A DNA stretch of 39,234 nucleotides from Nitrospirota bacterium (GTDB taxonomy: Bacteria; Nitrospirota; Thermodesulfovibrionia; Thermodesulfovibrionales; Magnetobacteriaceae): the NCBI GenBank assembly GCA_015233685.1, contig JADFXF010000014.1:1-39234 (forward strand), written 5' to 3'. Positions 1 to 39,234 of the stretch are shown here, in pieces. Made by a program: the position numbers and the translations under genes. Under the pieces are notes generated by a model. The model was not told the origin of the DNA, did no database searches, and saw only the letters and a list, made by a program, of their open reading frames with translations. Position 1 is the first letter of the stretch, and each line of letters begins with the position of its first letter.

Positions 1-23
1 CCCGTATTTTTGCCATGTTTTAT

Positions 24-1163
24 TTATTGATTTCCATCTGCCGCCCGTTGGCGGCTTCCAGTACTCAGATACTCCTCAAAACTTGTTGCAATCTCGTCCC
101 ACAGAAACCTCCTCGCGTAGTTTCTCCCGTTTTTGCCAAGCCTCCTGCGCGTGGCGTTGTCTCGTATAAGTTTTAACAAGGTATCAGCAAGGTCAGCGCT
201 GTCACCACTTTTGAAAGATAGCCCAATGTTGCTTCGCTCAACAAAAGAAAGCTCCTCAATGTCGCTGGTCACTACCGGCACCGCGCACGCCGCGGCCTCT
301 AAAATACTCACAGGCGAGGATTCGTGCCGCGACGGCAGGACAAATATCATAGCGCCGCTCAGCAGGGTTTGTTTGCCTGGGCCAGTAACAAAGCCGGCGT
401 ATTGTATCTTGCCTGCCACCTCAGGCGGGACCTTCTCAATCAGCGCGGAGACCTTGTCAAATTCATACCCCGCAAGGATAAGCTCTATATTGGGAAGTTG
501 CTTGTTTATCTCCATAAACGCCTCAATTAACAGGTCAAGTCCCTTGGTGTAGGTATCTATTCTGCTGAAAAACAGGATGTATTCATTTAGGGAGGCGGCA
601 GGAGCGGCCTCCAGAAGCCTCAAGTCTATGCCGTTTGGAATAACCGTGTGAGGTAGCCCCCTCATCCCGCGCCGCGACATTATCTTATCTCTGGTCACAT
701 CAGAGACGAACATCAGATTCTTATACAGGGCGGGGTAGAAACTCTCCACCGCATACATGGGGATAGAATAGAGTGGGTTGAATTTCTTTATTGAGTGATG
801 CTCCATTATACCCTGTATTTGCAGGATAACGGGGGTTGTAGTAAGAAGTGTTGAGAAAAATGGCGTGGAAGGCAGAAAGTTCTCAACTATTACGTCGTAA
901 TCCCCTCCGTGTCTTTTTACGAATATGGATGCTTTTATAGTGTAGGAAAGGACGCTTTTGGTCAGGCTATTGCTTTCAGTGCCGGCGAATTTGTGAGCTA
1001 AGCCTTCAATAAGGCCATCCCTTGCCCCCGGGTATTTCATGCACAAAAGGGTGATCTCGTGTCTGCCCTTGAGCCTCTTATAAATTTCATACGCCCGCAC
1101 CCCCGCTCCACCAAATCCAAATGGACTGCCCAAACTCTCATATATAATCTGGAGTATTCTCAT
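24..1163 (-). CDS. Glycosyltransferase family 4 (GT-B fold)
   Basis: This 379-residue protein probably moves a sugar from an activated donor onto a cell-surface glycan or lipid carrier at the cytoplasmic side of the membrane. The N-terminus has the GT4 glycine-rich acceptor loop (GGAGVRAYEIYKRL, residues 19-32). The C-terminal nucleotide-sugar half has IPNGIDL near 176, a K-G-L-D-L-L-I-E-A-F helix near 208, and the E-x7-E signature (ESSPVSILE) near 280. Length is normal for GT4. It is the most downstream gene of a minus-strand run that includes a GT-C-like membrane protein, which fits polysaccharide or glycolipid assembly. Donor and acceptor cannot be read from the sequence. The family call is firm and the specific reaction is unknown. 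Confidence 0.88.
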   Translation of the reverse strand: MRILQIIYESLGSPFGFGGAGVRAYEIYKRLKGRHEITLLCMKYPGARDGLIEGLAHKFAGTESNSLTKSVLSYTIKASIFVKRHGGDYDVIVENFLPSTPFFSTLLTTTPVILQIQGIMEHHSIKKFNPLYSIPMYAVESFYPALYKNLMFVSDVTRDKIMSRRGMRGLPHTVIPNGIDLRLLEAAPAASLNEYILFFSRIDTYTKGLDLLIEAFMEINKQLPNIELILAGYEFDKVSALIEKVPPEVAGKIQYAGFVTGPGKQTLLSGAMIFVLPSRHESSPVSILEAAACAVPVVTSDIEELSFVERSNIGLSFKSGDSADLADTLLKLIRDNATRRRLGKNGRNYARRFLWDEIATSFEEYLSTGSRQRAADGNQ

Positions 1164-1181
1164 AGATACGAAGTATTCTCG

Positions 1182-2837
1182 TCAGTGAGGTTCATGTTTA
1201 ATATATTTCATGATAAATAAGAGGAATCTTTCTTCGTACAGGGTGCTGTTTTCGAAGGCTTTAATAAACCTTACATTGTTGTACATGGCAAGTGAATCCT
1301 TTGATGGGGGATATGTAAGGACAAGGAGTATGTCTTGTTTTTCCATGAGTAAATATTGCCCGGCATATTTGAGTATATTCGAAGCGTTGACCCCCTCGCG
1401 TTTGTTGTCCCATATGATAAAGGTGGCATGTCTTTGTGTTGTGGGATAGTAGATGGGGCGGTTTAAATAGGCCGCAACTCCGCTTACCGCATAGTCCTTG
1501 TCTCCAAGTATAGGCATTTTGTCTAATCCATTGTCTTTGATAAATGTGGCCGTTTCCTTGTTTGCTGAAAAGGGATAGAGGTAATTCAGCGTGTTGGCGG
1601 TAACCGCGGCAACTACATTCACTACGAGGAAGGCCGTAAAGATAGCGCCCCTTTTGTCTTCAATAAATTTACAGATTTTATTCAGGATGCCGGTTCGTGA
1701 GGCACCGGCATTAAATGGCTTGACTTCGTAGAGATTTGAGAGCCAGACGGCCGAGACAAAAACAATAAAGTAATGCCCCCAGTGTCTTATAGACCCGCCA
1801 TAAATCGCATAACTAAACAGGACTATCCCAAACGTCCCAACAGTATAATAAAACAATGCGAGGCGGCGGCGGAGAAATAACGTCAAAGAGAAAATCAGCA
1901 GGATTATGGACAACACAACCGTCGCCTTTACCGCGTTAATAGGGTCGGCAAACAGGTGGGAAATGGAATTATGCCCCCAGAAGTGCATGTTGAACATAGG
2001 TATCGGTACGTAGGCACGCCAGATAAAGGCGACGGCCTCAAGAAATTTTGTCAGCATCACGAGCTTGTTGTCATGAAGAAATGTCGGATGATACCAGACA
2101 GAATCATGCGGCGGGTGCATCTGTGCCGCCGAGACTAAAAGGCCACAGGCAAAGATTATGGCCCCGGCGGCAAACTGCCATTTCGTTTTTGTGGAAATAG
2201 GGGAGGTTGCATCATTTAAGAAAATTAATTCAAAGAGGAGCGTGAGGGCTAACGCAATCGCTATAACTGCCCCATAGGGGTTGGTTTGGCAGAGAATGAA
2301 TAAAACTATTGATAGATGGATATATTTTTTTTTGACGCCTTGGCGCAACCCGGGTCGAAACATAGACAAAAAAATCAGCAGCAAGAGCAGCCCAAAAGCG
2401 TAGTTCCGGCTGATTACGCAGTACTCGAAAAATGGATAGTACCCGAAGATGAACAGGACTTTCTGGAGCTTCGTAAATGGGGCAAACCTCAGTGCGACAT
2501 ACACGGTACCCACAGCAAGGGCAAGGTGAAATATTTGCATAATCACAGGGTTGGGGGTTATGCGGGACAGGGCGTACAGGGTCACAAACCAGAGAGCCGG
2601 ATGTCCCTGATATTTGATATTATTAAACAGCTCACCAAGGGAAGACGCATCCCGCGCCATCATCCAGGCCTCAAGCTCATCGCGCCACATCACATGGTGC
2701 AGAATACTAAACAACCCAAGGGCCACAAAACAGAGGAGGCAGCCAAATATGAACTTGTTGCTGACAGCAGCACAGTTGTCAGCGGCAGCGTTGAGCACTT
2801 TTTCTTTTTTCAGGCTTTTTCGTTTACCTTGCGGCAC
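1182..2837 (-). CDS. Multi-pass membrane protein, GT-C/GT39-like glycosyltransferase candidate
   Basis: This is a roughly 550-residue protein with about ten hydrophobic segments. After the first membrane span it has an acidic RDELEAW motif (the position of the GT-C catalytic Asp/Glu) and then GHPALWF, like the HPP(L/G) motif of PMT/ArnT-type enzymes. These suggest transfer of sugar from a polyprenyl-phosphate donor on the periplasmic side, by family analogy. The C-terminal third is a mostly soluble domain. I chose the GTG at 2837 because GAGGG lies 8 nt upstream. An ATG at 2852 is in frame but lacks a ribosome site and would overlap ispF by 29 bp. Even the GTG start overlaps the ispF 3' end, so translational coupling is likely. 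An uncharacterised membrane protein is the alternative reading. Confidence 0.72.
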   Translation of the reverse strand: MPQGKRKSLKKEKVLNAAADNCAAVSNKFIFGCLLCFVALGLFSILHHVMWRDELEAWMMARDASSLGELFNNIKYQGHPALWFVTLYALSRITPNPVIMQIFHLALAVGTVYVALRFAPFTKLQKVLFIFGYYPFFEYCVISRNYAFGLLLLLIFLSMFRPGLRQGVKKKYIHLSIVLFILCQTNPYGAVIAIALALTLLFELIFLNDATSPISTKTKWQFAAGAIIFACGLLVSAAQMHPPHDSVWYHPTFLHDNKLVMLTKFLEAVAFIWRAYVPIPMFNMHFWGHNSISHLFADPINAVKATVVLSIILLIFSLTLFLRRRLALFYYTVGTFGIVLFSYAIYGGSIRHWGHYFIVFVSAVWLSNLYEVKPFNAGASRTGILNKICKFIEDKRGAIFTAFLVVNVVAAVTANTLNYLYPFSANKETATFIKDNGLDKMPILGDKDYAVSGVAAYLNRPIYYPTTQRHATFIIWDNKREGVNASNILKYAGQYLLMEKQDILLVLTYPPSKDSLAMYNNVRFIKAFENSTLYEERFLLFIMKYIKHEPH

Positions 2838-3315
2838 TGTTATTTCCCTCATCTAACAAGCATGTGGCAATGGCCGCAATCCCCTCTCCCCTGCCTATAA
2901 AACCCATCGTCTCGTTTGTCTTTGCCTTTATGTTAATTAAACCGGCGGAGATACCGGCCCCTGCGATGGCATTTTTCATGGAATCAACATACGGTCTCAG
3001 ACGCGGCCTCTCCGCTATGACGACACAGTCGAGCGAGGTTAGCTCAAGACCACACCCTGAGACACGGTCAACAACGGCAGTGAGCAGGGCGATACTGTTG
3101 GCGTCCTTCCACCTTGCCTCTGTGTCGGGAAACATCATGCCTATGTCGCCAAGCCCGGCCGCCCCAAGCAGCGCGTCTATGATGCTGTGGACGAGGACGT
3201 CGGCGTCGGAGTGCCCGGCGAGGCCCTTGCCATCGAAAGGAATCTCCACCCCGCCGATTATCAGTTGTCTGCCCTCTGTCAGGCGATGTGAATCGTAGCC
3301 TATGCCAACTCTCAT
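2824..3315 (-). CDS. ispF: 2-C-methyl-D-erythritol 2,4-cyclodiphosphate synthase
   Basis: This MEP-pathway enzyme cyclises 4-diphosphocytidyl-methylerythritol 2-phosphate with loss of CMP. At 163 residues it has normal length for the trimeric enzyme. Visible motifs are GIGYDSHRL at the N-terminus (Asp and His zinc ligands), GHSDADVLVHSIIDALLGA (third zinc ligand and active site), GLGDIGMMFPDTE, and the CDP-binding segment KAKTNETMGFIGRGEGIAA near the end. The start overlaps the ispD stop by 4 nt, so the two enzymes of this pathway are translated together. No residue expected for catalysis is missing. Confidence 0.97.
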   Translation of the reverse strand: MRVGIGYDSHRLTEGRQLIIGGVEIPFDGKGLAGHSDADVLVHSIIDALLGAAGLGDIGMMFPDTEARWKDANSIALLTAVVDRVSGCGLELTSLDCVVIAERPRLRPYVDSMKNAIAGAGISAGLINIKAKTNETMGFIGRGEGIAAIATCLLDEGNNSAAR

Positions 3316-4007
3316 CGCCGCCGTTTTACTGTGACTGAGAGTAAATAATCCGCGAAGATGATGTCCTCCGGCGTCGTTATCTTGATATTGTTATAGTCGC
3401 CGGGGATAATCCTTATCCTGCCGCCATAGTGTTCCACGGCCGATGTGTCGTCGGTGAAGCTCAGCCCATCGGCGGCGGCCCTTTTATATGCGTCGAAGAT
3501 TGTGCCATAGTGAAAGACCTGAGGCGTGGCAACGGCGGCAAGTAGAGCCCTGTCTAATGTTTTTACCGCAAACCCGTCTCTTACCTCTTTTATCGTGTCC
3601 TTTAACGGCACGGCCGACACTACGCCTTCGCAGCCGTCCAACGATTCAAGGGAGGAAATAATAAGCTCCTGAGACAGAAAAGGCCTCGCGGCGTCATGGA
3701 TAAGGACTACCGAGTCCTTGTTGTCTATGAGTTTAAGGGCATTGAAGACCGATTCCTGGCGCGTTAGCCCGCCGCGGGCGATTTTTTTTGCCTTGCTGAT
3801 GCCATATTTTTTGATAAGAGCTGTGCCTGCCGCCTTATCGCTGTCCTTAAAGACAACGATTACCTCGTCTATGCTCCATGACGTATCCAGTATCTCCAGT
3901 ACCCTTATCAGAACAGGCCTCCCGCCAACGGGGTGGAAGACCTTGTTTGTGACAGAGCCAAATCTGCTGCCCGCTCCTGCCGCGGGCACTATCGCCGTTG
4001 TAAACAT
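3312..4007 (-). CDS. ispD: 2-C-methyl-D-erythritol 4-phosphate cytidylyltransferase
   Basis: IspD joins CTP and methylerythritol 4-phosphate to make CDP-ME, the third step of the MEP pathway. The 231-residue protein has the nucleotidyltransferase loop VPAAGAGSRFG at residues 7-17, HDAARPF near 104, and the substrate-binding TDDTSAVEHYG near 185. Its start lies 1 nt past the stop of the upstream PIN/TRAM gene, and its end overlaps ispF. The order yacL-like, ispD, ispF is the one known from Bacillus, so this synteny is shared across distant phyla. Assignment is secure. Confidence 0.97.
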   Translation of the reverse strand: MFTTAIVPAAGAGSRFGSVTNKVFHPVGGRPVLIRVLEILDTSWSIDEVIVVFKDSDKAAGTALIKKYGISKAKKIARGGLTRQESVFNALKLIDNKDSVVLIHDAARPFLSQELIISSLESLDGCEGVVSAVPLKDTIKEVRDGFAVKTLDRALLAAVATPQVFHYGTIFDAYKRAAADGLSFTDDTSAVEHYGGRIRIIPGDYNNIKITTPEDIIFADYLLSVTVKRRR

Positions 4008-4008
4008 G

Positions 4009-4980
4009 CTATTCTACGTTGGGCTTGGAGAAAATCATTCTCCCCGCCGTCGTCTGCAAGACGCTGGTTACTATGACCTCGACGTTCTTGCCGATGAGCT
4101 TTCGGGCACTCTCCACCACGACCATCGTGCCGTCGTCCGTGTAGGCCACCCCCTGGTTGGATTCCTTGCCCTCTTTTATTATAAACACCTTCATCAGCTC
4201 ACCGGGCAGGACGACCGGCTTGAGGGCATTTGCCAACTCGTTAACATTCAACACGGGCACTTCGTGCAATTGGGCAACCTTGTTCAGATTGAAATCGTTC
4301 GTTATGATTTTGGCATTCATCACCTTGCCCAGCGCAACTAACTTGGAGTCCACCTCTTTTATCTTAGGAAAGTCCTCGTCAATGATTCTCACTGTAATCC
4401 CAGCTAGTTTTTGCACCCTGTGCAGGACGTCAAGCCCGCGCCGTCCACGGCTTCTCTTCATGGAATCAGCAGAGTCCGCTATATGCTGAAGCTCCTGCAG
4501 TATAAACTGTGGAACTATAAACACGCCATCAAGAAAGCCGGTGTCGCAGACATCAGCAATCCTGCCGTCAATTATCGCGCTGGTATCAAGGATTTTTAGA
4601 TTTTCCTCGCCCCCCTGCCCCCTGAAAAGCCTCATAGTGCTCGCGATGGAGAGATTATCGCCCTTTGAAAAACCGATTAACAGGCCGATATACGATGATA
4701 CCAGATCAATTGTGGTTGTTATGAGCTGATTGTCCTTTATCAGAGACCGCAGTGGATATGTTACAAGTTTGGCTATAACTATCCCTATAAAAAGCCCTAT
4801 AAGTCCGCCTATTACCTTACCCATGCGGAGCTTTCTGAAGAAAAACTCTGAGCCTAACACCAAAACACCGGCCATTGCCCCAACGGCAGGGCCTTCAAAC
4901 GTGTACCCATAAGGATTAATAAGGATGTAACCGCTTATGACAAAGACGACAAAAATAAAAATACGCAATACATTTGTCAT
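4009..4980 (-). CDS. Membrane PIN/TRAM domain protein (YacL family)
   Basis: This 323-residue protein begins with about four membrane segments (residues 5-110). A PIN domain follows, opening with ILDTSAIIDGR (the first acidic metal ligands) and continuing through VPQFILQELQHIAD. A C-terminal TRAM domain occupies roughly residues 262-323. This is the layout of the Bacillus YacL/Thermus TTHA0540 group of predicted membrane-anchored nucleases; RNA is the likely substrate because TRAM domains bind RNA, but the function is not settled. GGGAGG sits 10 nt before the ATG. It is the first gene of the run leading into ispD and ispF. Confidence 0.9.
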   Translation of the reverse strand: MTNVLRIFIFVVFVISGYILINPYGYTFEGPAVGAMAGVLVLGSEFFFRKLRMGKVIGGLIGLFIGIVIAKLVTYPLRSLIKDNQLITTTIDLVSSYIGLLIGFSKGDNLSIASTMRLFRGQGGEENLKILDTSAIIDGRIADVCDTGFLDGVFIVPQFILQELQHIADSADSMKRSRGRRGLDVLHRVQKLAGITVRIIDEDFPKIKEVDSKLVALGKVMNAKIITNDFNLNKVAQLHEVPVLNVNELANALKPVVLPGELMKVFIIKEGKESNQGVAYTDDGTMVVVESARKLIGKNVEVIVTSVLQTTAGRMIFSKPNVE

Positions 4981-5182
4981 TTACTCATTCACCTCCCGGC
5001 TTTAAGATACTTCTGCCGCGCGAAACACGTGGCACTCACAGACGCACCGATTATTTTATTACAGACGGCTATATTATTTCTCATGCTTTTTATTATAATA
5101 ATCGCGTCGGTGTGTTGTAAACTATGAAAATAAAAAATATTTGCAAACAGCGAATTGTTTTTAAAATAACCGGAGGTGTAAA
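4981..5182. other. Divergent intergenic region
   Basis: This 200-bp AT-rich gap separates the minus-strand PIN/TRAM-ispDF run from the plus-strand aminotransferase-serA run and must hold promoters for both. A symmetric ATTATAAT block at 5092-5099 reads as TATAAT on either strand, but I see no convincing -35 box at the right distance for either. A CCGGAGG ribosome site ends about 6 nt before the ATG at 5183. Confidence 0.35.
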
Positions 5183-6319
5183 ATGCTGAAAAAGTATCTC
5201 CTTGCGCCGGGACCCACGCCGGTACCGCCTGAGGCCCTTGCCGCTATGTCCATGCCGATGATTCATCATCGCGCCCCTGACTTCATTCCAATCTTTGACG
5301 CCGCAAGGACTGGACTTAAACATCTGTACCAAACCAAAAACGATGTCCTCATCCTTTGTTCCACAGGCACGGGGGGAATGGTTGCGGCAGTCACGAATTT
5401 TTTCAATCACGGCGATAAGGCCGTCGTAGTCAACGGAGGAAAGTTCGGCGAGCGCTGGATTAAGATATGCAAGGCCTTCGGGCTTGAGGTAATAGAAATA
5501 AAGGTTGACTGGGGCTATACGCTCAACCCCGCGCGGCTTGAGGAGGTTCTCAACAAAGAACAGGGTGTGAAGGGCGTCTTTGTCCAGGCCACTGAGACCT
5601 CAACCGGCGTAAACCACGACATCAGGGCCATCGCCGGCATAGTTAATAAGCATGGCGAGGCGCTCCTGGTTGTTGACGCGATAAGTTCCCTCGTTGCCCA
5701 TGATTTAAGGACAGACCAGTGGGGCATAGACATTATGATTGGCGGGTCGCAGAAGGGGTTGATGCTCCCGCCGGGGCTGGCCTTTATAAGCGTGTCTGAA
5801 AAGGCGTGGAAGATGGCTGAGACGTCTAAAATCGAGAAGTTTTATTTTAATCTAAAGGTAGAGCGGCAGAAGCAACAGGATAATCAGACGAATTTCACCT
5901 CTGCCGTGACGTTGATAATCGGCCTTAACGAGTCCATAAAGATACTTGAAAGGGAGGGGCTGCAAAACGTGTTTAAGCGCCACGCACTATTGGCTGAAGC
6001 CACACGTCGGGCAGTTAAGGCCATAGGCTTGGGGTTATATGCGAAGGAGATGCCAAGCGACGCCGTAACGGCCATTGAGGCCCCTGAGGGCGTAGACGGC
6101 CAGAAGATATACAAGGTCCTGAGGGAAAGATACGGCGTTACCGCCGCGGGTGGTCAGGACCAGGCCAAAGGAAAGATATTCCGCATCGCCCATCTCGGCT
6201 ACTCAGACAGATTTGACATAATAACGGCCATCTCGGCCATAGAGATGACGCTAAAGACGCTTGGCGCACCAGTAACGCTTGGCAAGGGGGTCGCGGCCTG
6301 TGAAGAGATACTGCTGTAA
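5183..6319 (+). CDS. Class V aminotransferase (alanine-glyoxylate / serine-pyruvate type)
   Basis: This 378-residue PLP enzyme has the class V fold. The N-terminal LAPGPTPVPPEALAAM segment and MIHHRAPDF are typical of this group. The PLP-contacting Asp is in VVDAISSL, and the Schiff-base lysine is in GGSQKGLMLPPG near residue 195. By family it moves an amino group between a small amino acid (alanine, serine or aspartate) and a 2-oxo acid. It lies 27 bp upstream of serA, and no serC is visible, so I infer a role in serine or phosphoserine formation. CCGGAGG precedes the ATG. Alternative roles are alanine-glyoxylate or serine-glyoxylate exchange. Confidence 0.9.
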   Translation: MLKKYLLAPGPTPVPPEALAAMSMPMIHHRAPDFIPIFDAARTGLKHLYQTKNDVLILCSTGTGGMVAAVTNFFNHGDKAVVVNGGKFGERWIKICKAFGLEVIEIKVDWGYTLNPARLEEVLNKEQGVKGVFVQATETSTGVNHDIRAIAGIVNKHGEALLVVDAISSLVAHDLRTDQWGIDIMIGGSQKGLMLPPGLAFISVSEKAWKMAETSKIEKFYFNLKVERQKQQDNQTNFTSAVTLIIGLNESIKILEREGLQNVFKRHALLAEATRRAVKAIGLGLYAKEMPSDAVTAIEAPEGVDGQKIYKVLRERYGVTAAGGQDQAKGKIFRIAHLGYSDRFDIITAISAIEMTLKTLGAPVTLGKGVAACEEILL

Positions 6320-6346
6320 AATCACTCATTTTGGAGGTATTGCCTG

Positions 6347-9254
<2,908 letters not shown>

Positions 9255-9261
9255 CGGCTCA

Positions 9262-9972
9262 ATGCCATCATATACCAAAATCATTGAGGGGATACTTGGC
9301 ATGCTCTTCCCGTCGCTATGTCCGGTATGCGGCAGGCCATCTGACGAATTGGCGACATCCCCGATATGCGGGGTCTGTTGGGCGAACATGAGCCGCCTGC
9401 CTGCTAACGTGTGCGGTGTGTGCTCTAAACCCCTGCAGGTTGAGGGGATTACCAAATGCGGGGATTGTTACGCGGAGAAACCGTTTTATTCGACCATACG
9501 GGCGTACGCGCGGTTTTCAGGTGCTATGAAAGAGGCGATACATCTGTTTAAATTCTCAGGTGTAAGGAGGCTTGCGCGGCCATTGGCCGAGCTGTTTAAG
9601 ACAATCGAAATACCGGAGGCCGACTTAATCGTGCCCGTTCCACTGACAAAAAAGAGGCTTACAGCGAGGGGTTTTAACCAGAGTCTGCTCCTTGCTAAGG
9701 CCATATCGGACTTCACCCGAATACCCCTTTCGTATGATACGCTGCTGAAGGTAAAGGAAACCCCTCATCAAACCACGCTCAGGGGGGCAGAGAGGGTTAA
9801 ATCCCTTAGGAATGCCTTCAGGTCAGCCGTAAGCGTAAAGGGTAAAAGGATTGCCGTGGTGGATGATGTTATGACTACGGGCGCTACAATTAACGAATGC
9901 GCGAGGGCGCTCATAAAGGCCGGCGCCCGGAGTGTCTTTGGCATCGTTGCAGCCCGCACCGTACTGGAGTAG
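9262..9972 (+). CDS. comF: ComF family protein (zinc ribbon plus phosphoribosyltransferase fold)
   Basis: This 236-residue protein has an N-terminal cysteine cluster (CPVCGRP, CGVCW, CGVCSKP, CGDCY, residues 15-72) expected to bind zinc. It is followed by a type I phosphoribosyltransferase domain with the PRPP loop VVDDVMTTGATINECARAL near 200. ComF proteins support DNA uptake in transformable bacteria, but the biochemical role is poorly defined. It starts 7 bp after purA with no clear ribosome site, so it probably relies on translational coupling. Its stop codon lies inside the 10-bp duplicated target of the following mobile element, so that insertion left the protein unchanged. Confidence 0.9.
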   Translation: MPSYTKIIEGILGMLFPSLCPVCGRPSDELATSPICGVCWANMSRLPANVCGVCSKPLQVEGITKCGDCYAEKPFYSTIRAYARFSGAMKEAIHLFKFSGVRRLARPLAELFKTIEIPEADLIVPVPLTKKRLTARGFNQSLLLAKAISDFTRIPLSYDTLLKVKETPHQTTLRGAERVKSLRNAFRSAVSVKGKRIAVVDDVMTTGATINECARALIKAGARSVFGIVAARTVLE

Positions 9973-9973
9973 T
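9964..9973. repeat. Left target-site duplication of the 9974 element
   Basis: CTGGAGTAGT here is repeated exactly at 10178-10187, on the far side of the element. The copy contains the last sense codons and the TAG stop of comF. Confidence 0.85.
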
Positions 9974-10177
9974 CAGGGCAATCGCATTTGAAAAATAAAG
10001 CAGAAGATCCCTATGCAATCATTCCGGCTTGTCCCTTTCCGTCATTCCGGCTTGTCCGGAATCTTCCCTTCAGTGGGAGTTTCATAATGATTGTGCATAT
10101 TCTGAGGCATAAGGACAGATTCCGGACAAGCCGGAATGACAAAAATAAGTGAGGCAATTCCTAATGCGTTTGTCCTG
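9974..10177. mobile_element. MITE-like element with 10-bp target duplication
   Basis: This 204-bp non-coding element begins CAGGGCAATCGCATTTGAAA and ends with the imperfect inverse, which reads CAGGACAAACGCATTAGGAA on the other strand. The 10-mer CTGGAGTAGT stands immediately on both sides (9964-9973 and 10178-10187), an exact target-site duplication that includes the comF stop codon. Inside are two oppositely placed ATTCCGGCTTGTCCGGAAT palindromes. A near-identical copy lies in reverse orientation at 16087-16270. CAGGG ends with 8-10 bp duplications recall the ISAs1 family, from memory. Confidence 0.85.
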
Positions 10178-10187
10178 CTGGAGTAGT
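10178..10187. repeat. Right target-site duplication of the 9974 element
   Basis: This is an exact second copy of CTGGAGTAGT, directly abutting the right terminal repeat. Confidence 0.85.
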
Positions 10188-10255
10188 CCAATATTTTACT
10201 AAGAACAGGACATTTCCGCTTTGCTATGACACTGCATGCAACGCAACCGGGCAAC

Positions 10256-10284
10256 TTGACAAAACAGGTTCTATTGATTATTAT
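10256..10284 (+). promoter_or_regulatory. Sigma-70 type promoter of fba
   Basis: TTGACA at 10256-10261 and TATTAT at 10279-10284 are separated by 17 bp. Transcription would start near 10291, giving a leader of about 60 nt before the aldolase start. The promoter lies beyond the MITE-like element, so the insertion separated comF from fba without breaking this promoter. Confidence 0.75.
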
Positions 10285-10353
10285 ACCAGCATAGCATATG
10301 GCTTTAAATATCTGCCAGTCGTTTACGATTGGAACAATGCAATGGAGGGGTTT

Positions 10354-11334
10354 ATGGCGGTAAGTTACAAGGATTTGGGGCTGGTCAACACAAAAGAGGG
10401 GTTTCAGAAGGCGGTTAAAGGCGGCTATGCCATACCCGCTTATAATTTTAACAACATGGAGCAGTTGCAGGCAATTATCATCGGTTGCGCTGAGAGCAAA
10501 TCGCCTGTGATACTCCAGGTATCAAGCGGCGCCAGAAAATACGCAAACCAGACGCTATTGAGATTTATGGCCATGGGTGCGGTTCAAATGATGAAAGACA
10601 TGGGCGGAAGCATCCCCGTCACCCTTCATCTTGACCATGGTGACAGCTACGACCTCTGCAAGTCTTGTATAGACACGGGGTTTTCGTCTGTTATGATAGA
10701 CGGTTCTCACCTGCCGTATGAAGAGAATGTCGCCCTGTCGAAGAAGGTCGTCGAGTATGCCCACGCGCATGATGTCACAGTGGAGGGTGAACTTGGCGTG
10801 CTTGCCGGAATCGAAGACGAGGTATCACACGAGGTAAGCCACTATACGAAACCGGAGGAGGTGGAGGATTTTGTCAAAAAAACCGGAGTTGACAGCCTTG
10901 CCATCTCAATTGGCACTTCCCACGGTGCTTACAAGTTTAAGGTAAAACCCGGTGAAGAGCCACCGCCTCTTAGGTTTGACATCCTTGAAGAGGTGGAAAA
11001 GAGAATCCCGGGATTCCCGATAGTCCTTCACGGGGCATCCTCAGTCATGCCTCAGTACGTAGAGATGATAAACAAGTATGGCGGCAAAATGGACGACGCG
11101 GTGGGCGTATCCGAGAAGCAGCTTCGCAAGGCCGCCACCTCAGCCGTATGTAAGATAAACATAGACACAGACGGCAGAATGGCCATGACGGCCGTAATAA
11201 GAAAGGTATTCGCCGAAAGCCCTAAGGAATTTGACCCGCGCAAGTATCTCGGCCCGGCCCGCGACGAACTCATAAAGATGATCAAGTACAAAAATGAAAA
11301 CGTGCTGGGAAGCGCCGGAAAGGCGACTTACTAG
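10354..11334 (+). CDS. fba: Class II fructose-bisphosphate aldolase
   Basis: This Zn-dependent aldolase cleaves or forms fructose 1,6-bisphosphate in glycolysis and gluconeogenesis. Visible are the Zn ligand motif LHLDHGDS near residue 90, VEGELG near 140, a Zn His in GTSHGAYKF near 190, VLHGASS near 220 and NIDTDGR near 275. I chose the ATG at 10354 (326 residues, starting MAVSYKDL) because GGAGG at 10344-10348 precedes it. The in-frame ATG at 10342 contains that ribosome site and is unlikely. It has its own promoter and converges on the ROK kinase gene, with a hairpin between them. Confidence 0.96.
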   Translation: MAVSYKDLGLVNTKEGFQKAVKGGYAIPAYNFNNMEQLQAIIIGCAESKSPVILQVSSGARKYANQTLLRFMAMGAVQMMKDMGGSIPVTLHLDHGDSYDLCKSCIDTGFSSVMIDGSHLPYEENVALSKKVVEYAHAHDVTVEGELGVLAGIEDEVSHEVSHYTKPEEVEDFVKKTGVDSLAISIGTSHGAYKFKVKPGEEPPPLRFDILEEVEKRIPGFPIVLHGASSVMPQYVEMINKYGGKMDDAVGVSEKQLRKAATSAVCKINIDTDGRMAMTAVIRKVFAESPKEFDPRKYLGPARDELIKMIKYKNENVLGSAGKATY

Positions 11335-11394
11335 GGCGTGTCTTGTCAGACGGTTGGATGGTCGTCAGCCGTTTCTGATAAAGGTTTGATGGAG

Positions 11395-11414
11395 AGGGTG
11401 TTGAAAAACACCCT
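11395..11414 (+). terminator. Hairpin terminator candidate after fba
   Basis: AGGGTGTT and AACACCCT form a perfect 8-bp stem closed by a GAAA tetraloop, followed by TTCTGATT. It lies 60 bp past fba and 20 bp before the convergent ROK gene end. The T-tract is poor, so strength is uncertain. Confidence 0.55.
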
Positions 11415-11434
11415 TTCTGATTAGCAACCGTTGC

Positions 11435-12334
11435 TCAGCAGTACGTCAGCTCTGCCGCTCCGATTATGCCGGCGTCCCCGCCGAGGGTTGAGGGTATTAT
11501 TTCCGCCTTGGCAAACAAATACTTAAAGGCCGACGCCGCAGCCGTTTTTATGGCCTTTCTCACGTATATGTCCCAGGCCCCTATCAGTCCGCCCATCAGG
11601 ATTATCGCGTCAGGGCCGAATATGTTTATGTAGTTTGCTATGCCTATGCCCAGATAAAATCCCGCGGTCTTGAATATCTCTATCGCCAGCGGGTCTCCCT
11701 GTAACGCGTATTTGTAAATGTTGGCCGGTGTTATCTCGCCGCCGCTGTCTTTGGCCATCATCGTCTCTCGTTTCAGTTCAATCGCCTCCATAGCAACCAT
11801 GGTCATTGCCCGTGCTGAGGCATAGGCCTCAAGGCATCCCTTTCCGCCGCAGCCACAGAGCTTGCCACCAGGCTCAACGATGACATGCCCCAGTTCTCCG
11901 GCTATGTTCAGGAGTTTCCGGTTATATACCACACCGCCGCCGATACCCGTGCCCAGTGTCAACATCACAAATGTATTTAAATCTTTCCCCGCCCCTGAGA
12001 CGCTCTCACCAAGGGCGGCCATAGACGCGTCATTTCCCATATACACCGGCGTGTTAAATCTGCCTTGCAGTATCCCAACGAGGTCTATTTCATTTAATAT
12101 GGGCAGATTCGGGGCAGACAATATCTTTGTTCCATCAGTAAGCCCCGCAACGGCCAGCCCTATCCCATTAATCTTGTCCGAGAACAAACGCTCTATCGCC
12201 GCTGTCAGGCTATCTATGACGTTGCCGGTTGATGATACTGTTATTCTTTTAACAATCTCCCCTTCCCTTGAGACCACGGCCACGCGAAGGTTCGTCCCGC
12301 CCAAATCCACTCCTATCGAAAATGGCTTGCTCAT
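11435..12334 (-). CDS. ROK family sugar kinase, probable glucokinase
   Basis: This 299-residue protein has the ROK/hexokinase ATP fold. The phosphate-1 loop is GVDLGGTNLRVAVV at 8-21, the sugar-site motif is YMGNDASMAALGE near 97 with catalytic Asp, and phosphate-2 is LTLGTGIGGGVV near 125. The ROK zinc signature GKLCGCGGKGCLEAYAS falls near 155. No N-terminal helix-turn-helix is present, so it is a kinase rather than a NagC/XylR-type repressor. Glucose is the most likely substrate, though other hexoses or N-acetyl sugars are possible. GGAG precedes the ATG, and the gene diverges from the iron-sulfur operon. Confidence 0.88.
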   Translation of the reverse strand: MSKPFSIGVDLGGTNLRVAVVSREGEIVKRITVSSTGNVIDSLTAAIERLFSDKINGIGLAVAGLTDGTKILSAPNLPILNEIDLVGILQGRFNTPVYMGNDASMAALGESVSGAGKDLNTFVMLTLGTGIGGGVVYNRKLLNIAGELGHVIVEPGGKLCGCGGKGCLEAYASARAMTMVAMEAIELKRETMMAKDSGGEITPANIYKYALQGDPLAIEIFKTAGFYLGIGIANYINIFGPDAIILMGGLIGAWDIYVRKAIKTAAASAFKYLFAKAEIIPSTLGGDAGIIGAAELTYC

Positions 12335-12446
12335 CGTCCAGTCTCCTTATATGCGAATAATATCTGCTCAGGACTAATATACAATATTAAGCAAACAATA
12401 TACACGCCCCCTGTTAAGGATAAATAATAGTTGATTGCAACAAATA

Positions 12447-12471
12447 ATACTTGACAAGATTAGTATACTAT
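12447..12471 (+). promoter_or_regulatory. IscR type-I-like operator
   Basis: Left half ATACTTGACA, a 5-nt spacer AGATT and right half AGTATACTAT match the E. coli IscR type I layout (ATASYYGACT, RWWWY, AGTCRRSTAT) in spacing and most positions. It overlaps the -35 box of the operon whose first gene is an Rrf2/IscR-like regulator. I infer autorepression by the Fe-S-loaded regulator. Confidence 0.72.
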
Positions 12472-12479
12472 TATAAAAT
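12451..12479 (+). promoter_or_regulatory. Promoter of the iron-sulfur operon
   Basis: TTGACA at 12451-12456 and TAAAAT at 12474-12479 have a 17-bp spacer. The last base of the -10 box is only 6 nt from the ATG at 12486, so transcription should begin at or next to the A of the start codon. No ribosome site exists between them, which predicts a leaderless mRNA. Confidence 0.78.
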
Positions 12480-12485
12480 AAAGGT

Positions 12486-12956
12486 ATGTTAAGACTATCT
12501 ACCAGATGTCAGTACGGGGTGAGGGCGATGTATGAGATAGCCCGCGGGTATCCGGCGATGCCGGTTACGATAAAGGCGATATCTGAAAAACAGGATGTAT
12601 CGGTGGCATTTCTGGAGCAGATACTGGGAAAGCTCAGAAAGGCCGGCCTGATAAGGAGCGTAAAAGGGCCTGGGGGCGGCTATATGCTTAAGGCCGCGCC
12701 GGAGGAGATTTCCATAGAGGAGATTCTATTGATACTTGAAGGTCCGATAGCGATTACCGCGTGTGTGACTCAAGAGGATGCCTCAGGGGGATGCGTAAAG
12801 GCTGACCACTGCGTAATACAGCACCTGTGGAAGGCACTGGGACGACAGATTGAGGATTTTTTGAATACGATAACCCTCAGGGACCTCCTTGATGGGAGGC
12901 ATTTCAGCCCGATTTTGCAGCACGGGGTTGAGGAGCGGGAGGCGGTGTGCCGCTGA
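12486..12956 (+). CDS. Rrf2 family regulator, IscR-like, with Fe-S cysteines
   Basis: This 156-residue winged-helix protein starts MLRLSTRCQYGVRAM, the standard Rrf2 opening. The wing motif VKGPGGGYML is at 59-68. Three cysteines (C93, C103, C109) lie in the usual cluster-binding loop with H113 nearby, spaced C-x9-C-x5-C. This suggests a [2Fe-2S]-sensing repressor, by analogy with IscR. An IscR-type operator overlaps its promoter. It is first in an operon with a TusA-like protein, an IscS homologue and IscU, so feedback control of Fe-S assembly is the natural inference. The gene runs 10 bp into the next one. Confidence 0.92.
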   Translation: MLRLSTRCQYGVRAMYEIARGYPAMPVTIKAISEKQDVSVAFLEQILGKLRKAGLIRSVKGPGGGYMLKAAPEEISIEEILLILEGPIAITACVTQEDASGGCVKADHCVIQHLWKALGRQIEDFLNTITLRDLLDGRHFSPILQHGVEEREAVCR

Positions 12957-13213
12957 AATTCGTCGAAAACGTAAAGGCGGACGTCACAAGCGACATAGTC
13001 TATATGATGTGTCCGATGCACTTGTTGAAGCTGGAGGAGCACATGAAAGAACTCCACAAGGGTCAGGTGCTTGAGCTGCTCACCGATTATGACGGCGCGC
13101 TTGAGGACATACCGGCATGGTGTGACAAGACAGGGAATGACTTTCTGGGGATAGACGAAGAGGATGATTACTATAAAATATATATCAGAAAAGGGGGCGC
13201 AAATGAGCATTAA
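12947..13213 (+). CDS. TusA-like sulfur-carrier family protein
   Basis: This 88-residue protein has the TusA/SirA fold signature. A CPM motif (C22-P23-M24) precedes a helix LLKLEEHMKEL, followed by a VLELLTDYDGALEDIPAWCDKTG strand-helix with a second cysteine (C59). TusA proteins carry persulfide sulfur on the first of these cysteines. I chose the GTG at 12947, which has GGGAGG 4 nt upstream and overlaps the regulator gene by 10 bp. Its C-terminus overlaps the iscS-like start by 11 bp. Placement between regulator and IscS-like gene suggests it supplies or relays sulfur for cluster assembly. This is inference. Confidence 0.85.
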   Translation: MPLKFVENVKADVTSDIVYMMCPMHLLKLEEHMKELHKGQVLELLTDYDGALEDIPAWCDKTGNDFLGIDEEDDYYKIYIRKGGANEH

Positions 13214-14405
13214 ATACTTTGACCACATAGCGTCAAACCCATTGCTGCCAGAGGTGCTGGAGGCGATGATGCCGTATTTTAAGGAGCAGTTTGGCAATCC
13301 GATGAGCATGTACGACCTTGGAATGAACGCGAAACAGGCGATAGACACGGCGAGGGAACAGGTTGCCGGCCTGATAAACGCCAGGCCGTCGGAGATAATA
13401 TTCACCTCTTCGGGGGCGGAGAGCAATAACTTCGCGCTCAAAGGGATGGCCCTTGCCAGGCAAGGCGATGGCAAACACCTGATTATATCAAAGGCTGAGC
13501 ACCATTCAGTGATGAACACTGCCCGTTCGCTCGAAAAACAGGGTTTTGTTGTCACCTATGTGCCGGTAGATAAGTATGGAATGGTTGACCCTGAGGCGGT
13601 AAAAAAGTCAATAACGAAAGAGACGACGGTTATATCTATAACTCTCGCCAGCTCAGAGGTTGGCACAATTGAGCCGATAAGGGAGATAGCCGCCATTGCA
13701 GGGGCGCACAAGATAGGTTTTCACACGGACGCGGTGGCAGCGGCGGGCAACATACCCGTAGATGTAAAGGACTTGGGGGTAGATGCGTTGAGCCTGTCAG
13801 CGCACCAGTTTTATGGCCCTAAGGGTGCGGCGGCAATGTATCTGAAAACGGGGCAGCGAATCCTGCCGCTAATATACGGGGGTATTCAGGAAGGTGGACG
13901 GCGCGCGGGGACAGAAAACGTACCGGGGATTGTTGGCATGGGAAAGGCGGCGGAGCTGGCGGCGTTAAACCTCACCGGACGTATGGCCCATGTGCGGCAG
14001 TTAAGTGACAGGCTTACAGAGGGGATACTAAAGATAGAAAAAGTACACGCCACCGGCCATCCGACGCAGAGGCTTCCCGGCCTTGCGAGTTTTGTGGTTG
14101 AGTACATAGAGGGAGAGGGGATGCTGCTTCTGCTCCTTGCTAAGGGGATATATGCCGCGAGTGGTTCTGCGTGTACATCAAAGGCGCTGAAGGCATCGCC
14201 GGTATTGCTGTCAATGGGAGTGCCGACGTCAATGGCCCACGGCTCGATAGTGTTCAGCCTTGGGATAGGGAACACGAAAGAGGACGTAGAATGCTGTGTA
14301 GAGGAATTTCCACAGATAGTAAAACGATTAAGAGACATGTCGCCGTTTGCCAAAGAGGGCTGGGGAGCTATCAAGGCAGAGGACGCCAGTGAGGAGGGTG
14401 CATAA
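13203..14405 (+). CDS. IscS/NifS-like protein lacking the PLP lysine
   Basis: This 400-residue fold-type I protein aligns with cysteine desulfurases along its length. It keeps the cofactor-stacking His (AEHHSVM, 100-101), Asp176, the RAGTENV loop near 235 and the catalytic Cys324 in ASGSACTS. However, the Schiff-base Lys position reads Gln202 (SAHQFYGPKG; codon CAG at 13806-13808). The PLP-contacting Gln of the H-x-D-A-x-Q motif is Ala179. The N-terminal NNATTP motif is HIASNP. I know these losses from Archaeoglobus fulgidus IscS, reported to lack PLP and desulfurase activity. It probably serves as a scaffold partner or uses external sulfide. The start ATG follows AAAAGGGGG, and iscU begins immediately after the stop. 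Confidence 0.88.
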   Translation: MSIKYFDHIASNPLLPEVLEAMMPYFKEQFGNPMSMYDLGMNAKQAIDTAREQVAGLINARPSEIIFTSSGAESNNFALKGMALARQGDGKHLIISKAEHHSVMNTARSLEKQGFVVTYVPVDKYGMVDPEAVKKSITKETTVISITLASSEVGTIEPIREIAAIAGAHKIGFHTDAVAAAGNIPVDVKDLGVDALSLSAHQFYGPKGAAAMYLKTGQRILPLIYGGIQEGGRRAGTENVPGIVGMGKAAELAALNLTGRMAHVRQLSDRLTEGILKIEKVHATGHPTQRLPGLASFVVEYIEGEGMLLLLLAKGIYAASGSACTSKALKASPVLLSMGVPTSMAHGSIVFSLGIGNTKEDVECCVEEFPQIVKRLRDMSPFAKEGWGAIKAEDASEEGA

Positions 14406-14783
14406 ATGTATAGTGCGAAACTAATGGATCATTTTACAAATCCAAGAAACGTAGGGGAAATAGTGGATGCCGACGGCGTAGGCATGGAAGGCAATCCAAC
14501 ATGTGGCGATACGATGAAGCTGTATATAAAGGTAAAGGACGACGTGATAACAGACGTGAAGTTTCAAACCTTCGGTTGCGGGGCAGCCATAGCGGTATCG
14601 AGCATGATAACGGAAATGGCGAAGGGCAAGACACTGGCGGAGGCCCTTTCAATAACGAAGGAATCTGTGGCAGAGGCCTTAGACGGGCTGCCACCGCAGA
14701 AGATGCACTGCTCAAACCTCGGCGCGGACGCGCTTAGGAAGGCCATAGAGGACTACAGGTCAAGACAACAAGCGCAGGGTTGA
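14406..14783 (+). CDS. iscU: Iron-sulfur cluster scaffold IscU
   Basis: IscU is the platform on which [2Fe-2S] clusters are built before transfer to client proteins. The 125-residue protein has all three ligand cysteines in context: GNPTCGD (C33, with D35), FGCGAAIA (C58) and KMHCSNL (C102). It lacks the C-terminal Nfu domain of full NifU. Its ATG follows directly on the stop of the IscS-like gene, so the two are translationally coupled and probably form a complex. No hscA, hscB or fdx follows; the operon ends near a tRNA gene. Confidence 0.95.
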   Translation: MYSAKLMDHFTNPRNVGEIVDADGVGMEGNPTCGDTMKLYIKVKDDVITDVKFQTFGCGAAIAVSSMITEMAKGKTLAEALSITKESVAEALDGLPPQKMHCSNLGADALRKAIEDYRSRQQAQG

Positions 14784-14813
14784 TTTTTCACAGCGAAAGT
14801 GCTATAGTGTAGA

Positions 14814-14846
14814 TTCGCTGGCAGTGCGCAAAGGCACTACGGCGAA
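14814..14846 (+). other. Hairpin upstream of tRNA-Ser
   Basis: TTCGC at 14814-14818 pairs with GCGAA at 14842-14846, and AGTGC pairs with GCACT inside it around a GCAAAG loop. It lies between iscU and the tRNA and has no T-tract. It could be a terminator-like or processing structure in a shared transcript. This is a low-confidence reading. Confidence 0.35.
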
Positions 14847-14849
14847 AAT

Positions 14850-14938
14850 GGAGAGGTGGCCGAGTGGTCGAAGGCAGCCGCCTGCTAAGCGGTTGTGGGG
14901 GTAATACTCCACCCAGGGTTCGAATCCCTGCCTCTCCG
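14850..14938 (+). tRNA. tRNA-Ser (GCT anticodon)
   Basis: Acceptor arms GGAGAGG (14850-14856) and CCTCTCC (14931-14937) pair fully, with G as discriminator. The D-arm is GGCCGAGTGGTCGAAGGC-like, the anticodon loop CTGCTAA carries GCT, a long variable arm follows, and the T-arm is CAGGGTTCGAATCCCTG. The long variable arm is typical of serine tRNAs. The CCA end is not encoded. Confidence 0.96.
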
Positions 14939-14964
14939 TTTCATCAGAAGGTGCCATAATCGCC

Positions 14965-15019
14965 ACAGACTTCACTCCAGCACGTTACCAGACTTCACTC
15001 CCGCATTACCAGACTTCAC
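14965..15019. repeat. Short degenerate tandem repeat (CAGACTTCAC)
   Basis: CAGACTTCAC occurs at 14965, 14989 and 15010, spaced 24 and 21 bp, with partly similar flanks. The third copy runs into the 3' end of rsmA. It probably arose by local duplication and I see no functional signal. Confidence 0.5.
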
Positions 15020-15777
15020 GTCAGCGCGTTGGCTATGCGGGCAAACTCATCTATGCTGAGCGTCTCCGGCCTTCTTGCCGGGTCAATGCCTATGGAGTTC
15101 AATATATCGCCTACTCCGGCGTTAAAACCCTTCAAATTATTGGAGAGCGTCTTTCTGCGCATCGAAAACGCCGTCCTGACAATCGCAATAAATAACTTCT
15201 CATCGGCAACCCGCACCCTTTCCTCCCTTAACATTTTAAACCCTATGACCGCGGAATCCACCTCCGGCGGCGGTCTGAACAATTCCCTTGAAACGATAAA
15301 CTTTATCTCAGGGACGCTTACAAGCTGCGACATTATCGAAAGCACCCCGTAGGATTTCCTCCCCGGTGGCGAGGCAATACGCTGCGCCAGTTCTTTCTGA
15401 ACCATGAGGGTCATGCCCGTAAGTGTATCTCTTTCCGCGAACAGCCTGAATATCAGCGGCGTGGTTATATAATACGGTATATTGGCGACCACTTTAAACA
15501 TGCCAACTGCCCCATAATCATATCTCAGTGCGTCCCCGTGGACAAGCTCAAGATTTAAGACACCTCTGAAACGCCCCTTAAGTCTCTCATAGAGGCTTAC
15601 GTCCAGCTCTATGGCTATGACTTTTTTTGCCCTGTCTATGAGTTTTTCTGTAAGAGAACCCGTGCCAGGGCCAATTTCCACTACCACATCGTCAGGGGAT
15701 ATATCCGCCGCCGCGACGATATCCCCGACAATCGCGCCATCATAGAGGAAGTGCTGTCCTAATTTTCTCTTTTTCAC
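15016..15777 (-). CDS. rsmA: 16S rRNA dimethyladenosine transferase
   Basis: RsmA (KsgA) dimethylates two adjacent adenosines in the 3'-end helix of 16S rRNA late in small-subunit assembly. The 253-residue protein has KLGQHFL near the start, the SAM motif VVEIGPGTGSLTEKL at about 31-45, and the catalytic NIPYYITTPLIF near 100. It begins at a GTG (15777) with AGGA 7 nt upstream. It is monocistronic here, between a tRNA and a mobile element. Confidence 0.96.
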   Translation of the reverse strand: MKKRKLGQHFLYDGAIVGDIVAAADISPDDVVVEIGPGTGSLTEKLIDRAKKVIAIELDVSLYERLKGRFRGVLNLELVHGDALRYDYGAVGMFKVVANIPYYITTPLIFRLFAERDTLTGMTLMVQKELAQRIASPPGRKSYGVLSIMSQLVSVPEIKFIVSRELFRPPPEVDSAVIGFKMLREERVRVADEKLFIAIVRTAFSMRRKTLSNNLKGFNAGVGDILNSIGIDPARRPETLSIDEFARIANALT

Positions 15778-15828
15778 CGGCTTGTCCTGTATTATAATAG
15801 ATTGTCCGCGCTTATTAACACTGACACC

Positions 15829-15838
15829 TCCCCAAGGT
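15829..15838. repeat. Left target-site duplication of the compound element
   Basis: TCCCCAAGGT here is repeated exactly at 16271-16280, on the far side of the two adjacent repeat units. Confidence 0.75.
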
Positions 15839-16075
15839 CAGGGCAATCGCATTAGAAACTTACACCAGTCATTCCCTCTCCTGGATTCCCGCTTTCGCGG
15901 GAATGACAGAATAAAAAATATGAACACGCCAGACAAAGCCGAACAAATGAACACCAAAAATATCATGCCATTCTCTTTTTTTGTCATTCCTGCGGAAGCA
16001 GGAATCCAGGAAACCATCGGTCAGCGCTAAAAGTGTAGGCAATTTCTGCTTTATTTTTCAAATGCGATTGCCCTG
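15839..16075. mobile_element. MITE-like unit, left half of compound element
   Basis: This 237-bp unit has terminal inverted repeats CAGGGCAATCGCATTAGAAA (left) and TTTCAAATGCGATTGCCCTG (right), differing at one position. Internally it has hairpins of another type (ATTCCCGCTTTCGCGGGAAT and a CCTGCGGAAGCAGG stem), each beside GTCATTCC. It has no coding capacity. Its own right flank does not match its left flank; the left flank matches the far side of the next unit. Confidence 0.8.
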
Positions 16076-16086
16076 CGCTTCTCAGC

Positions 16087-16270
16087 GAGGGCAAACTCAT
16101 TAGTAATTGCCTCCCTTATTTTTGTCATTCCGGCTTGTCCGGAATCTGTCCTTATGCCTCAGAATATGCACAGCACAATCATTATGAAACTCCCACTGAA
16201 GAAGATTCCGGACAAGCCGGAATGACGGCATAGGTATCTGCTGCTTTATTTTTCAAATGCGTTTGCCCTG
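16087..16270. mobile_element. MITE-like unit, right half of compound element
   Basis: This 184-bp unit runs from GAGGGCAAACTCATTAGTAA to TTTCAAATGCGTTTGCCCTG, imperfect terminal inverted repeats. It contains two opposed ATTCCGGCTTGTCCGGAAT palindromes and closely matches the reverse complement of the 9974-10177 element. It ends directly at the right-hand copy of TCCCCAAGGT. Confidence 0.8.
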
Positions 16271-16280
16271 TCCCCAAGGT
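16271..16280. repeat. Right target-site duplication of the compound element
   Basis: Second exact copy of TCCCCAAGGT. Together with the copy at 15829 it implies that the whole 432-bp pair entered as one unit, or that a longer element was rearranged in place. Confidence 0.75.
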
Positions 16281-16356
16281 TCCCCTTGAAATAACCATAG
16301 CGACGGGTATATAATAAATACAGGGTTGGGCTCAAAAAATATTTTTAAAAAGGGCC

Positions 16357-16383
16357 TAAAGTTTCTTAGTATATTGCCGATAA
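16357..16383 (+). promoter_or_regulatory. Perfect sigma-28 (FliA) promoter
   Basis: TAAAGTTT at 16357-16364, an 11-nt spacer and GCCGATAA at 16376-16383 equal the E. coli FliA consensus at every position. It lies 44 bp before the start codon of the next gene, whose AAGGAGGAGG ribosome site is strong. This places the downstream genes in the late flagellar regulon. Confidence 0.88.
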
Positions 16384-16427
16384 GAGAAGTGAACACTTTT
16401 AAGATGGCAAGGAGGAGGTAAATTATT

Positions 16428-16778
16428 ATGGCAATCCAACATGTAATTACACGTCAGGCCACCGACACAAACGCGGCAGCCTATAAACCCGCTAAGACGC
16501 AGCAGCCGCAGCAACCGGGCGGGGGGCAGAACAACGGGGGGACGACCGGTGCTGCCGGTACAGAAAACACGCAACAGCCGGCTGCGATTGTTAATATTTC
16601 CACAACCGCAAAAGAGGCGGCAAACGCGGCCGCAAAGCAGACTGAAAATACCGGTGCAGCGGGTGCAGCCGGGGCAACTGGTGCGGCACAAAATGTAGGC
16701 CAGCCGCAGAATACGCCGAACGTGAACCAGCAAAACCCGAAGGGAGTTGAGCAGGCGTTTTTTAAGTCGGTGGTGTAG
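16428..16778 (+). CDS. Low-complexity Ala/Gln/Gly/Asn-rich protein under sigma-28 control
   Basis: This 116-residue protein is not recognised as a known family. Most of it is Gln, Ala, Gly, Asn and Thr, including QQPQQPGGGQNNGG and repeated AAGA runs. A single more ordered segment, IVNISTTAKEAANAA near residues 44-58, resembles the VxISxxAKE segment common in small flagellar or motility proteins and recurs loosely in the next gene. No signal peptide or membrane span is visible. The perfect sigma-28 promoter and the downstream FlaG-like gene suggest a flagellum-associated role. The start has a strong AAGGAGGAGG site. Confidence 0.72.
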   Translation: MAIQHVITRQATDTNAAAYKPAKTQQPQQPGGGQNNGGTTGAAGTENTQQPAAIVNISTTAKEAANAAAKQTENTGAAGAAGATGAAQNVGQPQNTPNVNQQNPKGVEQAFFKSVV

Positions 16779-16879
16779 CCGTATCTGATGTTGACTGACG
16801 AGGCCCTGACAAGACGGTTACAGTGGGGGTACTTGTTAGGATGTGTAGCATAACCAGAGACGTATAAGGAGAATGTAAA

Positions 16880-17431
16880 ATGGAAATCGCAGGGATAGGT
16901 GTAAGTGCTCAGACGAATGTCAGCGCTGCCAACACGCAGACTAAGCAGCAGACCTATGCTCAACCTGCTTCCCAACAGCAGTCCCAGCAAAACGCCGAAA
17001 CAACTGCTAAGGCTCCAGTCAGCTCAAGCAATAATGACTCCGTAAAAGTTACTATCACGAGCGAGGGAAAGAACATGCTGAACAACTCTAAGCAGAATGT
17101 TGCGGCAACTGGAGGGGATACCGCCAACAATCTGGCAAACTTAGCCCAGGGCAACAATACTCAGCCGGGGACCCAGGCAGGTACCCCATCTGAAAAGAGC
17201 GCTAAGGACAATAACCAGATTAATCCACCAGCCCCTCCCGTGAGTAGTCTTTTTAGCAATTCTGCTTATTATTCCGTGGAGAAAAACGCAAAGGATAATA
17301 CGCAGAGTGTGGTAGTAAAAATTGTGGACTCCAATGGGAATGTGGTTAGGTCAATACCGCCTGAGGATTTGTTAAAGAGCGCGTCGGAACTGAATATAGG
17401 ACCGAATAATCTTTACCATTCACTGACATAG
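16880..17431 (+). CDS. Gln/Asn-rich protein with FlaG-like C-terminal domain
   Basis: The first two thirds of this 183-residue protein are disordered and rich in Gln, Asn, Ser, Ala and Thr, with a VKVTITSEGKNML patch near residues 54-66. The last 50 residues resemble FlaG: a strand YYSVEKNAKDNTQSVVVKIVD, then NGNVVRSIPPEDLLK, matching the family's V-I-R-x-I-P-P-E-E motif. FlaG proteins influence flagellar filament length or assembly in several bacteria. AAGGAG precedes the ATG. It lies 100 bp after the sigma-28-controlled gene, and no other promoter is evident, so the two are probably co-transcribed. Confidence 0.78.
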   Translation: MEIAGIGVSAQTNVSAANTQTKQQTYAQPASQQQSQQNAETTAKAPVSSSNNDSVKVTITSEGKNMLNNSKQNVAATGGDTANNLANLAQGNNTQPGTQAGTPSEKSAKDNNQINPPAPPVSSLFSNSAYYSVEKNAKDNTQSVVVKIVDSNGNVVRSIPPEDLLKSASELNIGPNNLYHSLT

Positions 17432-17454
17432 GGGGAGTGCTCCTCCCCTATGTC
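17425..17454 (+). terminator. Long hairpin at the end of the FlaG-like gene
   Basis: GACATAGGGGGAG and CTCCCCTATGTC pair over 12 bp with one bulged G and a short loop. The 5' arm includes the stop codon region. No T-tract follows, so it may be a factor-dependent or RNA-stabilising structure rather than a classical terminator. Confidence 0.5.
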
Positions 17455-17642
17455 GGTCGGCGTGGAAGGCCTGGGTGGGGGTGTGTTGCGTATCATAGAC
17501 AGATGGCTCACAAATGAGCACAAATGAATGCGGGTTTGGCCTCCCCCGGAACAATTATGTGTCAGAACAATAGGACATTTTTACTTTGGCTTGACATGTC
17601 AGAACAATTATAGCGACTTCACTAGGGGTTTTCTGTTACAAT

Positions 17643-19412
17643 ATGGACATGGAAGCTGAGGCAGATAAGCTCTTCAGATTATCAAGTGCCGTTGGAGAAA
17701 TCCACAGCAGTATTTTTCGTGCTACCGACCATAATGACCTGCTTACAGCAATCCTTGACATTGTAGGTGCCCTTGTGCTGATACTTGACAAGGATGGGCG
17801 CGTGATTTATTTTAATCATACCTGCGAGGAGATTTCCGGCTATGATTTTGCGGAAATAAAGGGTAAATGTCTCTGGAATGTCCTCACAAGGGAAGAAGAC
17901 GCGGAGTCCGCGAGGGTAAATTTTGAAAAGATTTTGAAAGGGAATTATCCAGCCGCCTATGAGAACTTCTGGAATGGCAAAGACGGTTCAGAGCATTTGA
18001 TTGCGTGGTCAAACACTGCCTTAGTTGACGAAAAATCTGAGGTAACATATGTGATTGCCACAGGGATTGACATCACAGAGAGGAAACTCACGGAACAACG
18101 CCTTCAGTATCTGTCATACTTCGATTCCCTTACAGACCTGCCAAACAGGACGCTCTTCTATGATCGTTTGAGCCATGTGCTGGGACACTCCAGAAGGTAT
18201 AACCAGATGTTTGCCTTGTTGTTTTTAGACCTTGACGGATTTAAGTTTATCAACAATTCATTGGGCCACGACATGGGAGACATGCTTTTAAAGATGGCCG
18301 CCTCCAGACTGCCTAACTGCGTGAGGGAATCGGACACCGTAGCCCACGCGGGCGCTGACGAATTCGTAATAATCCTGCCTCTGTTAGAAAAGGTGCAGGA
18401 GGCCTCACTGGTTGCCGAGAAAATACTTGACGCCTTTTCAACCCCGTTTTATCTTGACGTACATGAGTGTTTTATCAGTATGAGCATTGGTATAAGCATC
18501 TATCCTGACGACGGAGACGATATAGACACACTGCTTAAGAACTCAGATGTTGCCATGTATCAGGCAAAGAACAAGGGCGGCAACACCTATCAGTTTTATA
18601 ACCCTGAGATGAACGCACGCGCGTTGAGGCGTCTGAAGCTGGAAAATAATTTGCGCAAGGCCCTTGAGAGAAACGAATTCGTTCTCCACTATCAACCTAA
18701 AATAGACCTTAACACATGGTCGGTATCCGGGGTAGAGGCCCTGATAAGGTGGTTAAATCCACAGTTCGGCATGATCTCACCGGTGGAGTTTGTTCCCTTA
18801 GCAGAGGAGACCGGCCTGATTATCACCATAGGTGAGTGGGTACTCAGAACTGCCTGCGCACAGGCTAAACATTGGCAGGACATCGGCCATAAGGGGATTC
18901 TTATGTCTGTGAATCTGTCTGCAAGGCAGTTTAAGTCGCAAAATCTTGTCCTGTTAATAGAGAATATATTAAAGGAAACAGGCCTGTCACCTGAGTTTCT
19001 TGAGCTTGAGCTGACTGAAACCGTAGTCATGGACGACGCGGAGAAGGCCATCAAGATACTGCGGGAGATAAAAAATATGGGCATACACATAGCCATAGAC
19101 GATTTTGGAATGGGCTACTCTTCGCTGAGTTATTTAAAGCGTTTTCCTATTGACTGCCTCAAGATAGACAGGTCATTTGTCAGTGATATAACAACCGACA
19201 CCGACGACGCGGCAATAGCCACTGCGATTATAGCTATGTCCCACAGCCTGAAATTGAAGGTTATAGCCGAGGGAGTGGAAACAGATGGCCAACTGGAGTT
19301 TCTGCGCGCCCTTGATTGTGATGAGGCTCAGGGATACCTGTTTTCGAAACCCTTGTCTTCTGAGGACATCAAGGCCTACCTCGCAAGCAAGAAGCTCAAA
19401 TCGGGCAAGTAA
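17643..19412 (+). CDS. PAS-GGDEF-EAL protein, probable c-di-GMP phosphodiesterase
   Basis: This 589-residue soluble protein has a PAS domain (about 30-150), a GGDEF domain (about 165-325) and an EAL domain (about 335-585). The GGDEF signature is altered to HAGADEF near 234-240, so cyclase activity is doubtful; such domains often bind GTP allosterically. The EAL domain looks intact: GVEALIRW near 363, LELTET, DDFGMGYSS, LKIDRSF and IAEGVE. I therefore infer c-di-GMP hydrolysis under PAS-sensed control. No clear ribosome site is visible before the ATG; ATG codons at 17643 and 17649 are both possible. Its TAA shares one base with the ATG of the next gene. Confidence 0.9.
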   Translation: MDMEAEADKLFRLSSAVGEIHSSIFRATDHNDLLTAILDIVGALVLILDKDGRVIYFNHTCEEISGYDFAEIKGKCLWNVLTREEDAESARVNFEKILKGNYPAAYENFWNGKDGSEHLIAWSNTALVDEKSEVTYVIATGIDITERKLTEQRLQYLSYFDSLTDLPNRTLFYDRLSHVLGHSRRYNQMFALLFLDLDGFKFINNSLGHDMGDMLLKMAASRLPNCVRESDTVAHAGADEFVIILPLLEKVQEASLVAEKILDAFSTPFYLDVHECFISMSIGISIYPDDGDDIDTLLKNSDVAMYQAKNKGGNTYQFYNPEMNARALRRLKLENNLRKALERNEFVLHYQPKIDLNTWSVSGVEALIRWLNPQFGMISPVEFVPLAEETGLIITIGEWVLRTACAQAKHWQDIGHKGILMSVNLSARQFKSQNLVLLIENILKETGLSPEFLELELTETVVMDDAEKAIKILREIKNMGIHIAIDDFGMGYSSLSYLKRFPIDCLKIDRSFVSDITTDTDDAAIATAIIAMSHSLKLKVIAEGVETDGQLEFLRALDCDEAQGYLFSKPLSSEDIKAYLASKKLKSGK

Positions 19413-20410
19413 TGGAAATTCATGTAACACTGGGACCGGCGTGTCTTACAGAGCCACGGCTTACGGCACTCCTCAACTCAGGGGTTTCCGCCATAAGGCT
19501 CAACATGTCCTATGTAAACGAAGGGACACTCCACAGCACAATATCCCGCATAAGGCAAATTGCCCCTCACATAAAAATCGGCGCGGACATAAGGGGGAGG
19601 AAACTTAGAATCGGCACCGTCCCAGGCGATAGAGTTACGCTCAAGGCTGGACAGACATTCAGCCTGTATTCATCAGAAGACGCCAAAGCTGGTGGGGAGG
19701 ACTACGCCTATGTGAGTTACCCGCACATGTGCTCTAAACTAAACGCAGGGGCGGTAATATTACTTGACGATGGGGCCATTACGCTTACGGCAGTGGAAAT
19801 CAAAGACGGTGAGATCCTCTGCCGTGTTGAGACTGACGCGGAGCTGACCTCAGGCTGCGGGGTAAACACGCCGGGCTGCCCTATTGAACTTCCCCCGCTT
19901 AGTGCAAAGGACTATGGAGATATTGAGCGTTTGTCGAAATTATCAATTGACTTCGTCTACCTGTCCTATGTGGAGAGGGCCTCGGACATTACGATTCTCA
20001 AAGAAACCCTGCGCCGGTACAATATGAAGGACGCTGTTGTTGCAAAGGTGGAGCTTGCCGAGGCGGTGAAAAATCTTGAGGAGATATGTGCGGTGTCGGA
20101 CGAGATTTGCATAGCTCGTGGGGATTTGGGCGTAGAGGTTGACCTGCCCAAAATCCCCTACGTACAAAGACACATCGTGAAAACGGCAAGACAATCCGGC
20201 AGACCTGTACTACTGGCGGGTGAGGTGATGTTATCGCTCGTGAACAGATACAAACCCTTCAGGGCAGAGCTTACTGACGTGATATCCGCCCTGGAACAGG
20301 GGGTTGACGGTTTTATACTCTCCGACGAAACGGCAATAGGGCTAGACCCGGCAAACGCGGTAAGACACCTGCAAGCGTTGATACGGGAACATAACCTGCG
20401 CTCAGTCTGA
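19412..20410 (+). CDS. Pyruvate-kinase-like TIM-barrel protein without the C-terminal domain
   Basis: This 332-residue protein covers the pyruvate kinase A and B domains. Recognisable motifs are HVTLGPACL, VSAIRLNMS, VVAKVELAEAVKNLEEI, ICIARGDLGVEVDLPKIPYVQR and GVDGFILSDETAIG. It ends where the barrel ends, so the roughly 120-residue allosteric C-terminal domain is absent. Several active-site signatures differ from normal enzymes: NFSHG becomes NMSYVNEG, DTKGPEIR becomes DIRGRKLRI, and TATQMLESM becomes LLAGEVMLSL. Catalysis is uncertain. The start overlaps the EAL-protein stop by one base (TAATG), indicating translational coupling to c-di-GMP turnover. A divergent active kinase remains possible. 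Confidence 0.82.
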   Translation: MEIHVTLGPACLTEPRLTALLNSGVSAIRLNMSYVNEGTLHSTISRIRQIAPHIKIGADIRGRKLRIGTVPGDRVTLKAGQTFSLYSSEDAKAGGEDYAYVSYPHMCSKLNAGAVILLDDGAITLTAVEIKDGEILCRVETDAELTSGCGVNTPGCPIELPPLSAKDYGDIERLSKLSIDFVYLSYVERASDITILKETLRRYNMKDAVVAKVELAEAVKNLEEICAVSDEICIARGDLGVEVDLPKIPYVQRHIVKTARQSGRPVLLAGEVMLSLVNRYKPFRAELTDVISALEQGVDGFILSDETAIGLDPANAVRHLQALIREHNLRSV

Positions 20411-20512
20411 TTTTATCTCATTTTTGGCAAAATTGCGTTTACTGATGCCTTCCCTGTCAAATATCACAGCACACTGATGACCTCTATCCTTTTAATGAAA
20501 ATTGCACGGTGC

Positions 20513-20527
20513 TATGGTTTAACCATA
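20513..20527. promoter_or_regulatory. Perfect 7-bp palindrome, possible operator
   Basis: TATGGTT, one central T, AACCATA. It lies about 100 bp before the Wzz-like gene in an otherwise featureless 160-bp gap. A regulator site is possible but unproven. Confidence 0.4.
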
Positions 20528-20617
20528 CCATAATATGTTAGAATCCCACGATGTGGTCGCCGCGGCAGATTGGGTGCGGCAGAAGTTCAGGCGGGTTTGT
20601 TAGTTCAGGAGGGTTTG

Positions 20618-22597
20618 TTGGAATTACTCAGATACATGGAGATATTTAACAGAAGAAAAAGGATATTTTACTATATCATCGGCGCGTCTTTGGTATTAGC
20701 GCTGCTTATATTGCTTTTTGTCAGGCCGACTTACAGGGCAGCCGCAAAGGTATTAGTTTTAAAGACGCCCTCCGCAAACGGGCTGCTGGCAGGCTGGGGA
20801 CTGGCTTCACAGGTAGCCAGCACCAGTGATGACATAAAGACTGACGTGGAGCTATCCAGGGTAAAACCGCTGGCAGAGGCTATTATTGGCGAGTTTAAGC
20901 TTAGGGGGCTTTTTGGCAAGCAGTTAAAGGCGGATGATTTTTTTGAGCCATCTATAGCCGAGAATCTGTTTTCCCTGCCCTACGCCGTCGTCAAGCAATA
21001 TAAAGAGGTAAACATCATAGAGGTAAGCGCCGTAACAAAGGACCCCGAACTGTCGGCCTCTATTGCCAACAAACTCTCGGCGAATTACGTTGAGAGCGCG
21101 CGACAGAGGGTAAGAGACGATTTCAAATCAGTGAGAGAGTCTCTGGATTTAAGACTTGATTCAATCAAAGACAGTTATTTTAAAACCCTTGCCATCTCCA
21201 CAGACATGAAGCTCAGGGATATGACCGTTGATTTGCAAGGTGAAACGACCAATGTTATTAAGTCAATATATACCCTGAAAACCGAAGCCGAAGCGATGGA
21301 CAAGGAGTATGCCCAATTTGACGCGGAAATTACAAAGGGCATGAAACAACTAAAAGAGCTTTCCATATACAGAAAAGAGGCCTTTGAGATCAGTACAAAC
21401 CCAAGGCTCGAATCCTTAAAATCCTCTCTCGACAAAAAGGTTTTAGATCTGGCAAGCCTGAAACTCGATTTTACAAAAGAGCATCCCAGGTATAAGATTC
21501 TTAACGAAGAGATAGATACAATTAAAAAACAGATGGTCGCAGAGGTCGGCCTCGTTCTCAGCAGAGAGACAATGTCCCTGAATCCTGAGTACTCGGAGCT
21601 ATCAAAAAAGATTTTAACGAATCGCATCAACAAGGAGGCAATTCTTGCAAAGAAAGCGGTAATCCAAAAGTTTATAAAGCTCGATGAGGAAGAACTTATA
21701 AAAATACCGCATAAGTATGAGGCATCCGCCCGCATAGAGCCATTGTTAACGGCACAGAGGGAGATGTACTCAAAGGTCGGCCAGTATGTCATTCAGGCGG
21801 GCCTGGTCGAATCCATAAGCTTGTCGAAGTTAAAGATAGTCGAGCCTGCCACAACACCAAAGAAGAGGTTTTACCCAAGGCGGGGGCGTACGCTCATAGT
21901 GGCTGTCTTTCTTGGTTTTTTCATTGGCCTTGCCGCCGTATTTTTTGTCGAATACATGGACAATACCGTTAAATCAAAGGACGATATAACGGCATTTTCA
22001 AAACTCCTCGGGCGTATCCCACTCTCGGAGCACCTGAGAAATTATGATGCCGTAAGCGCCCTCAGTGCCGACTCAAAAGAGATTGAGGCCATTAACGAGA
22101 TTAAGGATAATATCTTCTATGAAACACCAACTAATGTCGGTGGCAGTATGGCTCTGATAGTAACCAGTCCGGGTAAGGGGGACGGCAAGACCTGCGCCGC
22201 GGCGCTGATGGCCGTAGCATACGCCAGAGAAGGGCAGGGGGTCTTACTTGTCTGTGCCGGGCGCGCCACATCGGGGTATTCGGCGGCCGCGTTTTTCGGT
22301 ATCACCCCGGATAGCTCCAGCTTGCCCATGCCCACAGGGGAACACGGGCTTGATGTGTTATTTGAACCGGATATTGAGAGGGTCAATGAGCGCGTGGGCA
22401 GCCTGCGTGAACAATATGGGCAGGTGATTATAGACACCGGCTCGCCGAAAGACTGCGCGGCACTTGACGGCAACGTCATCTGTATAGCAGAGCCGTGTAA
22501 GTATGAAAAAGATACTTTAGACAGGGTACGCGGCGTAACAAAGGGCAATTTTGTGGGTTATGTATTTAATAAGACGCTCCAGGCCCGATTGACTTAA
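20618..22597 (+). CDS. Wzz/BY-kinase-like polysaccharide chain-length protein with degraded kinase site
   Basis: This protein has the polysaccharide co-polymerase layout. A first membrane span lies about 30 residues in (YYIIGASLVLALLILLFV), followed by a large periplasmic coiled-coil region, a TPKKRFYPRR motif and a second span (LIVAVFLGFFIGLAAVFFVEY). A cytoplasmic P-loop domain follows. Its Walker A is SPGKGDGKTC, but the Walker A' segment, normally DxDxR, reads CAGRATSG; Walker B is VIIDTGS. No tyrosine cluster is seen at the C-terminus. It may gate export or chain length without autokinase activity. I chose the TTG at 20618 because AGGAGG ends 5 nt upstream. A TTG at 20570 and an ATG at 20636 are in frame. 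Confidence 0.82.
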   Translation: MELLRYMEIFNRRKRIFYYIIGASLVLALLILLFVRPTYRAAAKVLVLKTPSANGLLAGWGLASQVASTSDDIKTDVELSRVKPLAEAIIGEFKLRGLFGKQLKADDFFEPSIAENLFSLPYAVVKQYKEVNIIEVSAVTKDPELSASIANKLSANYVESARQRVRDDFKSVRESLDLRLDSIKDSYFKTLAISTDMKLRDMTVDLQGETTNVIKSIYTLKTEAEAMDKEYAQFDAEITKGMKQLKELSIYRKEAFEISTNPRLESLKSSLDKKVLDLASLKLDFTKEHPRYKILNEEIDTIKKQMVAEVGLVLSRETMSLNPEYSELSKKILTNRINKEAILAKKAVIQKFIKLDEEELIKIPHKYEASARIEPLLTAQREMYSKVGQYVIQAGLVESISLSKLKIVEPATTPKKRFYPRRGRTLIVAVFLGFFIGLAAVFFVEYMDNTVKSKDDITAFSKLLGRIPLSEHLRNYDAVSALSADSKEIEAINEIKDNIFYETPTNVGGSMALIVTSPGKGDGKTCAAALMAVAYAREGQGVLLVCAGRATSGYSAAAFFGITPDSSSLPMPTGEHGLDVLFEPDIERVNERVGSLREQYGQVIIDTGSPKDCAALDGNVICIAEPCKYEKDTLDRVRGVTKGNFVGYVFNKTLQARLT

Positions 22598-22606
22598 TCA
22601 AAAGAC

Positions 22607-23620
22607 TCATAAACGCCTCATGAGCGCCCCGAACATCACCCTGTGCCCTTTTTCAGAGAAATGCATAGGGTCACAAAACAGATAGAACTCCTTTGACGGC
22701 ACCCCCTTTGCGAGAAAATCCGGCACAGGGTCAATGAAGTCTATACCGTTAGCGCTAAAGAAGGCGGATAGCTTTTTCTGCGGCTCAAGCAGCGTGTCCT
22801 TCTTTCTGAGTTGGGCCTCATAGGGGGAAATAATCACTGTGAAGGGGATATTGCGTGCCTTCAGTGTCCTGGCAATATTGACGATTGGTTGGATGTTTTT
22901 GTTAAAGATTACATCGTTGTCCGCATTGTAGTACAGGGATTCGGCCATGTAAAATCTCATCTGAGGGTCAGTCAGAAGACCCTTCAGATATAAGTAAAGC
23001 AGCGATTTGGCCCTCAGGAATTCGTTCAGCTCTGCAAGGACACCCAGATGTCTTGCCTTGTCAAGCAGTGTTACATTTCTCGTGCCGGTGTTTAGCTCGC
23101 TGTCAATAAGCTCGGCTGATTGGGAGTTTAAATCGTTCAGGCAATAAATCAGATAAACCCTGTTGATTTCCGGATGAGAGGGTAGAAAATGTACTATGAC
23201 GTTTTCATAGTCGTAGGAGTTATATCCTACGACCGCAGAGTTATACACCCTCGCATCCGGCAGTGAGGAGCGCACCAGGCCAACAAACGTATCCTCTTCT
23301 TTTACGCCAACGCCGAAGGCAATTGAGTCTCCAAGTACGAGGATTGTCCCTGAGAAGTGTTTATCGGTTTCTTTGTAATCTTTCGGGATGCGAAACCCGT
23401 ATTTATCAGTATAGACCTTTTCACCAAACGAGAATGCTCCAATGATTTTGGCGTTTCCCCTGCTTACTCCAAAGGCGTTGACAACGAAAAGCTCCCGCGA
23501 GTTGCTCAGAGGTTTTACGCTGCCGCTGAGCCTCAGCGCATACTCAAACACACATAACACCCCAAAAACCACTACGACAGAACAAACAACCAGCAAGGCA
23601 TTTAAATATCTTTTGTTCAT
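22607..23620 (-). CDS. Membrane-anchored SGNH/GDSL hydrolase-like protein
   Basis: This protein has one N-terminal membrane span (LNALLVVCSVVVVFGVLCVF) and an extracytoplasmic SGNH domain. Block I is VLGDSIAFGVGV with the nucleophile Ser. The Asn-containing block is CLNDLNSQ, and the catalytic pair is DPMHFS near the C-terminus (D-x-x-H). Such proteins deacylate or acylate sugars and polysaccharides. It converges on the Wzz-like gene with a 9-bp gap, which suggests a role in modifying the same exported polymer. I use the ATG at 23620 (MNKRYLN) because positively charged residues then lead into the span; an ATG at 23638 is also in frame. Neither has a clear ribosome site. Confidence 0.8.
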   Translation of the reverse strand: MNKRYLNALLVVCSVVVVFGVLCVFEYALRLSGSVKPLSNSRELFVVNAFGVSRGNAKIIGAFSFGEKVYTDKYGFRIPKDYKETDKHFSGTILVLGDSIAFGVGVKEEDTFVGLVRSSLPDARVYNSAVVGYNSYDYENVIVHFLPSHPEINRVYLIYCLNDLNSQSAELIDSELNTGTRNVTLLDKARHLGVLAELNEFLRAKSLLYLYLKGLLTDPQMRFYMAESLYYNADNDVIFNKNIQPIVNIARTLKARNIPFTVIISPYEAQLRKKDTLLEPQKKLSAFFSANGIDFIDPVPDFLAKGVPSKEFYLFCDPMHFSEKGHRVMFGALMRRL

Positions 23621-23756
23621 CACAACTGCATTATACATGATTTCTGTTGATTTGTTAACAGATAAACCCTAAAGACCACGGTAATTTTGTTCTAACGAAT
23701 AAAACAAGTTATCATGGGAAGTTGAAACGATTTCCAGACTATTCTTTTCTTTGGCT

Positions 23757-23856
23757 GTCATTCCGGCTTGTCCGGAATCTGTCCTTATACCTCAGAATAG
23801 GCAAAATCATCTTGAAACAACCATTTAAGGGACGATTCCGGACAAGCCGGAATGAC
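23757..23856. repeat. Paired palindromic repeat (REP/BIME-like), copy 3
   Basis: Two perfectly inverted 23-bp arms, GTC-ATTCCGGCTTGTCCGGAAT-C and its reverse complement, lie 54 bp apart. Each arm is itself a hairpin (ATTCCGG, CTTGT, CCGGAAT). The spacer beginning CTGTCCTTATACCTCAGAAT matches that of the 16087 unit, and the outer right flank (GGAAAGGGACAAG) matches the inner repeat of the 9974 element. CAGGG ends and target duplication are absent. Confidence 0.88.
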
Positions 23857-23969
23857 GGAAAGGGACAAGGATGACAATAAACCAAGCAACTACCGCTTAC
23901 TTATGATGGAGAACAAATTTACCGTGCCCTAAAGACAGGCACATCCCGCATGTTTATTTTATACACTTA

Positions 23970-23999
23970 TTGACACGTATAGCCTAAAGCCAGCACAAT
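23970..23999 (+). promoter_or_regulatory. Promoter candidate for the HU gene
   Basis: TTGACA at 23970-23975 and CACAAT at 23994-23999 have an 18-bp spacer. The -35 box is perfect and the -10 box weak. A GGGGGG ribosome site lies 7 nt before the ATG at 24044. Confidence 0.55.
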
Positions 24000-24043
24000 T
24001 ACGATGTTTTACAACTACTTGTGATTCATCTGGGGGGTGTTCT

Positions 24044-24325
24044 ATGACTAAGGCTGAACTAATAGACAGGGTAGCGGTAGAGTCAAAAGTGTCGAAGACA
24101 GAGGTCGCAAAGGTTATCAGCGGCACATTTGACGCAATATCTAAGGCTCTTAAAGATGGCGAGCGCGTTATTCTCGTAGGGTTTGGCACCTTTGTTGTGT
24201 CTGAAAGGAATGCTCGGACGGGTAGAAATCCTAAAACCGGGGAGGCTACGTTAATCCCTGCCGCTAAAGTACCCAAGTTTAGGGCGGGCAAGGGGCTGAA
24301 GGATGTCGTGTCGGGTGTGAAATAA
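24044..24325 (+). CDS. HU-family DNA-binding protein
   Basis: This 93-residue histone-like protein bends and compacts DNA as a dimer. The N-terminus MTKAELIDRVAVESKVSKTEVAKVI forms the dimerisation helices. GFGTFVVSERNARTGRNPKTGE is the conserved turn and DNA-binding arm with the intercalating RNP motif region, and VPKFRAGKGLKD closes the domain. Length matches HU rather than IHF with extensions. It stands alone with its own promoter. Distinguishing HU from IHF subunits by sequence alone is not safe. Confidence 0.95.
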   Translation: MTKAELIDRVAVESKVSKTEVAKVISGTFDAISKALKDGERVILVGFGTFVVSERNARTGRNPKTGEATLIPAAKVPKFRAGKGLKDVVSGVK

Positions 24326-24333
24326 TAATATTT

Positions 24334-24362
24334 TTGACGTCAACGTTAAGATATGTTATAAT
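24334..24362 (+). promoter_or_regulatory. Strong sigma-70 type promoter of the diguanylate cyclase gene
   Basis: TTGACG at 24334-24339, a 17-bp spacer and a perfect TATAAT at 24357-24362. Transcription would start near 24369, about 20 nt before the ATG at 24390. The start codon has no clear ribosome site. Confidence 0.85.
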
Positions 24363-24389
24363 GGTATAGTTGTTTGTTGGGCTGGTACT

Positions 24390-26684
24390 ATGAAGGTACA
24401 AACGAAACTTGCATATAGTCACGCTGTTATAGTGGTGCTGCTAATCATCGGCAGTGTTACTAGTGTCTTTATATTGCGGTCGTCTCGTGATCTCATCCGC
24501 GATATTGTCAGCGACAGATACCTTAAAACTATATACTTAGATAACGTAATGTATGCCGTTAAAGGCATTGATGTGTCAATGTATAAGTTGCTTCTTGCCG
24601 CTGACAACAGTACCGGAGAATTGGACAATATTGATAAATACAAAATGACTATGACAGAGAATGTAAGCAAACTGGAACCCTTGATAAGAAGTGGTAAAGG
24701 CAAAATACTCCTGAAAACAATACAAAACATACAAGGTGATTATTTGTCATTTGTACGAGAACAAAGCCGTGCCGTTTTGCTGGTTAATTCAGAGGAATCA
24801 AAGGTATCGTTGTTTGATAAACAATTGAAACATTCTGCTGTATTATTGCAGGCAATTGATAATCTTACCGACTATCAAACATATAAGATGAGAGAAGGCG
24901 AGTCTCTCTCAAATAGAGAATATCAAATGTTCCTGGGTATAGTTTTGTCCGCGTGTCTGCTGTCAGTTATTATCAGCTTTTTAATTGCGGTAAAGGCGAT
25001 ACGTTCACTTGTTAATCAATTAGGGGCCGAACCAGGGGATATAATAGAGATATTAGAGAATATCTCACAGGGCAACCTGCAGGACGAATATGGACTGCGA
25101 AGGAATCAAAACAAAACGGGGATTATTAAATATGTAGATATATTGTTAGAGGAACTCAGGGAAAGAGATGGCCTTGTGCAATCTGAGTTGGCATTAGGGA
25201 CGCAATTAGAAGAGACTGTTTATGAGCTGAGACGCAGAGATGTACTACAGGAGACAATAAGAAGTGTCCTTGAAATATCCTTAGAGCATGTTCCTCTTCA
25301 GAGTAAATTGCAGAGAATTATGGATATAATCGTCTCTATTCCAGGCATAAGCATTGAACAAAAAGGATGTATCCACTTAAAAGTAGATGGCGCGGAAGAG
25401 TTACAGATGGTTGCTCAAAGAAATCTGCATGAACATTTATTAACAGCATGTGCGAGATTGCAATATGGGCAATGCCTTTGCGGGATAGCCGCCAGCACAG
25501 GTAAAACAGTATTTTCCAATAAGCTTGACGACTTACACACTGTCAGCTTTGAAGGAATGCATGAACATGGACACTACTGCATTCCCATAAAATCCGGCAG
25601 CAACGTATTAGGCGTATTATGCCTGTACGTCAGGCATAATCACGAAAGAAGTAAGTTGGAAGAGAGTTCTTTTGTATCTATAACTAACTCGATTGCGACC
25701 ATAATTGAGCATGGAAAAGGCGAGGATTCTATTAAGCGAATCAATAAATTTACTCAAACCGTCCTTAACAGCATAAATGACTCCCTCACGGTGATAGACG
25801 TCAATGATTTCACAATCGTCAGTACCAATAACAACTTCCTGAGGGAGTATAAGCTAGCTGGGACTGATGTAATAGGCAGACATTGTTATGAAGTTACCCA
25901 TAAAGTCTCTGAGCCTTGTAATCAACAGGAATACTCGTGTCCTGTTATGACTATGTTACGAACGGGTGAGTACGCGATGAGTGAGCACCTGCATTACGAT
26001 GAGGCTGGAAAGGAAGTCTATGTCTCCTGCTCTGCGTCGCCGATAAAAGATGAGGCAGGAAACATAGTACAATGTGTTTACGTGCTTAGAAACATATCTC
26101 AGAGAAAATACTACGAAAAACAGCTCCAGCAGCTCGCACACTATGATGTGGTTACGTCTCTTCCTAACCGGATATTACTTTTGGATAGATTAAATATTGC
26201 AATTGAATTTTCCACGCGGGAAGGCAATATGATGGCGTTGTTATTTATTGATTTAGATAAATTTAAGGCGGTTAATGATACTTATGGACATGAAACCGGA
26301 GATATTCTGCTTAGGGAGGTTTCAACAAGGTTATTAAGCAATGTCAGGAAATCAGACACGGTTTCCCGCGTCGGCGGAGATGAGTTTATTATTATTCTTA
26401 CTAAAGTAAACGGTAAGCTTGATGCCGGATTAATCGCGGATAAGATTATTGAATCATTAAATAAAACATTTTTTATAAATGGACATGAGTGCCGTATTGG
26501 CGGCAGTATTGGCATAGAGTTATATCCATTCAGCGATTTTGATTACGAGATTGAAAATATTACCGATGTCCTTATTAAAAGGGCCGATATGGCGATGTAT
26601 AGGGCAAAAGAACTTGGCAGGAACAGATTTGAGTATTACACCAGCGACCTGAGCGCTGAAAGTGAGAACCCTGTGCTTGACTAG
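24390..26684 (+). CDS. Membrane sensor diguanylate cyclase (4HB-HAMP-like, GAF, PAS, GGDEF)
   Basis: This 764-residue protein has a first span at 8-29, a periplasmic four-helix-type sensor, a second span at about 176-197 and a HAMP-like linker (QLGAEPGDIIEIL). A GAF domain (about 290-445) follows, then a PAS domain (about 450-580) and a GGDEF domain (about 600-755). The active site reads VSRVGGDEF near 661-665, with an RxxD inhibitory site (RKSD) five residues before it. It should therefore make c-di-GMP with product inhibition. The GAF has GQCLCG and HEHGHYC motifs, and the PAS has C-x4-H-x5-C-x6-C (CYEVTH onward), suggesting metal, heme or redox sensing. It has its own strong promoter. Confidence 0.92.
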   Translation: MKVQTKLAYSHAVIVVLLIIGSVTSVFILRSSRDLIRDIVSDRYLKTIYLDNVMYAVKGIDVSMYKLLLAADNSTGELDNIDKYKMTMTENVSKLEPLIRSGKGKILLKTIQNIQGDYLSFVREQSRAVLLVNSEESKVSLFDKQLKHSAVLLQAIDNLTDYQTYKMREGESLSNREYQMFLGIVLSACLLSVIISFLIAVKAIRSLVNQLGAEPGDIIEILENISQGNLQDEYGLRRNQNKTGIIKYVDILLEELRERDGLVQSELALGTQLEETVYELRRRDVLQETIRSVLEISLEHVPLQSKLQRIMDIIVSIPGISIEQKGCIHLKVDGAEELQMVAQRNLHEHLLTACARLQYGQCLCGIAASTGKTVFSNKLDDLHTVSFEGMHEHGHYCIPIKSGSNVLGVLCLYVRHNHERSKLEESSFVSITNSIATIIEHGKGEDSIKRINKFTQTVLNSINDSLTVIDVNDFTIVSTNNNFLREYKLAGTDVIGRHCYEVTHKVSEPCNQQEYSCPVMTMLRTGEYAMSEHLHYDEAGKEVYVSCSASPIKDEAGNIVQCVYVLRNISQRKYYEKQLQQLAHYDVVTSLPNRILLLDRLNIAIEFSTREGNMMALLFIDLDKFKAVNDTYGHETGDILLREVSTRLLSNVRKSDTVSRVGGDEFIIILTKVNGKLDAGLIADKIIESLNKTFFINGHECRIGGSIGIELYPFSDFDYEIENITDVLIKRADMAMYRAKELGRNRFEYYTSDLSAESENPVLD

Positions 26685-26829
26685 TTCCTTAATTTATTTA
26701 GGGAAACTCCAGTGAAAATAAACACTTGACGTGACTGCGTACATATGTTTTACACTATTATGGGGCATCTGGTGGGCATCTGGATAAAAGGAGCGCGATA
26801 GGACATGCAGCGTCCTCTTTGGGACGTTT
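26685..26829. other. Intergenic region between convergent genes
   Basis: This region holds a duplicated GGGCATCTGG (from 26763) and a 5-bp CGTCC/GGACG stem at 26811-26826 followed by TTTCT, a weak terminator candidate for the cyclase gene. A TTGACG near 26728 has no good -10 partner. Confidence 0.35.
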
Positions 26830-27942
26830 CTACTTTGGTAATACATGATTATTTTTTCTCAGAATTGATGCTATATTTTTAAAAAGCAGGGCGTTTTCTC
26901 TGTGGCTCTTTACGGCTATCCTCAGATAATTGTCATTCAGGCCGTTGAAGTTTGAGCAGTCTCTGAGGACGATTCCCCGTTTTCTTAACTCTTCGTAGAG
27001 AACCGGCGCCCTTTCGTCTCTTGTCAGATAGAAATTTATTTTAGACGGGTAGAAGCTAATCTCATGCCTTCGCAGCATTTTCTCTATGTAGGCCTTTTCC
27101 CTTCTCAGATATTTAAAGGTCTCTGTCTCATAGGCCTTGTCGCAAAGGGCGGCAACTCCCGCCCTCTGCGACAGTGAGTTTACCGACCAGGGCTCTTTGT
27201 TGGCGGCAAGGGCCGCAGAGACGTCATCGTGAAAGAACATGGCCCCAAGCCTCAGGCCGCTTAGTGCGTAGAACTTTGTCAGAGAGCGCAGCACCATAAG
27301 GCCGGGATTATTGCACACCTCGCTGCTGATACTCTCCTGCGCCGCGAAATCCACAAACGCCTCATCAACCACTAAATAGCAGTTACACTGCCCGGCGTGC
27401 TTTACGATAGACAGCACGGCGTCTCTGCTTAGGACGCCTCCGGTTGGGGAGTTGGGATTACAGAGAAACGCGATGTCGGCGTCTCTCATTCCCCTGATAA
27501 AGCCTTCAATGTTCAGCTCAAAGTTGTCTCTTTCTTCTATTGGAAAAAATGTTATTTCTTTCACGCCGTTTACAGACAGCGCCCTTTCGTATTCTGAGAA
27601 CGTTGGTACTGCGATAAGCGCCCTTACTGGTTTAATAGCCCGCGCAATAAGATAAATAAGCTCGGTGCTGCCATTGCCGCACATTATATTTTTATCGGGG
27701 ACGCCGGTTTTTTTCGATAATTGGCGGCGCAACGCTGTGCAGTCAGGGTCGGGATACGCTGGCAGGTATTTCAGGGCCTTTCTGAGTTCGGCCTTCACCT
27801 TTTTGGATATGCCCAGTGGGTTTACCGACGCGCTGAAATCCAGCACCTTCCGATGGGCAATCCCCAGTTCGGCGGCAAGGCCATAGATGTTCCCCCCGTG
27901 GCGCGGCCTGTCCCGCCCCGCGGCAGAGCGCTTGTCTGGCAT
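26830..27942 (-). CDS. cobD: CobD-like threonine-phosphate decarboxylase / HisC-family aminotransferase
   Basis: This 370-residue fold-type I PLP enzyme opens with RHGGNIYGLAAELG, characteristic of CobD, which makes aminopropanol phosphate for the cobalamin nucleotide loop. Other motifs are DFSASVNPLG, CGNGSTELIY, the AFLCNPNSPTGG loop with PLP-contacting Asn, VVDEAFVDF, the Schiff-base Lys in SLTKFYALSGLRLG, and a C-terminal Arg in LRIAVKSHREN. Histidinol-phosphate aminotransferase is the main alternative, but the HGGNIYG start favours CobD. No other cobalamin gene or riboswitch is in view. It lies 26 bp downstream of the pseudo-receiver gene and may be read from the pilT operon. Confidence 0.85.
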   Translation of the reverse strand: MPDKRSAAGRDRPRHGGNIYGLAAELGIAHRKVLDFSASVNPLGISKKVKAELRKALKYLPAYPDPDCTALRRQLSKKTGVPDKNIMCGNGSTELIYLIARAIKPVRALIAVPTFSEYERALSVNGVKEITFFPIEERDNFELNIEGFIRGMRDADIAFLCNPNSPTGGVLSRDAVLSIVKHAGQCNCYLVVDEAFVDFAAQESISSEVCNNPGLMVLRSLTKFYALSGLRLGAMFFHDDVSAALAANKEPWSVNSLSQRAGVAALCDKAYETETFKYLRREKAYIEKMLRRHEISFYPSKINFYLTRDERAPVLYEELRKRGIVLRDCSNFNGLNDNYLRIAVKSHRENALLFKNIASILRKNNHVLPK

Positions 27943-27968
27943 ATTATGTTAACACCTTTGAAGAACGG

Positions 27969-28427
27969 CTATGCCTTGCCGGATTCGCGAAGAATCTCGT
28001 TATATACCTTATAAAACAGGTAGTTAGTCGGGATAGATTTCTTTAGAATCGTCTTTATCTCCGGCATGTCGGCCTCGTTTATTACGATATTGACACTCTC
28101 CGCGTAGGCCGCCATATGGTCAAGCGTAGTGTATTTTGTCCCCGCGAGGACAACAAATGTCTTTCTTCTGGCCGATATTGGCATAGATTGAACAATTTCG
28201 AGGACTTCGTTATTTTCGGAGTTTCCACCGCCGAAACTGTCATGGACATATACTACATCATACTGGTCATACTTTAGCTTGTCTGAGACGTCTTCAGGTG
28301 ATTCGGCTCTTTGAACCTTATAGGCAAGGTCTTCTAACGCGCCCTCTGCCGCCTCCGCTCTTTCCACGTTGTCGTCGCAGACCAGCGCGGCCCTAGTTTC
28401 ATCTGAGATGGGTGTAATGGCTGGCAT
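27969..28427 (-). CDS. CheY-like pseudo-receiver protein
   Basis: This 152-residue protein has the receiver-fold pattern. ALVCDDN provides the acidic pair and DVVYVHDSFGG provides a candidate phospho-Asp. VVLAGT supplies the Ser/Thr strand end. The invariant Lys strand instead reads VNIVINEADM, so the conserved Lys appears lost and phosphoryl signalling is doubtful. The C-terminus adds about 25 residues. AGGAGG precedes the ATG by 7 nt. It follows the second pilT-like gene by 25 bp, so I infer a role in pilus retraction or twitching control, possibly as a protein-protein adaptor. Confidence 0.72.
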   Translation of the reverse strand: MPAITPISDETRAALVCDDNVERAEAAEGALEDLAYKVQRAESPEDVSDKLKYDQYDVVYVHDSFGGGNSENNEVLEIVQSMPISARRKTFVVLAGTKYTTLDHMAAYAESVNIVINEADMPEIKTILKKSIPTNYLFYKVYNEILRESGKA

Positions 28428-28452
28428 TTCCCGGCCTCCTGTTCATAATCTG

Positions 28453-29628
28453 TTATTTTTTGGCCTTTCTGGCATAGTCTTTATCTATGCTCAGGCCTTC
28501 GATGTCTGTGGTCTTTTCGCCCTTGGAGCTTTTTACCATATCCAGCCCTCTGCCTACGATGGCCTTTCTTGAGGAGTAGGCAAGCGCCGTCTCTTCATTT
28601 ATCAGCCCCGCCTTGTAGAGGTTTATTATGGACTTGTCAAATGTCTGCATACCGTAGTTATCACCGGCGTCTATTATCTCGTAAAAGGTCTTTCCCTCCC
28701 CTTCGCCATTTGTTATTGTGTCCTTCACCCGAAGATTTGTCTTTAATATCTCAATTGCGGCAACCCTGCCGCCTCCAACCTTGGGCATAAGCCTCTGGCT
28801 TACTATCCATCTGACAGTGTCTGCGAGGCGGTGGCGAAGCAGCACCTCCTCATCCTTATCGAACATACCTATGATTCTGTTAACCGTCTGTCCGGAGTCA
28901 ATTGTGTGCAGGGTGGCAAGGACAAGATGGCCTGTCTCGGCTGCCGTAATACCAATTTCCACAGTCTCGCGGTCTCTCATTTCACCAACGAGGATGACTT
29001 TGGGCGCCTGTCTCAGGGCGGCCCTCAGCCCATTTGCAAATGAATCGAAATCCACTCCCATCTCCCTCTGGTTAAACGTGGATTTCTTATGCGGGTGCAT
29101 GTACTCCACAGGGTCTTCAAGCGTCAGCACATGGACGGCCTTTTGCTCGTTGATGAGGTTTAATACGGCGGCAAGCGTAGATGACTTACCGCTTCCGGTT
29201 GCTCCGGTGACGAGGACGAGGCCGTTTTTCTCTTCGGCAATCAGGCCGAGGACCTTTGGCACTCTCAGGTCGGCAAGGGTGGGGATGCGTGTCTCGAGTT
29301 TTCTTAGAACGATGGAGTATGTGCCGCGCTGCGAGAAGATATTTACCCTGAACCTGGCCTTGCCGGGCAGGGAATATGACAAGTCGCAGGAGCCTTGCCT
29401 TATCAGATTTTCAACTAATCTCCTGTCTGAGTGGATAAGGTGCAGGGCAAAGACCTCAGTTTGAAAAGGCGTCAGCGATTTCAACGACTGGTCGTCGAAC
29501 TCAACGGGCAGGAGCTGCCCGGCTGCCTCTACCTGCGGCGGTTTTCCAACCGTAAGGTTCAGGTCGGACACGTTGGCGGCACTCTCAAGCATTGTGGACA
29601 GTATTGAGTCAATATCGTTTTTTGTCAT
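28453..29628 (-). CDS. Type IV pilus retraction ATPase, second paralogue (PilT/PilU)
   Basis: This 391-residue hexameric secretion-type ATPase has Walker A GATGSGKSSTLA near 133, the Asp box TLEDPVEYMHP, Walker B VILVGEMRDRETVEI and the His box LATLHTI. The C-terminal PilT motif (A-x-R-N-L-I-R-E in PilT) is replaced by ILKTNLRVKDTITNGEGEG, and the protein carries an extra Ser/Lys-rich tail. These differences resemble PilU, which depends on PilT for retraction. It lies 38 bp behind pilT on the same strand with GGAG before its ATG. Confidence 0.88.
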   Translation of the reverse strand: MTKNDIDSILSTMLESAANVSDLNLTVGKPPQVEAAGQLLPVEFDDQSLKSLTPFQTEVFALHLIHSDRRLVENLIRQGSCDLSYSLPGKARFRVNIFSQRGTYSIVLRKLETRIPTLADLRVPKVLGLIAEEKNGLVLVTGATGSGKSSTLAAVLNLINEQKAVHVLTLEDPVEYMHPHKKSTFNQREMGVDFDSFANGLRAALRQAPKVILVGEMRDRETVEIGITAAETGHLVLATLHTIDSGQTVNRIIGMFDKDEEVLLRHRLADTVRWIVSQRLMPKVGGGRVAAIEILKTNLRVKDTITNGEGEGKTFYEIIDAGDNYGMQTFDKSIINLYKAGLINEETALAYSSRKAIVGRGLDMVKSSKGEKTTDIEGLSIDKDYARKAKK

Positions 29629-29666
29629 AGTTTCGTCTCCTCAACCACATAATTCAATAAATACGT

Positions 29667-30740
29667 CTAAAAATCAGGAGGCGGTTCCTTGAGAAATGGG
29701 ATAAACCGCTTCTTATCAATTGCCTTTTCGTATGATTCCTCCGGCGATACCCAGCCCTTTTGCAGCAAATCCAAAATGGCGTCGTCAAGGGTCTGCATTC
29801 CGAGCTTTTTTCCTGTCTGCATTACTGAGGCAAGCTGCGGTGTCTTGGCCTCCCTTATCAGGTTGGCCGCGGCATAGGTGATGATAAGGATTTCAAGGCA
29901 GGCTATTCTGCCCTTTTTATCTATCCTTCTAAAGAGATTTTGAGCAACGACCCCCTTCAGGGCCTCTGATAGTGTGGTGCGTATCTGCGCCTGCTGATTT
30001 GCGGGAAACACATCCACCACCCTGTCAACGGTCTTTGTGGCGCTTTGCGTGTGGAGGGTGCCAAAGACGAGGTGTCCGGTTGAGGCCGCCTCAAGGGCCA
30101 GTTGAATCGTCTCAAGGTCTCTCATTTCTCCAACGAGTATTATGTCCGGGTCTTCACGAAGCGCCCCTCTGAGGGCAGCCGCAAAGGACTTTGTATGAAG
30201 GCCAACCTCACGATGGTTGACTATGCAGCTCTGACTTTTATGGACAAATTCTATGGGGTCTTCAATTGTGAGGATGTGGTCTTTACGCACCTTATTCGCG
30301 TAGTCTATAATTGCCGCAAGGGTTGTTGATTTACCGCTTCCGGTTGGTCCGGTAACAAGGACGAGGCCTTTTTGCAGTGTGGCAAACCTCTTGCATACAA
30401 GGGGTATGTTGAGTTCCTCGACCGTTGCAATCTTACTGGGGATAAGCCTGAATACCGACCCCACGCCCCATTTCTGTTGAAAGAAATTAGCCCTGTAGCG
30501 ACCAAGTCCTGGCACCTCGTAGGCAAAGTCAATATCTCCCGTTTCCTCATAGACCTTTATTTTCTCTTCGGGGGCGATTTCGTAGAGCATAGACTTGAGT
30601 TCGTCGTTGTCGAGCTCCTTGTACTTTACTCGTTCCATCTCGCCGCGAATACGCAAAATCGGCTGCGACCCAGCAACCATGTGGAGATCTGAGGCGCCTT
30701 GTTCGTTCATTAACTTAAAAAACGCGTCTATCTTCGCCAC
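29667..30740 (-). CDS. pilT: Type IV pilus retraction ATPase
   Basis: PilT depolymerises type IV pili, driving twitching and DNA uptake. The start is the GTG at 30740, giving MAKIDAFFKLMNEQGASDLHM, the standard PilT N-terminus, with GGGGAGGG 5 nt upstream. An upstream in-frame start at 30779 would add 13 unrelated residues. Motifs are GPTGSGKSTT, TIEDPIEFVH, IILVGEMRDLETIQ, FGTLHT and the PilT C-terminal AANLIREAKTPQL followed by GMQTLDDAI. It is first in a run with the pilU-like, pseudo-receiver and cobD-like genes. ComF elsewhere in the window is compatible with a DNA-uptake role. Confidence 0.95.
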   Translation of the reverse strand: MAKIDAFFKLMNEQGASDLHMVAGSQPILRIRGEMERVKYKELDNDELKSMLYEIAPEEKIKVYEETGDIDFAYEVPGLGRYRANFFQQKWGVGSVFRLIPSKIATVEELNIPLVCKRFATLQKGLVLVTGPTGSGKSTTLAAIIDYANKVRKDHILTIEDPIEFVHKSQSCIVNHREVGLHTKSFAAALRGALREDPDIILVGEMRDLETIQLALEAASTGHLVFGTLHTQSATKTVDRVVDVFPANQQAQIRTTLSEALKGVVAQNLFRRIDKKGRIACLEILIITYAAANLIREAKTPQLASVMQTGKKLGMQTLDDAILDLLQKGWVSPEESYEKAIDKKRFIPFLKEPPPDF

Positions 30741-30796
30741 TTTAACCCTCCCCAAACTAAATTGTAAATTGCCACACAACGCACCATACGGCTGGA

Positions 30797-30826
30797 AGTG
30801 TAGCAGATTCTAAGCGATTTTGTCAA
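30797..30826 (-). promoter_or_regulatory. Promoter candidate for pilT
   Basis: Read on the minus strand, TTGACA (30826-30821) and TACACT (30802-30797) have an 18-bp spacer. The start would be near 30790, about 50 nt before the GTG of pilT. The -35 is perfect and the -10 matches 4 of 6. Confidence 0.55.
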
Positions 30827-30956
30827 AGACGGGCAACTGAGTGTCTCAGTTTGATATTTTTGCCCCGTAGGTAATTCCATTTCTAAATAATACCTGCAAT
30901 AATATATTTTATCTCACTCCGCGACAAAAAATTGTCATCACCCTTCTTGTCTTGTC

Positions 30957-31030
30957 GTCATTCCGGCTTGTCCGGAATCGTATTTGGCTTGAGGATGTGC
31001 TGAGACAGATTCCGGACAAGCCGGAATGAC
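30957..31030. repeat. Paired palindromic repeat (REP/BIME-like), copy 4
   Basis: The same 23-bp arms as in the 23757 element, perfectly inverted, lie only 28 bp apart. The spacer is unrelated to the other copies. No CAGGG ends or target duplication are seen. Confidence 0.88.
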
Positions 31031-31159
31031 AGACTAAGATATTTCATAAATACGCTAATCACTGATTATTAATGCACATATGATTTAAAAATAGAATTAC
31101 ATTAAAGCTGCCGGCTCCAAAGTCATACTTCAATTCCCTGATCCTGGTTTCGGCTCATT

Positions 31160-31360
31160 ATGGCATCTGCTTTTTCTCTTGAAAGATGCGGTTTTCCTGA
31201 CGCTAACGTCGTACAAGTCTTAGCACGTCATACAGATATCAGAACAACACAAAAATATTATCATGCCACCTCTGCTAAATTAAGGAATCAGGTGAACATG
31301 AGGGGGAAGGTTCTAAAACTTGGCAAACCAAAAACCGGAATGGAACCAGAACGACATTAA
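31160..31360 (+). pseudogene. C-terminal fragment of a tyrosine recombinase (integrase)
   Basis: Residues MASAFSLERCGF, then VVQVLARHTDIRTTQKYYH, match the end of phage-type integrases: the L-x-x-H-x-D/S-I-x-T-T-x-x-Y box with the nucleophile Tyr. Just upstream in frame, RLI lines up with the catalytic Arg region, but a TGA precedes it. The rest of the enzyme is absent. The fragment ends 36 bp from the 3' end of tRNA-Leu, a common integration target, so it is probably the remnant of an integrated element. Confidence 0.75.
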
Positions 31361-31395
31361 TTTTTACAAGTGATTGATTTATAAGGACAAAAATA

Positions 31396-31477
31396 TGCCG
31401 AAGGGGGGACTCGAACCCCCATAGGTCACCCCACACGCCCCTCAAACGTGCGTGTCTACCAGTTCCACCACTTCGGC
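31396..31477 (-). tRNA. tRNA-Leu (GAG anticodon)
   Basis: On the minus strand the acceptor GCCGAAG pairs with CTTCGGC, and the discriminator is A (T at 31396). The D-arm contains GTGGTGGAACTGGTAGAC. The anticodon stem CACGT pairs with GCGTG around TTGAGGG, giving GAG. The T-arm is GGGGGTTCGAGTCCCCC. The CCA end is not encoded. It lies 59 bp past cpoB on the same strand, with its 3' end facing the integrase fragment. Confidence 0.95.
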
Positions 31478-31536
31478 CACAGACAGCTCTATACTACAAC
31501 AGTGCAGCCAATGTTTTCAATCTTTATTTTGCGGCG

Positions 31537-32514
31537 CTACCTCAACGGTGAGGGCACCTTCTTCTTCGTATCAGTCTTTGTCGCAGGTTGATTCCCAATC
31601 AGCTGTAGCTGCTTCTTTGCCTGATCCGCCTCGGGCGCATGCGGATAGTCATCAATGATTTGCTGAAGTATTGTCCTTGCCGGTTTTGGATCCTTTATCT
31701 CAATAAACGCCAGTGCCTGTTTCAACTTTGCGGCGGGGACTTTGTCACTGTTTGGATATTTTTTCACCACTATGTCGTAGCTCAAAATAGCATCCTCGTA
31801 GCTGCCCTCTTTAAAGTATGACTCACCGATCCAGAAATTCCCGCTGGCGGCTAATGAACTCGTCGGAAACTCCTTCGCTACGCGGTTGAATTTCTCCCTG
31901 CTTTCCTTGTATTTGCCGCCGTTGAAGTCTTTCATCGCATCGTCATACATCGCCTTAGGGCTGGTCTGCTGAGCAGGCGGCGGTTCTGGTGAAGGCGGCG
32001 GTGGTGGTGCAGCCGTCGGAGGCTCTTTTGATGCTGTGGCTGGTGGTTTCTGCGTCGGCACTGGTTCGGGGCGTGAGATTGCTATGCCTTTTTTCTGCAG
32101 GGCAGCCTCGATTCTCTCAACTCTTCCCCTTAGGTCGCCTATCTCGGTTGTCACCATCTCTAACTGTGTTTTCAGGAGATCACGTTCGGCCTTGGCCTCG
32201 GCTAAGGCGTGGTCAACATAAAACTTTCTCTCCTCAACACGTCCATACAGTTGTTGGAGTTCGCGGCTCAAATTGGTAGCCTTTGAGTTCAGATTCTCCT
32301 GGCTATCCCTTATGGCGTTTAACGTGTCAGACTTGCCTTTTTGCGTATCCGATATCGAGAGCCGACTTTTTATGTCTGCCACATCGTCTTTTTGCTGATA
32401 CTGTACCTTCTTCAATTCGCTGACATCAGCCTTAAGGTGTGCAAACTCGTCCGTGGCGCAAGAGGCCATAACCAGTATCAAAACTGCCGGTACTATTTTA
32501 GTAATCCGCAACAC
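31537..32514 (-). CDS. cpoB: Tol-Pal system protein CpoB/YbgF
   Basis: CpoB links outer-membrane constriction by Tol-Pal with peptidoglycan synthesis. This version has an N-terminal hydrophobic signal ending LVMASCA, which looks like a lipoprotein box with Cys. A coiled coil follows (about residues 20-135), then a Pro-rich linker (KPPATASKEPPTAAPPPPPS region) and three TPR-type repeats (KAMYDDAMKDFNGGKY onward). E. coli CpoB is periplasmic and not lipidated, so lipidation here would be a difference. I chose the GTG at 32514, with AGGAGG about 10 nt upstream; an upstream in-frame start at 32556 would overlap pal. It is the last gene of the tol-pal cluster. Confidence 0.92.
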   Translation of the reverse strand: MLRITKIVPAVLILVMASCATDEFAHLKADVSELKKVQYQQKDDVADIKSRLSISDTQKGKSDTLNAIRDSQENLNSKATNLSRELQQLYGRVEERKFYVDHALAEAKAERDLLKTQLEMVTTEIGDLRGRVERIEAALQKKGIAISRPEPVPTQKPPATASKEPPTAAPPPPPSPEPPPAQQTSPKAMYDDAMKDFNGGKYKESREKFNRVAKEFPTSSLAASGNFWIGESYFKEGSYEDAILSYDIVVKKYPNSDKVPAAKLKQALAFIEIKDPKPARTILQQIIDDYPHAPEADQAKKQLQLIGNQPATKTDTKKKVPSPLR

Positions 32515-32539
32515 CGCTTGTATTCCTCCTATTTGCCGG

Positions 32540-33076
32540 CTATTTGCTGGAAACAAAATGTGCCCTTCTGTTTTTCAACCAGCATTCCTCCGTGTGCTCC
32601 ATACACACCTGCTTTTCCTTTCCAAAACTGATAGTCTCAAGTCTGCTTGCCGGAACACCTAATGATACCAGATAGTTTTTCGTTGACTGCGCACGCTGGT
32701 CTCCCAGTGCAAGGTTATACTCGCTTGAACCCCTCTCGTCGCAATGTCCTTCTACCAGTACGCTGACGTTTGAGTTTTTCAAAAGCCATTCCGCTATCTT
32801 TCTGAGATTTGCCTTTTCATCATCGGCTACATCATACCTGTTGTACCCAAAATGTATGTCCTTAAAAAGACTCGCCATCTGTGACCGAATCTGCTCCTCA
32901 GACAACGCACCCTCCCTTATCTTGTCCCTGTCAATCTTGATTACGTCGTCTTTGCCATTCCTTTCCTTTGTCCCTGCATCTTTCCCTTTCTTGTCGTCCG
33001 GAACCGCTACATCTGTCGTAGCGCAACCCGATACAACGAGGGCAAGAAGCACTAATAACAAGGCTATGCGTTTCAT
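32540..33076 (-). CDS. pal: Peptidoglycan-associated lipoprotein
   Basis: Pal anchors the outer membrane to peptidoglycan and is moved by the TolQRA motor. The 178-residue precursor has a signal peptide with lipobox VVSGCA (Cys17 or close to it), a charged linker, and an OmpA-like domain. The peptidoglycan-binding motif is VLVEGHCDERGSSEYNLALGDQRA, and SFGKEKQVCMEHTEECWLKNRRA follows near the end. Two cysteines in that last segment could form a disulfide. GGAGG precedes the ATG. It sits 21 bp after tolB. Confidence 0.96.
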   Translation of the reverse strand: MKRIALLLVLLALVVSGCATTDVAVPDDKKGKDAGTKERNGKDDVIKIDRDKIREGALSEEQIRSQMASLFKDIHFGYNRYDVADDEKANLRKIAEWLLKNSNVSVLVEGHCDERGSSEYNLALGDQRAQSTKNYLVSLGVPASRLETISFGKEKQVCMEHTEECWLKNRRAHFVSSK

Positions 33077-33097
33077 TCCTATACCTCCAAATTGTGT

Positions 33098-34384
33098 TTA
33101 ATGTGACCATGAAGGGCCGAAGGCCCTTATATTTCTGGGTGAAATCCTCTTCTGTCCATCTCCGTTTACCGTCATTACGTAAACCCCCTTTGCCCCGTCT
33201 CTGTCTGACGTAAATGTTATAAGCCGACCGTCGGGCGAAAAGGATGGTTCCTCATTATTGCCCGTGTCAGTCAACTGTTTAAGCTCAGTGCCGTTGGGTT
33301 TTATCGTATATATCTGAAACCTCCCCCCCTCTCTGCCGCTATACACAATCAAATCCCCGGAGCGTGACCACTCAGGGGAGGTGTTATAACTGCCCTCAAA
33401 GGTCAGCCTCCGTGAGTCCATGCCATCTGTGCTCATTATATACAACTGCGGCACTGTACTTTTGTCCGCCACATACACTATTGACTTGCCATCCGGGGAC
33501 GCAGACGGAGACACCTCTATATAGTCTGAATGGGTGAGGCGTGTAACTATTTTTGTACCGAGATGCAGCCGGTAGATGTTAGGGCTTCCCTTGCCCGATG
33601 ACGAAAAAAGCAGGTAACTGCCATCTTGCGTTACGTCCCCGGCGAGGTCGGTTGCCCCCGATGAGAAGAGTTTTTCCTCGGAAACTGTGTCAAAGTCCAG
33701 CTCATATATGCCCCATCTCCCATTTCTCAGCGAAGAGTAGAAGAGCTTCTTGCCGTCGGGTGACCAATGTGCCTTCATCGTGACATCGCCTTTTGAAACT
33801 ATTTTCTTTACCCTCTGTCCATCGTAATCCATTAAATATATTGACTTTCTGTCTCCTTCCTGGCCGATGAATACTATCCTGGAGCCGAAACAGGACTTCT
33901 GGCCCGTAAGTGCCTCGTATATATCGTCGGCTATTTTATGGGCAAGCGGCCTTATTAAATCCTTTCTGGAGGCGTATTTCTTTTTTAATATATTGCTGGA
34001 TTCGACAACATCATACACAGAGGCAACCACGCTTAATGAGCCATCAGCCTCAGCCTCAGCCGTTCCCTTTACCACGGCGTCTATGCCGAGGGGTCTCCAG
34101 TTGTCAGGATTAAACGGCGCTGTGGCGTCCTCTATAAACGCGTTTTTATTTATAAACACGAACAAGCCCGTAAAGTCCAGGTCGCTTCTTATGATGTCGG
34201 CCAGCTCGGTACCCTCGGTGATGCCGACAAAATCCACCACGGCTATGGGAAGCCTTTTAAGGCCGGGCGAGTTGATGTCTATATATACCCTCGCCGCCGC
34301 ATTTTCCCTCAGACATAACAGCGCCACCACGAGCAGACACATGGTGGCCGCCAATCGGGTGATTTCCAACAATCCTCTCCTCAT
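33098..34384 (-). CDS. tolB: Tol-Pal translocation protein TolB
   Basis: TolB is the periplasmic partner that binds Pal and TolA. The 428-residue precursor begins with a signal peptide (MCLLVVALLCLRENAAA). An N-terminal alpha/beta domain follows, then a six-bladed WD40-like beta-propeller with repeated SPDGKxxxxSxRxGxxxIY units (for example WSPDGKKLFYSS, ASPDGKSIVYVAD, FSPDGRLITFTSDRDG). The start overlaps the tolA stop by 4 nt (ATGA). Assignment is secure. Confidence 0.96.
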   Translation of the reverse strand: MRRGLLEITRLAATMCLLVVALLCLRENAAARVYIDINSPGLKRLPIAVVDFVGITEGTELADIIRSDLDFTGLFVFINKNAFIEDATAPFNPDNWRPLGIDAVVKGTAEAEADGSLSVVASVYDVVESSNILKKKYASRKDLIRPLAHKIADDIYEALTGQKSCFGSRIVFIGQEGDRKSIYLMDYDGQRVKKIVSKGDVTMKAHWSPDGKKLFYSSLRNGRWGIYELDFDTVSEEKLFSSGATDLAGDVTQDGSYLLFSSSGKGSPNIYRLHLGTKIVTRLTHSDYIEVSPSASPDGKSIVYVADKSTVPQLYIMSTDGMDSRRLTFEGSYNTSPEWSRSGDLIVYSGREGGRFQIYTIKPNGTELKQLTDTGNNEEPSFSPDGRLITFTSDRDGAKGVYVMTVNGDGQKRISPRNIRAFGPSWSH

Positions 34385-35331
34385 TGGGTAAACCTTATCC
34401 CTACTTCGTACGCATCTAACGGAGGCTGGGGCATTGGGACAGATTTGTTTACCGCGCTTAAGGCAGAGCGGTCAAAAAAACTGTTTCCAGACGATTTCTC
34501 AAGTTTCATACCTTCTATCCTTCCATCTTGCTTTATTGTAAAGACCACTACGGCCTCTAAGCTCTTTTTGGCGCTCTCCGGGTATGCCCAGCGCTTTCTG
34601 ACATGAGCGCCGACTATGTCGCTGTATTCGTTGTTGACCGCGTCACCGAAGCTGGGAGACGTACTCTGGGTTGCTCCGGTAGGGCTTTGCCCCATCTTCA
34701 CGTCCTTTTTGCTTAAATCTACCATGGATCGAAGCATTGCGTGCTGCTCAAGCCTCTTCTTTGACTTCAACATGGAAATCCTGTCCTCAACAGAGGAGCT
34801 GTCCTTCGCGCTGTCCTTAGGCTGCTCTTTGGGCTGTTCTTTAGAGGGCTGCTCCTTAGGCTGCTCTTTAGGGGGCGGTTTTTTCGATATTTCAGGCTTC
34901 ACCGCAACGGGTTGCGCCACTTTTTTTGTGATTTCTGGTTTCATCGCAATCGTTTCAGCAGGTTTTTTTGTCTCTATGACGGGTTTTGGGATTTCTTTGA
35001 CAGGCTTCCTGACTTCTGTCTGCCTTGGGGTCTCTTTCCTGGGGATTGGCACCTGTTTTGGGGTCTCTTTCATCTCATATTTCGCGGCCTTTGCAGGCTC
35101 TTCTTTCACAGGAGGAAGCTCCTTTTCAGTTGGCCTCTGCTGCGCGCGCGGCTCTCCCAAAGAAGGCTGCACCGTCGCCGCCTTTACCGGCGCAACAAGC
35201 TTGACCGTATATGTCTTTGGCAATACGTAGCGCGGCTGATGTTTCAATGTGTACATAAACGCCCCAAACACAACGGTGTGCAGCAACAAAGATGCCACTG
35301 TGCTGAATTGAACGCTCGGCTGCCTCATCAA
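34381..35331 (-). CDS. tolA: TolA-like protein with TonB-type C-terminus
   Basis: This 316-residue inner-membrane protein spans the periplasm between TolQR and TolB-Pal. It has one N-terminal span (VASLLLHTVVFGAFMYTL). A long Lys/Pro/Glu-rich region follows, including five KEQP-type repeats near residues 153-170, and then a C-terminal TonB/TolA domain with HVRKRWAYPESAKKS, VVVFTIKQDGRI and FDRSALSAV. Position between tolR and tolB supports TolA over TonB. The KEQP repeats are a likely spot for length variation. It ends by overlapping tolB. Confidence 0.9.
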   Translation of the reverse strand: MMRQPSVQFSTVASLLLHTVVFGAFMYTLKHQPRYVLPKTYTVKLVAPVKAATVQPSLGEPRAQQRPTEKELPPVKEEPAKAAKYEMKETPKQVPIPRKETPRQTEVRKPVKEIPKPVIETKKPAETIAMKPEITKKVAQPVAVKPEISKKPPPKEQPKEQPSKEQPKEQPKDSAKDSSSVEDRISMLKSKKRLEQHAMLRSMVDLSKKDVKMGQSPTGATQSTSPSFGDAVNNEYSDIVGAHVRKRWAYPESAKKSLEAVVVFTIKQDGRIEGMKLEKSSGNSFFDRSALSAVNKSVPMPQPPLDAYEVGIRFTQ

Positions 35332-35376
35332 AATAGCTCGTTTCCCCTTATCATGGCCTTTACTTTAGCAGTTCCG

Positions 35377-35775
35377 CTAGTTAGACGACTTTGGTTCGGT
35401 TATCATACCAAGCTTCTCTATTCCTGCGGACTTAATCTCCGCCATTATCTCTATGACCTTGCCGTATGGCACGTTTTTGTCTGCCTCAAGATACACATCG
35501 GGGTTCACGTGGCTTATTGCCCTGAGCTTGCTTACCAGTGTATCCATCGTGTGTTTTTCCTTGTTCAGATATATGTCGCCGTCCTTTTTAATCGTTATTG
35601 TAAACCGTTCTTCTTTGCTGAGGGCGGCTCCTTTGGTCTTGGGCAGGTCTATATCCAGCCCCTGTTTCATAAGCGGGGCAGTTACCATAAAGATTATCAG
35701 CAAAACCAACATAACGTCCACCAGAGGGGTTACGTTGATCTCGGACATTACGTTTCTATTTCTTTCTACCTTCAC
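35377..35775 (-). CDS. tolR: TolR/ExbD family motor protein
   Basis: This 132-residue protein has a short cytoplasmic start, one membrane span in EINVTPLVDVMLVLLIIFMVTAP with the conserved Asp that carries protons, and a periplasmic domain. It works with TolQ to energise TolA. Its start overlaps the tolQ stop by 4 nt. The tolQ-A-B-pal setting favours TolR over ExbD. Confidence 0.94.
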   Translation of the reverse strand: MKVERNRNVMSEINVTPLVDVMLVLLIIFMVTAPLMKQGLDIDLPKTKGAALSKEERFTITIKKDGDIYLNKEKHTMDTLVSKLRAISHVNPDVYLEADKNVPYGKVIEIMAEIKSAGIEKLGMITEPKSSN

Positions 35776-36416
35776 TTTCTTCTGGGTTCACTCATTATGT
35801 TGGTAAAAAACACCAACAGGTCTTCTGAGAAGTCATCCATCTCAATTATCTGCCGTTTGGCCGTGCTCAAAAAATAGTTAAAGCCGATGACCGCCGGTAT
35901 AGCCGCCGCAAGTCCTGCCGCCGTCGTTATCAGCGCCTCGGCAATGCCGGGTGCTACTACGGCCAACGACGCCGACCCAGCCGCTCCAATTCCCCTGAAC
36001 GCGTTCATAATGCCCCATACAGTGCCAAACAACCCTACAAACGGTGTGGAGGAGCCGGTTGTGGCAAGAAAGTTCAGATACTTCTCAAGACGCGCACTCT
36101 CCAGCGCGGAATACCTGTTCAGCGCCCTCCTTACGTCGTCAGGACCGTCCAACGTGTTATCCTCATATACGGCCGTGTATATGCTCGCAAGTGGGCTAAT
36201 CTCACACGCCTTTGCCAGCTTATTAAGACCACCAGGCTCTCTTCCCGCGCGAAAATACTTGAGAAAGTCCCCCGATTCCCGCCTTGCCTTTGAGAAATAT
36301 CTCCACTTATATATAATAATACCCCACGACACCACCGAAAATATCAGCAGCATTATCAACACAACCTTTACGACATACCCAGCCTGGAGTATTAAATTAA
36401 TCGCTGTATAATCCAT
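35772..36416 (-). CDS. tolQ: TolQ/ExbB family proton channel protein
   Basis: This 214-residue protein has three membrane spans, at about 5-28 and two in the conserved C-terminal region TTGSSTPFVGLFGTVWGIMNAF and APGIAEALITTAAGLAAAIPAVI. With TolR it forms the proton-driven motor of the Tol-Pal system. I use the ATG at 36416 (MDYTAINL); the in-frame start at 36446 would begin upstream of the predicted transcription start. It is the first gene of the tol-pal operon. Confidence 0.94.
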   Translation of the reverse strand: MDYTAINLILQAGYVVKVVLIMLLIFSVVSWGIIIYKWRYFSKARRESGDFLKYFRAGREPGGLNKLAKACEISPLASIYTAVYEDNTLDGPDDVRRALNRYSALESARLEKYLNFLATTGSSTPFVGLFGTVWGIMNAFRGIGAAGSASLAVVAPGIAEALITTAAGLAAAIPAVIGFNYFLSTAKRQIIEMDDFSEDLLVFFTNIMSEPRRK

Positions 36417-36436
36417 AAATTCCCATTCGCAGAAGT

Positions 36437-36466
36437 AGTATAACAAGGGCCTGTCATAAAAGTCAA
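36437..36466 (-). promoter_or_regulatory. Promoter of the tol-pal operon
   Basis: Read on the minus strand, TTGACT (36466-36461) and TATACT (36442-36437) are separated by 18 bp. Transcription would begin near 36430, giving a leader of about 14 nt before the ATG at 36416. Confidence 0.72.
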
Positions 36467-36640
36467 TATCCGCAATCCCTAAAAGAAATCACCTCTGTGT
36501 GTCCACGCCTCATTAGCCCGCCCAATCGTACCGTCTCACCTGCCGCACCTGGTATTTGACAGTAAAAGTACTCTCCGCAGTCGAGAAAATACTTTGTAAA
36601 ACAAGGAGATAAGGCAGTCTTAGGTGTTTTAAATGGTCGT

Positions 36641-37921
36641 TTACACAAACCTGTGCTTTAAATTCATTACGTCCCGATAGAGAACCACCCCAAGGATAAC
36701 ATCATTGCCATTGGTAACGGGAATAGCCCTGAAGCTGTAGCGAGAAAACATCTCGGCTGCCTCTATAAGCGTGTTTTCTGGTTTCAGGGCGATGACGTTT
36801 GTCGTCATAATGGCCTCAAGTTTATCCTCTATGCTTGCCTGTAACGCCTCTTTAAGGTCAACCACACCGAGCAGCGTGTCCTTTTCATCAGCTACGTATA
36901 TGTACATTATCACGTCCTTGTCTTTGGCAATTTCACGATACTGTAGCAGCAACTGGGACACCTGCGTACGAGGGGGGAGTTTTATGAAATGCGACGTTGA
37001 GAAATGGACAAGCTCCTCGTCATGTTTATCAAGCAGGAATTGTACCTTTTGGGCGTTTTCCTTATCAATTAATTTCATAATCTCGTCCGCCTCCGCCGCT
37101 GGCAATATGGCAAGTATATCGGCTGCCTGGGCGGGAGTCATGTCGTTAATCAATTCGGCAGCCCTCTCTTTCCTGATAGAAAAGATAAGTTCTCTCTGAA
37201 CGCGCGGCTCGATTTCCTCCAGCGTATCAGAGGCGTGTTCTGTTTCAAGTTCATTGAATATGGCAAGGCGCTGTTCAGAGTTCAACTCCTCAAGGATGTC
37301 CGCCAGGTCAACCGGATGAATATCGGTGAGTTTCTCTTTCAGGACATTTAGCTTGACATTGCCCTTGAATGCGCCTGTATTTTCAGGCAGCGGCTGGACG
37401 TAAGCCCATGACAGGGTCTCTTTTTTCAGGAAATCTGCCCCGAACAGAAACTTCACTATGGGCTTGAGGCCAAGTCTTTTTAGTAAGGCGTATCTGCTGA
37501 AATCCACGTCTGTAACATACAGCACCTTGTTACGCAAGGCCAGTTTGATATCATATACCATATCAACCTCGTTGTCATCCATATCAAGGACCTTCTTATC
37601 AAGAATATGGGTATTCAGGAGCACCCGGCCTTCGGGCGGCTCGCCCTCATATTGGCTCAGACTTTCAAGAGCGACGGTAATCCTCGCGGCGTTGACCGTC
37701 GCTACACGTTCCCACGGTACGAGAAGCGCCTTGCTTCCAAATGGACGATGAATGATAAAGTGGGTAACTCTGGGGATTTTCTCTTTTTCCACAATGGCAA
37801 GGTCCATCAGTTTCCCGATCTTTTCGTTTCCATTAAATACCTTCGTGCCAATAAGGTCACTCAGAAAGAACACCTCGGCATCCGTTTCCTGGTCCTGCTT
37901 TCTGTCAATTATAGTGTTCAA
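36641..37921 (-). CDS. PRC-barrel / MgtE N-domain / CBS-pair protein without a channel domain
   Basis: This 426-residue soluble protein has a PRC-barrel-like N-terminal half (LSDLIGTKVFNGNEKIGKLMDL near 20, and a second similar stretch near 108, TRILDKKVLD-type). An MgtE N-domain with helical repeats (HPVDLADILEELNSEQRLAIF) occupies about 205-300, and two CBS motifs about 310-426 (YIYVADEKDTLLGVVDLKEAL; FRAIPVTNGNDVILGVV). MgtE channels use the N and CBS domains to sense cytosolic Mg2+, but the membrane domain is absent here. It is read from a TTG with GGAGG 6 nt upstream. It lies downstream of a small membrane protein and an NRAMP transporter, which suggests it gates or regulates that transporter. 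Confidence 0.87.
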   Translation of the reverse strand: MNTIIDRKQDQETDAEVFFLSDLIGTKVFNGNEKIGKLMDLAIVEKEKIPRVTHFIIHRPFGSKALLVPWERVATVNAARITVALESLSQYEGEPPEGRVLLNTHILDKKVLDMDDNEVDMVYDIKLALRNKVLYVTDVDFSRYALLKRLGLKPIVKFLFGADFLKKETLSWAYVQPLPENTGAFKGNVKLNVLKEKLTDIHPVDLADILEELNSEQRLAIFNELETEHASDTLEEIEPRVQRELIFSIRKERAAELINDMTPAQAADILAILPAAEADEIMKLIDKENAQKVQFLLDKHDEELVHFSTSHFIKLPPRTQVSQLLLQYREIAKDKDVIMYIYVADEKDTLLGVVDLKEALQASIEDKLEAIMTTNVIALKPENTLIEAAEMFSRYSFRAIPVTNGNDVILGVVLYRDVMNLKHRFV

Positions 37922-37957
37922 GGCCAGCCTCCATATATTTCATTTTATCTGATTTTC

Positions 37958-38134
37958 TTACCTGACAAGTGTGATAAATTTATAACCCAGCAATACCACA
38001 AGGAAAATCAGATAAAGCCGCAACAGCAGCAGCGAAAATTTTACCCACGGCGACATCTCCACGTTTGGTGTCTCGTACTTTTTATTTATCTCGCGAACCT
38101 TAGCGTAATTATTTTTGAGAAAACTCCTTATCAT
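37958..38134 (-). CDS. 58-residue single-span membrane protein
   Basis: This small gene translates to 58 residues beginning MIRSFLKNNYAKVREINKKY. A basic amphipathic start is followed by one strongly hydrophobic segment (FSLLLLRLYLIFLVVLLGY) and a short tail ending ITLVR. AGGAGG lies 10 nt upstream of the ATG. It sits 19 bp after the NRAMP-like gene and 36 bp before the PRC/MgtE_N/CBS gene, all on one strand. Shape and position suggest a small subunit or regulator of the transporter. No family is recognised. Confidence 0.72.
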   Translation of the reverse strand: MIRSFLKNNYAKVREINKKYETPNVEMSPWVKFSLLLLRLYLIFLVVLLGYKFITLVR

Positions 38135-38153
38135 AATGTCTTTGCCTCCTCCG

Positions 38154-39234
38154 CTATTTTAGCATATTGGGAAACAAGGTGCTTATCCCATAGATGCTTG
38201 ATATGACGATTATAAGCACCACTATACCCACAGTGACGATGTTCTGCGTTACAGAATTTGTATATTCCCCCATGGTCTTTTTGTTGTTCAACAGGAGAAT
38301 CAGAAAGACCAGAGCGGCAGGCAACAGCGTAACCGCGACGACCTGTACAAACAGTGTGATAAGCACGAGCGGCGCATTTGGAATCAGCACGACAAGCCCC
38401 GCCGAGGCCACAAGTAAAAAGAAGAACGCGTAAAACCAGGGGGCCTCTTTTATCTTATAGTTTAGTGAGTGCGCCCAGCCAAAAACCTCTCCAAATGCCC
38501 ATGAACTAGCAAGCGATATGCAAACCGCGCCAAGGAAACCGGCGTCAAACAGGCCAATCGCCATTAAAGCGCCCAAATGCTTATTGGTCTTCATCAGCAT
38601 AATAGACGCCTGTGCAGCATCGTCAACGGCCACACCTTTTAGTACCGTGCCGGTGACGATAATGATAAACACGGCCACAACCCCGGTAAACATCGAACCC
38701 ATAAATGTATCAAGCTTGCCCCAGGGTATGTCCTTTTCCTTCATGGCCTTATCAACAACGGCGCTCTGCTGGAAGAATAACATCCATGGGGCTATGGTTG
38801 TGCCGACATTCGCCATCAGGAAAAAGAACAAGTCGTTATTAAAACCTCCCGGAAAGTTGGGAACCAGTCCATTGCTTATTATATCCCTGACAGATGGATT
38901 AATCATAAACGCACCTGGTATATAAATCAGGTTTAGCCCACAAAAGACCAGGGTAATCTTCTCCCATGTCCAGTAACTGCCGCTTAGTACCATGCCCACC
39001 ATTACAACGCACATCACTATGACCGTCAGCCAGGGCGATACGCCGAATATCTTAAGGGCGGATGTCATGCCGATGAACTCCGTCACCATCGTCATCCAGT
39101 TTACAATCAACAGGTCAATCAGCGAAAACCATCCCCAAAAGGCGCCAAACCCCTCGAAAATCGCCTCCGCGTGTCCGCGCTTTGTAACCGCCCCAAGCCG
39201 CACTGTCATCTCCTGGACGTAATAGCAGACGGGG
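38154..39234 (-). CDS. NRAMP-family metal transporter, NRMT-like (5' end outside window)
   Basis: The reading frame is open to the right edge, so the first spans, including the DPG metal motif of TM1, are missing. The visible 360 residues hold about nine membrane segments with the Nramp sequence VQEMTVRLGAVTKRGHAEAI near the start. TM6 reads GTTIAPWMLFFQQSAVVDK: classical Nramps have MPH there, with Met as the soft-metal ligand. Ala-Pro-Trp at these positions is what I recall for NRAMP-related Mg2+ transporters. The neighbouring MgtE_N/CBS protein supports Mg2+ as substrate. Mn2+ or Fe2+ cannot be excluded. Confidence 0.85.
   Translation of the reverse strand, partial: PVCYYVQEMTVRLGAVTKRGHAEAIFEGFGAFWGWFSLIDLLIVNWMTMVTEFIGMTSALKIFGVSPWLTVIVMCVVMVGMVLSGSYWTWEKITLVFCGLNLIYIPGAFMINPSVRDIISNGLVPNFPGGFNNDLFFFLMANVGTTIAPWMLFFQQSAVVDKAMKEKDIPWGKLDTFMGSMFTGVVAVFIIIVTGTVLKGVAVDDAAQASIMLMKTNKHLGALMAIGLFDAGFLGAVCISLASSWAFGEVFGWAHSLNYKIKEAPWFYAFFFLLVASAGLVVLIPNAPLVLITLFVQVVAVTLLPAALVFLILLLNNKKTMGEYTNSVTQNIVTVGIVVLIIVISSIYGISTLFPNMLK

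Follow-up and report, generated by a model that had tools for sequence, protein, structure and literature searches.

To our knowledge, the textbook ISC, NIF and SUF systems of Fe-S cluster assembly all begin with a PLP-dependent cysteine desulfurase. In cysteine desulfurases, a lysine forms the Schiff base with PLP and an arginine holds the carboxylate of the substrate. Proteins that depart from this scheme have been described in archaea. The IscS of Archaeoglobus fulgidus reportedly shows no desulfurase activity and supplies a cysteine as ligand of the IscU-bound cluster (PMC7585200). IscS1 of Methanosarcina acetivorans reportedly lacks the catalytic lysine, and a role similar to that of the A. 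fulgidus protein has been proposed for it (PMC7585200); M. acetivorans has an active IscS2 as well. Both a non-desulfurase IscS and a lysine-less IscS are, by these reports, already known; as far as we have found, the lysine-less IscS proteins of the literature come from a few archaea only, where they could pass for spare copies. In addition, the SMS system (SufBC) reportedly uses sulfide (PMC12192291), and in E. coli, where TusA and IscU both meet the Cys loop of IscS, it is IscS that gives sulfur to TusA (PMC2854127).

The window considered here, i.e., the whole stretch of DNA analysed, comprises 39,234 nucleotides from a Nitrospirota bacterium and holds an operon built around a degenerate, lysine-less and arginine-less IscS/NifS homologue (13203-14405), which we refer to as IscS*. 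The operon and its surroundings contain the following features:

12451..12479, + strand: sigma-70-like promoter, TTGACA-17-TAAAAT, just 5' of the operon (11/12 match to consensus)
12486..12956, + strand: IscR-like regulator of the Rrf2 family, opening the operon (Pfam Rrf2, 2.8e-38)
12947..13213, + strand: TusA-like sulfur carrier with a GTG start, Cys22 (in CPM) and Cys59 (Pfam TusA, 4.8e-21)
13203..14405, + strand: IscS*, 400 aa (profiles, alignment, AlphaFold, Foldseek)
14406..14783, + strand: IscU scaffold, 125 aa, with ligands C33, D35, C58, H101 and C102 (NifU_N, 2e-50)

The genes are ordered Rrf2/IscR-like, TusA-like, IscS*, IscU; there are overlaps among the first three, and the IscS* stop codon is followed without a gap by the start of IscU. 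An earlier note on this DNA had described the operon as intact and its iscU as normal, and the abutting IscU, its complete ligands and the conservation of the arrangement among relatives agree with that description. The Rrf2/IscR-like protein scores under the cut-off of the IscR model (1.7e-37), and a gene of this kind lies 5' in the operon in 76 of the 76 loci whose contigs reach that far, among the best 80 IscS* loci. Within 12451-12486, the strong sigma-70-like sequence ends 6 bases before the Rrf2 ATG, so that the first message of the operon may be nearly leaderless; the match itself is no proof of promoter function. Elsewhere in the window, positions 5183-6319 encode a class V aminotransferase that comes nearest to BhcA (aspartate-glyoxylate aminotransferase; 350 bits, under the cut-off of that model) and is not a desulfurase. 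The best named relatives of the window's IscS* are a MAG protein (98% identical) and that of Ca. Magnetominusculus xianensis (91%), and the genome is of the Candidatus Magnetominusculus kind.

The active site of IscS* was read by alignment with E. coli IscS, the sequence of which was verified against PDB 1p3w. The codons that matter, each assigned from this alignment and Gln202 also from the translation, are:

13416..13418, + strand: Ala72, in place of the PLP-phosphate Thr76 of desulfurases (E. coli numbering)
13653..13655, + strand: Ser151, in place of Asn155 of desulfurases
13737..13739, + strand: Ala179 (GCA), in place of the PLP-contact Gln183 of desulfurases
13806..13808, + strand: Gln202 (CAG), in place of the Schiff-base Lys206 of desulfurases
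14172..14174, + strand: Cys324, the mobile persulfide cysteine (E. coli C328), kept clade-wide
14250..14252, + strand: Val350 (GTG), in place of the substrate-carboxylate Arg354 of desulfurases

Five groups of the E. coli enzyme are, therefore, lost (K206 to Q202, Q183 to A179, R354 to V350, T76 to A72 and N155 to S151), and five are kept (H104 as H100, D180 as D176, H205 as H201, T243 as T237 and C328 as C324). The groups for PLP chemistry that we checked are all gone except ring and phosphate contacts, and the Gln202 and Ala179 substitutions that the earlier note had called are confirmed by translation and alignment. Arg and Gln are both present in 31/31 proteins of our canonical comparison set. 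The fold is that of the fold type I class V aminotransferases (Aminotran_5, 8.9e-78), with an AlphaFold model of pLDDT 88 and pTM 0.86 in which loop 325-329 has low pLDDT, and Foldseek places this model with NFS1, IscS and A. fulgidus IscS at TM 0.9; the expectation that the Cys324 loop and overall fold were kept has thus held up, and Cys324 itself is present in 53/53 clade rows of the alignment. The best NCBIfam model is NifS, at 476 bits against an equivalog cut-off of 530.75, and IscS* scores under the cut-offs of all desulfurase equivalogs. With Lys and Arg both lost, cysteine desulfurase chemistry is not to be expected, and judging from these residues IscS* is very likely without desulfurase activity.

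A damaged gene or a base error could give the same appearance, and the relatives of IscS* speak directly to this. We took as relatives the best 80 IscS* loci of a contig scan, from named genomes and 65-98% identical. Lys is absent at position 202 in all 80 (79 Gln, 1 Met), and the codon there is CAG 71 times, CAA 8 times and ATG once, with no Lys codon. Codon 350 is GTN in 80/80, with all four forms in use, and position 179 is Ala in 78/80. Against its nearest four relatives, IscS* has a dN/dS of 0.064-0.085 and is under strong purifying selection. We found no point in favour of a sequencing error or a decaying pseudogene; we rejected both on the strength of 80 Lys-less relatives, varying synonymous codons and a dN/dS of 0.06-0.09, and we regard the chance of either as negligible.

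Where the earlier note had seen an odd single protein, the wider sample reveals a phylum-scale clade. We examined 296 Nitrospirota genomes, each 90% complete or better and not counting the draft that holds the window. About 99 of them have IscS* (at least 60% identity), and it is absent from families f6, which we infer to be Thermodesulfovibrio, and f10. In a tree of 85 desulfurase-like proteins, all degenerate Nitrospirota forms fall into one clade of 53 rows (support 95/91), and a single degenerate clade is still compatible with the data when the trait columns are removed. Next to this clade lies the canonical protein of PDB 9wep. That entry, together with 9wew, 9wfe and 9wfy, gives the closest PDB sequences and belongs to a series of desulfurase variants altered at the positions where the clade has its losses (Ala to Ile in DHA, Thr to Ile, Gln to Pro, Arg to Val); a search for literature on the 9wep-9wfy series returned no paper.

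Within the clade, Arg and Gln are lost throughout. Lys is retained in three sublineages (f18/f20, f23 and one f14 protein) and has elsewhere become Gln, Asn, Met, Arg, Ser, Thr or Pro, a distribution that needs at least five changes on the tree, A. fulgidus being one of them. Because the canonical proteins fall outside the degenerate clade, our reading of these sequences is that substrate binding went first with the arginine, a loss (Val350) that the earlier note had missed, and that Lys was then free to drift and was lost later and repeatedly. The Lys-keeping, Arg-less lineages would be natural intermediates. In five basal members of the clade from f14, f18 and f20 (L124, L127, L129, L131 and L135), Arg is lost and the Cys loop is changed, in most cases to ASTCTMM. 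Lys persists in three of them, and a TusA neighbour was seen in none.

The window's IscU scores above the NifU_clost cut-off, its ligands (three Cys, one Asp and one His) are conserved in 131-132 of 133 sequences, and an IscU gene lies no more than 200 bases 3' of IscS* in about 75 of the best 80 loci. In 16 of 17 genomes checked there is exactly one IscU, and in 15/15 of those that bear IscS*, the window genome included, this sole IscU comes directly after IscS*. As for the two genomes without IscS*, the single IscU of G113 (f10) sits within a longer NifU-like frame, and a search of G051 (f6) found none. No SufB/D core was found in 12/12 genomes of the window's family, one of them (G067) a single contig. 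More broadly, strong SufB occurs in 5 of the 99 IscS* genomes versus 21 of the 24 genomes of f6 and f10, two sister families without IscS* (Fisher p 5e-16, without correction for kinship and in effect two family-level contrasts); of the remaining IscS* genomes, 19 gave no more than a fragment or a short protein weakly similar to SufB/D, and 75 gave no match at all. Many Nitrospirota have weak SufB/D-like matches some 250-400 aa long. One IscS* genome encodes such a protein, of 319 aa, close to an ABC ATPase (L191, 1328-3661); these short proteins may represent a mini-SUF pair. The SufB gene of f6 comes after an ABC ATPase gene, which marks an SMS-type pair. The IscS*-IscU operon is, then, apparently the only Fe-S scaffold system of the window's family, and with no SufB/D and a single IscU it must make the clusters.

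The search of the iscR-tusA-iscU context that the earlier note had suggested found the TusA-like gene beside IscS* in 80/80 of the best loci, all of the window's class, along with the IscU genes counted above. The window's protein has a TusA domain with the Cys-Pro motif, under the TusA and YedF equivalog cut-offs, and Cys22-Pro23 and Trp58-Cys59 are identical in all 124 TusA-like ORFs. Among the tree rows that could be scored, 48 of the 52 degenerate ones and 0/29 of the canonical ones have an adjacent TusA; the gene is not adjacent in four basal clade members. By an independent-pairs test this correlation with degeneracy counts as one event only; the linkage arose once on the tree. A better argument for a real partnership than the count of adjacencies is that the gene order has changed: the window's class has TusA 5' of IscS*, f25 and f23 have it 3' of IscU, and f34-f38 have it immediately 3' of IscS*. 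W45 and E49, the residues of the E. coli IscS-TusA contact, are conserved neither in IscS* nor in the canonical set. In f34, f35, f37 and f38 (L133, L134, L166-L170 and L174), a degenerate IscS with His201 mostly changed to Gln is followed directly by TusA; an IscU beside this pair and dsrA in the genome were looked for there and neither was found, and the pair may have another role or pathway.

We consider it somewhat better than an even chance that IscS* is a non-desulfurase partner of IscU, supplied by TusA with sulfur that stems from sulfide or sulfane sulfur. IscS* would be a former cysteine desulfurase that now takes no sulfur from cysteine, with the IscS-type fold retained, presumably as a dimer. 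The operon's IscU would likely dock on it and be offered Cys324 on the mobile loop, and the TusA-like protein could plausibly be the deliverer, charged with sulfane sulfur from sulfide or other reduced sulfur and passing its persulfide to Cys324 or straight to IscU. Cys324 might then serve as a sulfur relay to the cluster forming on IscU or as its temporary ligand, along the lines described for A. fulgidus IscS. The hosts of IscS* are mostly sulfur-metabolising, sulfidogenic Nitrospirota: dsrA is present in 96 of the 99 IscS* genomes and in the window's own, and sulfide or sulfane sulfur is, therefore, probably plentiful.

The same setting, in cells that nearly all bear dsrA and probably contain sulfide, would also suit a simpler arrangement, in which free sulfide feeds IscU directly, IscS* does no more than dock IscU and provide a cysteine ligand, and the TusA-like protein has some different task, reduction or regulation for instance. 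A. fulgidus IscS offers a precedent, as does the use of sulfide by Methanococcus and SMS (PMC7585200, PMC12192291). However, a TusA with two invariant cysteines adjoins IscS* in three gene orders, which suggests a role in sulfur handling, and f34-f38 retain the IscS*-TusA pair without dsrA; we consider direct feeding rather unlikely.

Cysteine could still be the source if a canonical desulfurase encoded elsewhere charged the TusA-like carrier or Cys324 in trans, with IscS* as a relay adaptor, much as E. coli IscS charges TusA (PMC2854127). The enzymes for this exist: 5/5 single-contig IscS* genomes carry at least one canonical desulfurase with Lys, Gln and Arg. We accordingly dropped the idea that IscS* is the cell's sole desulfurase, and given these relatives, complete genomes among them, the cell is probably not desulfurase-free. 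The earlier note had asked for a second, canonical copy, and none was found in the window's own genome, a draft that is 65% complete; five other drafts (G089, G227, G263, G215 and G225) likewise yielded none, about the number expected from assembly gaps. The canonical desulfurases of IscS* genomes stand alone, vary in subfamily from genome to genome and have no linkage to TusA or IscU of the IscS* sort, which argues against a dedicated donor in trans. In two of the genomes, G127 and G247, the only canonical desulfurase found is a class V cysteine desulfurase domain that follows a molybdopterin oxidoreductase in a single fused protein (L194, 722-4108, and L195, 392-3793; 1129 and 1134 aa). With candidates of this kind, we judge supply in trans distinctly unlikely.

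One feature of IscS* is accounted for by neither TusA, sulfide nor a desulfurase in trans. H100, D176, H201 and T237 are identical in 28/28 rows of the window's class despite the loss of Lys, Gln, Arg, Thr and Asn, and perhaps the pocket is still used, binding PLP or a phosphate ligand non-covalently, or a metal, in a new activity or in sensing. Elsewhere in the clade, though, H201 has become Gln or Asn in 9/25 rows and T237 has become Ile or Ala in 9/25, and the residues may be structural; a working pocket seems to us very improbable. Returning to delivery through TusA, the flow from TusA to IscS*/IscU would be the reverse of the E. coli direction.

A broader proposal follows, which we hold tentatively and at slightly under even chances: bacterial Fe-S assembly without cysteine sulfur, by a dead IscS, IscU and a TusA-like donor, probably as the sole system in the window's family and in about 75 of the 99 IscS* genomes, with Arg lost first and Lys later and repeatedly. 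The evidence suggests that IscS* cells build their clusters from a sulfur source other than cysteine. A whole bacterial clade keeps a lysine-less IscS under strong selection in the genome's only recognisable scaffold operon, nearly always with a sulfur carrier, and the role of IscS as scaffold partner is thus separable from its role as enzyme. The source of cluster sulfur in anaerobes can now be tested directly with three small soluble proteins. We found no paper on the Nitrospirota IscS* family in the literature searched, earlier mention in a 2022 paper on MIS and SMS being possible. As far as that literature shows, the existence and extent of the bacterial clade, the loss of Arg ahead of Lys, the linkage with TusA and the apparent absence of another scaffold system are new.

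Compared with the NifS/IscS enzymes (TIGR03402, TIGR02006), IscS* shares the fold, the Cys loop and the IscU operon partner and is without Lys, Gln and Arg. The MIS system (IscS and IscU) is likewise a minimal assembly with no carriers in the operon, but it is described with a cysteine desulfurase, whereas here there is a degenerate partner and an added TusA-like gene. SMS is also minimal, and the SMS-type SufBC pair is found instead in f6 and f10, which lack IscS*. The E. coli IscS-TusA complex (PDB 3lvj) differs in its W45/E49 contacts and in the proposed direction of flow. M. acetivorans IscS1 resembles IscS* in the loss of the catalytic Lys, by description (PMC7585200), and differs in being archaeal.

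By analogy, the closest functional precedent for IscS* is A. fulgidus IscS. The A. fulgidus protein (IscS2; PDB 4eb5, 4eb7, 4hvk) is about 42-44% identical by structural alignment, at TM 0.9, and has lost the Lys (D199), the Gln (A176) and the Arg (L347, hydrophobic like Val350) while keeping the Cys loop and IscU as partner. The earlier note had given Asp at the Lys position, which is correct, and Ser at the Gln position, which is Ala instead; the lack of activity it gave is as reported in PMC7585200. Unlike IscS*, the archaeal protein retains Thr70 and Asn149; it has Asp where IscS* has Gln202, and Asn where IscS* has H201. In the best tree it lies outside the degenerate clade on a long branch, although one joint clade is compatible with the data (AU p = 0.4). 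The suggestion that the two are of the same type thus stands for the losses of Lys, Gln and Arg and for the intact IscU.
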